Assembly: GCA_019914995.1 (NCBI GenBank) | Contig: CM034130.1 | Coordinates: forward strand, 496,001-560,000 | Reading direction: 5' to 3' | DNA from: Acanthochlamys bracteata | Lineage: Eukaryota > Streptophyta > Magnoliopsida > Pandanales > Velloziaceae | DNA length: 64,000 nt | Shown here: in pieces, positions 1-64,000 of the stretch | Layout of the letters: each line of letters opens with the position of its first letter | Numbering within the stretch: position 1 is the first letter of the stretch | The notes under the pieces: model-generated | Seen by the model: only the letters and a program-made list of their open reading frames with translations | What the model was told of the DNA's origin: nothing | Databases searched by the model: none | Position numbers and translations under genes: made by a program

Positions 1-133
1 ATGAAATATCAAACAATTCCGAAACATGTTGGTAATCAATTTCTACTAGCACGTCGATTGTAGGTGGTCCTGTCGACGCAAAAAAATTGTAGAATTTTAG
101 CTTTGTTTTAAAAGTTAGAAGCCTCGTATATTA

Positions 134-361
134 GGGAATATTTAGTAGTGCTTTTATTAAAAAAAAATTTATAAAATATTTTAAAAATAAATAAGTTTTA
201 TTTTTTTATTTTAAAAAATAATAAAAATAATTAATAAAAAATTTTTATGATGTAGAACTTTTTTACATTTTAAAATTTTTATAAAAATTCTATAAAATAT
301 TTAAAAAATTTTATTAGAAAATACAAAAAAAAATGAAAAAAAAGCTCCAAAAACATACCCC
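134..361. mobile_element. Possible MITE (~228 bp)
   Basis: The ends look like imperfect terminal inverted repeats. The left end reads GGGAATATTTAGTAGTGCTTTT and the reverse complement of the right end reads GGGGTATGTTTTTGGAGCTTTT. The interior is AT-rich with no coding potential. A G-rich end followed by a T run resembles Tourist/Harbinger-derived MITEs. No clear target-site duplication is visible, so this could be chance in AT-rich DNA. Confidence 0.35.
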
Positions 362-1799
362 ATCTAATTCGGCGAAAATGCTGTCTAATGCGAGTTTCAT
401 TAAAAATCCAAAAATTAACTCATTCAACTAATATTATTTTTAATAATGGTGTGTTTTTTAATTTGATAATTCACGTTTTTTTATTTAGCATATTATTTTC
501 GGCTCACTATGATCGTATAAAATAACATAAAAAATTACTTTCACTAATATTATTTTATAAAAATATAAATTTTAGCTCATTTTTTTATAATATTATTTAT
601 TCTCACTTTTAGAGTATGTTCACTTCTCTTTTTCTTTCATTCTAATTATTTTATATTTTTAATAAAAATTATATAAATTATAAAAATATTATATCATAAA
701 ATTTATTATTATTTTTTAGATAAAAAATCTGAAACTCATTTATCAAAAAAAAAATTATTTAAAAAAATTCTCATTTTCGAAATCACTCTCAAAAAGTCCA
801 CTTAGTCTAAAATAACATATCCAAATAAAAAGTGATACTTCTCGGAAGAAAACATGACTTCAATTTCAAGTGTGTTAGTTATTCCCTGGTCCCCGACACA
901 AGTTTTAGGTCCACATTATTTCGCGGATGTAACAATTCTTAATTTCTTGTAAGTCATTCCGTAAGTGACTTCTTTTGTCAAAAATTTACTTAGGAGCGAC
1001 TTTTATATTTAATTTTACAAATTATTCTCACAAACTCACTTCATATAATTCACTCTCTTAAACCTAGCTTTAGATTTCACTTACAGATAAATAAAACATA
1101 AATATGCTTGCATAGACAATACATAGAGTATGAAATCTCGTAATGCAGCAGTTCCACATTTGAAACGCAACAGCTTAAAAGTTGATTAGCTCAAAAAACT
1201 TCCATGAGCCTTAAAAAAAAGGGTAACACTAGAGTCATTGGTTTCTTAGCATTGAATTGCTTTTCTAGTAAACCTTCCATACAATTGCGAAGCATGTGAG
1301 GTACAACACCTTCTGGACAGTTCTTATCTGACACAGCTTCAAATAACAACATGATGAAAGTGAACATAGGGTAGTCTTAACTTCAAAACAACACTATGTA
1401 TGTCCTCAAAGTTCTTGTAGATAAAGCTTAATCTGTTGACCAATACCAGATAAATGTTGTCGATTGAGATTTTGTACGCCACCTTTCGATACATCTTCCT
1501 GTTTAAGTAGCTAAATTCAAATTTTGCTTATCACTTCAACCTTTAATTGTCTCAAAACTAGTCATACTCAATCTTTAGATACAAAAATGTCTAAGAAAAG
1601 AAATGCCAACTGTTTACGAAGGACTGGTGATCATACCGTCCAACCAATTCAGTCTCTGATGCATGTCTTTCAACAGGAAAGCACATCAAACTAGTTTGAA
1701 GTCAATAATGCTCTGACCATTCCTCATAAGTTTCTCCACCTGTAGTTAAGAAGCAGAAAGCAAAGATTAACACGTAATGAGGACATACTAGATTGTGCT
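362..1799. other. AT-rich flank and probable 3' UTR of the RNase H gene
   Basis: No convincing coding sequence is seen on either strand. The part nearest 1800 (about 1200-1799) is less AT-rich and probably carries the 3' UTR of the minus-strand RNase H gene, possibly with a UTR intron, because the last codons contain a good splice donor (ATGTAAGAG on the minus strand). The stretch 362-1150 is low-complexity A/T. Confidence 0.5.
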
Positions 1800-4700
1800 T
1801 CAAGCACAAAGTTCATAAAGGCAGCTCTTACATGGTAGATCAACTGCGAAGTTTGCTTGAGCGTCTGCATCTTGATTGAGATCCTTTAAAATGAATGGTG
1901 CAGTCAAAGGTATGATTATGAAGACAACTAGGAGTAGACAGCTTAGTTTAAGAGAGGGAACGCGTTGTAAGAAAATAGGAAGGTTATGACCTTCTCGCTT
2001 ATCCAGTTTTCTCAATAGAAAACAAGAGGACCGTGACCACACATGCACCACAACCTGTAGGTTGAAAGTTAATACTATCCTAATTTCTAGAATTTTTCTT
2101 AGATTTTCCCTCTGAGTGTATGCCCCTCTAAACAAGAAACTTGCCATATACATGTAAACTACTCAAAACACGGTACCAATGCATTTAAACTCAACCTAGG
2201 ACTAGTTACATGATCAAATATAAACATAAAATAATTTCCTTTAACCAACAAGAATGCGTTAAAGGCATGTCTGAACTTAACCTATTTTAGCATGACACCT
2301 ATTTGATATGACAGCAAGTCCTCATGTAAATAAGGATTCTTTGACCAACCAATAACTCTGCCTCACTCTAGTGAGTTCTATTTAGGAACTTTTTTGACCC
2401 ATCACCATGCTATCCAGGTCAATCCAAATGACATGGAAAAAATATGGCAAAACACACTCAACAATATAACAGCCTGATTCACATTAAATCTAAGCAGAAC
2501 CATCTCTAATGTCAAGCTACCAGATTCTTATAAGCACTAAGCTCAATTCTACTTTTGGATTTTGGAAGGTAATAACCGTATGTCTCTATCCCCCAAAGTA
2601 TATTTTTTAAACAAAAAAATGTATGCATCTTTATAAGTACTCAAGAAAATGGCTATCCTCTTCACAGCTCAATTTAAAGCATACAAAAAGAAAAAAGCCA
2701 AAGCAAAAGAAGGAATAGTGTACCCTTCTAACATGACAGATTTCAAAAGAAGCAAACTTTTCCTGGAGTTCTTTGACCACTTTACATAAATCACTCATAT
2801 TCTGATTTTTGGTTTGCCACATCCCTCTAACCTGTGATCATATAAAATAAAAGTGCATTTCTCAGAAAAGTATTATAGAAATTATGTAGATAATTCAAAC
2901 ATACGCCCAACATTATGCGAAGTTTTAAAAAGACCATTCTTCTCTTAAAGAACTCTCACAAAGATTCCATAGACAATGCCATATCTACCATTTAAAAGCC
3001 AGCTGTAGCAAGAACTGAATAGATTTCAATTAAAATTTCTCATTTCTTCACCCCACTGCGGCAGGTCTGCCACAAGAAGCAACTTATTTTCTACTTCAAT
3101 GGAAGTTTGAAACCACATCCTAAAAGGCAAAAGAAGAAGCTATATGGCTGCTGAAATGGAATCCATGTCACTACACTGCATAGAATTCCAACCTCTAACC
3201 TCGGTAAAATGCTGATAGATTTTTCTTTACACAAAAGTAAAAGCAAAAAAGCCAGTGTATAATACTGAGCCAGCTAAACATATACTCCTTTGATCTGAAG
3301 TAAGGAAAAGATGGTGTATCACATACACTGAAATGTTAATATATTGATGAATCTGAGGTGTCTTTAAAATGGGTTTTAAATATCTCTAGAGCCCTACCTT
3401 CCTCACAATATGTGTCTAGCTAATAAGCACCAATCCTTTTCCTCTCTTAGAAAATAAGCAAAACAAACCAACTTCCGAAAATAAAACATGATAATTCGGT
3501 ACAATTCAAGTAGCAAACCTGCATGCACACTAGTTGAGAATCACCTCGCACGGTGATGTTTTTGAAGCCTTTCTTAATTGCATGATTAAGTCCTAGTATC
3601 AAGGCGCGATATTCAGCAACGTTGTTGGTTACAACACCCAACCCTTGACGGATTCTAGCAATCTTCATTCCAGTACCATAGTTAGTAGCATCATTCACAA
3701 AACAACACCTCTTGAAATTCAGTTAAAATGGAAGTGCATACTATGCTTGCATCTGGAGCTCGAAGTATCACGCCAGCACCAGCTTTCCCAGGATTTCCTT
3801 TTGAAGCACCATCAAACTCGAGAGTACATGACATCTGAAACCATTTTCTTAAATGTAGCCATCAGACAAGCACAATTCTCATCAAAGTTAGAGAAGCACA
3901 ACTGAGCCATCTACTTCTCAACGAAATTGAACACTTGCTCTCAATGTATGCATTTCCAGTATGAACAAATGAAAACATATAAAATATAGATGGCCATCAA
4001 TACAAAAGAAATTTTTTATAAAAAAAAACTAAGCATATCTACATATAAACAAGCATAAACAGCAGTTACAAAATTTCTCAAACAATGACTCACATATTTC
4101 TTTTGAATTCGATCCACATCATGGGCTTTTTCACTTTTTTGACGTTTCTGCTGATGCACAGATGAGACTGAACCAGGACTCTCAACCTCCAGTGGAAATG
4201 CAGAGAATAATTAAAACGAAGCAGAAACCAATAGCATTCTTAACTAAAGCAATTTTTCATTACAACAAAAAAGTCATTTTGCATGAAATTTGAACATTTT
4301 TTGCTTACGAGTTTGATATTGATATTTGTTCTAGGAAAAGACCATTTGGTTATCCATCATAAGCATAATGATTTACTGACACTCACCATACTTTCTGCCA
4401 CCTCCTTAGATCTTTTCTGAGGAGATTTTCTTTTGGGTTCTCCGTCAACTAGTAAGGAGAGCCTATCAGGTTGCTGAAAGAAGATATGATTGTTAATAAT
4501 TTATAGATATATCAAAAGAGAGATTTGCAAGCTTAGAATCTACCATTCAAGAAAAAAAAAATCAATCATGTAGCTAGTAGATAAAGAACCTACCATCTTT
4601 TAATTTCATCAATCAAAATAGTACATGTACTGATGTACAACACTAATGATGTCTGATCATGTTAAGGAACTATAACTGTGTCAGCCTACATAGGGACCTT

Positions 4701-6140
4701 TTGTAAAAGAGGTCTCCTCAAAATTACAGGAATTCACATGATTTAAGTAGAATGTAGATGAACATTATAAGCTTCAAACTGAAGAATTTATCAATAAATA
4801 ACCGAGTATATTACAGAGAAACCTACTGGCACTTGCTGGCAGCCCTTCCATAATGTTATTGATCTATCATTTGCCATCTATTTTAAATGAAGCATAAATG
4901 TAACCAGTACTTCTAGATTACAACTTATAGACATATAGTTAGAACAATGACCAGAAGACCACTTATACGGGCTAAAGAAGTAACATTGAAGATAAGGAGA
5001 AACCAAAGAACGCAAAGTAAAAACATGCATTCCACTCTACATCAAAATGGTAATAGCAGTATATAGACATATCCATCGCCCATGAATACAAGATATGATC
5101 GTTGCTAGCGGTCAATCACATAAGTAAACACAAAATGGATTGAGCTCCATCCAAGCATCTGCATGTTGGCAAGATTTAAGAGTTATTCTAACCAGTGAAT
5201 GTCCTAGGATAGTTGGACTAGCTAGCAATCCTCAGTCATGAATAACAATCATGGCCACACAACAGATATGTAGAGTTGCACGCCGATGGTATTCGGGTTA
5301 TCCTACCTGAAAAGGACAAGGAACAAGCTTTCCGAACAATTCCTCTTTTACATCCAAAGCATCAATAGTGTACAGAGGATTTTTAAGCCCACGAGCAGCT
5401 AGGTAATCCTCGGTATCTTTCTTCAAAGAATGACCCATATAGACACTTACAGAAGGATCACATATCTGCAAATGAAGTTGTAATGCTCAAATTGCAGTCA
5501 AAAATAGCATAATTAAAGTGTCTAAACTAAATCTTAAAAAATAAGGTGCATTCGGTATAAAATTTTGGCATAGGATTGTCAAAATCCCTACTCGTTCTTT
5601 TGGAGTGTTAGTGAGCATTGACGTGTGATATTGCATCATCAACAAAGAAATCCAGGTGAAGTTTAGACAATGAGCGTTTGGGTAAAGCTTGTATTATGAA
5701 CTATTGAGCATGTAAGCACAATAGTGTTAAATGTACAACTAATTAAGGAGGACCAAATGATTTAACATAAAGATCATGACTTTCTTATAAAGGAACAAGA
5801 GGAAAAGCGGAGGAGCTGCTATATCCTTATGTGATTGGTAGTGCAAGTATTAGGTTGCAGGAGAATTTACCGAAGAGCTAACTTGAGCTTGACAATCACT
5901 GAGACTCTTGTAGATGCCAACCATGTTCCCTTTGCGAACAACATAGAATGCATCCTTTTCTTCATCCATTGCTTGCTCAGACTTTACCTTCGGCAATCGG
6001 GAAGCACGTGACCTTCGAGTAGAATAGCACTGAATCGGAAACCTCGTAAAGAGGAAATCTAATTTAATCACTTTAAATCCAACATGTGATATGCCTCTTT
6101 TCCAAGTTGTACTAGAACACCCACACGAAGAACTCTTCAT
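1800..6140 (-). CDS. RNH1: RNase H1 family protein with viroplasmin-like N-terminal domain
   Basis: Eight exons are called by splice signals and homology: complement of 1800-1883, 2724-2831, 3519-3662, 3742-3834, 4094-4186, 4387-4473, 5307-5465, 5871-6140, giving 345 aa. Residues about 1-60 are Arg/Ser-rich and look like an organelle transit peptide. Residues about 63-143 (FYVVRKGNMVGIY...) are the caulimovirus viroplasmin-like hybrid-binding domain of eukaryotic RNase H1. A charged linker (172-203) leads to the catalytic domain, with all four acidic residues visible: D211 (EFDGASKGNP), E251 (NNVAEYRA), D275 (VRGDSQ) and about D325 (NQDADAQAN). The enzyme cleaves RNA in RNA:DNA hybrids. Arabidopsis paralogues RNH1A/B/C act in nucleus, mitochondria and chloroplast. 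Here the leader suggests an organelle, but which one is not resolved. The final 9 codons lie past a possible donor site and are the least certain part. Confidence 0.88.
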
Positions 6141-6570
6141 GATATGACTATCCCTAGCTGCACATGATATGTGTAAAATGCAATCTTCAAAAGACTTTTC
6201 TACATGCTATTACATTTATCATAGAAAACTGAAGCTACAATGAAAATTTTAAGCAAGCAAAGTAGAAAGCCACCTGATAATCACCTATTTTGCCACAAAA
6301 TATTCAAAATGCGCAGCAACAAATTGTGTTTACTGAAACGAAAGCTAAAATCTGATCAACTAATCAAGATACGAAATATATTTATCTCAAAAGCACATAA
6401 AAGGGATAACAGTGTTCAATCCGTCAACCATGAGTCACGATGACAGCTGAGCACATCTAAAATTTACGGGCATCAACCATTACGCTTCTCTTCAAAGTCT
6501 ACAAACTCGAGTTTCTATCCCTAAAATTCAATCAACTAGTTCTTCCATACTTTCCACTTTAGAGGGGAGA

Positions 6571-6571
6571 G

Positions 6572-6615
<44 letters not shown>
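6571..6615. repeat. (AT)n(GA)n microsatellite upstream of the RNase H gene
   Basis: A compound dinucleotide repeat, about 7 AT units followed by about 15 AG/GA units, sits about 430 bp upstream of the RNase H start codon in its probable promoter or leader. Read from the gene strand it is a CT repeat, common in plant 5' leaders. Confidence 0.9.
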
Positions 6616-6617
<2 letters not shown>

Positions 6618-7500
6618 CTATGACGACATTATCCACCATTGTTCTTCAGCAGTACAAGAAACAGAGTGAGGATTTACCTAGGATTTCCAGCGTACAACGA
6701 GACAGAACGAGAGAGCGCAGAAAGAGTGCCACAGGGTTTAGACGCTGCTGCACGCGTTCTCTCTGTGGCTAAAGCACAAGAAAAAGGAACAAAGAAAAGA
6801 AAGACAATAACTTTTCCTTAAAAACGTTTATAAAATAAATTTGTAAACTAAAAAATATTGTTATCTAAAAATAAATTTATTTTATTTAAAAATAATAATA
6901 TAATAATAAATTTTATAACGTAACATTTCTTTATATTTTTGAAATTTTAAATCAATTTATAAAATATTTTAAAAATTTTATTAAAATGATAAACTTATAT
7001 AAAGTAAAAATATTTTATAACAACGTCAAACGACGCAAGCATTGCATGGGCCTTGGTTAGGCCGAACAACATCACCCAAAATCTGGCCCTTCCGTGGGCT
7101 ATTTAAGCTTTATTTCGACTTGGCCCTATTTTTTGAACATGATTGCATTAAGAAACTTATTTAAGATTTTTCAAAAAACAAGTTCATATTTTTTAGTGCC
7201 CGCATTAAGTATTTTATTTAGATTCTTCTAAAATTGTGGAAGAACCCTTCTCTCGTATTTTATAGTACCCACTCAGACTCTTGAAGATAAATTTTATATA
7301 AGTATTAAAACCCAAAATATTATTATAAATAAAATAATATTGTGAACGTGAGTTATCAGTTGCCACATAGAAAAAATCGTAAAAATTTAAAAAATATTTA
7401 CAAGAAAAAAAACTCTCCTGATATTTATATTGCTAATTATATATCTTTTATATTTTTATTATATGTAGAATTCATTAATTAAGTAGTAGCTATGACTCTT
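6616..7500. other. Intergenic, no gene seen
   Basis: AT-rich spacer between the RNase H promoter and the copia fossil. Short open frames here (for example 6639-6821) lack homology or domain features. GGGCCTTGG and GGGCTATT motifs near 7045-7105 could be promoter elements, but no gene start was recognised beside them. Confidence 0.5.
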
Positions 7501-7519
7501 TCTGCTAGCATTAAACAAT

Positions 7520-9130
7520 TCTTATCTCGATCCTAACTAGATTCAGAATATAAATGAAGAGATAAATGCTTTTAAAAAGTATTTGACTTGAAAGATAGTA
7601 CCACCTTCAGAAAAAAATAAAGTAGTTAATTATAAGTGGGTGTATACTATCAAACACAAATGATCGAAAAATATAAGACAATATTAGTGACCAAGGAATA
7701 CTCATAAATCTATCTTGTGGATTATCACGAGACTTTTGTACCGATTGTAAAAATTAATATCACAAAGTATTACATTGTCTATCAGTAAATTTTGATTGGC
7801 CCTTATAATAATTTGATTTAAATAACACATCTTTTCATAATGAATCAAAACAAGAGTGTATATAGAGCTTCTACTTAGATTGTGTTGAAAAGAAGTGATT
7901 ATATATGTAAGATAAAAAGGCATCGTATGAGCTGAAGCAATCTCCACGAGCATGGTGTGACAGATTTTGTTAAGTCTTAAGTAGATATGATTACCGACAG
8001 AGTACTACTGAATTATTCTTAAAGAATCAGAATGATAAAAAAAATTTTGATAATTTATATTGATGATATAGGTAATGATAAGGAAGAAATTCAAAGATTA
8101 GAAGTATCTAATCTATGAATTTAAGATGAAAGAACTTGAAAAGTTAATATTTCTAAGCATTAAAGTGGGAAGCTAAATAATATATCTTTCTATCACAAAA
8201 ATATATATCCTTAATTTATTTATGGGGACGTGAACGTCTGATTGTAAACCAACAAATACATATGGTGAGAATCATAATTTAGAAAAATACCTTGATCAAG
8301 TACTAACAGCTGAGGAGAAATAATTGATTGGTAGATTCATTTATTTATTACATACTCACCATGATATAGCCTATGCAGTGAGTGTTATTAGTCTGTTTTG
8401 TATTCTCAAAGTGTGGATCATATGAAAGTTATGAATAATATTTTAAGATATTTGAAATTAGCACCAGATAAAAAGTTACTATTTAAAATATATAACAATC
8501 TGAATATAAATGGATATATCGATACAAACTGGATAGGAGATAAAACTGACATGCACTCACATCTGACTATTTTATATTTGTTAGTTCTAATGTAGTCATA
8601 TAGAGAATTAAAAAATAAAATGTGGTTGCTCGATCTTCTGTTGAAGCTGAATATAAAAAATTAGTATATTAAATTTGTAAACTCTTATGGCTTCAAATAT
8701 TATTGATGAAGCTTTCCTTTAAAAATTTTCATGAAGTTGTTCTATGATACTAATGTCACAATCAATATTGCTAAAGATCTAGTACAGTATGATCTTACCA
8801 AATATTTTATCAAAAAAAAATAGAAAGCACAGTTAAGGAGTTACTTTTTATGAGATCAAAAGCACAGTTAATAGACATATCGACAAACAGAATTTCAAAC
8901 AAAATCTTTTATGATTCAATGAATAAATAACATTAATGATATTATTGCACCAATTTGAGGAAGAGTATTGGCGTGAGTCAACAAATCTTTAAATTTTAGA
9001 TATCTTTTTTTCAAATTAGTTATCTTTTTTAATTTTAAAACTGTAATGATTTTTTATGTATGAAGACTACATAGACTTGTATAAGTATTGAATTGAATAG
9101 TAAAATTGAATATATTTTTAGCTATTTAGT
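7520..9130 (+). mobile_element. Degraded Ty1/copia LTR retrotransposon fossil, 3' half
   Basis: Translated pieces match, in order, the reverse transcriptase and RNase H regions of plant Ty1/copia polyproteins, for example NYKWVYTIK at about 7630 and ILRYLK followed by GYIDTNW at about 8440-8530. A polypurine tract-like sequence near 8955-8966 is followed by what looks like the beginning of a 3' LTR. No gag, integrase or 5' LTR was recognised, so this is a truncated copy. It is broken by many changes and looks old. The start is approximate and the LTR end was not determined. Confidence 0.75.
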
Positions 9131-9406
9131 AAATTTAGAATATACATAATTCACTTAGAAAGCGATCAATTTTTTCAAGTTATATTGAAATAGCATTTTA
9201 CATTTATTTTGAATAAACTTATCCTACATAATTTTTTAAATAACTCACTTCTTAAAATTTTATTTCTCACTACATAATTCAAGGTTTACGTGTAAAGCTT
9301 CTTCTATAAATGGAGCTTAATCTTGAAATCGAAAAAAATTTATCCTTAGGGACCATGTTAGCTAGGCTTGACCAAATTGGTCGAGACCAGCTTAACACAT
9401 GATCTA

Positions 9407-9666
9407 GGGGTTGTTTGGGATTGCTTATCCCCAACCCAACTTTTCAATTCTCCATTTCATATTTTTCAATACATATTTTATAAGTATATAAAAAATTTAT
9501 TTAAAAATTTAGAAAGTGTAGAAAAATTCTACGGAGTGAGATCTTTTTATTGCATATTTTTATTATTTTTTTGAAATAAAAAAAATAGAGCTCGTTTTTC
9601 AAAAAAGATAAAAATACCCTTCATTTCACAAAAGTTCTATTTCATAAGCAATCCCAAACGCCCCCC
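9407..9666. mobile_element. MITE with ~22-bp terminal inverted repeats
   Basis: The left end GGGGTTGTTTGGGATTGCTTAT matches the reverse complement of the right end (GGGGGGCGTTTGGGATTGCTTAT) with two or three differences. The 260-bp interior is AT-rich and noncoding. The GGGG..GTTTGG end is typical of PIF/Harbinger (Tourist-like) MITEs. The flanks CTA (left) and TAA (right) are only loosely compatible with a TWA target duplication. Confidence 0.72.
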
Positions 9667-9773
9667 TAATGAATAGCTCGAGAGACAAATGGGTCTCACC
9701 GATCAAATTTATTGATTTCATCATTAATAGTTTAATGAACTTTAAATTGTCTCCGTAGGTTAGTTTCTTTTAA

Positions 9774-10067
9774 GGGCGTGTTTCAAACGCCCGTAACTTC
9801 ACTTTTTTCCACCAGATTTTGAGTTCCGAATAGTTCATATGTTTCAATTACACAAGAAAATCAAAACTTTACTTTCACATGCGGAACTTCAGTTCTAACT
9901 TTTTTATTTGCACACTTCAATAATAAAACTATCTTTCAATTTTCAACAGACTTTCAAAATTTATTGAAACACAAATACTGAAATCCACTTTCACTTTATT
10001 TTTAAAAAAATTCTACTTTCTATTTTTCATTTTCACGAAACTCAGTTACGGACATTTAAAAATGCCC
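9774..10067. mobile_element. MITE, same family as the copy at 35.0 kb
   Basis: The ends are inverted repeats: GGGCGTGTTTCAAACGCCCG on the left and GGGCATTTTTAAATGTCCG as the reverse complement of the right, both running into GTAACT. The interior contains the phrase CCAGATTTTGAGTTCCG followed by TGTTTCAATTA, shared with the element at 35009-35271, so the two are one family. It is about 294 bp, noncoding, and ends about 280 bp before the NDUFA9 start codon. Confidence 0.72.
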
Positions 10068-10097
10068 ATAATTAACATAAAGGGCTCTTAACGTAGT

Positions 10098-10165
10098 TGG
10101 GCTTACGTTGAATCTGGCCTGATACCTTTCGGGCTGATTACTTATGTTGGGCCGACTCTTGGGCC
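10098..10165 (+). promoter_or_regulatory. Three site II-like (TGGGCY) elements upstream of NDUFA9
   Basis: TGGGCT at 10098-10103, TGGGCC at 10148-10153 and TGGGCC at 10160-10165 lie 180-250 bp before the NDUFA9 ATG. Site II motifs are bound by TCP factors and are enriched in plant nuclear genes for mitochondrial respiratory proteins, which fits this gene. The activity is inferred from motif and position only. Confidence 0.5.
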
Positions 10166-10345
10166 ATATATGCACCATCACAGCATGTGCTAGTCACAAC
10201 TAACGCCGTTAACTGGTTCTATCAATTTTCCGTCAATCCCGTTACTCTGCATCGTTCTTTTCTCTTTCCTTCTCTCTCGTGCGCCAGTTCGCTCTCGATT
10301 AACTTTAACGATCTCCGCCCGCGGCGGGAATCAAAGACGGAGACA

Positions 10346-13300
10346 ATGCAGGCTTTCTCTCGAAGATCAGCAAGGCAAATTTTCCTCCGGAATCAATCCC
10401 TAGCCGCTATCAATTCCACAGGTAAAATCGAGATCTCTAGTTTCATCTCTCTGATTCTGATCTCGATTTCGTTTTGTTGTTTATTCTTTCCCCATTTTGA
10501 TTTCGATTTCATGATTAGATGGATATCTGTTGAGTGGAATCGGGAGCTATGATCAGCGACGGTTTTCTTCGAATTTGGCACCCAAAGGCGCTGGTCCTCT
10601 TCGTAAAGGGACCGGCGGTAGGTCTTCTGTCAGGTAAACGATTTATTTACTTATTCATTTTTGTTTTTTCATTGGTGTGAATTAGTATGTTTCTTTGAGA
10701 TCCTCAGTTATAACTGGTTTCGAGTAAAAATTACTCAAAAAAAAAAAAGAAAGAAAAAAAGGAAAAAAGTATAGCTCTTAGTTGAATTTTATCTTTTATT
10801 TCAGCAGTATAGCTTATAGCTCTTGTTTCTAAGTAGAGGAGCCTGCTTCTGAGCTAGCTTTCTTATATTGTGCTGCTGCTCAACTGATGGGGTAATGATT
10901 ATGGTGTTTTTGGCAGTGGGATTGTTGCTACTGTTTTTGGCGCTACTGGTTTTCTAGGGCGATATGTTGTCCAGCAGCTAGGTAAGCTATTGTTATCTGG
11001 TGGATTAGACAACGAGAATGGAGTATTCATTATGATGGACTGGAGTGAAATAAGTAGAATAATAAGACTCGCTTAGTTGTGATATTCCCTTTTCTTATTT
11101 GCAGCTAAAATGGGATCCCAAATACTCGTCCCTTTCCGGGGTTCAGAAGATTCTCACCGACACCTCAAATTGATGGGTGATTTGGGTCAGGTACTCTTCT
11201 TCCTGAGCATACTTTTGTTATGCTCAAAGGCAAACTTTGAAGTCTATTCGTCTCCTGAATGTGCTGTGATTTTGCTGTTCTTTTCTTTGATTTTTTTGGT
11301 TCTGTTTGTGCATCAGATAGTCCCAATGAAGTACAATCCTAGGGATGAAAATTCAATCAAAGCAGTCATGGCGAGGGCAAATGTAGTTGTGAACCTCATT
11401 GGTATATCAGTCTATGCTTTACATATTCTGAATCTGTACATATCAGAATCTTAATGAGTTCTATGTCTTCGTTCACAGGAAGAGAATATGAAACGAGAAA
11501 TTACGGTTTTGAAGAAGTAAATCGTGCTATGGCAGAACAGCTTGCACTGGTATGCTTCTTGCATGTTTTAGTTCAATCTGATTAATGCAATCAACATGGT
11601 GCGTATTCATTTAAGTTTGACACTAAAAGTGGCTCTTTGTGGTTGTTCCATCAGGCTTTTGTAATTCAATTCATCACAATATTGTTGCCTTCTTGATTGG
11701 ACTGCACTCGAAGTCATTAGCTTTTACTAATTTTAATTTGATGAAAGTTGTAAATGCACTAGCCTAGCCAAGAATTTTGCCCAATGCACTCAGAATTGAG
11801 AATCACTCATAGCATAAATGGTTGTAGTGTGAAAATATTATGACTTAGGCATAAATTTCACCTTTAATTTGCAGTAACTTTTTTAGCGTGCTCAAGGAAC
11901 CATCCTTGAGGTTGCCAGGAAAATGTTAAAGCACAATGCTTTTCAGATTAGCCTTAGCTAATTTGGCAGTGGACAATGGACTTCTCATGAGTGTTAAGAT
12001 GAGCAGATGCTTTTATAGGTATAGTAGACTACGTTTTTCCTCTTGTGAATTCAGTGTAGTGTATGGGCTTATTTATAAGAACACAAGAGCAGTATGACTT
12101 TCATCTAGAAAGATAGGTCAAATAGGTTGAGTTCTGCAAGTCTGGAGTAGAGTGTAGAGCTTTAAATTTGGTACATACATAAAACCAGAACACGATTTAT
12201 TAAACTAAAATATGAAATCCTAGCCTTTATTAGAAGTTTGACAAATAACTAGTGGGTCAGAGTTAGGGGATCAAACAGAAAATTTGATTGAGATGGAATG
12301 ACCCGTAAACCTTAGAAACCATTTACCAGAGACATCAGTACATCAAGTACGTTTTGGCTTACCTGGATGTATAATGCCCTCTCTCTTTACCTTGGTTCTT
12401 TTTGTTGCTATATATAGTTTGTTCTGCTCCTCTTTGCATTTTGAATGAAATGCCTTTAGAATTCACGTTGTTACCTTTGGGTCATAGGGGATTGACTATA
12501 AAGATTGTTGTACTTGAGTTTCTTCTCTAATCCTGCTAACTTGGAGGAAGGAAAAAGGACCCATGGACCGTTCTCTTGCGCACATTTATTAATAAAATTG
12601 TTACATGTTCCCTTGTGCGTTGAAATACATATCTCTGTCATGCAGATTGCTAAAGAGCATGGTGGGATAATAAGATTTATACAAGTTTCTTGCTTAGGTG
12701 CATCGCCATCATCTCCTTCAAGAATGTTGAGAGCAAAGGCTGCTGCAGTGGAAGCTGTATTAAGAGAATTTCCTGAGGTCAGTGTGATGGTGCATATGCC
12801 CTTATTTTATTTTATTTTATTTTATTTTTTTTGACGACATTGTCATGAGTTGTGAATAGGAGAAAATGATCCATGCATAAAATTTTGATGATTCCATTTT
12901 GGATTTGATGAAGACTTCTTCAAGATTTTGCAAGACCAATGTTTTTTATTTGTCTCTATATCTTCATTAATCAATATCCTGACGTTTTAGTATGAATAAT
13001 GAGATGAATGGGAATAATATTTTCTTTTATGATTCTCTATTTTTGTTTGTGTGATTCTAAAATTATGCTGTTGATCTTTAGGCCACTGTTATGAAGCCTG
13101 CAACCCTGATTGGCACTGAAGATAGAATTATGAATAGATGGGCACAGTTTGCAAAGAAGTGGAGTTTCCTACCTCTTATTGGTGACGGATCCACAAAGTA
13201 TCTATTTCGTGACTTTCACTTCAGATATAAACCACTTTGGACACTGGAATAGCTCTTGAGTTGTGGTGATATTTGCAGGATCCAACCAGTTTGGGTTTTA

Positions 13301-14069
13301 GATGTGGCTTCGGCAATTGTAGCTTCCTTGAAAGATGATGGTTCCAGCATGGGCAAGATCTATGAGCTTGGTGGCCCGGAGATATTTACCGTCCATGAAC
13401 TGGTAGCTATGCATTATTGACCTTTTAGTGGCTTAGCAAATAAGGATACATGAAGAACAATGAGGTTGCTGGATGCAATACAGAGTTTTACCTCTTCTGA
13501 TTATTTCAAAGTTCACGAGGAGTTTTTATCATAATCTAGTCATTACATTTGCTCGTAGCCTTATGTTTACTTTTTGTTTCTACCCACAGGCAGAGTTGAT
13601 GTATGAAACAATCCGTGAATGGCCACGATATGTGAAAGTTCCTTTTCCTGTTGCTAAGGTATGATGGAGAGCTACATAAATTCAATCTTTTTCATGCCTG
13701 AGATTATGTACTAATGTTTGTGCTACACTGCAAAGGCACTTGCGTCCCCTAGGGATTTCTTGCTCAAGAAAGTCCCGTTCCCTTTACCCAATCCTGACAT
13801 TTTCAATCTGGACCAAATTGAGGCACTTACAGTGGATTCAGTGGTATCTGAAAATGGTATGTCAAGGTAACAATTTGCTTTGGTATCTCCTACCACCTCA
13901 GGGTTTCTAACTCCTGGTCTGTATGCATGCAGCCCTAACATTTAACGACTTAGGCCTTGCACCACACAAGTTGAAGGGATACCCTATAGAATATCTCTTC
14001 TGCTATCGCAAAGGTGGACCATCATTTGGTTCTACCATTAGTGAAAGAACTACTGGCCCAGAATATTAG
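10346..14069 (+). CDS. NDUFA9: NADH dehydrogenase (complex I) NDUFA9-type 39-kDa subunit, mitochondrial
   Basis: Twelve exons: 10346-10421, 10519-10633, 10917-10981, 11105-11190, 11317-11401, 11479-11549, 12646-12777, 13082-13197, 13279-13402, 13590-13658, 13736-13856, 13933-14069. All phases close, giving 398 aa, close to the ~400 aa of the Arabidopsis protein. Residues 1 to about 60 form an Arg/Ser-rich presequence ([15 protein letters not shown]...). An atypical short-chain dehydrogenase/reductase fold follows, with the nucleotide-binding motif [10 protein letters not shown] at about residues 70-80 and the conserved stretches [24 protein letters not shown] and [13 protein letters not shown]. 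In complex I this accessory subunit of the peripheral arm binds NADPH and helps stabilise the complex. It is not catalytic. Intron 6 (11550-12645) is the largest and holds nothing recognised. Confidence 0.95.
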
Positions 14070-15700
14070 GTTGCTTTCCAACTTTGGGAAGAAACTTGTA
14101 TGTGCAGTAACTGGCAAGGCCCCTTATGAACTGTTATTGTTCAGGCCTACGTGGCTACTTTATTTATACCAGCAAAAAGGTTCTTTCCTTTGATAATAAA
14201 ATCAGCATGAGTGGAAACATACCTGGGACCATACCAGTTATACCTTGTTCCATGTACTAACGGCATTTTAGTATTGTTCCTTGGTAAAAGCATGTATCTG
14301 GGGCCTGAATTTGATTTTTGTTTTGGCAGTACATCACTTGCAATACTTCACTTTCTATTTCATTTTTTGCCTCTCTTAGCAATCTCAATAACTGTCACTC
14401 TTTACAAGGGTTTCATATTGACTATGATGAGGGTAACGCATAATAGTTGAATAATTTTTCGAAAGGATTATTGTCGGAAGTAATATTAGCTTTATGGAAA
14501 GGTTTGCCTACGAGTCTGTACGCGTTCCATTTTCTTCTTCCAAATAAGTTACTTCCAATTAAGAGTTTTCAAGCTTACCTCCGACTTTGTAGCTGGAGTT
14601 CTTATTGTAGATCTCTTTAAACATTTGTGGTGGTTGTTTTCCACCTGAATTCGATAATGTAGTTTATATGCCTTCTGCGAGTCTATACGATATTCTAATG
14701 TTCAATCACCTGCTTCCTATATATTTATCAAATAGTATGTAGTTTAATTTGTACGCAGGCTTCATTTATTTTAGTTTATTATTATATCTTATCTTTTTCC
14801 CGCTTAAATGAAAAAGAAAGAACAAATGTGTGTTGTTCTAAAGGGTACTGCTACAGTTTTGGTTGAAACAGTTTTTCGAATACCCAATCAAACATATCAA
14901 CTTTTAGTCAAATGTGTTAGCTTTTTAAGTTAATCGTATAAAATTTCAACGCGCCGTTTAATCTCCGCATCTTGCGGCATACCTTCTAACTCAATCGCAA
15001 TCAATCGATCTTCCCTTGAACTAAATCAATCTCTACTTTAATCGTTTCCTTAAAGGGGAAAAAAAGTTTGATTTTGTAAGGGGATGGTTTCCGCATTTTT
15101 GGAATGACCCGTTGCCCTTTCGCAGTCTGTCAATTACGAATATGCCATTGCTACATCGACTGTGGTGGGAAAAAATCTCTATTAAATGAGTATTTATTAT
15201 TGAAAACGTGAGACGGCCGCGAGCAGGAGAGTTTCGGAAAAAAATAAGGCGATTCATAAGCTTTTTCAATTTGAATCAATCACTTGTGCTTATTTATCTA
15301 CATCTTAAATTTTAATTTTTAAATTTTAAATTTTAAATTTATTTTAATTAGAGTAAATATAAAATTTAAATAAAAATAAAATTATTCTAAAAATTTAAAA
15401 TTTAGAAGTAAAATTTTTCATTTTTAAATATGTTTTACAAATAAATTAAAAAATTACTTTTTATTAAACTGAATTTTTAATTTATTATTTTATAAACTTA
15501 CTAAAAAGAATAACTTTAATATAAAAATGGACACGTCTTTTATGTAAAATAGTATTAATTTGTGAGTCGTCATTCTAGTTGCATTTTAATTTATAATACA
15601 TTTCATTAATATCAATAGCCAAAATATATTTCTCAAAGTACCGATAGCTTAGCTTGTCACGTAGCCAGAAAAGAGACATAAATATTACAGAAACTACCGC
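14070..15700. other. NDUFA9 3' UTR and intergenic spacer
   Basis: The first several hundred bases after the stop are probably NDUFA9 3' UTR. The remainder is AT-rich (notably 15290-15500) with no gene or repeat that I could identify. Short open frames at 14211 and 15033 show no domain or homology signal. Confidence 0.5.
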
Positions 15701-16013
15701 ACGTGCGTATCACGAGAGAAGGCGTTGTGGAAGGTAATTCCGTTAGTAGTTCCGTTGATTGCTGACTCCCTCTATATTTCTTTTTTCTGTTCCTTTTTAT
15801 TTTCTCCCTCCCTCGATCTGCGCTCTCTACCCTTTCTTGCCATCCCCCAATTTTATTTTTTAATTTTTTAAATAAAATTGAATTCCCCCATTTTTTCTAT
15901 CTTCCTGGAAATGAAATGCCCGGAGAATTTCTTCTCCCAATCTGAATTCTCGGCGATTTGTTTTAATTCCACGGAATATTAGATCTATAATTCTTCCGGC
16001 GAACTGTTACAAG

Positions 16014-16516
16014 GTAATTAGATTTCTTCTGTAGTTTGTAGTTTGGAAATCTGTCTCCAGAATAATTGATTTTGATTGCGAAACGGGTCGGATGTATTTG
16101 AAGATTTCTGGATTAAGATTGCCTTGCCTTGCACGATTGTTGTCGCATTGTGTGGATTCTAAGTTTGGCTATTGAACGTTTCTTATATATTAAAATTTTG
16201 CTTTTTATTTTTTCCGCTTGGGTAGTATGGAGTTGGTGTGTAATTCAACTGCTAAGGGAATTTTGTGAATTTTTCTTTCTTTTTAATCACCGCATTTTGC
16301 AGCTAGTAGTAATTTTTCTCGTTATTGGTGCATGTTAAATTTTGCCCAAACAGCAAGTTTGCAGCCATAAATCTGCAAAGACTTGTTAAATTACTCTGCA
16401 AATTGTTGGTTTAGAATTTAATTTATTGAAGTCAGTAGAGTATGTTTTCTTATACTGGCTTATTGGTTACATTATGCAATGCATCTCACTAGTTTCGGTA
16501 CAAGTTTTGTTTGCAG
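16014..16516 (+). other. Probable 5'-leader intron of the Raf-like kinase gene
   Basis: A donor (TTACAAG/GTAATTAG) at 16013/16014 and a strong pyrimidine-rich acceptor (TTTTGTTTGCAG) ending at 16516 suggest the 5' UTR is spliced, with a second leader exon from 16517 to the start codon. This is inferred from splice signals alone. Confidence 0.45.
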
Positions 16517-16576
16517 ATATATCTCACAGTATACTATCAGGAGCAACTGTTCTTTCTCAGAATTTAGAAGCATAGG

Positions 16577-16771
16577 ATGTCTGCATTCCAAGCTACCCTT
16601 TGGTTTTGGCACTTGTGCGACTGCATTTGACATTGTATGGGAGGGCTCTTTATGTGCTTGACAATTCGATACTTGTACATCTGGGTGTGTAGGAGCTGGA
16701 AGAAAGATAAAAGCTTAGTAATGTTGGAAGGTCTGTCCCTGGCAAGTTAAGTAGACATGACTAACATGTAA
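16577..16771 (+). promoter_or_regulatory. Cluster of three upstream ORFs in the kinase leader
   Basis: Between the inferred leader acceptor (16516) and the kinase ATG (16779) are three complete, non-overlapping uORFs: 16577-16630 (17 codons plus stop), 16637-16750 (37 codons plus stop, with two internal in-frame ATGs) and 16757-16771 (4 codons plus stop, ending 7 bases before the main ATG). Such a leader would be expected to restrain translation of the kinase. Peptide conservation cannot be judged here. Confidence 0.45.
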
Positions 16772-16778
16772 GTGAGAC

Positions 16779-19700
16779 ATGGAGGGTAATTTACCTGGTG
16801 AGAGATTTCGCAAGGGCTACGTCCCTGTAATTCCAGATGGAACCCCTCTAGGAAGGGCTTTGAACAACATCTCCATCCAGACAGGAGAAGAGTTCTCCAT
16901 GGAGTTTCTACAAGATCGTCCTTCTCCTAGAGCAGTACTTGTCAGACCGGAAGCATATCTTGGTCACAAGAGAGGCGGGTCGAATGTCAATCAGAATCAG
17001 TTCTATGAGGATCTTACTGGTAGTTTTAAACTCAGAAGGGAAGAATCTGACAATACCTGTGATGTTTCCGATCCAAATTCCACCAGAGGTCTGATAATAG
17101 ATAATACCAGTAACGGATATGTCGATAGAACAAGCAGAGTTCATGTAGAGAACCTGCAAAAAGGAGGCAAAAGCTCTTTTTATGATGGTCCAGAAACTGA
17201 TAGTTATGCAGAGGCTTTCCAGGGTTATCAGCACTGGCCACTGATGGAGAGCCCTCACTCTAGAAAGGTGAAGCTTTTATGTAGCTTTGGTGGAAAAATT
17301 TTGCCAAGGCCTGGTGATGGAAAACTCAGATATGTTGGTGGTGAGACTCGGATACTGTCTTTAAGGAAGAACCTCTCCTGGAAAGGGCTTATGCAGAAAA
17401 CACTTAGCATATGCAACCATCCTCACACCATTAAGTATCAGCTTCCAGGAGAAGATCTTGATGCCCTCATCTCTGTTTCCTCTGATGAAGATCTTCAGAA
17501 CATGATGGAGGAATACTATACACTAGAAAAGTCCGATGGCTCTCCGCGGCTTCGCATATTTCTTATTTCTCTGACTGAATCTGACAACTGTTCTTTAGAC
17601 ACAAGAGACTTGAAGAGTGCTTCAGAATATCAGTTTCTGGTTGCAGTTAACAACATTGTAGAATCAAGTGTATGTGGTAACAGCATGTCAAACCAATGGG
17701 GACACCACTTGGACAGCACTTCAGATTTCCAGCAGGATTCTCCTTGCCCTCAAGCAGATTTGATTAATGGGAGTGCTATTGCAGTTTCATCAGGGATGTT
17801 TCTGCATCATCCAGCTACTCAGTATTTTGCTAACTCTCTGGTTACTGGGCAGTCTCCTGCTCAATCACCTCCGTTCTCTCCTAACTTTAGGCTTATTAAG
17901 CCAAGAAGTGGCAGACATTCCCAGAAGCCATCACTGGAGGATAAGGTTGTAGCAGACCAGCTGTCAGAGAATCTTTACGATTTTGATACTGGCTATTATC
18001 TTCATGGTGGGCTTTCAAATGTTCGTTATAAATTTCATAATGATATGGAGATGCCATTCAGAGTCCAAGGAGAGCCTTTTCCCAATAATAGGCACATGAG
18101 AGAATTAGCTCCCCCACCTTTTAATCGGAACGATAGCGACTTGAGTGGGTATTCTTACTCTGGAAAACCTGTTCTTAAGGATAGAGGTTTCCATTCAGAA
18201 AAGTTCCCCATTCAACAGGAGGATCCAATAAACAGTTTTATGGGGTTTAGTGATTCAAGATGTCCACCCCAAAAAATAGAGCATGCTTATTCTGATTCGT
18301 TGGTCCTAGAGCACAGTGACAAGGATGTGCGTGTTTTAACAAAACAATTATCATCTAATCTGGACATGGCCACTTCACCAGCTCCTGAAGTTGTTTGCCA
18401 ATCTAGCAAGGAAGGAGACCTACCACTGCAGCAAACTGAAGATACCAACCCTTCTAAGGCCCCTTTCACGCCTTCCATTTCTACTGAAAAATCAGGGTCA
18501 CGAGATATCTCTCTTCATGCTGAACATTGCCCAAAGGACAAACTTTTTCATCAGATTAAGCCTTATCCAGATGATAAGTTTGATAGTATAATGAATAAGA
18601 GTGAGACTGTTTCTAGTTCATATGACTATCTAGAACAACATGATCTGGTTGATGCTTCTGAGCAGAACCAAATGACTGGAACTGTTTTTTCGCATGGTAG
18701 GAATCAATATGACATTGATCTTAATGCAGCACCAGATGCCGTTTCCCAGGAGAACTTGCTACATGGTCAAAGCTACTACAAAAGTAGCAGTACCCGTGGG
18801 GCTTATGTATCTTCACAGGATTTAGAAGCTCTTGAAAGTTCAGCTCATACCTCTACCTACCTACCTCCAAATAGTAATGTGGATCTCAAACACAATTCTG
18901 CGTGCAACGAGGTGGAGGGAACCGTGAAAAATATTCCTTTAACAGATATTGCAACTTTGTCCAAGCTAATCGGTGAAATGCCTGATTCGAGGAAGGCTAG
19001 CCTCCCACATGATAACACAACTTCAGCATCTACATCGTGGCAGAAAGATGCTTTGGAAGTCCTTGTCTCTGATAGATTTTCTGAAAGCAAACGTAATGAT
19101 TGCAATAATTGTTTGAATGAGCTGATTGATACTCCAAGCATCATGTCACAGACTGTGAAAGTCATTGAAGGACTTGAAAGTTCTGTAATGTCTAATCCAC
19201 TTGTCATTATGAATGATCTTGACATGAGTCCCAACTTTCTGATAGAAAATCCTTGCGAAACTTCACTACAAAAGCCATCTGAAGTTACTGTAATGAGGAG
19301 AGAAGTTTCTCTTATTGATCAGGATACAATTGGTCACCCTCATTTAAGTGTCACAGAGATGAGGAATAGCTTTTCAAATAATGAGTTGCTGAAAGGAAGA
19401 GAATCAGGTAGTCCTGCTTGCGCAGCAATTGTTCCTCATGTGCTTGTTGAGCCTTTAGAGGATGTGGATTATACTGCAACTGATGCAGAGAGCAACTCTC
19501 CACGATCAGATGATGAGGTGACTACATGTTAAATACCTTAGCTTATAAACTCCTTTTTTGTCAAGAATGTTTCATCCTAACTGATGTAGATACACTTTGC
19601 TATTTTGTAGGACATCAAAACTGATACTATGGATGAGTCCATTAGTGATGCTGCAATTGCTGAAATTGAAGCTGGTATCTACGGCCTGCAGGTTAGTCGT

Positions 19701-22700
19701 GTAATTTAATGCGCATCCAAGTGTTTCCTATAATATTTTAGAAACCAAAATGGGAAGCAACTCAGAACTATTAAATTGTACACATTGGAATTGATTTTGC
19801 TATAGACAATCCAATTTTTATCGGAATAATCTGCTTTTATAGAAAATTTTGTAGCTAATAAATGCATAACCTAAATGAAACATGCCAAGTGTTTTAGTTT
19901 TGTAATTATATGTTATGTCTGTATATAGTAGCTAATGTAGAAGGCTGTTTATATTCGCTTGGCTCTGAAAGAAGAAGAGAAAATTAGGGAAGGAGAATCC
20001 AGCATATGACAATCGCCTATAGAAACAAGCAACTTTACTTCTGCCAACTACTAAACATAACTGGGATTTTTTTGTTTGAAGTACTGATAATTGGTGACAT
20101 TTTACAGCATATAACTTAATTAGTGAAATCAGTGAATCCTTTGATATTGAAACTCGTCTATTCATGCTATGTGTACCACAAATACAGGTCTTCCACTTAT
20201 CCATGACCATCCTTCATGTTATTATTTATAGCTTGTAAACCTTGCATATGCCATGTAGATGCATGCACATAGAAAATGAAGATATAATACTTTTGGTTGT
20301 ATAATGGAAAGGACTTAAAAGGCTTCAATTCCTGAACTTTCTGGGTTTTACCATTCAATTCAGATGCTATATTCCAGTTATAGCATGTGCAAAACTATGA
20401 TTCCTGTATTCTAACTCTGGATCTTGGCAAATGGGTATTGATTAACAAAATAGATCATAAAGAATGCTGATCTTGAAGAGATATGTGAACTTGGATCTGG
20501 TACTTTTGGAACTGTTTTTCATGGAACGTGGAGAGGAAGTGATGTCGCGATCAAGAGGATTAAGAAAAGTTGCTTTGCTGGAAGGTCATCTGAGCAGGAG
20601 CGCTTGGTGAGTAACAATACTGATGTGCATCCTTGTGCATGGATTGGCATATAACTTGTTGTCTTCAGGATGCTGATCAAACCATTAAAGACATCTTAAA
20701 TGTTTCCCATCCTCACAACTTACAGCCTAAATTGGAATCTTTCTGTATTTGTCTCTATAAGGTTTCTTAGTCTCCATTATTATATCCAGCATCGTCTGGA
20801 TATATCTAACTTCTAATTGTTAAAAATGTCTTGTTGCTCTTTCCTATTTTGTTAGTGCATGCAATTATGTGTTTCCAACTTAGGCTGCAATGCAGTCCTT
20901 GGAGATGGTGTTCATTTATATGAGTTACAATCCGATGTTTAATTTTATGGTTCCAAGCACCTTTGTTCGGATGCACGTTAACTAGCATCATGCATATGAT
21001 GGTAAATAAGACACTGTACATCGAACATTAATTTGATAACTTTAGCTGCTCGACCCGTAATTTTGCAGACCAAAGACTTCTGGCGAGAGGCTCAAATTCT
21101 TTCCAAGCTTCACCATCCGAATGTGGTTGCTTTCTACGGGGTAGTTCCAGATGGAACAGGAGGAACACTGGCCACTGTAGCAGAATTTATGGTAAATGGG
21201 TCACTGAGAAATGTCCTTATGAAGAAGGACCGGTGAGCTATGTTTTTCCTTTTCTACTTTGCTAACTTCTTTAGATACGATCACATCTGATATCGGATCC
21301 ATTGTTTCGTACAGGGTGTTAGATCAGCGAAAAAGGCTGATTATTGCAATGGATGCAGCTTTTGGAATGGAGTACCTGCACTCTAAGAACATTGTTCACT
21401 TTGATCTTAAATGTGACAACTTACTTGTAAATATGAGAGATTCCCAACGGCCTATATGCAAGGTAAACATCAAAATCTTTGCAGTAGAATAATTAAGCAT
21501 TCATAGGTTTAGCTATCTTCTTATGACATCTAGTTATTTTCTTATGGTACCTGCAGATGCAATGGCTCTGAGATGTTTGCTTGTATGTACATTCCATAAG
21601 GTTCTGTACATGAAAGCTATTTGGTTAGGAATTATGCTTATGGTCTCAAACCCTCATGGTACTAGTTGGACAAATTAGCTTACAAGCGTTTCCTTCTGAA
21701 TTCCTGTAACCACTACCTGTAATATGCATAAAGAAGACCGGAAACAAAAATAGCTATGACATTTAAGATGCTAGGATGGTCATGGATGCAAATAATTAGA
21801 ACATAATTTTCTTGTTTTTTTTATAATTCCACAAAAAAAAAGTTCACCCGACAAAATTCATACCATTTGTTCTGGATGTTCTTTCACATAATGGCCTAAG
21901 AAGCCTTGGTAAGCGATTCATTGTTGGCCTGAGATAGAAAAAACATTATCGAAGTAGCCCATCCCTCCTAGTGGGAGAAGGCTTAGTTGTTGTTGATGAT
22001 GATGCTTGCAATAATGGGCACGTAGAACTCAAATGAAATGGTCGGTACGGATATTTTACTTGTTTTTAAGTGATCTCAATGGAACAATATATGAATTTGT
22101 ATGTGTAATATTCTAATTTGAAATTTCATAAGCAAGAATATGAGTAATTGCACAGTTGGATTTGATACTGGCAGGTTGGAGATTTTGGATTGTCAAGAAT
22201 CAAGCGCAACACCCTTGTTTCTGGTGGGGTACGAGGAACCCTTCCATGGATGGCACCAGAGCTATTAAATGGCAGCAGCAGCAGGGTCTCTGAAAAGGTT
22301 CTATTGTCACTTGGTCCTTTTCCTTTTTTCTGATAACTCTCATGAAAGTTCTAAGACCAAATTTGCTACTTGTAGGTTGATGTATTTTCTTTTGGAATTG
22401 CAATGTGGGAAATTCTCACCGGGGAGGAGCCCTATGCTAACATGCATTGTGGTGCAATAATTGGTAAGTCAGTTGCGTGTCTTATAAACTGCTCCTAGAT
22501 TTGTCAAACTGAAGGTATTTCGTTGAAACCTATAAGCCTTGTAAACCTGCTTGAATCCATGTTATAAATTCCAATGCTACAATTACTTTGGCAGAGTTAA
22601 TGATAGGCTTTGATGTAAAACCTGTTACTGTTGGTCTTTCGAAATTGCAGGAGGTATTGTGAACAATACTCTCCGCCCTTCTATCCCTGAGCGATGTGAC

Positions 22701-22829
22701 CCTGAGTGGCGAAAGCTAATGGAAGAGTGCTGGTCAGCTGATCCAGCTCTACGCCCTTCTTTCACGGAGATTACTAGTAGATTACGTGCTATGTCGATAG
22801 CACTCCAGACAAAGGGCATGAGAAGATGA
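16779..22829 (+). CDS. PB1-domain Raf-like MAPKKK (group B4)
   Basis: Eight exons: 16779-19517, 19611-19691, 20454-20606, 21069-21232, 21315-21462, 22175-22297, 22376-22463, 22651-22829, encoding 1224 aa. Residues about 163-261 are a PB1 (octicosapeptide/Phox/Bem1p) domain ([20 protein letters not shown]...[10 protein letters not shown]). The long middle is low-complexity and probably disordered. The C-terminal kinase is complete: glycine loop GSGTFGTV (about 954-961), VAIK lysine 974, catalytic loop HFDLKCDN with D1076, and DFG at 1098-1100. HFD in place of HRD is usual in this plant Raf group. B4 Rafs phosphorylate downstream kinases such as SnRK2s in osmotic, ABA and low-oxygen signalling. 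The Arabidopsis relative HCR1 (At3g24715) controls root hydraulic conductance and is the likely orthologue by block context, but B4 paralogues are similar and I did not resolve them. Confidence 0.93.
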
Positions 22830-23681
22830 AGACAAACAAAGAGCTCCCTATGGCATAGTCTTTAGAAAATTACTGGCCTCAGCGACTCCAATTTTTTGCA
22901 TAGGCCCTTGGAGAGGGAGATCGTGGGCATTCTTTGCCCCTCATTCGGTGTACAGATAATATATTAATTTCGATTCTTTTTCTACATAGATTCAGAAATC
23001 TATCACTTTCTAATTAGTTTTGAGAAGAGGTATCATACGCAGAGGTAGATGCGAGCAACAAGATGTATTGGTCTCAAAGTATGATGTCTTCCGGTTGCTA
23101 AGACTGAACTTTAACTTCAACTATTCATACGTTATGGCAAAGAGAGAAGTTTTGTAGAGCAGGAACGATTAATTCAGATGTGTTGCATCAATCGATTTTT
23201 CCATTGTTATTTCTTTGTATCAAAAGTTGAAGGTGTGTATATATATACAGCTTAACAACTCTTTGTAAGTAAGATATATGATAACTAACTAGCTTCCTCA
23301 CTAGCTTTGGAATGAATATACGCTTCTGATCTGAAATTTTGGTCTTTGCACTATGAGCTGCTACAAAACGCAAGGTGCATTCAGAAAGGTGTTGCTTCAT
23401 GGACGAGCAAGAAGTTCAACAAACAGGTGTGCAACAAAATCTGTGATCTATTTAAGATTTGCATGACTTCATCAGTTCGATTTTAGGGAAAAAAAAAAGA
23501 CTTCTCAAAAATATTTTTTATAGAGTTTTATAAAAAATAAATTTATTCGTATAATTATTCTATAACATATAATTTATTTCTAATTTTTTAATTTTTAAAA
23601 ATGTTTGTAGAGTACCGTAGAGGGCTTTTTTGGTCTTGGAAACCCATAAGCATCTTTAATAAGCCACGCAGAATATAGCAT
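22830..23681. other. Kinase 3' UTR and spacer
   Basis: Probably 3' UTR for the first few hundred bases, then AT-rich spacer. The stretch 23480-23640 is A/T homopolymer-rich and may be a degraded small transposon, but I could not define its ends. No gene seen. Confidence 0.45.
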
Positions 23682-23812
23682 TCATCTTGAATGTCTTACC
23701 ACCCAAAGCTTGGCCAATCAATTGATGACGCATGCAAATCCCATAAACAGGTACCTTTCCAGTTATATTTTTCACTGATTTCAACAGCAGAGGGAACCGC
23801 AGAACGATCCCC
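23682..23812 (-). pseudogene. Fragment of carbamoyl-phosphate synthetase small subunit (carA) exon
   Basis: On the minus strand the pieces DRSAVPSAVE and, in another frame, VKNITGKVPVYGICMRHQL followed by IGQALGGKTFK match the glutamine amidotransferase domain of the plastid CPSase small chain, around the nucleophilic cysteine (GICMGHQLLGQALGGKTFK in the family). A shift of frame separates the two pieces, and GICMRHQ replaces GICMGHQ. The rest of the gene is absent. Both edges sit near intron-like sequence, so it looks like a genomic exon fragment rather than a processed copy. Confidence 0.7.
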
Positions 23813-24288
23813 TATTCAATTATCAAGTTAGTCTTAATTTATTCCTTACAAATGATTAATCTAATATATCGCTATCTGCAAGATAGCACGGTGATGAAAA
23901 CTCAAGCACTTGGCATAACCAGCTATATGTACAAACATTGCCACAAGAATAATAAGAAATGCATAACACAATTCAGAAATCCTAGAATAGTTCAGCCACG
24001 GATAGATTCATGCATTCAGAAGAACTGACCAAATTATGCAAGTCTAGAAAGGAGTTCTTAGCTATGTTAATGGTTTTATGAAATACTTGAGCAGTAACAA
24101 AGACTTCAGTGTCGATTGCTGCATAATCCTCCACAGACATAACATTAGTGGAAAACAATATGTACAAATACAAACATAAGGTTATATTACATAAACCAGA
24201 CTGTCTAAAGAACATATCAGAATTTGAATAAAGAAAGCTCATATAAGCTTCTTAAAAAGGGGCACCAATACAAATTTGGATTGCTAAC

Positions 24289-24350
24289 CTTCTTGCTTGT
24301 TTCCTGCAGCTCTCCAACAAGTATGAACTCGTCCAGAATTAGATACACCT
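24289..24350 (-). pseudogene. Fragment of AP-2 complex sigma subunit exon
   Basis: The minus strand encodes KVYLILDEFILVGELQETSK, nearly identical to the C-terminal region of clathrin adaptor sigma subunits (AP-2 sigma: KVYLILDEFILAGELQETSK). An intact donor (AAG/GTTAGC) follows. The rest of the ~142-aa protein was not found on either side. This is an isolated exon, 0.5 kb from the carA fragment and on the same strand. It could be a relic of a real AP2S locus or a captured fragment. Confidence 0.72.
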
Positions 24351-24453
24351 TCATGGGCACCAAATACATGACGAGTTACAACAAAGCAGGCAATGTGCCA
24401 ACAAAAAAAAAAAGCAAGATACTCAAATACATGATGGAGGAGAAATCTCTAAC

Positions 24454-25511
24454 CTAGTTGGCACTAGATGATGGAGGATGAGCAATTGACAGCATCAACA
24501 TGAGAAGACTCTTACGTCGCTCTTTCGGATATCTAATTAATGCTCTTAACTTACTAGGATTGTCTACAAGAAAAAGATAGCATTGCTCATGGAGATGATC
24601 TTTAATCCCAAGTTCATCTAGAAGATTCACAATCTCAAACTCCGGGATTGGAAGGGGTTCCTTAACCATATCTTTTGCAGAGCTGATTATAGCAGTAGCA
24701 ATTTTGTCCATAGCTTCTTTCACAAACTCCATGCTAGCACCCTCCTTTGCCTTTCCTTTTGATTTCTTAGAAGCACGCTCAGATATCTGTGATTGTTCAT
24801 CAACAGGTGCACTTGTAGGTCCATTTTCAATCTCCTGATTATTCACAAAGAAACCATCCAAATCAACACGATTTTCAAATATCAATTCATCTCTTTCTTC
24901 AATAGTGTCTACATTTGCCTCCTTTCTCAAACTCTCTTTCATCTCATATGAAGTCCAAGCTCTACCAACTGCAACTCTATCACCTCCATAAAGTATGCTC
25001 AACTTGTCGTAAGGGAGGGAAAATGATTTGTACCTCCATTCAGCAGCTTCAGAATTTTGCTGAAATTAAATAAAAAATACATTTTTATAAAATCAGTAAT
25101 AAGAAATCAAAGTAACAGCACAAAATATTTCTATTTGAAACTAGCAAAAAATAAATGTACCTGAATCAATTGTTCCCACACATTAGGCTCAGCATCAAAT
25201 TTTCCAGTGTCACGATTCCAAGCAAATCCATTAAAGCCACCTTTAAATAAGTCCCAAATCGGAGCAAATTTTTTCTTAATATACTTAATGCGGTTAATAA
25301 TTTTGTCTCTATCTAGTGGTTTATCGGGAAATAATTCTTTCATCTCTTTAGATATAATATCATAAGCTTGTGTCGTGAAATTTCCATTGACTCGATTTCC
25401 CATATTATGTTGACGCAAGAAAGCATCAATAACAGCATTATCCATAGCACTATTCCATACAAGATGATCACTCCTTGTACTTGATTTCGGTGTTTTTCTC
25501 TTTGGTGGCAT
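24454..25511 (-). CDS. Myb/SANT-like ORF1 protein of an old PIF/Harbinger element, open
   Basis: Two exons, complement of 24454-25059 and 25161-25511, give an uninterrupted 318-aa protein. After a basic leader (MPPKRKTPKSSTRSD), residues about 15-117 form a Myb/SANT-like DNA-binding domain of the kind in plant Harbinger ORF1 proteins (VWNSAMDNAVIDAFLRQ...PNVWEQLIQ). A lysine-rich linker (KKSKGKAKEG) precedes a C-terminal helical region with DELGIKDHLHEQCYLFLVDNPSKLRALI. In PIF/Pong elements ORF1 binds DNA and escorts the transposase to the nucleus. The neighbouring transposase is decayed (25740-26700), so either the element died recently or this ORF is kept by the host. Which is not resolved. 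Confidence 0.75.
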
Positions 25512-25739
25512 GTTGATATCTTGCAGATGATCAAAAAGCACATACAATCAATAATAACAAGTTGTCCATTAAAAAACTACTAATACAATATTTAATGTAT
25601 TATTGAACAAGTAAAAATAGAATCCAAATGATAAGTTAATAATCCAATTAATATATGAAATGTAACAAAAAAAAATTATGAGAATAATAAGACCTGAAAG
25701 ATATACACAAATGACAGATTATCCAATATAATCCCTCCA

Positions 25740-26700
25740 TATGGTAAATGCAATTAGATCTCTAATTGGCTCTCCTCGTGTATCTTCATCATGATTACCA
25801 TCCATAGTTATTGTTGACTTCAAATGATTGGTTGGCAAGTTTCTCATCTACTTTTCTATAATGTCATCATCTAAGTATTGACTCATTAAACAGTTATCAT
25901 AAGGCAATATGCTACGATGATTTTCTTTTGGATTTCAATACCAAAGAAAGGTTCATCTAAGTTTGATATGATGGAAAATCGTTTCTTTAGTATGCCAAAT
26001 GTTCTTTCAATTCTTGATAACTTCTCGAGAATATACCTATATGTATATTGAGGATTTGATAACTTCTCAGGACTTTAATAAATACTTTCGCACATTGTAC
26101 CAGACCCTTCTATAAGGTATAATTAGTGCGCTCCTTATCATAAAACCAGCATCAACAATGTAGGAATTTTTCTAAATTGAACATATCAACCATATGTTAT
26201 TATAAGAATTGAACTTATCGATAAATATTTATTTTAGTTCATGGTTACCATATGGTGTTCTTAATAGGCATCATTTTCTCAATGCATCCTTTAGAATTCT
26301 ATAGTTAAATGCTAATCCTACCCACGGATAAAATATGTCAACTTTAGATAAAAAAATACAAACAACTAGCATATTCTGTATGAGATATTTCTTCTATCAC
26401 GATATCTAGAAGCAACTGCAGAAACATTTTTCACCTCGAATATATTTTCCATCAATTGCATAAAAAAATCTGTCTACTTATTACTTAGTAAGTTATGCAT
26501 GACAGATACCATCTATTGATATTATATACTTAGGAACTCGTGATCCATCAGGCTATTGACAAGTTCTTCCCTCTAATTTCACGACAACCTTTAAAACATT
26601 ATAGAAGTAACGACTAATAATCTCTCTGGATCATTGGAAGATATCTTATGCTGATCGATTCCTTTTGTCCAAAATACACATAAAATTAGTAACTTTCTTC
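25740..26700 (-). pseudogene. Decayed PIF/Harbinger (DDE_Tnp_4) transposase
   Basis: In scattered frames of the minus strand, in order, are an AIDG-type catalytic block (about 26460-26420), YIVDAGF and PYRRVWYNVRK (about 26160-26085), RIERTFGILKKRFSII (about 26020-25970) with the catalytic glutamate context, and a C-terminal piece MRNLPTNHLKSTITMDG (about 25850-25800). These match PIF/Harbinger transposases. Many frame changes and stops show it is long dead. With ORF1 at 24454-25511 it forms one element on the minus strand. Terminal repeats were not identified. Confidence 0.72.
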
Positions 26701-26889
26701 TACACTAGCATGCCTTGTAGGTCGAAAATCGCCATACGTTATTGAAATGCCACACCATTTTGCAAACGCCGATAGAAACCTTCGGCAAAAGCCATGACAT
26801 CTAACCTTCAGCAATAAACAACAACATAAACAACGTATGCCATAGTTAAATGATACAACGACAGTAGTTTAAAATTTTTATCCATAATG

Positions 26890-28990
26890 AATATGAGTTA
26901 AAAATATGCAAAGACCCCGTAAAAGGAGTCATCAAGTAACAATGGTAACTTTGACTTAAAAGGAAAAGAATTCAGGAGATAAGAAGAAAAATTAGTGAGG
27001 TGACTTAATTTTGAAAAGAGCCAACTTTTATCCATCGTCACACCAATTAATCCAATCTTTATAGCTCTTCTCAAGATCCTACAAACAAAAAAACCAGCCA
27101 AAATGTTTCTATATAACAAAAAAGCAAGAGAGGTGAGCCCAAACAATCAAACACTTCAATCTCACTTCTAATCAAATAAGTTCAAAGAATGATCTAAGAT
27201 CTGGAGAGAGGGAGATAGCATAGATACTACAACAAAATTGCCAGTAACCAAACTTCATTAACAATAATTTGCAGAGAGGAAAGGGGAAAAAAGAACTAAT
27301 ACATCTAGAAGCTGTGCCGAAGGGCATGCAATTTAGCCATCTACGCATCTAGAACAAAAAATTTTCATCTCAGCAGGAATCTGAAATTTTCAAACGCGCC
27401 AATGTCTCGTAGATCAATTGGGAGCTACAGACATGGAATCTAATATAATCTAGCCATGCACATGGAAATGAGATACTAAAAAACTGGGAAAAAAACTAAA
27501 AACCTTATTGAAAGAGATCGGTCGCTACAACGAACGCGAACGCCAATTAATTATAATCAACAACAATAAGCATTTCTAAACCAATCAGAAAGACCAACAG
27601 AAACCGATAATGTATTTTCCGGAACAGAAAATCAACAAATCAATCCAGAAAAGAAAGAAAAACCTGAATCAAAAAGAAATCTGAGATCTAAAAAGAACAC
27701 CAGCGGATCCAGAGAAAACGAATTACCAGATTTAGGAGAAAGTCAGTAAATCGCCAAGCTAAACCTTTCAACAAACAATGGAGAACAGATCAGAAGTTTC
27801 GGCTCGGTTGATCGATGGAGTAACGGATATGTTGCTGTTGTTGCGGAAACGGTCGGAGCGGAGAAGAAAGAAGAAGAAGTGGCGAGCAATCTCAGGGTTT
27901 TTGATTTTTGGATTGGGGGGCGGGCGGGGGCGGGTGAGGATTTTAGCAAAATTGAAAGGGGCAAAATTGGAAAAAGTGCACAGCTTAATTCCCCAAATCA
28001 GTTCGCGTAGAAATCATCTGATTGTAAAGAGCGTTTCTAAAAAGCCGGAAGTAAATTCACAAAATAAAAAATAATTTTAAATAATAAAATATTAATAATT
28101 TATATTTTAAGTTTTAAAAATAAATTAAAATTTAAAATAAAGTATAATAATTTGGTAAAATTGACTCTAATTCTGATAAACAAATCGAAATTCCAGACAT
28201 TTCAAACGAGAAACTACTGGCCTTAAATCTCCTTATAAAACGGCTGCCGAATATAAAAGAAAGGAAGTTCTTCATCCTTACCTTCACCTTCGTTGTTCTC
28301 TGTTTTCCTCAATCCAAACAACTCCTGAAGACTCTTCGGACAAGAAATGAACAGTGTCTACTGGTTTGTTTCAGCGGAGCTCTGCGGCAGTTTGCAAATC
28401 AGTATCTTCGAGAGAAAGCAGAACGGGGGAGAAAGATCTGATGGAGATCGGAACCACGCCTCTCTGCGTCTCCTCCTCCTCCCTTCTAATCTTTGATTTG
28501 TTTCTTTCTTCCTTCTGTTTAACCCTGGAGTAATTACACGATGGGTTCTTCACTATTTTGTTATTTGATCTACTAGATTTTTCTCTATTTTGGATTTGCT
28601 GTTACAATCAAATGATCTGTTGAGATCTCGATCAAGATACCCAGGACTTGCCTCCACGTGGGGTGAAGGCATTTGAGTTTCACCACTGATGATTAAGGAT
28701 CTCCGTCCGACGGTGCCGACGTCCGGCAAAAGACGGTTGTTTCATCTTCCTTGATCAGATCTGATGTATGTACAGTTCGCAGTTGGAACGCACGTGTATT
28801 TATTTCTCCCAGTCGGATGCCGTTTCGCTTAAAATTATTTAAAAACTAAGGAATATTTCAAGTAAACCTTTTATATTTTAAAAAAAAATTATAATATTTT
28901 ACAATTTTTAAATCTTAAAAATATAACAATTATATCGAATTTAAATATCTAGTTATCTCTTTTAGATAAAAAAGCTAAGCACTCTGTTTA
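26890..28990. other. Spacer with an orphan 5' exon-like stretch and a TATA-bearing promoter
   Basis: No protein gene was recognised. On the minus strand 27728-28000 looks like a spliced 5' leader: C/T-rich, ending TAAATCTG/GTAATTCG. No coding exon of such a gene follows before the old Harbinger. On the plus strand two TATA-like boxes (TATAAAA near 28235 and 28253) precede a transcript-like region with an ATG at 28347 opening a ~50-codon frame of unknown nature. Either could be a noncoding RNA or a gene remnant. Confidence 0.35.
27915..27934 (+). other. G-quadruplex-forming motif
   Basis: The run GGGGGGCGGGCGGGGGCGGG has four G-tracts of three or more separated by single C bases, a canonical intramolecular G4 motif on the plus strand. 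It lies in the orphan leader-like stretch whose transcript, if minus-strand, would carry the C-rich complement. Confidence 0.8.
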
Positions 28991-29400
28991 TTCAAAAATT
29001 TTTTTTTTTTAAAGAAGTTTCATCCTATATGGACTTCAAAAGATCAGCTAAATGATGCAAAATACAAGCATCCAGCATGGGACAACAACGGGGTTGTAAG
29101 TCCCGCAGCAAGTGGGAACGGAGGAAGATTTAAATCAACCGGACTTTTATTTAAATCAAACTCCATACATTTTTCTGTTGCAGATGCAAAGAACGCCAAA
29201 AAGAAATGATCATCCATGTTGTGGTGAAAACAAGTCCAATCTCCAGAAATCAGCAGGTTTCCGAAACCTGAAGCCTTTTAGCAACGATATGGTCAGTAGG
29301 AGCTTCATTACGATATCCGTTCAGTTGAAGAACTCTTTGCACTTTGCAATGCACTTCATTGAGAGATCTTCTGCAGGACTATGGATGACAAATAACGCCG

Positions 29401-32400
29401 TTATGTGATGTCCGACTTACAAATAGGACATGACTTTTTCCTTCGAAGCCATGTATCAATACACTGCAGGCAGGATCAACATAGAAAAGTAAGGAACACT
29501 GATTGTTCCACAAAGAAAAAGAGTATTGCAACGGCACATGAAGTATGCACCTCTTTGTGGAATTTGTGTAGGCAAGGCAAGTGACGAATTACATCTCCTA
29601 CAGTTGGCGCTTCTAGGCAAACAGCACAGTCTTCAAGATTGCTATCACTCTATGCAAGAAAGAAAGAGGTTGAGTGGTCATATTCATACTTCATAGACGT
29701 GTGAGCATGTTCAAGATATCTGCACCGACAAGAGAACACTTCAAACCTGAACTACAGATTGCGGTAAGCTATTGATCTGTCTATCAGAAGCACCACCATG
29801 TTGATGATTGTTCTCATCAAGAGCCAACAACATCTCATAATCTTCCCTGGAAACAAAAGCACACAGAATTGACATGATGAAGTCGCTAAAGAATAACACA
29901 GAAGTTTAGAAGATAGGAATTCACTGGCAACCATAATCAAAATTCTAGCAGTGGAAGTAACAGAGTCATAGTGGATGGCAACTCTGAGGCCTTGCCAATG
30001 CCAGTGCCGCTTCACCACTCTGTTATCATTGGCACTTGATTGTGGTGATTTAAGTTGGCAGTTTTGAAGTTGGCAACAGAATTTACCAAGATTTTGAAGG
30101 AACAACTCCATCCAAGTACCTGATTGGTGTTCATATGTCACTAGATAACCATTGTGCATCATCATAATGACTTGAACTTAGGCTATAACGAGAGAGACAC
30201 CTTAATATCTCTTGTGTGCACTACACAAAGAGTTAGGGATCGAGGGCACTAAAATTGAAACTTGACTGCAAATTTACAAGTTTAGAATTTGACTGCTACT
30301 CAACAACTTATATAAATTTGATTGGTTCAACAAACCCAGAAGCCGTTTACTTTTGCTTTCTGAAGTGGCACGCTAACAATTAAATCATTCCTTCCTCAGG
30401 GAAAGAAAAACATTTTGCAGCTTCACTTGGGTGATGGCAATATATTTTACTTGCTTATAGTATAGTTCAAAGTTTCTGATAAAAAGTAATAAATCAGTCA
30501 AAAGTGCGCATATCACCAAGCAACTCCAAAAAACAAGTTGTAATGATAGAAAAATGGCGACCGCTATCTCAAAGAAGGCTTACTCATTGAAATCACGAAG
30601 AAGGTCATCCATGTCGAATGCAGTTTCCAGTGCTTCTAAGTAGTTGAGTCGCTGAAACTTAGGAAATAAATGGAGTTTGCAGAGCAAAATGGTTAAAACT
30701 GAAGGAAAATACAATAAAATCCAAAAGATAAAGGCAAACTAAGTAACAAGCATGAAAGTCAAAGAAAAAGACCAACATTTCAAAAGCAATGAGCACCATT
30801 TATTCCTTCATCATCGCTTCCAACATGCAAAAAGGTATACCTTTTCCATGTAATAATTGGAAAAACCAAACATTCACTGGATTCCCAATTTTTTTCATTG
30901 ATATTATCACCAGAATTCCAATCATCCTAGACAGTCATTGGCCTTAAATCCATGAATCTTTCTGTCGAATCATGCTTTCGCTCTTATATATAGCATATTA
31001 CATGTAAGACAATAGACGCCCCTTTTTAAAGAAGTAAACTATCTCCTATCCTTCACAAAAACTTAACGGACACAACATTAACAGTGACATGCAACCATAA
31101 AAAAATTTAACAAAAAAGATAACCAGATAAAGAAAGAATAAAGTGAGAGGGAAACAAACAAGTGGCGACTTTGTAGATCTACATGGTTAGCATATCCACG
31201 GTTATGAATAAGTATTTAACAAGAATCTCCATGTGCAGCCGCAGGCATAATGAATGATCACTAAGAAATGGATCAGCGATATGCCACTTGAACTTAACGA
31301 TGCACATTAGGAACAAGTAACAAAATAGATCAATTAGTTTTATTGGTCACATTAGATAACAGAAATTACCATTTCCAAGTTATCATGGTTGGCAAAGCGC
31401 CTCCTGACTTGGGAAACTCTTGGAAAGCGATTACGACCTTGAACCCTTGATCGTGCAGAAGAACTTCTAAACAACGATCTTGGGTGGTGAGCATGTGCAA
31501 TTGCACTGGCTGCTCTCATCTGCATTGGACATATCAAATCGAGGATTAGGCAAGCCAAAACTCATCCCATTTCCTACGTTAATCGAAGTCCTTATAGTTC
31601 CAATTTGTAGTGATAAAAAATCCTCTTTTCATGCGCAAAAAATACTACAAAGTTACCAAGTTTTGAAGCAAAACTAGAAATAAAAAAAATAATTAAAAAA
31701 AATCATTCAGTTAGGTAAGACATGGAATTTGACTAATATGGAGGTGTATCAGTTTCATAAATAGGCTTACAGCATGAGATTGCCTCTGTCTTGCAGAAGT
31801 GCCAGCACCTCGATCATTTACCTGTAGTCAACCCAGCACAGAACATGTTAATGCTAATAACTTTTCAAATCAGCTTCAGACGCAGCTGAGGTATGCCTGT
31901 GTCTGATGGACTTTGATGTGAATATTTGTATGTAGTGAGACATGTGTAGGTCCAAGAAAGTTTAACTGTATGGCTGAAGTATACAATCGAGTGGAGTGAT
32001 CTCGGTGCATGCAACTAAGAGGTTATTATGACATTTGATTACTAAGGACATACACAGCGCAAGCATCCAGAAATTGCAACCGGAAGTAAGCACAAATGTA
32101 AAAAACAAAATATTGTAGCTTATTGAATTTATCTATATTGGAGTTTTATATTGAGAGTAACTGAGAATAACTACTATAAAGTATCTAGCACTCAAAGCAA
32201 ATTATGGTTCACCAGTAAATGATATTCAAAAGAGTTGCTAAGACGATATTTTTCTTTATCCATTATCAAACATGCAAACAAGCTTACAGAATGAGATGGA
32301 CCGAATGCAGATAAACCAGAAGCCCATTGAGTATCTTCCTCAACCTGCAATGACCACGTGATATTTGCATCTATCTGCCAACAGCAATAAATGAAGGAAT

Positions 32401-34864
32401 TCTATCAGAACTCAGAACATAACCTATCTTTCAAAGAAATCATACTTCCCTTTCCATCCTCAAAAAAAAAAAAAAAAAAAAAAAAAAGCCAATATGGTTG
32501 TGATGGCAATTGCCAAACTGTTCAAAGGTATTATTGTGCATCTAACATATGCCAGTACAGCAACAATTGCCAAACTGTTCAAAGGTATTATTTGGCGTCA
32601 TGGTCAAAGTTCTAACAACAGCATCGCTCTTAAGAGAAACATGATCCAAAATAAAACAAGAAAAGGGGGGCAGATAGCAAACCTCCTCTGTGCTCCAAGT
32701 TCCTGATATTTCTTGATAAAACTGCTCTTGGAGCTGACGAGCCAAAATTTCATCTGACTCAATCTGGGTAGCTTGAGCACTAGGATTCTGAGAAAACCTG
32801 GTGCTTCCAAGTTCCAAACAACTATCTGGAACTTCAGGGGAGGGCAGCTCATCAACTTCAATAACCTGTCCTTCTAATATGGTCCTATGCTGTTGAGTAT
32901 TACGATTCCTGGCTGATCTTGAAACTGAAAGTTGACCAGATGACTGCAACTGTGAAACTCGGGAGTCCTTGATGTTCAAGCTTGGTTTTATATTAGAAGG
33001 AATCATGATGCAATTGTTTTTTCCTTCCAGTTGCATATTATCATTTCTTCCATCTTCTTGTCCTGAATTTATATATGCCTCACGTTGGGTTGAATTAGCA
33101 CCTATAGTTAGACAAATGAACATAAGAACTCAGCAGCACAATCACTAGGCCACTTCTTCCATACTTCTGAAATCTAGCAGGCGGAAGGATGTTAAAAAAA
33201 AAAACTACCTCTATGATTGCACATTGTTCTCCATCCATCATTTGCCAAACTGTCAAAGCCATTGCGTTTGATGTCTAGATTCACACTAAAGCTATCCCCA
33301 GGTCTCAAGCATGCTCTGCATCATGCAAAAATACCAGAGTTAGGCCAAAAGGGACTACACCTAAACTGGAGGAAAGAAGAATTTATAATCAGTAAATTGT
33401 ACAAAAAACTGTTTTTCTTGCCACAAAAGACATGATCATCAAAACTTCTTTGCAGCATAGATGACATATTCAACAAAATGCAACAGATAAGGACCAGGCA
33501 AGATGAGAGAGAGAATACAAAATCAAAATCCTAGGCACCTTTGACCTATAACATCGAGAATGACCATTGTATAGTTTTACAGTTAGGACTGACCTGCTTG
33601 ATGAGGATTCAGCTATGCAGTCTACCGAGCAAGGCGAACGGGTATCAACCATCGGAAATTTTCCTTTTTTAATATCTGCAGTGAAGTCTTGTGCATTGGG
33701 ACTTATGGTAGATATTAAATGTGACGAAGTACCAACTGCTGACTCTTCCAGTGCATTCTTTCTCTCACTGATATTCAGCATTGAGGAATGCATATTCTTT
33801 GTTATATTACCTGGAGATATACAACCGTTACGCACTAGCCTCCTGTGTCTAGTTTTTCTTGGAGAAGCATTGTCTAAAGCCTTGCTACTGCAATCCCGGA
33901 CAGGAATATGCCGAGAATTTTTACAGAGAACTACTTGACCTTGACTATCTTGATTTTTTGCATTCAAGTAAGATGGTGATGTTCCAGTAGAGTCCATTAA
34001 CTCCTGCTGGTTGAGCACATCAGGTATGCCCCTGCTGGGCATGTTACACGGAGAAACACCTCCACTCGATACCAACTTCCTTTTCCCTACATTCCTCTGA
34101 AATCCCTCGTGCTTCAGATGACCTGCTTCGGCCTTATCTTCGGACTCGCCGCTTAAGTCAATCTCCTTCCCTCTATATTTGGGTTTTATCTCCAGTCTGG
34201 ACTCTCCATGATTTTGCAGTCCTTCCCCTCTATATATGGGTTTTATCTCCAGTCTGGAGACTCCATGATTTTGCAGTCCTTCGCACTTCTTCATCCTAGA
34301 GTTCAAAGAAGGAGCAGTCTGCAAGGACAAAGGAGGACTACTTAAGTCAACTATCTCAACATCTGCCTGATTTGGACTCCTTGAGTTTGTCAATGAAAAA
34401 TTACTGCCGGTAGTTCGTTCGATGGAAATTGTGTTATTCTCGACGTGTGGCTCTTTCCCATTCCTTTTCATAAGACTTTTACATCTATTGTTATGTGATT
34501 GGACAACTGGGACTTTCTTACTCAGGTCAACTATGTTCCCACTTGTTCTTTTCTCCTCTGGGGCCAGATCTTGCTTAATTTTCAGATGGTTAGTCTGCAA
34601 CTGAGGACATGAGAGCTCCTTGTCTGATACTTCAGAAATCTTCAGGGCGAGGCTTGCTTGCTTGAATAGGTAGTCTGTATCATGTTGAAGCCTAGTGCTA
34701 GTACTACTGCCTGCAATAGGGAGAATTGAAGTCTTTTGCCGACTGTTTCTTCTACACAGCTCATTGCGAGGGCCAGAAACCTTAGTAGCAGTAGAGTGCA
34801 TCGCAGCTGCTCTATCAGGAGTATCAGGAACCTCTTCCCAAAGATCAATGTCATCCATTTTCAT
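29401..34864 (-). CDS. RING-H2 E3 ubiquitin ligase with SUMO-interacting-like motifs
   Basis: Ten coding exons, complement of 29401-29463, 29551-29649, 29756-29846, 30584-30651, 31370-31519, 31771-31821, 32288-32344, 32683-33101, 33209-33315, 33594-34864, give 791 aa. The C-terminal RING-H2 is complete: C746, C749, C764, H766, H769, C772, C783, C786. The long N-terminal region is disordered and basic, with hydrophobic-acidic motifs resembling SUMO-interacting motifs: NIVDLS (about 110-115), [10 protein letters not shown] (about 169-178), [10 protein letters not shown] and [11 protein letters not shown]. Before the RING are an Arg-rich segment and a helix ([17 protein letters not shown]). This layout suggests a SUMO-targeted ubiquitin ligase. 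That is an inference, and an RLIM/RNF12-like ligase is the broader alternative. A 19-residue unit is tandemly duplicated at 34181-34294. The 5' UTR is probably spliced from about 36060. Confidence 0.87.
32462..32592. repeat. 26-base poly(A) tract and a 29-bp direct repeat in a RING gene intron
   Basis: Inside the intron 32345-32682 lie an uninterrupted run of 26 A (32462-32487) and two perfect copies of a 29-bp sequence (CAATTGCCAAACTGTTCAAA...) at 32507-32535 and 32564-32592, offset 57 bp. The poly(A) hints at a retroposed insertion, but no SINE or LINE body was recognised. Confidence 0.85.
34181..34294 (-). repeat. 57-bp tandem duplication inside the RING ligase coding exon
   Basis: Two adjacent 57-bp units starting at 34181 and 34238 encode [19 protein letters not shown] and [19 protein letters not shown], so the duplication keeps the frame and adds 19 residues to the disordered N-terminal region. 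The few differences between units mean it is not brand new. Confidence 0.85.
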
Positions 34865-36058
34865 TTGGGACTTATGTACCTGCAATCAAGATTGGAAATC
34901 AAAACCTGAATTTGCATCCTTCACTTTTCCATAGTAAGTGCTTAAAATTACTGGAAAAAACACAACTATTTGCAGGAATTCTCTGAAGAAAAAGTTACTA
35001 TCTTGTTAGAGCATGTTTTAATTGCAAGTAATTTCACTTCCTCCCTCCAGATTTTGAGTTCCGTCACTTTATGTGTTTCAATTATCACTCCGAGCTCCAC
35101 TCCACATCCACACCAAACTCCACCACCATCAAATTTTTCTCCAAATTTTACTTCACATGTTTCAATTATCACTCCGAATTTTACTTTCACTGAACTCCAC
35201 TTCTCACTGAACTTCACATTCATGAAACTCACTTTCGCAAAACTCACTTCATGCAATTAAAAGATGCACTCAGTATTTTCTCAAAGAGGGAGGAGAATAG
35301 CCAAGATAATTCATTTGATACAGGAAATTGCAGCTTACGTCTAGCAATAAGTAAATCCAACAGGTAATAGCCAACGCTGGAATGCCAAGTTTACTAGAAC
35401 TTAATTGCAACAGCATTTAGAATCCCAGCCAACTTCAGCTCTTACTACAATACCAACTACAATGACAATAGAAACTGTATGATTTCAATTCCAGTTTAGA
35501 AATTTGCCATAAAACATTCCTATTTATATAATTATCATAATTTCTCATAGATCGTTGATGGAGCACACTTATATGACAGTATAAATTCCATCTATAATGA
35601 GACCATTGGCATGCATACACAATGCATATTTTGAAGTAAAACTACTAAATTAGGTTAAGAACAGGAATCAAATTCCACCTGACTCAATTGAGGAACCGAT
35701 TTTCAGTTTTCTAATCCAATTCAAAAAGAAAATATCAATTTAGGACTTACAAACTTATGGAGTAAACATTCATTATCAAAATTTAAAGCCAAAAAGTTAA
35801 ATCAAGCCAAGTATTACATATTAATATGAAATCAAGATTATTAGAAGTTAAAAGAAAATTGAAGAAACCAATCTCTAGTGGTGCAAGCAAGAAACTGTAT
35901 CTAAACACACCAAAATAATAATATTAATAAATAGATAACAATTTGTTCAGCAAGATAACTATGAATAACCAAACAGAAAGGTAAAGATTTTACTCAAAAA
36001 ATAAGAATCGAAGAGATGAAAATCTAAAGATAAACTTGAAAACATCAACAGAGAGAAC
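34865..36058 (-). other. Probable 5'-leader intron of the RING ligase gene, with a MITE inside
   Basis: On the minus strand CCCACAAG/GTTCTC at about 36060 is a good donor, and TGATTGCAG/GTACATAAG ends about 15 bases before the start codon at 34864. A 1.2-kb leader intron is the simplest reading, with the first exon in the GC-richer stretch about 36060-36250. The MITE at 35009-35271 lies in it. Confidence 0.5.
35009..35271. mobile_element. MITE, same family as the copy at 9.8 kb
   Basis: The left end GAGCATGTTTTAATTGCA matches the reverse complement of the right end GAGTGCATCTTTTAATTGCA. The interior phrase CCAGATTTTGAGTTCCG then GTGTTTCAATTATCAC is shared with 9774-10067. The 263-bp element is open on both strands by chance only. 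No clear target duplication is visible (TTA left, AGT right). Confidence 0.72.
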
Positions 36059-36299
36059 CTTGTGGGCGGGGAAATTGGAACGACGGGTACGCAGAGAGAA
36101 GAATTAAAAGATCAACCCACGCGAGAGCGCTCTCCAGTTAAGCATCCGCACTTCTTCAATTTATTCCGACAGCGATCGACCGCCTTGTCGTTGTTTCTGC
36201 TCTCTCGCCACCGACGTGGTAAGTGGTCCGGTGCCCCGAGATTGGTGACGGTCGTGATGATCGATCAATCAAACATTCTTCTGGCCCATTAAGGTCTTG

Positions 36300-38921
36300 A
36301 AATTCATGGGCTATTTGGGCTGTAAAGCCCAGTCATTTCTACTGAAGTCACGTGATCACCACGGGCTTCACGCGTATAGAAAAATGCTGGCTACCGTAAA
36401 GGCGTAAAGCTTCCCTCACTCTTTCTCTTTCTCAGAAATATAAAAAAAAAATTTAAAAACAAAATGTAAAAGAAAATAATTAAAGTATTGACGTACAACC
36501 GGAAGCATTTTTCTTGTAGATCTAAAATAATTTGGTGAATAATGTTGAAGCAACAGTTTCATCATGCCCTAACTCTCCGACTCCGTTAATTCAACATTTC
36601 ATTTCACTCCATTCAAAATATTTTTTTATTTTTATTTTAAATAAATTTATATAATATTTATTATTTAAAAATTTAAAAAAATAAAAATTTTATATTATAA
36701 AAGAATTATATTCAACAGGGAGTCGTGTTTAAAAGCTGGATCAAATTCTTCAAACGAGAAGCTTGGTGGAGACGATGAGGTGCGAAGATGGAGAAAAGCA
36801 TTTTCCCATGTTGTATTCTATAAATATGTTCATCAATCTGGCATCTTGATTTGTGATGTTCTTCTTGTGCACTACAGCATGTTCCCATCTTTGTAAGAAA
36901 ACTTAACAGTTCCCATCAAAAGTTTTGCTTGATGATGATCTCTGATCTATCTTATAAGAACTACTATTCAACTCCATGCTGAAATCAGGTGAAAACTTTA
37001 CTGGATAATGTTGGTCTAGATCAAATAGTGGAGTTTAATGTTTGAACGATGACCCCGGCAGATAAAATGACTCCGTTGCTTTTGTGAATGATGATTCTTC
37101 TGAAGAGACTGTCAGAGAAGTAGAACTAGCTTTTAGAAATTCTGCTTTTGGCTTGCTCAAATTGAATAGGATTTTGATAATTCTCACCTGTACAGAGGTG
37201 CTATGTTTATGTAATCCATTGACATCAATGTATGCAATGCTGGTTTGCCGCTGTCTATCAATCTGAGGTATGTTTGTTGCAAACTTGCATTGTATGTTTT
37301 GTGACCGACTTGTTTGTAGTAGTCTAACAAATAACAACAATTTTTGAATGTTAATAATCTGTGGGAAACATTTATTTCATTTTTTCTTTTGGTTATATGA
37401 AAATATACAAAATGTAATTTCCAGCTTTGGTTTATTTCGTTGTTAAATATTCTAGTGAAATTTACCATTCTGAACTTTCGAATCGCTTTTGTGATAATGC
37501 TTATCTAGTTATGCGGACCTATATGTTCTTGTTTCTGGTATTGTGATGCACTACGAAAACATAAAAACTAATAATTGAACCTGTAGCTAGCCTAAGTCAA
37601 AAGAAAGAAAACTTCAATATTATTGTCCATGCTCAAAAACTCATGCAAGAGTTTAATTTATAACTAATGATTTCATAAGGAAGTCACTACGTCCCTAACT
37701 ACTAGAACTCTTTTAAGGTAGAGCTCTAGGCTAACAAGGAAAGCAACTCTTTCTATGCAAAGTTCAAAATTAAGATTGGATATCTTAAGTCCAGGTTAGG
37801 ACTCTAATGGTCTTAGGAAGATGCCAGGTTACCCCGGATTCCCAAGAGTGCCCGGGTCACCAAGCCTTGTGACCCGCTACATCCACAGGGCACCCAGGTG
37901 CCTATGACTTGCAACCTGGGCAGTTTGAGCATCTCCTGGGAGGGAGTCCTGTTCGATGCAGCCTCTCTCTCAGTGAATCCTTGCTGCTGATCTCATGTGA
38001 TGTATTATATTGACTGCTTTACTATCTGTCATCTTCTGCAGCATCTTGCAAGAGCTGGAGCAGAATTTCAACAGGAGCACAATCTCACAGGAGAGACATT
38101 GCTAAGACCAAATGCTTGAGTTGAATACCGTTGCTCACCTGCAACAGTAGCAATTGATATCCCTGCCAAAACCAGAAAAGGCTCTGCATTACAAAGGCCA
38201 CTCGAAAGGGCAGTGGAAAGTGACGTTTTCCTTGGAAACACCAAATAGGCACGAGAAAAACCTTCATTCATTACATACATTTAAGACAATTATAGGTACC
38301 CATCCAATCAATGCACTTATACGGCGATACTCTCACATAGTATTAAGCAAATATCTTACAACAAAGAATAATAGCCGCAAACATTCTAGTTCATTGAAAC
38401 TCTTTACATGTACACTTATGCGAAGTTCTTTCAATCATGGTGGAAATAGTACCAGGGCATCTGATGATCATGTTGCTGGAGACCTCCTTGAAGTAGGGAC
38501 TTGCACAAGTACTTGGTAGAACTTTAAACTTCGACAACTTAGAATCCAACCTTCTATGCTTGCCAGCTTTCTGAACTTAGCTGAGGTTTGTGCAAATACA
38601 CTTAAGAAGACATGAGTTGGTCTAAATACTGACTACCTCAAAAGCTCCATCATAGTCATCTGAGTTGCCAAAAAAGGAAATGATCACTTACAAAAGTTGG
38701 AATGGTTAAAATACACATACCACTTATTTCCACTTCATCCTCTAGAGAACGGAGCCAATATTGACTATCGAATTCGACCCTTCTACATCAGTTTTGAGTG
38801 CCAACCATGATCTTCAGCAGGACAGCTTATATTTGAGTACTGTGAAGTACAACCCGTGCGGGCTTACATAAGCTGGGCGAGAGTATTGCAGATGATATCC
38901 TTAGCTGTCAGGAATTTGCCA
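36300..38921. other. Intergenic spacer and DUF1644 gene 3' UTR
   Basis: The 3' UTR of the minus-strand DUF1644 gene probably covers the right part (up to 38921). The interval 37800-37980 is unusually GC-rich for this window and reads like a transposon or gene relic, but nothing was identified. GGGCTATTTGGGCTGTAAAGCCCA near 36308-36332 is a palindrome-like promoter motif cluster behind the RING ligase gene. No gene called. Confidence 0.45.
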
Positions 38922-40067
38922 TCACAAATGGTCATCGTTAATTCTGTTGGATCTTGTGATCCTTCTACGCCTTCTTGGTATCAGGAATTCTACATTTTCA
39001 ACATCATCATCATCTTCGTCATTATTACCACCATCATCAATATCATCATCATCATATGCAAGGCCCAATAAATTCTCACCCCATAAGTGGCGACCTCCAG
39101 GGGAGCCCCGGCGCCTCCTTCGACCTCTGGGTGAGCGTCTTGACTCATCAAGGGACCTGATTGGACTGGTGAACATGTGGAACAACAAAAATGTGCTCCA
39201 AAATGGCCCGCTGGCTTCACCTGAACCATTGCTACCACGATCATGCGGCAGATCAGTAGTTGTATCAAGGACATAATCTCCCAGCACCACTGCTCCAGGC
39301 ATAGCTGATCGAATGGCACTCAGAATGTCACCATACTCCTGCTGATGTTGTAGACGTCTCCAGGCACGCTGTCTCGAAGGGTCTGCATCTCCAGGTCTTG
39401 TTGTTGGATGAACTCTCCTGGCATGCCTTCGTAGCTCATGGTAATTGCCTGAGAAGGAGCATGATTCCCTCGAACAGTTCCTGGGTTTCAGGTCCCAATA
39501 GTGTCTTGCTTCTTTGACAATCATCCAGCTCATCACACTTCCTCGGCATAAAGGGCACTTCAAGCAGGTTGGCTTTGATGGAGTTTGCTCTGCAATAGGG
39601 GCATTGCTGCTGCTTTCCTCTTCATGATTTCCCTGTGAAGTGTCTGGTGGTTGATCGTTATTGTTCTCCTCCAGTGCTTCCAATAAGCTTGCAGCTATCT
39701 CCTCACTGTTTTCATCCAAATTGTAGTCTTCAAGCGTCTCTACTAGGTTCCTTCTCATAATTGGACCCCTTATGAATGACTCAAGGGTATCAGAAGTCCT
39801 CTGGCCACTTTGTTCATTAGTTCTATCACCAGAAGGTTGAACCTCTGAAGAATCTTCTTTCATTTTCTTAAAACGATCCAAGCAATTTGAATGTCTATAG
39901 CTTGTATCACATATATAAGATCTGCATCCTTTTTCATGAGAGCTGCAGATAAGCAGGACAGCGTTATGAGGATGCTCCATGCAAATTGGGCATGATACCT
40001 CATTCCACTCTTTGTGCCGAGAATGGGTTTCTGCATCATTTGACGCAGTTCCTTTGAGGTCTGTCAT
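38922..40067 (-). CDS. DUF1644 zinc-finger protein
   Basis: A single uninterrupted coding exon of 381 aa. Residues about 23-67 hold the N-terminal cysteine cluster (SCPICMEHPHNAVLL, CSSHEKGCRSYICDT, HSNCLDRF), a RING-like zinc site typical of the family. About residues 165-270 carry a second cluster with CPLCRG, ARHYWDLKPRNCSRESC and the C2H2-like HELRRHARRVHP, then the family block RLQHQQEYGDILSAIRSAMPGAVVLGDYV. The C-terminus is Arg/Gly-rich, then acidic (DDDDIDDGGNNDEDDDD). DUF1644 proteins include rice stress-repressive zinc-finger proteins linked to stress and ABA responses. A biochemical activity is not established, and ubiquitin-ligase activity is only suspected from the RING-like cluster. 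By context it may be the orthologue of At3g24740. Confidence 0.92.
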   Translation of the reverse strand: MTDLKGTASNDAETHSRHKEWNEVSCPICMEHPHNAVLLICSSHEKGCRSYICDTSYRHSNCLDRFKKMKEDSSEVQPSGDRTNEQSGQRTSDTLESFIRGPIMRRNLVETLEDYNLDENSEEIAASLLEALEENNNDQPPDTSQGNHEEESSSNAPIAEQTPSKPTCLKCPLCRGSVMSWMIVKEARHYWDLKPRNCSRESCSFSGNYHELRRHARRVHPTTRPGDADPSRQRAWRRLQHQQEYGDILSAIRSAMPGAVVLGDYVLDTTTDLPHDRGSNGSGEASGPFWSTFLLFHMFTSPIRSLDESRRSPRGRRRRRGSPGGRHLWGENLLGLAYDDDDIDDGGNNDEDDDDVENVEFLIPRRRRRITRSNRINDDHL

Positions 40068-41880
40068 CGTTATTGAACTGTATAACTTGACTAAACTTCC
40101 AAACTACAGGTATATTCTGCATCACACATGACAGTTATAAAATGAAAGCTTAATATGTAAAACGCACCCATACAGTGAAACAAGAAGTTCATATTTTGCA
40201 TGCAAAATCATTCTGAAAACATAAAACAAACTGAATTATGTCGAAACACAAAAGACCTACAACCATGATACACAGTGTTAAATGAAGAGATCCTAGTAAT
40301 GCAGTACTTAATATTCACATAGTCCATTCAGTTAATCTTTTCTTCAGACTTTCAGTTAAACTTTTCCCCAGAGCTGAGTTCTTAACACAACTCAATGTAA
40401 TTTGCATCCTCCACTCCAGGATACAGTAGAACACAAAGTCTCCATTCGCTAATATGTGAGTGCAAGACTATTACCTAATATTCTTCTCATATACACACCT
40501 TTTTGCCATTTAAGTTAGCATATGAATTCATTGAAAATTCACGCTTTTACTATCACAATGACCTCTCAACTTGAAAGAGTTGAAAAAAAATAAAATATTA
40601 AAAAAAGGAATAATTTTTTTATAAAAAAAGAGGAATACACTTCCTGAGAACCAATGTAAAAGAAACTAATAATATATTGCAAGGAGAATGAAAAAACACA
40701 AGCCAACTTAAGTTCCGGATAGCAGTGCCATCAGCAGAGGTAACATTTGCAGGAGCCATAAAAGATGATCTGCTATTTAAATATATCCTTTCAAATGCAT
40801 CAATAAGAATGAATTTTTAAATCCAAGGAGGCAAGGGCTTGTTTGTAGAGATTATATCTAGAAAAAATTGAAACTGCTATTGAAAGCGTCTTACAAGCAC
40901 TTAAACGATCGCCTTGAGATTCTAGCAACTTTCAGCTATCTCCAAGCAAAGAATGGCTGCTCTTGAGCTCCACCAATTATACCAGCCAAAAAACTTATTA
41001 GAATAAGCTACAAGCTATATGCTTCAGAATGATAAAACAAGGACTAGAGCATGCCCATAATTCTTATAACTACATGTGCAGCTAAATTCTGATGTTCTAA
41101 GATTTAGAATTCATCACATTATATGGCATCTAAACTGAACCGACTACATAAAGAAGTAGATACTATACGTCAAGCGATAAGAGGTAGAGAATCCAAATCC
41201 ATTCCTACAGAAAACAAAACCAACCTGATATCATTTTGCATTAGCTGAAGCAAAGTCTTACACTGAAATCCCATATCCAAAACAATAATTCATAAAATCA
41301 TGAGTTTAAGCTATGACATTAGGGGAAAACAAAATTGTACTGAATTTAAGGCAAGAAATAGATGCATCTATCAAGCAACCAACTTTCAACTCCCAAATCT
41401 TCATTTTCTGGAAGCGGATTACAACTTAATACATATTCTTTCTTTTTTTATTTAAAAAAGAAGCAATAAAAAAATTCAACTAATTAGAGCAGCTAAAATT
41501 CAGCTACCCAAATCCTCTAGATACAGAAAAATAACAAAGTCAAGCTTATAATCAACAATTAATAAAAATAAACAACAAAAAAGTGACAAAGATCTAGAGA
41601 ACACACACAGAAAGAAGGAATTTTAAACTAAAGATATCTAGCTGAGGTAAAAAAATCAATCCAAATAAAAATTTGAAAAAGAAAACACAAATTGAGTCTA
41701 CCTCTTTCCTTCTCTGAGTATTGTTTGATTTTCCAGATGAAGAGGAAAAAAATGAAAGAAGGAAGATTTGGGAAAGTTTTGAGGGAGAAATTGAAGAGAG
41801 AGAGAGAGAGAGAGAGAGATTGCAGAACGTAAAATAAATGGAGAGTTAATAATAACTCTGTTAGCTTGTTTGGGTAATTT
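40068..41880 (-). other. Spliced 5' leader of the DUF1644 gene
   Basis: An acceptor (GTGATGCAG/AATATACC) ends at 40117, and a donor (GAAAGAG/GTAGAC) lies at about 41700, implying a ~1.6-kb leader intron and a first exon at about 41700-41870. That exon contains an (AG)n microsatellite at 41795-41819, a CT-rich leader on the gene strand. No coding sequence was seen in the intron. Confidence 0.5.
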
Positions 41881-42536
41881 GGTCAACTCGTTGGGCTTTT
41901 GTTTTTACATACCGGCGGCGGCCCACCACCGCCATGACCCATTTGCTTTAACGCTCTGATAATCCAACGGTCTGATCTTCACTTGATGAAGATGCGTTTG
42001 ACTTAAGTTACCACAAAATTAATTTATATTTTAATATATTTTTTAAGTATTTAAAATATTTATTTAAAAATTTAGAAGATATAAAAAAATTTTACATAAT
42101 AAAATTATTTTATTATATATTTTTGTTATTTTTTAAAGTTAAAAACATAAAATTCATTTGAAAAAAGAAAACAAAAATATTTTTAATTTAAAAAATTTTA
42201 TTTTAAAAATAATTTTAAACACGCTCAGCTTGTTTTGTTAAATTACGGATCTTTATTGTGGCGCTTATAAATAAAATTTTTTTTATAATAGAATTTTTTC
42301 AAAAATAAATTTTATTTTTTAATTTTTAAAAAAATAAAAATATATAATAAAAAAATTTTATTACGATAAAATTTTTTTATATTTTTAAATATTTTTAATA
42401 TATTTTTAACATAATTATAAAATATATATTTAAAAATATGAAATAAAAAAAAAATATGAAGAATTCAATCCTACAAAAGAACTTTCCAAGAAGGACCAGC
42501 GTGTTTTGTTAAATTACGAACCCTTGTAATTGGAAA

Positions 42537-42562
42537 AGCCCATTAAAATCTCTGTAAGCCCA
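42537..42562 (+). promoter_or_regulatory. Two inverted site II-like motifs upstream of the Coa1-like gene
   Basis: AGCCCA at 42537-42542 and 42557-42562 are reverse complements of TGGGCT and lie about 120-145 bp before the start codon. The same class of element precedes NDUFA9, the other nuclear mitochondrial gene of the window. Confidence 0.45.
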
Positions 42563-42682
42563 ATACGGAGTCTACATTTCAATCTTCTTATATTTTCTGT
42601 CAGATCAAAAACATAACTGGCACGACGTCGCCGGCTACACTCCGCTGCCAGAAACCTCCGGTCTCTCTCTCTAGAACTTTTG

Positions 42683-44678
42683 ATGAATCACAACATGTTG
42701 ACGAGGAATCTGGCTTCAATTGCTCCACGGAGACTATTGCAACGGTAAAAGTGGTTCTGTTTTTCGATTCGATTACTAGATGTTTTTGTTGTTTTTGTTC
42801 TGATTGAATTCTTCTTCTTCGATTTTGTTTTTGCTGAAGCAGGCGTTTGTTGAGTTCTTCATCAGAGCAGCACAAGATCAGCGGTGGCGATCAGAAGAGT
42901 TGGTTCCGGAGAAAAGCAATACCTGTTGTTCTGCTTAGTCTCACCGGCGGCATCGCTTTAAGTGCTCTCAATGATCTCGCAATATTCCATGGCTGTACTA
43001 CGTACTCTCCCGATCTCTCTAGTTACTTTTGTGTTTTCCTTTCCCTTCTTTTTCTCATTTCTTGCCTTAGTTGTTTACCGTGTCTAGCATTCAGATAAGT
43101 GATCTTGATTATTTTTCTGAGTAGCTGCAAACTCTAGTTCAATGTCAAGTGCAAAGACTTTTAACATAAGTCTGAGAAGAAAATTGTAGTTCTCAGCATC
43201 GTAGTCCAGATCAAGGAATTTACTTGGGCACAAGACATTGCTGAAAATTCTCAGTAGTTTTCTTTCCGTTAATTAGTCCTGCACCACCAAAAAGTCCATT
43301 CTGTAGTTGAAAATCTAGTTGAAACTTGATAGGGAACTTGTTAGTAGGACAAGAGGAGCTTTAAGCGTGTTTTTATCCTACACAGTGTAATTTTGAAGAC
43401 TTGCATTAGACTGTCACTAAGCCCAAAAACACTAGCTTGCTAGTAATGCCTATATTATATAACATGCAACTATGATGAACACACATCGGAGGTCCAAGTG
43501 AAACATTGGTAAGGATAGGTAATTTGGATATGCTTCTTAATGTGCAAACGGTGTCTGCACCAATCAAGAAAGTCATTGTTTTTGGATCTTATGTAAATTG
43601 GAACGCATTCTGATTCATTGATATCTTCCGTGACTTTTCTGGTTATTATTACTTGTATGCTTTTTGAGTAGAATTTGCTCTCATAGCATAGTCATGTGTT
43701 TTATCAGGTTATTACAAGCTACTAGTTTCTCAATATATTGATGTTCCACTCATATCATCCTTTTTCTGTGTGCTTTAGGAAGGCCATAGAGAAGGCTAGC
43801 CAGAATCAGGAGATCATAGAGGCTCTTGGTGAGCCAATTGTGAGAGGACCATGGTATAATGCAACTCTTGCAGTAGGTCATAGGAGGCATTCTGTATCCT
43901 GCACATTTCCTGTATCTGGCCCGCAAGGATCAGGAATTTTTCAGTTTAAAGCTATTCGAACAGGAGGTTGGTGTGCTTAGTGTGTTGCAAATGTTGAAAC
44001 TTCAATGAGTAGCCCTTTGTGAATCTTCCTTGTTTTAAATTCATTTGACAATTTGTTTGGAAAACATTACTACATTCAAGCATGCTGATTGTTGACAGTT
44101 ACAAATTCTTAAGACGAGAGGCTACAAATTGCAAGATGATTGGTCTGTCCGACCAAACCAAATGTCCTTCGTTGATGGATACATTTCTTAAATTGTTATT
44201 AAAGGTGGTCCATCCAATTTGTATGTGAACTAAATGTCAATATATTATAGCCATCTTGTGAAGCAAAAACCATAAACATATTTGACAGGGCTATAGTAAG
44301 AACGGTTTCTGTATTTGTGATATAACAAAATTGAAGCAACATATGTGGTTTTTAAATGTTGATTTAAATGAGGGATGTTTTGTAGCACTCTAGGTTCCTT
44401 TTTACTCCATTCTTGGATATGCATTTCTATTTTGTTTTCTAAAATGTTTTATATTATTTGTAACTTTTTAAATTACTTCTGCAGAGGATAGTTGGTTTTC
44501 TTTCTTAAGACATCATGATTGGGATGTATTGATCCTGGACGCACTCCTGCACACACCTTCCAATGGTGCGGAGAACCAAACAATGAGAATCAGTGTCACT
44601 GATAACATGCCGACAGCAAACACCATGGTGGATTGTAAAGCTTGCAAGAGTCCGGAAGTTGGAAGTACAGGTCAATGA
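42683..44678 (+). CDS. Coa1-like cytochrome c oxidase assembly factor
   Basis: Four exons, 42683-42744, 42843-43001, 43779-43966, 44485-44678, give 200 aa with all phases closing. The N-terminus (MNHNMLTRNLASIAPRRLLQ) looks like a mitochondrial presequence. One membrane segment follows (about 43-60, IPVVLLSLTGGIALSAL), then the Coa1 domain: KAIEKASQNQEIIEALGEPI, the strand-rich WYNATLAVG...VSCTFPVSGPQGSGIFQFKAIR, and a C-terminal tail. In yeast Coa1 is an inner-membrane protein that holds newly made Cox1 during complex IV assembly. The plant protein is inferred to do the same. The C-terminal end is less sure, because ACAG/GTCAATGA near the stop could also be a splice donor. Confidence 0.85.
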
Positions 44679-46826
44679 ACTTTTTTCTTTCTATCCTTAA
44701 CCTCTGCCTAGGTTTCTGCTTTGCTCAAAATGGTGGTAAAAATAGCATAATGGCTGAAAGTGTGCCGCTCGGACCCTTTATATGTCATCTTGTATGATGA
44801 TATCTGGTAAGACTTGGAACCTTCAAAGAGTTCTTCATGTTTGGTTTGATGGGGACCCAATAATGGAGTGGAAGGTGTGTAATGTGATTTATATGGCTGT
44901 CTTTTTTGTGAACTGAGGAAATCTTGTTACAAGCTACTGTTGATCTTCATTAAATGCTAGCTTCAGAGACATTAATTTGCTGTTATGCCTAGGACTTCTT
45001 CTTTTGACATTAGTGGAACCATTGCTTAGTGATGAAGACCAATTCTTGTTCCGTTTGGAACAATTGGTACTGGTTGGCCAACTTCTTCTCTTGAACACCT
45101 GGAAACTAGCTAGTTCGCATATGACTATTAAGAACAAATGCCGTCAACTACTGCTCATGACTCTTTTAAGTTGATTACAAGTTTGCATTCACTCCTAGAG
45201 TGTACTTCATCGACCTCAGTTGCTGTTCTTCCTTGTTGGTGAGGAAATGGCTATTAGGATAAGTGATTCCAGGATGCATAGTTATCAAAGAATTTGGTTA
45301 GCATTGAGTTCAATGGGTGCTTTTCTGGCATGTAATGTGCCTTGGGGATTGTGAATATAGAGAAGCAACTCCAGTTGTGCCATTTCCCGTTGAACTGCAA
45401 TTTTTGAAACATATTGGCGCCTTTACGGAGGTAGACACCGTTATTGTATTCTGCCTATTACATCAAGGCCGTCAAGGCCTTGAGTCATGGTCGTTCAGAG
45501 ACGGGCGCAAAGTTGCCAAGCAACTGTAACATGGGGTCTGCTTTGACCGGTAAAGGTTTTAGTTTCTCCATCGGCAAACCGTTGTTTTTCTATTGCATCC
45601 CAAAACAGCGACTGCTAAGCGGTGCAATGGATTACTATTAGTTCTTTGTGCCGGCGAAGAAACTTGAACTACTGGTGTCAACGGTGGAGTTGATGTCTTG
45701 AGTATTTCAGTAGGCTTCGGATAGACTCTTGCATGCACGTAATAATACTGGTTTAGAATCGGTAGTTGTAGTAATAGAAAAAGGAGAAGAACAAATGAGA
45801 AGTGGCAGCTGCTCTGTTTCTGCTTCCGCTTTGGTTTTGGTTTGCTCTGTTCCCCCCCTCCCCCCCTCTAGAGCGCTACCGGTACTTAGGAAACGTTTTG
45901 GAAATACTTATAAAATATTTTTTTAATAAAAAATATTTAAAATTTTTGAAAATAAGATCGATTTTTTTATTTAAAAATGATACATATAAAAGTTTTACTA
46001 TATATAATTTCTGTATTTTAAAAAAAATTATAGGATACCAAAAAATTTTTTATTAAAAATGTGAAGTGTAAAATAATAAATACTTTAAAATTCCAGCCAA
46101 ATGTCTCCTTAAATGAGTAACTAAATTAAGAAGACATTTAATAGTGCTTATGAAATACAATTTTTTTAAAATAAAAAATATCTTAAATTTTTTCTAAAAA
46201 TAGACTCAATTTCTTTATTAAAAACTAATAAAAATTATATATATAAAAATTGTATAATATATAAGTCTCTCTATAGTCACTAGGTATCCAGTGAGGTATA
46301 GAAAAAGCTTTTGTTAGAGTCGCCCTCTCTCTCTCTCGCCTATAAAGCTTCATAGCTATTTTGAATATAACACTAATATTAAATATGGCACGTTCCAAAA
46401 AAAAAAAAAAAAACCCAATGACATTATGCATCTACAGAACTATCAGGCTAGCAAGTAGCGTTCCTTCTCAGATGAACACTTGTGGAGCTATTAGCCTATA
46501 TAACACACAACAAACCGTTCACCACCAGTTGTGGTAGAATTTAGCAAAGCACCCACTTTGTGAAAGGGGAACTGAGAGTTTGAAAACAATGCCAATCATC
46601 TTGAAAAAAACAATTCTAACAGATGTGTAGTAACATTCATAACGTCAAGAAATAACAGTAGAACAGAAACAACAAATAGAATGTGGATGAAATTATATAT
46701 ATATCTATATAATTTTTTAAAATTTTTAAAACATTTTTATTTAAAAATTTGTATCATAAGCAATTTAAAATGACGACAGTTATTTCATTTAGAAATGAAA
46801 GCAAGCCTTGTGCGTTGACAAGTTTA
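44679..46826. other. Coa1-like gene 3' region and AT-rich spacer
   Basis: Probable 3' UTR, then spacer. Several open frames (44977, 45317, 45444) carry no recognisable domain. From 45890 to 46260 the sequence is A/T-rich with homopolymers. There are short C-rich (45856-45869) and CT-repeat (46326-46338) stretches. No gene seen. Confidence 0.45.
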
Positions 46827-47087
46827 GGCGTGTTTACCAAGGGAGTGAGAAGTGAAATTTTGAATGAACTGGAGTTTTTAAAAAATAAATTTAAAAAATA
46901 AAATTAAAAATTAAAAATATTTAATAAAAAATAAAATTTTATATTAATTATATATTTATAGTAAGTGTTAAATTTGAATTTAAAAAAAAATTTATTGATA
47001 AAAAAATTTTATTTTAATTTTTGTATGTATGTATGTGAAATTTGAGTTTAAAGAAATTGGAATTTATGGGTGTTGGTAAACACGCCC
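46827..47087. mobile_element. MITE with near-perfect terminal inverted repeats
   Basis: The left end GGCGTGTTTACCAA is identical to the reverse complement of the right end (GGGCGTGTTTACCAA). The inside is AT-rich and noncoding, about 260 bp. TTTA stands on both sides, a candidate short target duplication. The GGGCGTGTTT end suggests a Harbinger/Tourist-like MITE but not the same family as the copies at 9.8 and 35.0 kb. Confidence 0.7.
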
Positions 47088-47593
47088 TTTATATACAACC
47101 CTTCTCAACTGTTGCGCTGACTGCAAAGATGCAAGCAAGCATAGCGAAGGTGGGACCCACTCTTAGACCGGATAATACTTTACGGCTGGGCTTAAAATAA
47201 AAGCCCATAAAGTAGATTCGCAGCGGAATCAGAATGATTTCAACTTTCAAGCAACGACACGCAAAAGAAAGAAGTAAAAGAAGACGTCTGGAAATGAAAC
47301 ATGAACTCAAATCAAAGCAGAAGTCAAATCAAAAATCAGGACAGGACATAAACAGCACGTCCCACTTTCCTTCCCTTTTCACGTTACCGCAATCATTCAA
47401 AACAAATATATCATACGGTTTAGCACCATCGGCGTTAGAAAGTTCCGGCGCACCTTTGACGGCACGACCGGACATTGCATTTCAGTGTTTAAATCTAATA
47501 TTTTGGTTTTTTTTTCCTTCATTTCTAAACCAGATATTACATAAAACTGCTCAAAAAAGGGCAGGAAACATTAACACAAAACTAAATATAATA

Positions 47594-47695
47594 TTATAAT
47601 GGAGTACCAATCTCACTACGGTCAGTGGTAGGACTGTAAAGAGCAGACCTGTTCTTGGGTCTATTTTCTTCAAGCTGCTTGACAACTTCATTCAT
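47594..47695 (-). pseudogene. TMKL1: Detached 3' end of the TMKL1 gene
   Basis: The minus strand reads MNEVVKQLEENRPKNRSA then LYSPTTDRSEIGTPL and a stop, the conserved C-terminus of TMKL1 (Arabidopsis ends ...VVKQLEENRPRNRSALYSPT...). It begins exactly where the Harbinger element ends and continues the frame interrupted at 55368. This piece is the missing tail of the gene at 55368-57343, separated by 7.7 kb of transposon. Confidence 0.88.
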
Positions 47696-48779
47696 GGCCC
47701 TGTTTGGCTGCGCTTTTTTCGGGCTTGTTATATGCGTTTGGCAACAAACGCTTTAAGCTGCTTACAGCAGCTTTTAAAAGCCAAAAATAAAAAGCACCGA
47801 TTCGGTGCTTTTCAAATAAAACCGCACGCGGCTTTTCGTTTCGGGTACATGAAATGATTATTTTACTCATATTAATTTTACAAAATTACAAATTAATATA
47901 TATTTTCTACCGCGTGCTCTAATTCCTAATTTTTTTATTCTTCCGCTGCCTCCGAGCTCCCGATCGCTTTGCTGCCTCCTCCTCCCGATCGTTTCTTCCG
48001 ATCTCTTCGTCTCCAACGCCGATCAATTTTTCGTCCAATCTCTCCGTCCCTATAGATCGTTTCCATTCCGATCTTCGTCTCTGTCGGATTTTTATTTCGA
48101 AGGCAACGGGATTGAACCGCGGTTGAGGTAAATTTTTTTTATTTAGATTTAATTATTTGGTTGCTTATTTATGCGTTGATTTTGTGTAGATTAGTTTTTT
48201 TTTGTTGATTTCGTTGGTGTGGATGGACGGCCGAAGAGATGCGATTTTTAAAATTTTTTTGACTGTGTTAGTGATTGTGATTTTTCGATATTTATGTGTT
48301 AGTGACTATAATTAGTGACTGTGATCGTTATTTATGTTTATTTTTCGTTGCGTTGATTTTTTTTGACAAAGTCTATTGATTTATTCATTCCATAAATTTT
48401 TTTTCTTCTTTGTTTGCGTCCGAATCGATCAAAATGTGAATAAATTATAGTTTTCTTTCTTCAATCGATTGCTTATAAGGATTTTCGAAAGATCGTCGGT
48501 GCAGTTGTCTCTGTACAGGTATTAAAAATTAATTCGGATCTTTGCAGAACTAAATATGTTAAAATTTTGACAGGAATGAAGAATAATTGATCATTTTAAA
48601 AATTTTATGGTTATTTTCTGTTGAAAAGAGTTGCTTGGTGAAGTTGTTTGTAAATTTTAGATTTACTTGTAGTTTTAAAACTGTGTGTGTATTGTTGTAT
48701 GTATATTTGAACTTATCGCTGTTTATTTTTTTACTCAGTTTTGACATTTTGGTTGCTGATAGAATTGTTTGGTGCTTGC

Positions 48780-50260
48780 TGGCCCTTTAATGAATTTTGA
48801 GGGATTTTTGTGTATCCTTGCTGCTTGCCTTATTACCTTTCAGCCCATTTTGGACGGCATGGCAGGGATTGTTATCTTGAATGAGAAGTTTGGCTAGCTT
48901 GATGGTTATTGGTATCATGATAGTAAAATAGATGCTACACTTATCTTAACCAAATATATATGGTTGCTGCGTATACTTACCCTAGCTGGCCCAATGATGA
49001 ATTTGAGGGATTGTTGGTTATCCTTACTGGCAATTAATGAATTTGGAAGTATATTTGCCTATGTATGTCCTTGCTGGCCTGTTGATGATTTTTGAGAGAT
49101 TGTTGGCTATCGTTGCTGGTTTGACTTTAATTTTTGAAGTGGTGTTGTCTATAAACACCCTTAATGGCCCTATGATGATTATTGAGGGATTATCGGATAT
49201 CTTTACTAGCAAGTAAATATTTTTTGAGATATGTTGCCTATATTTTTTTCTTGCTGGCATGTTGATGATGTTTGAGGGATTGTTGGCTATGCTTGCTGGT
49301 TTGGATTAGTTTTTGAAGTGGTGTTGTCTATAAACACCCTTACTGGCCCTATGATGAATTTTGAGGGATTGTCGGTTATCTTTACTAGCAAATAAATATT
49401 TTTTGAGATATGTTGCCTATATTTTTTCCTTGCTGGCCTGTTGATGATTTTTGAGGGATTGCTGGCTATCCTTAGTTGGCAAATAATGAATAATGATGTA
49501 TAACTGCCCTATCTGGATTTTTGAGGGATTGTTGCCTAACCTTGCTGCCCCTATGATGATTTCTGAGGGTTTGTTGTCTTATAAAATACTCAAATGAGAA
49601 AAGATCCCTTGCAGCCCCTTTTGGACGGCATGGCAGGGATCTTTTCTTTAAATGAGATGTTTGGCTAGCTTGATGGTTATTGATAACATGATAATAAACT
49701 AGATGCTACACTTATCTTAACCAAATATGTATGGTTGCTGCCTATACTTACCCTAACTGGCCCAATAATAAATTTTGAGGGATTGTTAGTTATTATTACT
49801 GGCAATTATTAATTTTTGAGGTATATTTGTCTATGCTTGTCCTTACTGACCTGTTGATGATGTTTGAGGGATTGTTGGCTATGCTTGCTGGTTTGGATTA
49901 GTTTTGAGAGTGGTGTTGCATATAAACACCCTTGCTAGCTCTATGATGAATTTTGAAGGAATCGTTGGCTATCCTTGCTGGCAAGTAGTGAATTTTGATG
50001 TATATTTGCCTGTGCTTGCCCTACCTGGCCCTATCTGGATTTTTGAGGATTGTTGTCTAATCTTGCTTCTCCTATGATGATTTTCTGAGAGTTTGTTATC
50101 TTATACATTGCTAAAATGAGATGTTTGATTGCCTTATAATCTTGCAGCCCCTTTTGGATGGCATGGTAAGAATGTTAGTTTGAATGAGATGTTTGACTAG
50201 CTTGATAGTTAATAATATCATGATAGTGGAATGGATGCTACACTTACTTTTGAAGGGATT
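48780..50260 (+). repeat. Degenerate higher-order tandem repeats inside the Harbinger element
   Basis: Sub-units of about 90 bp, paired into ~180-bp units (starts near 49083, 49263, 49443), share the core TGATGATTTTTGAGGGATTG. A longer block beginning CAGCCC(C/A)TTTTGGA(C/T)GGCATGG recurs at about 48841, 49614 and 50145. The units have drifted, so this part of the array is older than the 106-bp part. Confidence 0.8.
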
Positions 50261-50284
50261 TTTTATACAACTCTCAACTGAGAT

Positions 50285-51440
50285 GCTATCCTTGCTGGCC
50301 TTTTTTTTGAGTTGTTGTGGTGATGCTGTCCAGGCTCAGTCTTGCTGCCCTATGATGAATTTTAAGGGTATTTTCGCCCTATAATGTCCTGCTATCTTTG
50401 TTGGCCTTTTTTTTGAGTTGTTGTGGTGGTGCTGCCCAGACTCAGTCTTGCTGCCCTATGATGAATTTTGAGGATGTTTTTGCTCTATAATGTCATGCTA
50501 TTCTTGCTGGCCTTTTTTTTGAGTTATTGTGGTGGTGCTGCCCAGGCTTAGTCTTGCTGCCCTATGATGAATTTTGAGGGTGTTTTTGCTCTATAATGTC
50601 ATGCTATCATTGCTGGCCTTTTTTTTGAGTTGTTATGGTGGTGCTGCCCAGGCTCAGTCTTGCTGCCCTATGATGAATTTTGAGGATGTTTTTTCCCTAT
50701 AATGTCATGCTATCATTGCTGGCCTCTTTCTTGAGTTATTGTGGTGGTGCTGCCCAGGCTTAGTCTTGCTGCCCTATGATGAATTTTGAGGGTATTTTTG
50801 TCCTATAATGTCATGCTATCCTTGCTGGCCTTTTTTTTGAGTTGTTGTGGTGGTGCTGCCTAGGCTCAGTCTTGCTGCCCTATGATGAATTTTGAGGATG
50901 TTTTTGCGCTATAATGTCATGCTATCCTTACTGGCCTTTTTTTTGAGTTATTGTGGTAGGTTTGCCCCCGTGCTCACTCTTCTTTGCCCTATGATGAATT
51001 TTGAGGGTGTTTTTGCCCTATAATGTCATGCTATCATTGCTGGCCTTTTCTTTGAGTTGTTGTGGTGGTGCTGCCCAGGCTCAGTCTTGCTGCCCTATGA
51101 TGAATTTTGAGGATGTTTTTTCCCTATAATGTCATGCTATTCTTGCTGGCCTTTTTTTTGAGTTATTGTGGTGGTGCTGCCCAGGCTCAGTCTTGCTGCC
51201 CTATGATGAATTTTGAGGGTATTTTTGCCCTATAATGTCATGCTATCCTTGCTGGCCTTTTTTTTAAGTTGTTGTGGTGGTGCTGCCCAGGCTCAGTCTT
51301 GTTGCCCTATGATGAATTTTGAGGGTGTTTTTGACATATAATGTCATGCTATCCTTGTTGGCCTTTTTTTAAGTTGTTGTGGTGGTGTTGCCTAGGCTCA
51401 GTTTTGCTGCCTTATGATGAATTTTGAGGATTTTTTGCCT
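50285..51440 (+). repeat. Eleven-copy 106-bp tandem array inside the Harbinger element
   Basis: The marker GAGTTGTTGTGGTGGTGCTG starts units at 50309, 50415, 50521, 50627, 50733, 50839, 50945, 51054, 51160, 51266 and 51371. Spacing is 106 bp except one of 109 and one of 105. Each unit also contains CAGTCTTGCTGCCCTATGATG and ATAATGTCATGCTATC. Low divergence and constant length point to recent expansion. A degenerate continuation with ~60-bp units runs to about 51865. Confidence 0.92.
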
Positions 51441-51865
51441 ATTGGTGCTGCCTATATGCTTCCTCGCTGCCCTATGATGAATTTTAAGGGTTTTTTTGCC
51501 TGTTGGTGCTTCCTTGCTGCCCTATGATGAATTTTAAGGGTTTTTTGCCTGTTGGTGCTGCCTATATGCTTCCTCACTTTCCTATGATGAATTTTGAGGG
51601 TTTTTTTGCCTGTTGGTGCTTCCTTACTGCCCTACGATGATGTTTGTGGGTTTTTTAGCCTGCTGGTGTTTCCTTGCTGCCCTATGATGATGTTTGAGGG
51701 ATTGTTGGCTATCCTTGCTACCATATAAATTTTTTAGGTATATTTGCCTTACATGCTACCTTGCTGCCCTATGATGATGTTTGAGGGATGTTTGCTTTAT
51801 ACAATGCTCAAATGAGATGCTTTCTTGCTGCCCTATGATGATATTTGAGGGATTTATTTTCATAT
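51441..51865 (+). repeat. Short-unit tail of the tandem array
   Basis: Units of about 60-65 bp with the core CTTGCTGCCCTATGATGAATT followed by a T-rich run and GCCTGTTGGTGCT repeat up to the ORF1 start. The core is the same as in the 106-bp units, so the whole 3-kb array has one origin. Confidence 0.75.
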
Positions 51866-51871
51866 GTTTAG

Positions 51872-52867
51872 ATGGAATCCTCAAAATCACGTCGAGCAAG
51901 AAAGGTGAATCCGATTAGGTGGACAGATGCTATCCACGTTAAGTTTATTGAATATTGTGAACAAGAGATATCTAAGGGGAATAGGCCAGGAACCTATTTT
52001 AATGTGCAAGGGTGGGCAAATATCAAAAAATCATTTGAAGAATTTTATGGCCAAAAGGTTGACCGGAAATAATTAAAAAATCATTGGGATGGTATGAAGA
52101 GGATTACAATAATTATAAATCGTTGGTTCGTGGAGAGTCTGGTTTGGGATGGAATTATACTCGCAATACAATCGCTGCAGATGAGGATTGGTGGGAAGAA
52201 AAAATTAAGGTATTTTTATCTAATCGTAAAAAATTGTTAACTAATTTTTTAATTAATGAACTCTTTTTTTTTTAAGGCATACCCTAAGTTTAAAAAATTT
52301 AAGGGAAAAGATTTATCTATATACCGCGAACGGTACGCGGTGTTATTTGATGATCTTGTTGCCAATGGTTCGCGGGCTTGGGCACCATCACAAGTTCAAC
52401 AGGAGACTGCACTTTCAAACCCATCGGATTTGGAAGGCAGCGGAGATAGCGACGACGTTCGAGCCAATGAAGAACCTCCACCTGCATTTCAAGTTCCCTC
52501 TCCTATCATTACTGATAATGATCTCTTTTCACAATCTTTTTCTATATTTCAAAATCCTTTAAGATCAGAAAGTAGTGGTAGGAAGCGAAAGAGTTCCGGA
52601 TCATCTGGAAAGGAGTATATCGGTGACATGACAGAGATAATGCGTCAAAGACATGCAATGACGTTATCGATACCAACCATCCGTCAATGTTTGGCGATAT
52701 TGGACACTATTTCGGAAATAGAAGCCGGTAGCTCCCTAGCCCATTATGCAGCATGTGTTTTGACTAAGAAAGAAAATCGTGAAGTCTTCATGAGTTATCC
52801 TAATGCTGTAGCTCGTTATAGTTGGCTGATGTTTCACTTTAACTATTTTGGACCGAAAAAATCTTAA
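51872..52867 (+). pseudogene. Broken ORF1 (Myb/SANT-like) of the large Harbinger element
   Basis: The first frame begins RRARKVNPIRWTDAIHVKFIEYCEQE and continues VQGWANIKKSFEEFYGQKVDRK, a Myb/SANT-like DNA-binding domain, but ends in a stop at 52070-52072 where the family has a glutamine. A few codons later (52090-52100) the frame shifts and continues EDYNNYKSLVRGESGLGWNYT to a donor at 52209/52210. The second exon (52277-52867) is open, with KFKKFKGKDLSIYRERY and a C-terminal helical domain (MTEIMRQRHAMTLSIPTIRQCL...). Two lesions therefore make this ORF1 non-functional as read. Confidence 0.82.
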
Positions 52868-53365
52868 ACTAGTTATTGTATGTTGTAATTTGAACATTGT
52901 CGAACATTAGTATGCTATTAGTATTATAAAGTTAGTATATTGTAAATATTATTGAAATGTTGTTATGGTTGTAAAATGATATTATTATATGATATTTGTG
53001 GTTTTTATTGTATGTTGTTATGGTTATTATGTAGTATTATTGTGAATATTTTTGGAATATTATTATCGTGTTAATATGATGTTTGTTAAATAATAATATT
53101 ATAAATATTTTTGGAATAATTTTATAGTAGGCATATGATGTTGTTATGTTATTACTGTGATTTAGTTGGACGTTTAAAATATTATTTTGATAGTATTATG
53201 TTAGTATATTGTATCATGGTGGTAGTATATAATTTGTTCAAAATTATATTATTAGAAAAAAATTTGATATCAATTATAATATTATTGTTTTTTATAATTG
53301 TAAGTTTATACGTATGTTTTTAGTTAATATTGTCATTTAAAATTAATTTTTATATTTGCAGTTAA

Positions 53366-54669
53366 ATGGATCCGTGGGCTAATGATAGTGAGGAAAATGA
53401 TAGTGAAGAAGAATGGACAGACTTATGTGAACAAGCAAATTATACAGCAATGCAGTACTACAATCGACATTTATGTAAACGTCCGTGTCGTACATCTATA
53501 CGAACGGGTAACGTTTTCATAAATGAGATACTGGAAGGAAAAGAAGTTCGTTGCTATCAAACTTTTCAATTGAAGGTACCTGTTTTTTTACAACTATGTG
53601 ATGAGTTGACAAGGTTGTACGACTTAGATGCAACACGTGGAATGTCTGTTCATGAAGAAGTTGCTATCTTTCTCGGAACGTGTGCACATGGTCTAGGAAA
53701 TAGAGTAAATCAAAAAATTTTTACTCATTCGGGTGAGACGATTCATCGGCATTTTCATAGAGTGCTTCACGCTGTGCTGAGATTGGCTGCAAATATTATA
53801 AAGCCTCATGATAGATATAACGAGGGAGAAGCATTTCATAAACCACAGAATGCACGTTATCTTTCATGGTTTAAAGTAAGTGATCAAGTCGAATTTCGGC
53901 ACTTAGATTGTTATAATAGATAAGTTGAATTTTTTATTTTAATCTTAAATTTTGAATACAGGATTGTATTGGAGCTATCGATGGGACACATATCAAAGCA
54001 ACTATACGGCCAGAAGATGTAACACCTTACATTGGACGTAAAGGGTATGCTACTCAAAATATATTGGCGGTATGTGATTTTAATATGTGTTTTACATTTG
54101 CATGGACCGGATGGGAAGGGTCAGCTCACGATTCACGCATACTGAATGAAGCATTACGCAGGCCTGATTTGAGATTTCCTCATCCTCGCGGAGATAAATA
54201 TTATTTAGTGGATGGAGAATATAAACATACCTATAGATATATGGGTCCTTATAAAGGCCGGGATGTAAGATATTATCTGGAAGACTTTCGTCGTGCAAAT
54301 ACACCACAAATTCGAGCGCCTAGAGGGAGAAAAGAAAAGTTTAACTTTCTACATTCTTCATGCAGGACTATAATTGAACGTACATTTGGCGTATGGAAGG
54401 CGCGCTTTGCAATTTTGAGAGATATGCCGCCATACTTAATAGAGGTACAACGTAATATTATTATTGCGACAATGGCGATACATAACTATATCAGGATTAA
54501 AGGAGCAGATGAAGCATTTACAGATGCTGAGCGTGAAACTTATCTACCGTCAGCATTTGAAGCATCTTCTAGTACATCAAACGTTCCACCCGAGGATGAA
54601 TCCGATCGTAATGATAGGTGGGATGCATGTCGTGATGCAATTGTAAGTGAAATATATAGTCATTTATGA
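53366..54669 (+). CDS. PIF/Harbinger DDE transposase, apparently intact
   Basis: Two exons, 53366-53875 and 53962-54669, join in phase to give 405 aa with no interruption. After an acidic start (MDPWANDSEENDSEEEW) come the family blocks CRTSIRTGNVFINEILEG, VPVFLQLCDEL, MSVHEEVAIFLGTCAHG, then the catalytic core in exon 2: GAIDGTHIKA (D177), FAWTGWEGSAHDSRIL (D227), YYLVDGEY and RTIIERTFGVWKARF (E309). It belongs to the DDE_Tnp_4 family. It would cut the element at its inverted repeats. In PIF/Pong elements it works with the ORF1 protein, which is broken in this copy. Good start context and an acceptor at 53961 support the model. Confidence 0.9.
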
Positions 54670-55366
54670 ATGTTGTGTTTTTGTTTCAATTTATGATTGT
54701 ATTTTATTTTGTTACAATATGTATGACCCTATAATATTTATATTAAAGTTTGTAACAATTTGACTTTATTAGTTGTTTAATATTTATTTAATATTTTTAT
54801 ATTATAAAAATAAAAAAGTTAAATTTATACAGATTTAAATACATATCAAAATTATTTATTAATTTATCATAATAATACTAAATTTACAAAATAATATAAA
54901 ATTTTTTTAATAACTATTAAATATATTTTTCAAATTTAATATTATAATAATTATTATGTAATTAATATTATTCAATTTAATTATTGATTGATATTAATAA
55001 TATAATTTATTAATAAGTTTATAAATATTAATATAAGTAATTATTTATATAATTTTTACATAATAAATTTATTAAATTTTAAAAAAATAAATAATATATA
55101 AAAAATAATTAAAAATTTTATAATATATCAATTACTATATACTTAAGGGCATTTCAGTCATTATATATCACATATAGAAATAAGGTTAAATTTAGCCAAA
55201 CACTTCATTCAGCTTTCGGCATTCAAAAGCACGATACAGTAAAAATTTATCCAAACACTTTTCAGCATAAAGCTACTTTTACAGTAAAAATTCTACAGCC
55301 GCTTATAGCACTCTAAAGTAGCTTTACTTCAAAAGCACAAAAATTTGAGCACATCCAAACAGAGCC
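54670..55366. other. AT-rich 3' flank and right end of the Harbinger element
   Basis: Very AT-rich noncoding DNA (54770-55140), then a subterminal region with repeated AAAGC/AGCTTT motifs and the right inverted repeat at about 55345-55366. Confidence 0.7.
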
Positions 55367-55367
55367 C

Positions 55368-57343
55368 AGGACGGAGGGAAACAACCGGAGCACAGCAACC
55401 CATTGCAAGCTTCAAAGCAGGAATCAATCCGTCTTCAGTCGGACTGCGTACACCTTTCAACAGTTCAACATCAAACACTTCCATCGTTGTTTCTTCTAAC
55501 ACTGCTGCTTTAACCATCGACGGCAAATCTATCGTTTCGCCGTTTGATGAATCTTTCCCGGGTTTTATCCCCATTAAAATTTCTAAGAGAAGAATTCCGA
55601 ATGCGTAAACGTCTGTTCTTGGACAACATTTCTTGATTTTGTGTAGTTCAGGAGCTTTGCACCCTTCTGATTTAGCGATCGATACCATCTCGTCGGCGAC
55701 TGAGGGAATCATGAGCTTGTTTAATCCATATTCAGTCAATCTCGGAACAAAGAATTCATCAACTAAAACATTCTTTGAACGAACATTGCCGTGAATGATC
55801 GGCTGATCATGCCCTGTGTGAAGGTATGCAAGCGCTCTCGCAACACCGAGCGCAATCTTGTGGCGCCTTGCCCAGTTTAACAACGGCCTCCCTGCTCTGG
55901 TCTCTGAATAAACACAGTCCCAAAGCAAACCTTGAACTAATGCAAATGAATATGAATAATCCAATTCGAAGATTTAAATCTTACCGTCGAGTAATTCATG
56001 GAGTGTTTGATTAGGAAAATAATCGTAAATAAGAAGTTTCTCATCATGTTTGCCTTGATAGAAAGCTCGGAGAATGACAAGATTTTCATGCCGAGCACGG
56101 CCGAGTTGTTTGATCACCGGCAAGCAAGAACCGGTGTCCATTGAAGTCCCTTCTCTTAAAAGTCTCAAAGAAATATGACCACCATCTAAAAGCTTTGCTT
56201 TGTAAACAGTTCCATAGCTTGTTTTCTCCATTACTTGCCCTGTAGCATTGAGCACTTCTTCAAGTGTCAAGTGCTCACCTCCCTGAAAAACAATCAGCTT
56301 TCCTTCTCCACCGCCGGAGTTCATCATCTGGCCTTCTTCAATCTCCATTTCAATTTCTTCACTGTCTAGTTTGTTTCTTGCGCCAGCTCTTCTTCTCCCT
56401 TGAACCTAACCGATGAACAGAGATGCTACCACTACTAAACCTGCCATTAGACCAAATACAAGCCCAGAAATGGCGCCGGAGCTCAAACCATTGCCAGATT
56501 TTGAGCTACATGAAGCCAGCGGTCCGCCACATAACGAATCACTGTTGCCTTCGAAAGCTGCGGCAGAAAACTTGGAGAATGAGCCCGGGAGCTGGCCGGA
56601 GAAGTTGTTGAAAGAAACGTTGAGCTTGGTAAGGCTTGGTAATGAAGTAGCAAGAGTTGGAGGAATTGAACCCGAAAACTTGTTACTCCCGAAATTTAAT
56701 TCTTCAATGCCATGGAAACCAAGAATGAACACCGGGAAATCACCTTCGAATAGATTATCAACGAAATCGAGAACACGAAGATGGTCGCAGGTAGTGTTGG
56801 CTACAGAAGGAACAGGGATTTCACCGTAGAAATTGTTTCCATGGATCCGTAGAGAGGTAACACGATCACAAAGGCTCCACAATGAAGGTGGAAGAAACCC
56901 AGATAAAGAATTACCGCTGAGATCAATGTTGGACAACGAAGGACTGTTGAAAATCTCAAGAGGGACATGGCCAGAAATAGAGTTAACAGGTAAAAGAAGA
57001 GATTGCAGAGAAGAAAACTGGCCAATGGAAGCAGGTAGAACTCCGGCGAGCTTAGAAGCAGGTAGACGAAGCGAAAGAAGCTGAAGAGTTGGGTCTGAAA
57101 TAAGTGTCAGGTTAGTTCTTTCTGCAGCGGTTTTACATGAAACAGACCACTGTAGACCGATCCATTGGCAAACTGGTATAGATAAGTCCCATGAAGCAAG
57201 TTCTTGGTTTGCTTCTTCAACGCCATTGCCTTGCAACGATGGCTTTATTTTATTCAACAGAAGAACAACGTCGGGTGAGTAGTGTGGAGATAATGCAGAC
57301 GAAAATGTGAAGAGGATGAAGAAGAAAAGAGAAGAGAAGCCAT
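55368..57343 (-). pseudogene. TMKL1: TMKL1 receptor-like pseudokinase gene, disrupted
   Basis: The minus strand encodes a leucine-rich-repeat receptor matching Arabidopsis TMKL1: a hydrophobic signal (GFSSLFFFILFTFSSA), an N-terminal cap, about six LRRs (57100-56540), a membrane span (AISGLVFGLMAGLVVVASLF), and a kinase-like domain. Exons are about 57341-55985 and 55903-55368. The kinase is degenerate by family standards: HGN replaces HRD, TEYG replaces DFG, and the VAIK lysine position reads SLRLL. This copy is also damaged. No in-frame ATG precedes the signal peptide (the only nearby ATG, 57341-57343, is out of frame, and an in-frame TAG lies 15 bases further upstream). A TAG at 56406-56408 follows the membrane span where the family has tyrosine. 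The last exon is cut by the transposon at 55367. It is almost certainly a pseudogene. Confidence 0.88.
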
Positions 57344-58571
57344 GGATGAATGATCGAAGCTAAAGCTTTTGTTTGCCGGGAGGTTTTGGAAGTTTGTTTT
57401 TTCCTTAATTACTTCTTTTATCGGCAGCAGGTTTTTGTTTTGTGGTTCGATACAGACAGTGGTGGGAAGAAGATAGTTCGGGGGTTGGTTTTCTATATAT
57501 ACACCTTGGTTTGTAGTGTGATTTATGTACTACAACGACGTGGCAATATTTTGTGATTATTGTGGGGTCAGATGGACAGTTTGAAATTTGGATTTGATTT
57601 TGATGTGTTCCTATTGGGGAAAGAGATAGTTTGGCTTTGTTAAGTCTTTGGCGTGGACCTGCTGACCTGCTTAGAGTGTCGTCGTTGGGGTGTTGTGTGG
57701 GTGAACGGGCTGACTGGGGATTCTTTTCCTTACTATCTTTTTTTCCTTTAATAATTAACAGATCTTTCTTTACAACATAAAGAAAGGGAGATCGAGGAAT
57801 TTTAATATTTTGTACGTTGTAAATAATGTTGGCTTACTTTTGGAAAAACTTCCTTTTTTGTCTACGTGAATGCGCACCACTTTATATGAAATCTAAAAAA
57901 ATGCAACAACTAGAATTATTAAGTAGTTAATCATTCATTCTGTAGTGCCTCCCAATCAGCTATTAAGGCGAAAGAAAAAATAATAAATAAATGAACTAGC
58001 CTGATGAACTCCGAGGCGTTGGCCAATAGAAACTTGTTGTAGTTTAGGCCCAGATGACGAAGGAAGGCATGACAGTAGTCTTATATATACCTGTAGAAAT
58101 TTATTTAAACTTCTGCTCTACATACTACACTACCAGCTCAGGCCGCAAGCATTGCACAAAAAGATCTGAAAAGAATAATTCGCAGAAGCAAAATAACTGA
58201 TGATATATAAGTCATCTTCATCCAGATTCAGTGATCATCTATTACACCCAATAGTTGAAGAGTGGAGACAGTACTCTGAAGACATTCACACTAATGAACT
58301 GGACTCTTGACAAGCACCTTCATATAAAAAACAGGAAGGACAAGAATCAACAACTCTTCCGCACCCGCTTCACAGGAAAATGTTCATTCCGGAAGCAGGC
58401 GGAGGTCGAGATGGTGAAGCTAATAATACTGCGTGTACCAAATTGTTCAGTCCCAGAGGCTCTGTGACACTGTAAACACTAAAACTAATACTTACCGCTA
58501 CTAAAAAACAGTACTATTGCACACAATATACTTCTCAACGATGAAGGATACGTAGGCAGGAGGAGCAGTAA
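57344..58571. other. TMKL1 upstream region and pectate lyase 3' UTR
   Basis: Spacer between two minus-strand genes. The last ~450 bases before 58572 are probably pectate lyase 3' UTR, and the rest is the former TMKL1 promoter. No gene or repeat identified. Confidence 0.5.
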
Positions 58572-61500
58572 CTAGCATTGTGAACCCTTGTGGCAGTTTA
58601 AAACGCCGGCACTAGAAGTAATCGTCCCGACCATGGAAGAGGACTTGGCTCCCAGGCTTGATGCTCTTGAGTAGCTTGCGGAGGCTCCGGCTCCAGAAGG
58701 GGTGAAGTAGGCACCATTCAGCAGCAGGTCACCCTCTGACCTCCAATTCCAGCTCTTCCAGGCACTCTGTGCTGTGTCTACCCGCTTAGTGACCTGCATA
58801 ATTAAAAAGCGTATAAAAACGAACAGTTTGAGACTTGGTTAAAATTAACAGAGGGAGCATATGAATCACTATAATCATCAGTTAGTAGGTTGAAGAAATA
58901 GATTACCTCCTTGGCAAAGGGGTTGACTGGGGCAAGGTATCTGTTGCCCTGGCTGTTAATGGTAGGATTGGCACTCCCTCCAATCGCATACATTTCCCAA
59001 TGGGTGTAGTCGTTATTTACTACATGGAAATAACCATGCCTGCACCTGATTTTCAATAATTTAACTTTCTGCAAAACTCATTAAAAGTTACTTTCAACTA
59101 GTTTACATAATCAGTTCTTCTTCTCCAAGGAATCATTTATTACCTTGGCATCCTCTGGATGAGACCTTCACCGAAATGGTTGAAAGCTATAGTCACTTGC
59201 ATGGCCTTGTCCCTTACATAGGAATCGCTATGTCCCAAAAGCATCACCTGCATTAAATTACCAAGTTAAATATAACTTTGACCTTTTCCCTCGTGTTTGG
59301 ATCTAATATGGTAATATTTTGGAAGAAATATGCCTAGAATAAAAAAACAGACACCCACAAAAGCAGCCTAGAGATGTTACCATAACATAGCTAGTTTGTT
59401 TCCTATAATTGTTCAGGCTCAAGTGTTTGGGCCTGAAGGTCTTTGATTATGAGGCAAGTATAATGTAGCAGGTTAGAAAGAGTCACCTCATTGTGGTGGG
59501 TAAAGTAGTTGTTGGAGATAGTGATGGCAGTGGAGCCCATTACAGCATCCACAAGTCCATCTGCACAGTTGGAGAGAGAGCAGTGATCCACCCAGATATG
59601 ACTGGAGCCAAAGATGGAGACTGCATCACCATCTGCCATGGTCCGCCAACCATAGTGTGAGGGGGAGCTGCGAACCATGGCGTTGCCTGTGGGCTTGCAG
59701 TCATGAATATGGATGCCATGGACGATAATATTAGTGACAAACTGGATTGTGAGGCATGCACCATTGGCAATGTGAACATTGGCACCGCGGCCATCAATGG
59801 TCTTTAAGCTGTTCATAATCAGCTCCTGTTTGAGGGTTATGACCATGTCACGCTCAAAAGTTATCCAGAGGGGTTCATCCTGGATCACAGCGTAGCGAAG
59901 AGTGCCTGGACGAGGTCTGACAGGGTCATCATCACCAGGGTCAGTCACCACATAGTAGCTACCATCTCGGCCACCTATGGCATTGCGGCCAAAGCCAATA
60001 CCACAGTCTGCCAAGCGCTTGCGGTTTAGATGCCAGTCTGGGTCACAGCGCCAGCAATCATCAATGGGGTTGCCTGTTCCGCAGGAAAGGTACCCCAACG
60101 CGCGACGAGCCGTACTGTTGCTTATGGTCCTGCATGCCCCAAATCAAGTTCAATTAATGTCAACGAGAAACAAGTTGGTAGCACAGTAAAACTCCAATCT
60201 GATGCTAAAACCGAAAGAACAATATGGTTTGGTTATAAGCTTGACCTCTGCATAATTGGTTCGTCAATGCAGATTCATTAAACTTTAATACGCCAATAGC
60301 TCATGTAATGATGACCATGGAGTAATGCCAAATGCAATGGGGCCTCTATGACTATGTGAAGTCCCACTCCTTATTCACCAACTGATAATGTTAAGAATAA
60401 ATGCGTCGACAGCAAGTACAAATACCTAATAAGGAGGTGGTGTAGGTATGGCTAGCCACCAAGCAGAGAAAGCGAAGAAAGCTATGAGAGCAATGTGCCA
60501 GTAATGAAGAAAACATTAGAGAATTCTTAGCAAAAAGACCATGTGGGTTGTTTCTTTTGCTCATCCGGTGAGTCAGAGACTATCCCAAAAGTAGGCAAGA
60601 AAGTGATGGGCACATTAATACAACTATGTTCAAACCTATATAGCCTAGCAATTCAGTAGGACCATGAGCAACCGAATGGAATCCTTTGAATGACCTTCGT
60701 AGATGTAAGAATGAGATAAACTAGATTAAAATGAGACCAGACAGAAAGCTTGCATCCCATATGAGGGAGGAAAACATCTAACATGATCAAAGGCATTCTG
60801 GTAGGTCGAAAGAGATATGTTCGAGTCTAATAAATTGGAATAGTTGGATAGACCTAGAAAAGTATGCAATAAATACAGAAGGGAACCTTGAACATGGGCA
60901 GACTGGCATAAGAAACGACTCCTAAAGTTGAGAATGGATCAATCCATTAACTTTAAATAGATAGATAGATAGGTTGTTACATAGCATGATAAATGGGGCC
61001 AGTAAACCGATGAGTAGTACTAGTTTCCAACCAAAAGCAAATGTCAAGCTATATTGACTTCTACATATGTCAGACAGTCATTAAGCTAGAATCCACTTAT
61101 CCAGTGAGACCATCAAGCTTTCAGTTAAAAGCGAAAGTCATTCATCGTCGTCATGAACTATCGAAGCTGTCAACAAAATCAGCTTAGAAGGTTATTTTCC
61201 TCCATAAAGAAATTTCACAGTAGTGAATCCACTCATCCAGTACATGAAGACCGTGTAATTGTGGTTGAAACCACATATAGCAAGTGATCATCATCAACTA
61301 TTCAAGCTCTCAAAAGGTCAAACTTTAGGAGATTTCAGTACATTGAATTCTCTAGCGAAGCAATTTCAGGCATGAAATCGGAAAAGGGAAAAGCAAAGTA
61401 GAACTAGAAAACTTACGTCTGGACCATGGAAGCAACCTCATCAGGATCGTCAACTGCGCCTTCCACCGGCCCCAACCTGGCGAATAGAAGCTTCACACAA

Positions 61501-62903
61501 TTAGTACATGACAAAACAACCCTGGCCATTTATTAACAAACAAATAATAATAACTTTAATTTATTACACGTAAAACTTAAACTCCGACTCACTGTTCGAG
61601 ACATCGCCATTGTCTGGGAGAAGTTTCAAAGCTCGAGGTAAAGATTAGAATAAACAAGAAGAAGGAAGATTGACCGTGGTCTGTCGTTAAATTATAGGTA
61701 GAGATTTTTCTATAGCTCTTTTCCCCAGAAAGTGAAGGAGGTTGGAGACGAAACCAAAAAAAACTGAATGTATAACTGTTTATGTTTGAGATTCTCTCGG
61801 ACGACAATTTCAACGGGCGAGATTGTTGTCTAAGCGCCGCATCTCAGTACTCGAACACAGATGTATAATAAATAAAGTTTTCTAGGGCCCATCACTTGAT
61901 GGTAAAAACAGATCTGAGGAGTTATTGGTTTGTTACCTCTCCTCCGGTAAAGAATTCCGGCCAACCGCCGCATCTCGCAACCTCCGCCTAGCAATGCTGC
62001 CGCTGCCACGGCCGCCGACTATGCTGCAAATGAGAAATTAAGTGCAACAACATACATGAGCTTCCCTAATTTGTTAGACCCACAGAGCAGTTAAAAATTC
62101 TTCCAAAACACAATCAAATCCAGAAAACTTCAAAATACAGAAACCATCGAATGATGCTGTTTTCACTAAAAGCAAAGGACTGAAGAAGTGAAATGCACAT
62201 AGAATTGTGAACGACGAAACAAGCTAACATAATTTATATTACAGAATTCATGATATATTGTTAAGAAATTCGAAGAGTAATGCTTAGGAATGTGCATTGT
62301 TATCTAAATGAAATGCAGGAATTTGCGAATAAATTCATTTTTACAGAACACGAATCTCTGAAAAAAAATTATGAAATCTTCTCCTACTAATACTGAACAA
62401 ATTTTTTAACAACCAGAACGAAAAGGTAAGTCGAATCTCGCACGGATCATTTCAAAAGTAGAAGCTCTCAAAATTTTAACGGTTCGTTCAATGAAATCTC
62501 AGAACCTCTCTACTTCAAATTCCATTTGAACTAAAGCAGTGAACAACCATTTCCGTAGTAGGAAGCTCTCAAAAATTTTCATTTCGCTCAACGAAACCTC
62601 AAAACTCCGTTACACACCCTATTCAGCAACCCCTCCCAATAAATCTAAGAAGAAAACAATCCTCTCGCTTCAAACAACTGAAAAAACACTCTAAACTTTC
62701 CCCAATTCCAAATTCCACAACCGAAGAAAACGAAAAACAACCAGGCGATAAAACTGTTCTCAAAACCAAACAAAACTATTCAAAGAGCAATGTACATACC
62801 TACGAACAGAAACTATTCCTCTTCCTGTCCACCCAAGCCCGCCAAGAACTATCACCACCATCAACACTATTGAAATCCACTTCTTAGCCATTACCACCGC
62901 CAT
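58572..62903 (-). CDS. Pectate lyase (polysaccharide lyase family 1)
   Basis: Seven exons, complement of 58572-58793, 58907-59045, 59144-59247, 59487-60129, 61417-61476, 61937-62023, 62800-62903, give 452 aa. The N-terminus ([20 protein letters not shown]) is a signal peptide or anchor. A basic propeptide-like segment ([17 protein letters not shown]) follows. The PL1 beta-helix begins with [21 protein letters not shown] and contains WIWVDHCSL-type ([19 protein letters not shown]), [14 protein letters not shown] and [17 protein letters not shown], including the family's Ca-binding aspartates and catalytic arginine region. It cleaves de-esterified homogalacturonan in the cell wall by beta-elimination. 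Adjacent TMKL1 on the same strand mirrors Arabidopsis At3g24660/At3g24670. Intron 3 (60130-61416) is long and holds nothing recognised. Confidence 0.94.
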
Positions 62904-63065
62904 TGCTGCAGATTCAATCTCTCCTTCCCTCTCTCTCAATCTAACGAAACTTCTACAATATAAAAGGATAGCAAACAAGAGAGAAAAAGAAAGAGCTCAG
63001 AGCAGAGCAGTGCAGTGCAGTGAAGAAGAGAAAGAGCTCGGAGCAAACTTTAACAGAATGGTCCT

Positions 63066-63075
63066 TCTTATAGAG
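63066..63075 (-). promoter_or_regulatory. Candidate TATA box of the pectate lyase gene
   Basis: Minus-strand CTCTATAAGA lies about 165 bp before the start codon, a plausible TATA distance with a ~130-base leader that contains CT-rich and GCAGT repeats. Confidence 0.45.
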
Positions 63076-63435
63076 CCGTTCCGCTACCCATTACACAAGG
63101 ATTTTACAAATTTTAACCATGTAGTCTGGTTAGGTAACCATAGTTAAATATCTCCCCACTCTCTAACGACCTCCTAACGGAAACTCGGAATCTTTTCTCA
63201 TCCGATGCGTTTCTCCGTTCTTTAATTTCGTTTCACGTTTCCAACTCCAGCTATATCAGTTAACAGTTACGTTTCTTCTTCGTAAGCATTTTCCTTTCAC
63301 GTTTCACGCTAGGAGTTATTAACAGTACGTTCGCAAGATGTTAGTTTCTTTTTTGGATAATGTTCGATTTAATAAATCGCGCTAATTTTTTGGAGGGAAA
63401 CTTTTTGTCCAGGCAACCACGCGACTGCCAATCAT

Positions 63436-63454
63436 CACGTGATCACCCACGTGA
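63436..63454. promoter_or_regulatory. Paired G-boxes upstream of pectate lyase
   Basis: Two perfect CACGTG palindromes (63436-63441 and 63449-63454), 13 bp apart, sit about 540 bp upstream of the pectate lyase ATG. G-boxes bind bZIP and bHLH factors in light, ABA and stress responses. Pairing close together is suggestive but not proof of function. Confidence 0.5.
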
Positions 63455-63459
63455 CGAAT

Positions 63460-64000
63460 GACAACTTATTTACCATTTTGCCCTTCAATTAGTTTTCAGT
63501 TAATTAGTTAATTAAAATCTATATTAATAATCAGCAATTGTAATAATATAATAATTCAAATAATTTTTCCTAAACTAAAATGCTTTGGAAACGCAGAATA
63601 AAGATGTGAAAGTCAGTTATGGAAAAAATCCAAAGCGTCTGTAGTTTGTTATGTTAGTTATATACGCATTGTTCCAATATCGTTATCGACACTTTATGGA
63701 ATAATTATCGGTACTCATAGCTGCAAAATCACCTGTTGAATTTCTCTTTCTTCTTAATATTTGCTTTCGTTTTACTGGATTCTTGAAGAAAAATAATACT
63801 CACTTTGATACTGCAGTAAGAAGTTAGAATACTTTTCTTAGTTTACTAATTAATTCTTTATCTATTTTTTTTATCGAGGATAAATAATAATTACTAATAA
63901 TTCATCATTCTCACGTTAGCAGCGTTTCCAAGTTAAGTAATTATGCTTCACATAAATGTTTGTAAAGAAAAGAACAACATAATTAACTACATAAATATTA
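63460..64000. other. AT-rich spacer to the window edge
   Basis: No gene, RNA or repeat recognised on either strand. Confidence 0.5.

Follow-up and report, generated by a model that had tools for sequence, protein, structure and literature searches.

Insertions of PIF/Harbinger transposons into coding exons are already known. One example is mJing, an element of this type in exon 6 of rice HTD1, which disrupts the gene according to parts of PMC6850418. The same passages give mJing a length of ~246 bp and a clean 3-bp duplication, TAC, and report observed movement. DNA transposon insertions in rice are described in excerpts of PMC4423477 as generally precise, with simple duplications. For Ping and Pong, movement requires both element proteins, as stated in a section of PMC2836001. 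TMKL1 is placed in LRR-RLK subfamily III in a table of PMC5179525. Parts of PMC4654520 give TMKL1 of Brassica rapa few introns, and the title of a reference listed there speaks of an "unusual kinase-like domain". A literature search covering TMKL1, Harbinger features, duplicate loss by transposon, and Harbinger insertion without duplication or by break capture (the last with 10 of 148 papers listed) gave no title on the locus described here among those listed.

The window, the whole 64,000-nucleotide stretch of Acanthochlamys bracteata DNA that was analysed (G000:C5:496001-560000), lies within a 195.5-Mb assembly of 557 contigs. It contains a minus-strand gene that we take to be TMKL1-like, the name also used in an earlier sequence-only reading of this DNA. 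With TMKL1 it shares an LRR ectodomain, a membrane helix, a kinase-like domain with unusual motifs, and few introns. It differs in having a frameshift at the start, an internal TAG and a 7.7-kb insertion. As with mJing in HTD1, an element of the PIF/Harbinger type disrupts a coding exon here. In contrast to mJing, it is a 7.7-kb coding copy, it has no perfect duplication and its host gene carries other lesions. We read this locus, with a probability of about 0.88, as a recently decayed homeolog of a TMKL1-like gene with a Harbinger insertion in its last exon and an intact twin on contig C3. The gene body runs from an ATG at 57343 to the end of a TAA at 47594, and its parts are as follows.

55985 to 57343, minus strand: exon 1, TMKL1-like, encoding the LRR ectodomain, the membrane helix and the first part of the kinase-like domain
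56406 to 56408, minus strand: in-frame TAG (FIG*VQGRRR) directly behind the membrane helix, where the C3 copy reads TGG
55904 to 55984, minus strand: intron of 81 bp with GT...AG borders; the C3 copy has an intron at the matching place
55367 to 55903, minus strand: exon 2, 5' part, encoding the kinase-like domain up to ...VVSLRP (PK_Tyr_Ser-Thr, 4.1e-14)
47594 to 47695, minus strand: exon 2, 3' part, 33 codons plus TAA

The gene product matches LRR_1, LRR_4, LRR_8 and kinase families in Pfam. HRD and DFG are the usual kinase motifs; by eye, the kinase-like domain carries HGN and TEYG at these positions. When the middle of this domain was compared with a structure database, 14 kinase sequences matched, mostly plant receptor kinases, none of them named TMKL1.

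The gene has two exons, and the Harbinger-type element lies within exon 2. On the upstream side of the insertion, the frame ...CAPVVSLRP (...LAMGCCAPVVSLRP) ends at 55367 and enters element sequence. Past this point it reads GLCLDVLKFLCF within the element and meets a stop at 55331-55329. The detached C-terminus, MNEVVKQLEENRPKNRSALYSPTTDRSEIGTPL-stop (MNEVVKQLEENRPKNRSA...GTPL-stop), is found at 47695-47594 on the same strand as the main part. A second locus, on C3, carries the counterparts of both pieces in a single uninterrupted run, with 2 bp between them. The 3' piece with its downstream DNA occurs at two places in the 195.5-Mb assembly, the second at E=1.5e-40. The kinase-like piece of exon 2 has two close matches, at 100% and 90%, and the next stands at 43% (best 150 of 633 candidates scored). 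This two-place result and the gap in identity exclude chance as the source of the matches. The sequence-only reading had described a TMKL1 gene cut in two by a Harbinger-type transposon of ~7.7 kb. The element bears this out in its 7,671 bp, its terminal repeats and its DDE_Tnp_4 and Myb/SANT frames. So do its position in the last exon (exon 2 of 2, with a 33-codon tail severed and the C3 copy reading through the site) and the C-terminus with a proper stop beyond it on the same strand. The coordinates given in that reading were off by a few bases at most. The insertion does separate the last 33 codons, but the gene so divided is not otherwise whole, having an out-of-frame ATG and a TAG. The sequence-only reading had noted neither of these lesions, nor the 2 bp absent at the junction, nor the imperfect target duplication.

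The second TMKL1-like locus (L019, C3:9728555-9730482) is free of the element, and its frame of 672 codons spans two exons. It reads straight through the insertion site. At the DNA level the window copy is 84% identical to it in the main part of the gene and 81% in the tail and downstream part. Two neighbours, one on either side of TMKL1, were tested. The best other match of the DUF1644 gene (85% aa) lies at C3:9684551, that of the pectate lyase gene (90% aa) at C3:9734931. These matches flank the C3 TMKL1 in the same order and on the same strands as in the window. Ks between window and C3 is 0.41 for TMKL1, 0.35 for DUF1644 and 0.42 for pectate lyase. With collinear neighbours and similar Ks, the C3 and window loci are a homeolog pair from a large-scale duplication. 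An intact second locus that donated both gene pieces had been named as the finding that would overturn the insertion. Such an intact locus does exist on C3, but it is diverged from the window copy on both sides of the insertion and syntenic with it. It is therefore the homeolog and is ruled out as donor. Searches of the assembly for a third close TMKL1 copy or an element-free allele found none among the candidates scored in two protein searches (best 130 of 623 and best 150 of 633).

The window copy carries at least three lesions: the start frameshift, the TAG and the insertion. The LRR frame runs from 57359 to 56406, but the ATG at 57343-57341 lies in a different frame and opens only 29 codons before a stop; the start of the C3 copy is in frame. 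In the region of the signal peptide, the frame is displaced by small indels relative to the homeolog. The sequence around the start frameshift is rich in T and C, so this lesion could reflect a slip in the assembly. Other than these lesions, the frames and splice sites of the window gene are intact. With its start out of frame and a TAG further along, the window copy is probably a pseudogene, and something other than the insertion may have killed it.

Substitution rates place this decay late. Ka/Ks between window and C3 is 0.186 for TMKL1 (643 codons), 0.215 for DUF1644 and 0.171 for pectate lyase. Because TMKL1 shows no excess over its neighbours, the window gene cannot be long dead, and its decay is recent on the time scale of the duplication. 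The part before the TAG has a Ka/Ks of 0.273 (Ks 0.30), the part from the TAG to the element 0.136 (Ks 0.56) and the 33-codon tail 0.143 (Ks 0.28, from 8 changes only). Ks is thus unequal between the parts before and after the TAG. The kinase-like part, which the TAG would cut from translation, shows no relaxation of Ka/Ks. The likelier explanation is that the TAG arose late, the less likely one that the gene is not dead. Decay driven by methylation spreading from the element is unsupported. GC-to-AT against reverse transitions number 59:44 for exon 1, 21:18 for exon 2, 51:35 for the neighbouring DUF1644 gene and 24:22 for the pectate lyase gene.

Measured against the duplication (Ks 0.41), the insertion is young, the element's own branch being 0.018. 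In a tree of 20 element copies over ~2 kb, the window element has its own branch of 0.0177 per site, an upper bound on its time at the present site. Compared with half of the Ks of 0.41, this branch amounts to ~9% of the interval since the duplication; the figure is rough, as element and gene rates differ. Under our main reading, the large-scale duplication left two homeologous TMKL1-like LRR receptor (pseudo)kinase genes, of which the C3 gene is intact. Fairly recently, a PIF/Harbinger element from a family of dozens of copies entered the last exon of the window gene and removed its last 33 codons from the reading frame. The window copy is most likely a pseudogene that has lost its function, to judge from its reading frames, and its role would most likely be carried by the C3 copy.

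The data are compatible with either order of the lesions. The Harbinger insertion may have been the killing event, with the TAG and the start frameshift following by drift, a sequence that competes only with the gene having died first and that we hold possible but somewhat short of an even chance. Up to 0.018 substitutions per site over ~2 kb gives an estimated 36 or so changes, enough for one nonsense and one net frameshift mutation, and Ka/Ks does not suggest that the gene has long been dead. However, the element removes only the last 33 codons, and a gene that died first and tolerated the insertion for that reason fits equally well. It is improbable that what is left of the gene still functions in an altered shape, whether as an LRR-membrane protein cut short by the TAG or as a kinase-like product with element sequence (GLCLDVLKFLCF) at its end. 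The open LRR frame, the kept splice sites and the low Ka/Ks of the pair would suit such a product. Against it, the LRR frame closes just upstream of 57359, and an in-frame ATG does not come until 56447, a position already within the membrane helix. More improbable still is an assembly artefact in which the flanks are not truly joined by the element. The family does have dozens of copies, and the junctions are read from the assembly. Yet the window copy differs from all 19 copies compared with it, the closest by 3.8% over ~2 kb, and both flanks are collinear with the C3 copy.

The element itself has these parts.

47696 to 55366, plus strand: PIF/Harbinger-type element, 7,671 bp, transposase on the plus strand
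47696 to 47707, plus strand: left terminal inverted repeat GGCCCTGTTTGG
48979 to 51690, plus strand: internal tandem arrays, with units of 90/179, 106 and 50/60/110 bp
51872 to 52867, plus strand: Myb/SANT-like (ORF1-type) gene, broken
53366 to 54669, plus strand: transposase, with exon 1 at ~53366-53875, an intron, and exon 2 at ~53962-54669; borders read from the sequence
55355 to 55366, plus strand: right terminal inverted repeat CCAAACAGAGCC, equal to the left repeat at 11/12 bases

Its Pfam matches are DDE_Tnp_4 (PF13359, 6.5e-21), Plant_tran (1.8e-8) and Myb_DNA-bind_3 (PF12776, 3e-7). A DDE_Tnp_4-type transposase, a second, Myb/SANT-like gene and 3-bp target duplications at sister copies place it in PIF/Harbinger. 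AIDGTH, LVDGEY and IIERTF are candidate D, D and E motifs picked out by eye in the transposase. The element has a DDE_Tnp_4 transposase, a separate Myb/SANT-like gene, short terminal inverted repeats and 3-bp duplications at sister copies in common with Ping, Pong, PIF and Jing. It differs from them in its 7.7-kb length, its internal tandem arrays, its broken Myb gene and its own imperfect duplication. The Myb gene of the window copy is broken by a TAA at 52070-52072, CAA in 3/3 compared relatives, and by a 1-bp deletion beyond it. The transposase is open in both exons. In the other 19/20 copies compared, it has a stop or break in exon 1, exon 2 or both (exon-1 alignments by reading, exon-2 stop counts). 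Given that Ping and Pong need both proteins and that the Myb gene here is broken, the window element is probably non-autonomous by itself.

The family is found in at least 40 places by its Myb region, at least 39 of them outside the window (41 rows, from the best 40 of 129 candidates scored). Matched rows, window included, number at least 47 for the left end, at least 40 for the right end and at least 41 for the Myb region. These copy numbers are lower bounds, as the best 40 of 64, 347 and 129 candidates, respectively, were scored; some copies occupy two rows. Expected ends were fetched for 19 copies, 6 were dropped with one or both ends not found, and 13 were kept. A perfect 3-bp target duplication flanks 11/13, and in 2/13 one base differs. 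The perfect duplications are TTA (five copies), ATA (two), and CTA, GTA, TCA and TAA (one each). They are mostly NTA (TTA, ATA, CTA, GTA), as opposed to mPing, for which TAA predominates in the passages on insertion sites in PMC2836001.

The window's own junction departs from this pattern. It reads CAT, element, CAG; the flanking triplets differ at one base, and there is no perfect 3-bp target duplication. We infer the target site before insertion from the C3 copy, the sole reference. That site is TTCAGTCAT-AT-CAGGGCG, against TTCATTCAT, element, CAGGACGG in the window. Two base pairs of the C3 site are missing at the window junction, and both element ends are complete. With the window flanks joined, the gene frame reads LRPDE-stop, the halves being out of frame because these 2 bp are absent. 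This rules out a clean split of the gene. Harbinger relatives of the Spy type reportedly make no target duplications, going by a title; a family trait of this kind is ruled out here, as the sister copies do have duplications.

We lean slightly, not firmly, towards an irregular integration or joining event at this junction. A single irregular joining event explains the junction data, and rival routes take more steps. More tentatively, an excised full-length Harbinger may have been end-joined into a chromosome break, rather than integrated by transposase. The observations beneath this end-joining are the complete element ends, the lack of a duplication and the loss of 2 bp of target. Just under an even chance goes to one of two other histories: a standard insertion with a normal 3-bp duplication, such as ATA within CATATCAGG, that later lost its extra bases through small deletions, or a 5-bp deletion followed by a CAG/CAT duplication in which one base was substituted. 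ATA, TTA and CTA duplications do occur at sister copies, 2/13 of which likewise mismatch at one of three bases, as CAT and CAG do. The first history, however, needs two small deletions each ending exactly at the element's last base, and the second a substitution as well as a 5-bp deletion of separate origin. In the C3 copy, the site is natively flanked by both CAT and CAG.

The locus is ordinary biology apart from one mild oddity, its irregular junction. This junction makes a small, testable case of how a DNA transposon can come to lie in a gene when no clean duplication marks its target. For the present genome, the termini of a Harbinger family and the targets it prefers are now fixed. The locus also corrects a tempting story, as the conspicuous transposon is merely one of at least three lesions. 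Together with C3, it provides a clear and roughly dateable case of one duplicate decaying with its twin intact.

Within the Harbinger element, window 48979-51690 is occupied by tandem arrays whose repeat units measure 90/179, 106 and 50/60/110 bp. Judged from the layout of the BLAST matches, the window copy is unlike three relatives in these arrays. A first look at the genome gave 347 candidates for the right end of the element (window 55130-55366) versus 64 for the left end, with word filters that differ between the ends. This excess, to be read with that difference in filters, may reflect short right-end derivatives of the element. Two of its sister copies have left and right 3-bp flanks that mismatch at a single base: L066/L067 on contig C17 (ATA/TTA) and L068/L069 on contig C12 (TAC/TAT).

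For the TMKL1 pair, the window copy (compared here at 55985-57343) and its intact homeolog L019, Ks is 0.30 upstream of the in-frame TAG, and the kinase-like part has a Ks of 0.56.

A further Myb/SANT-like frame lies on the minus strand at window 24457-25508 (Pfam PF12776, E=2.7e-16). It is adjoined by a 203-aa frame that has no Pfam match. The Myb/SANT-like frame is possibly a second transposon remnant.
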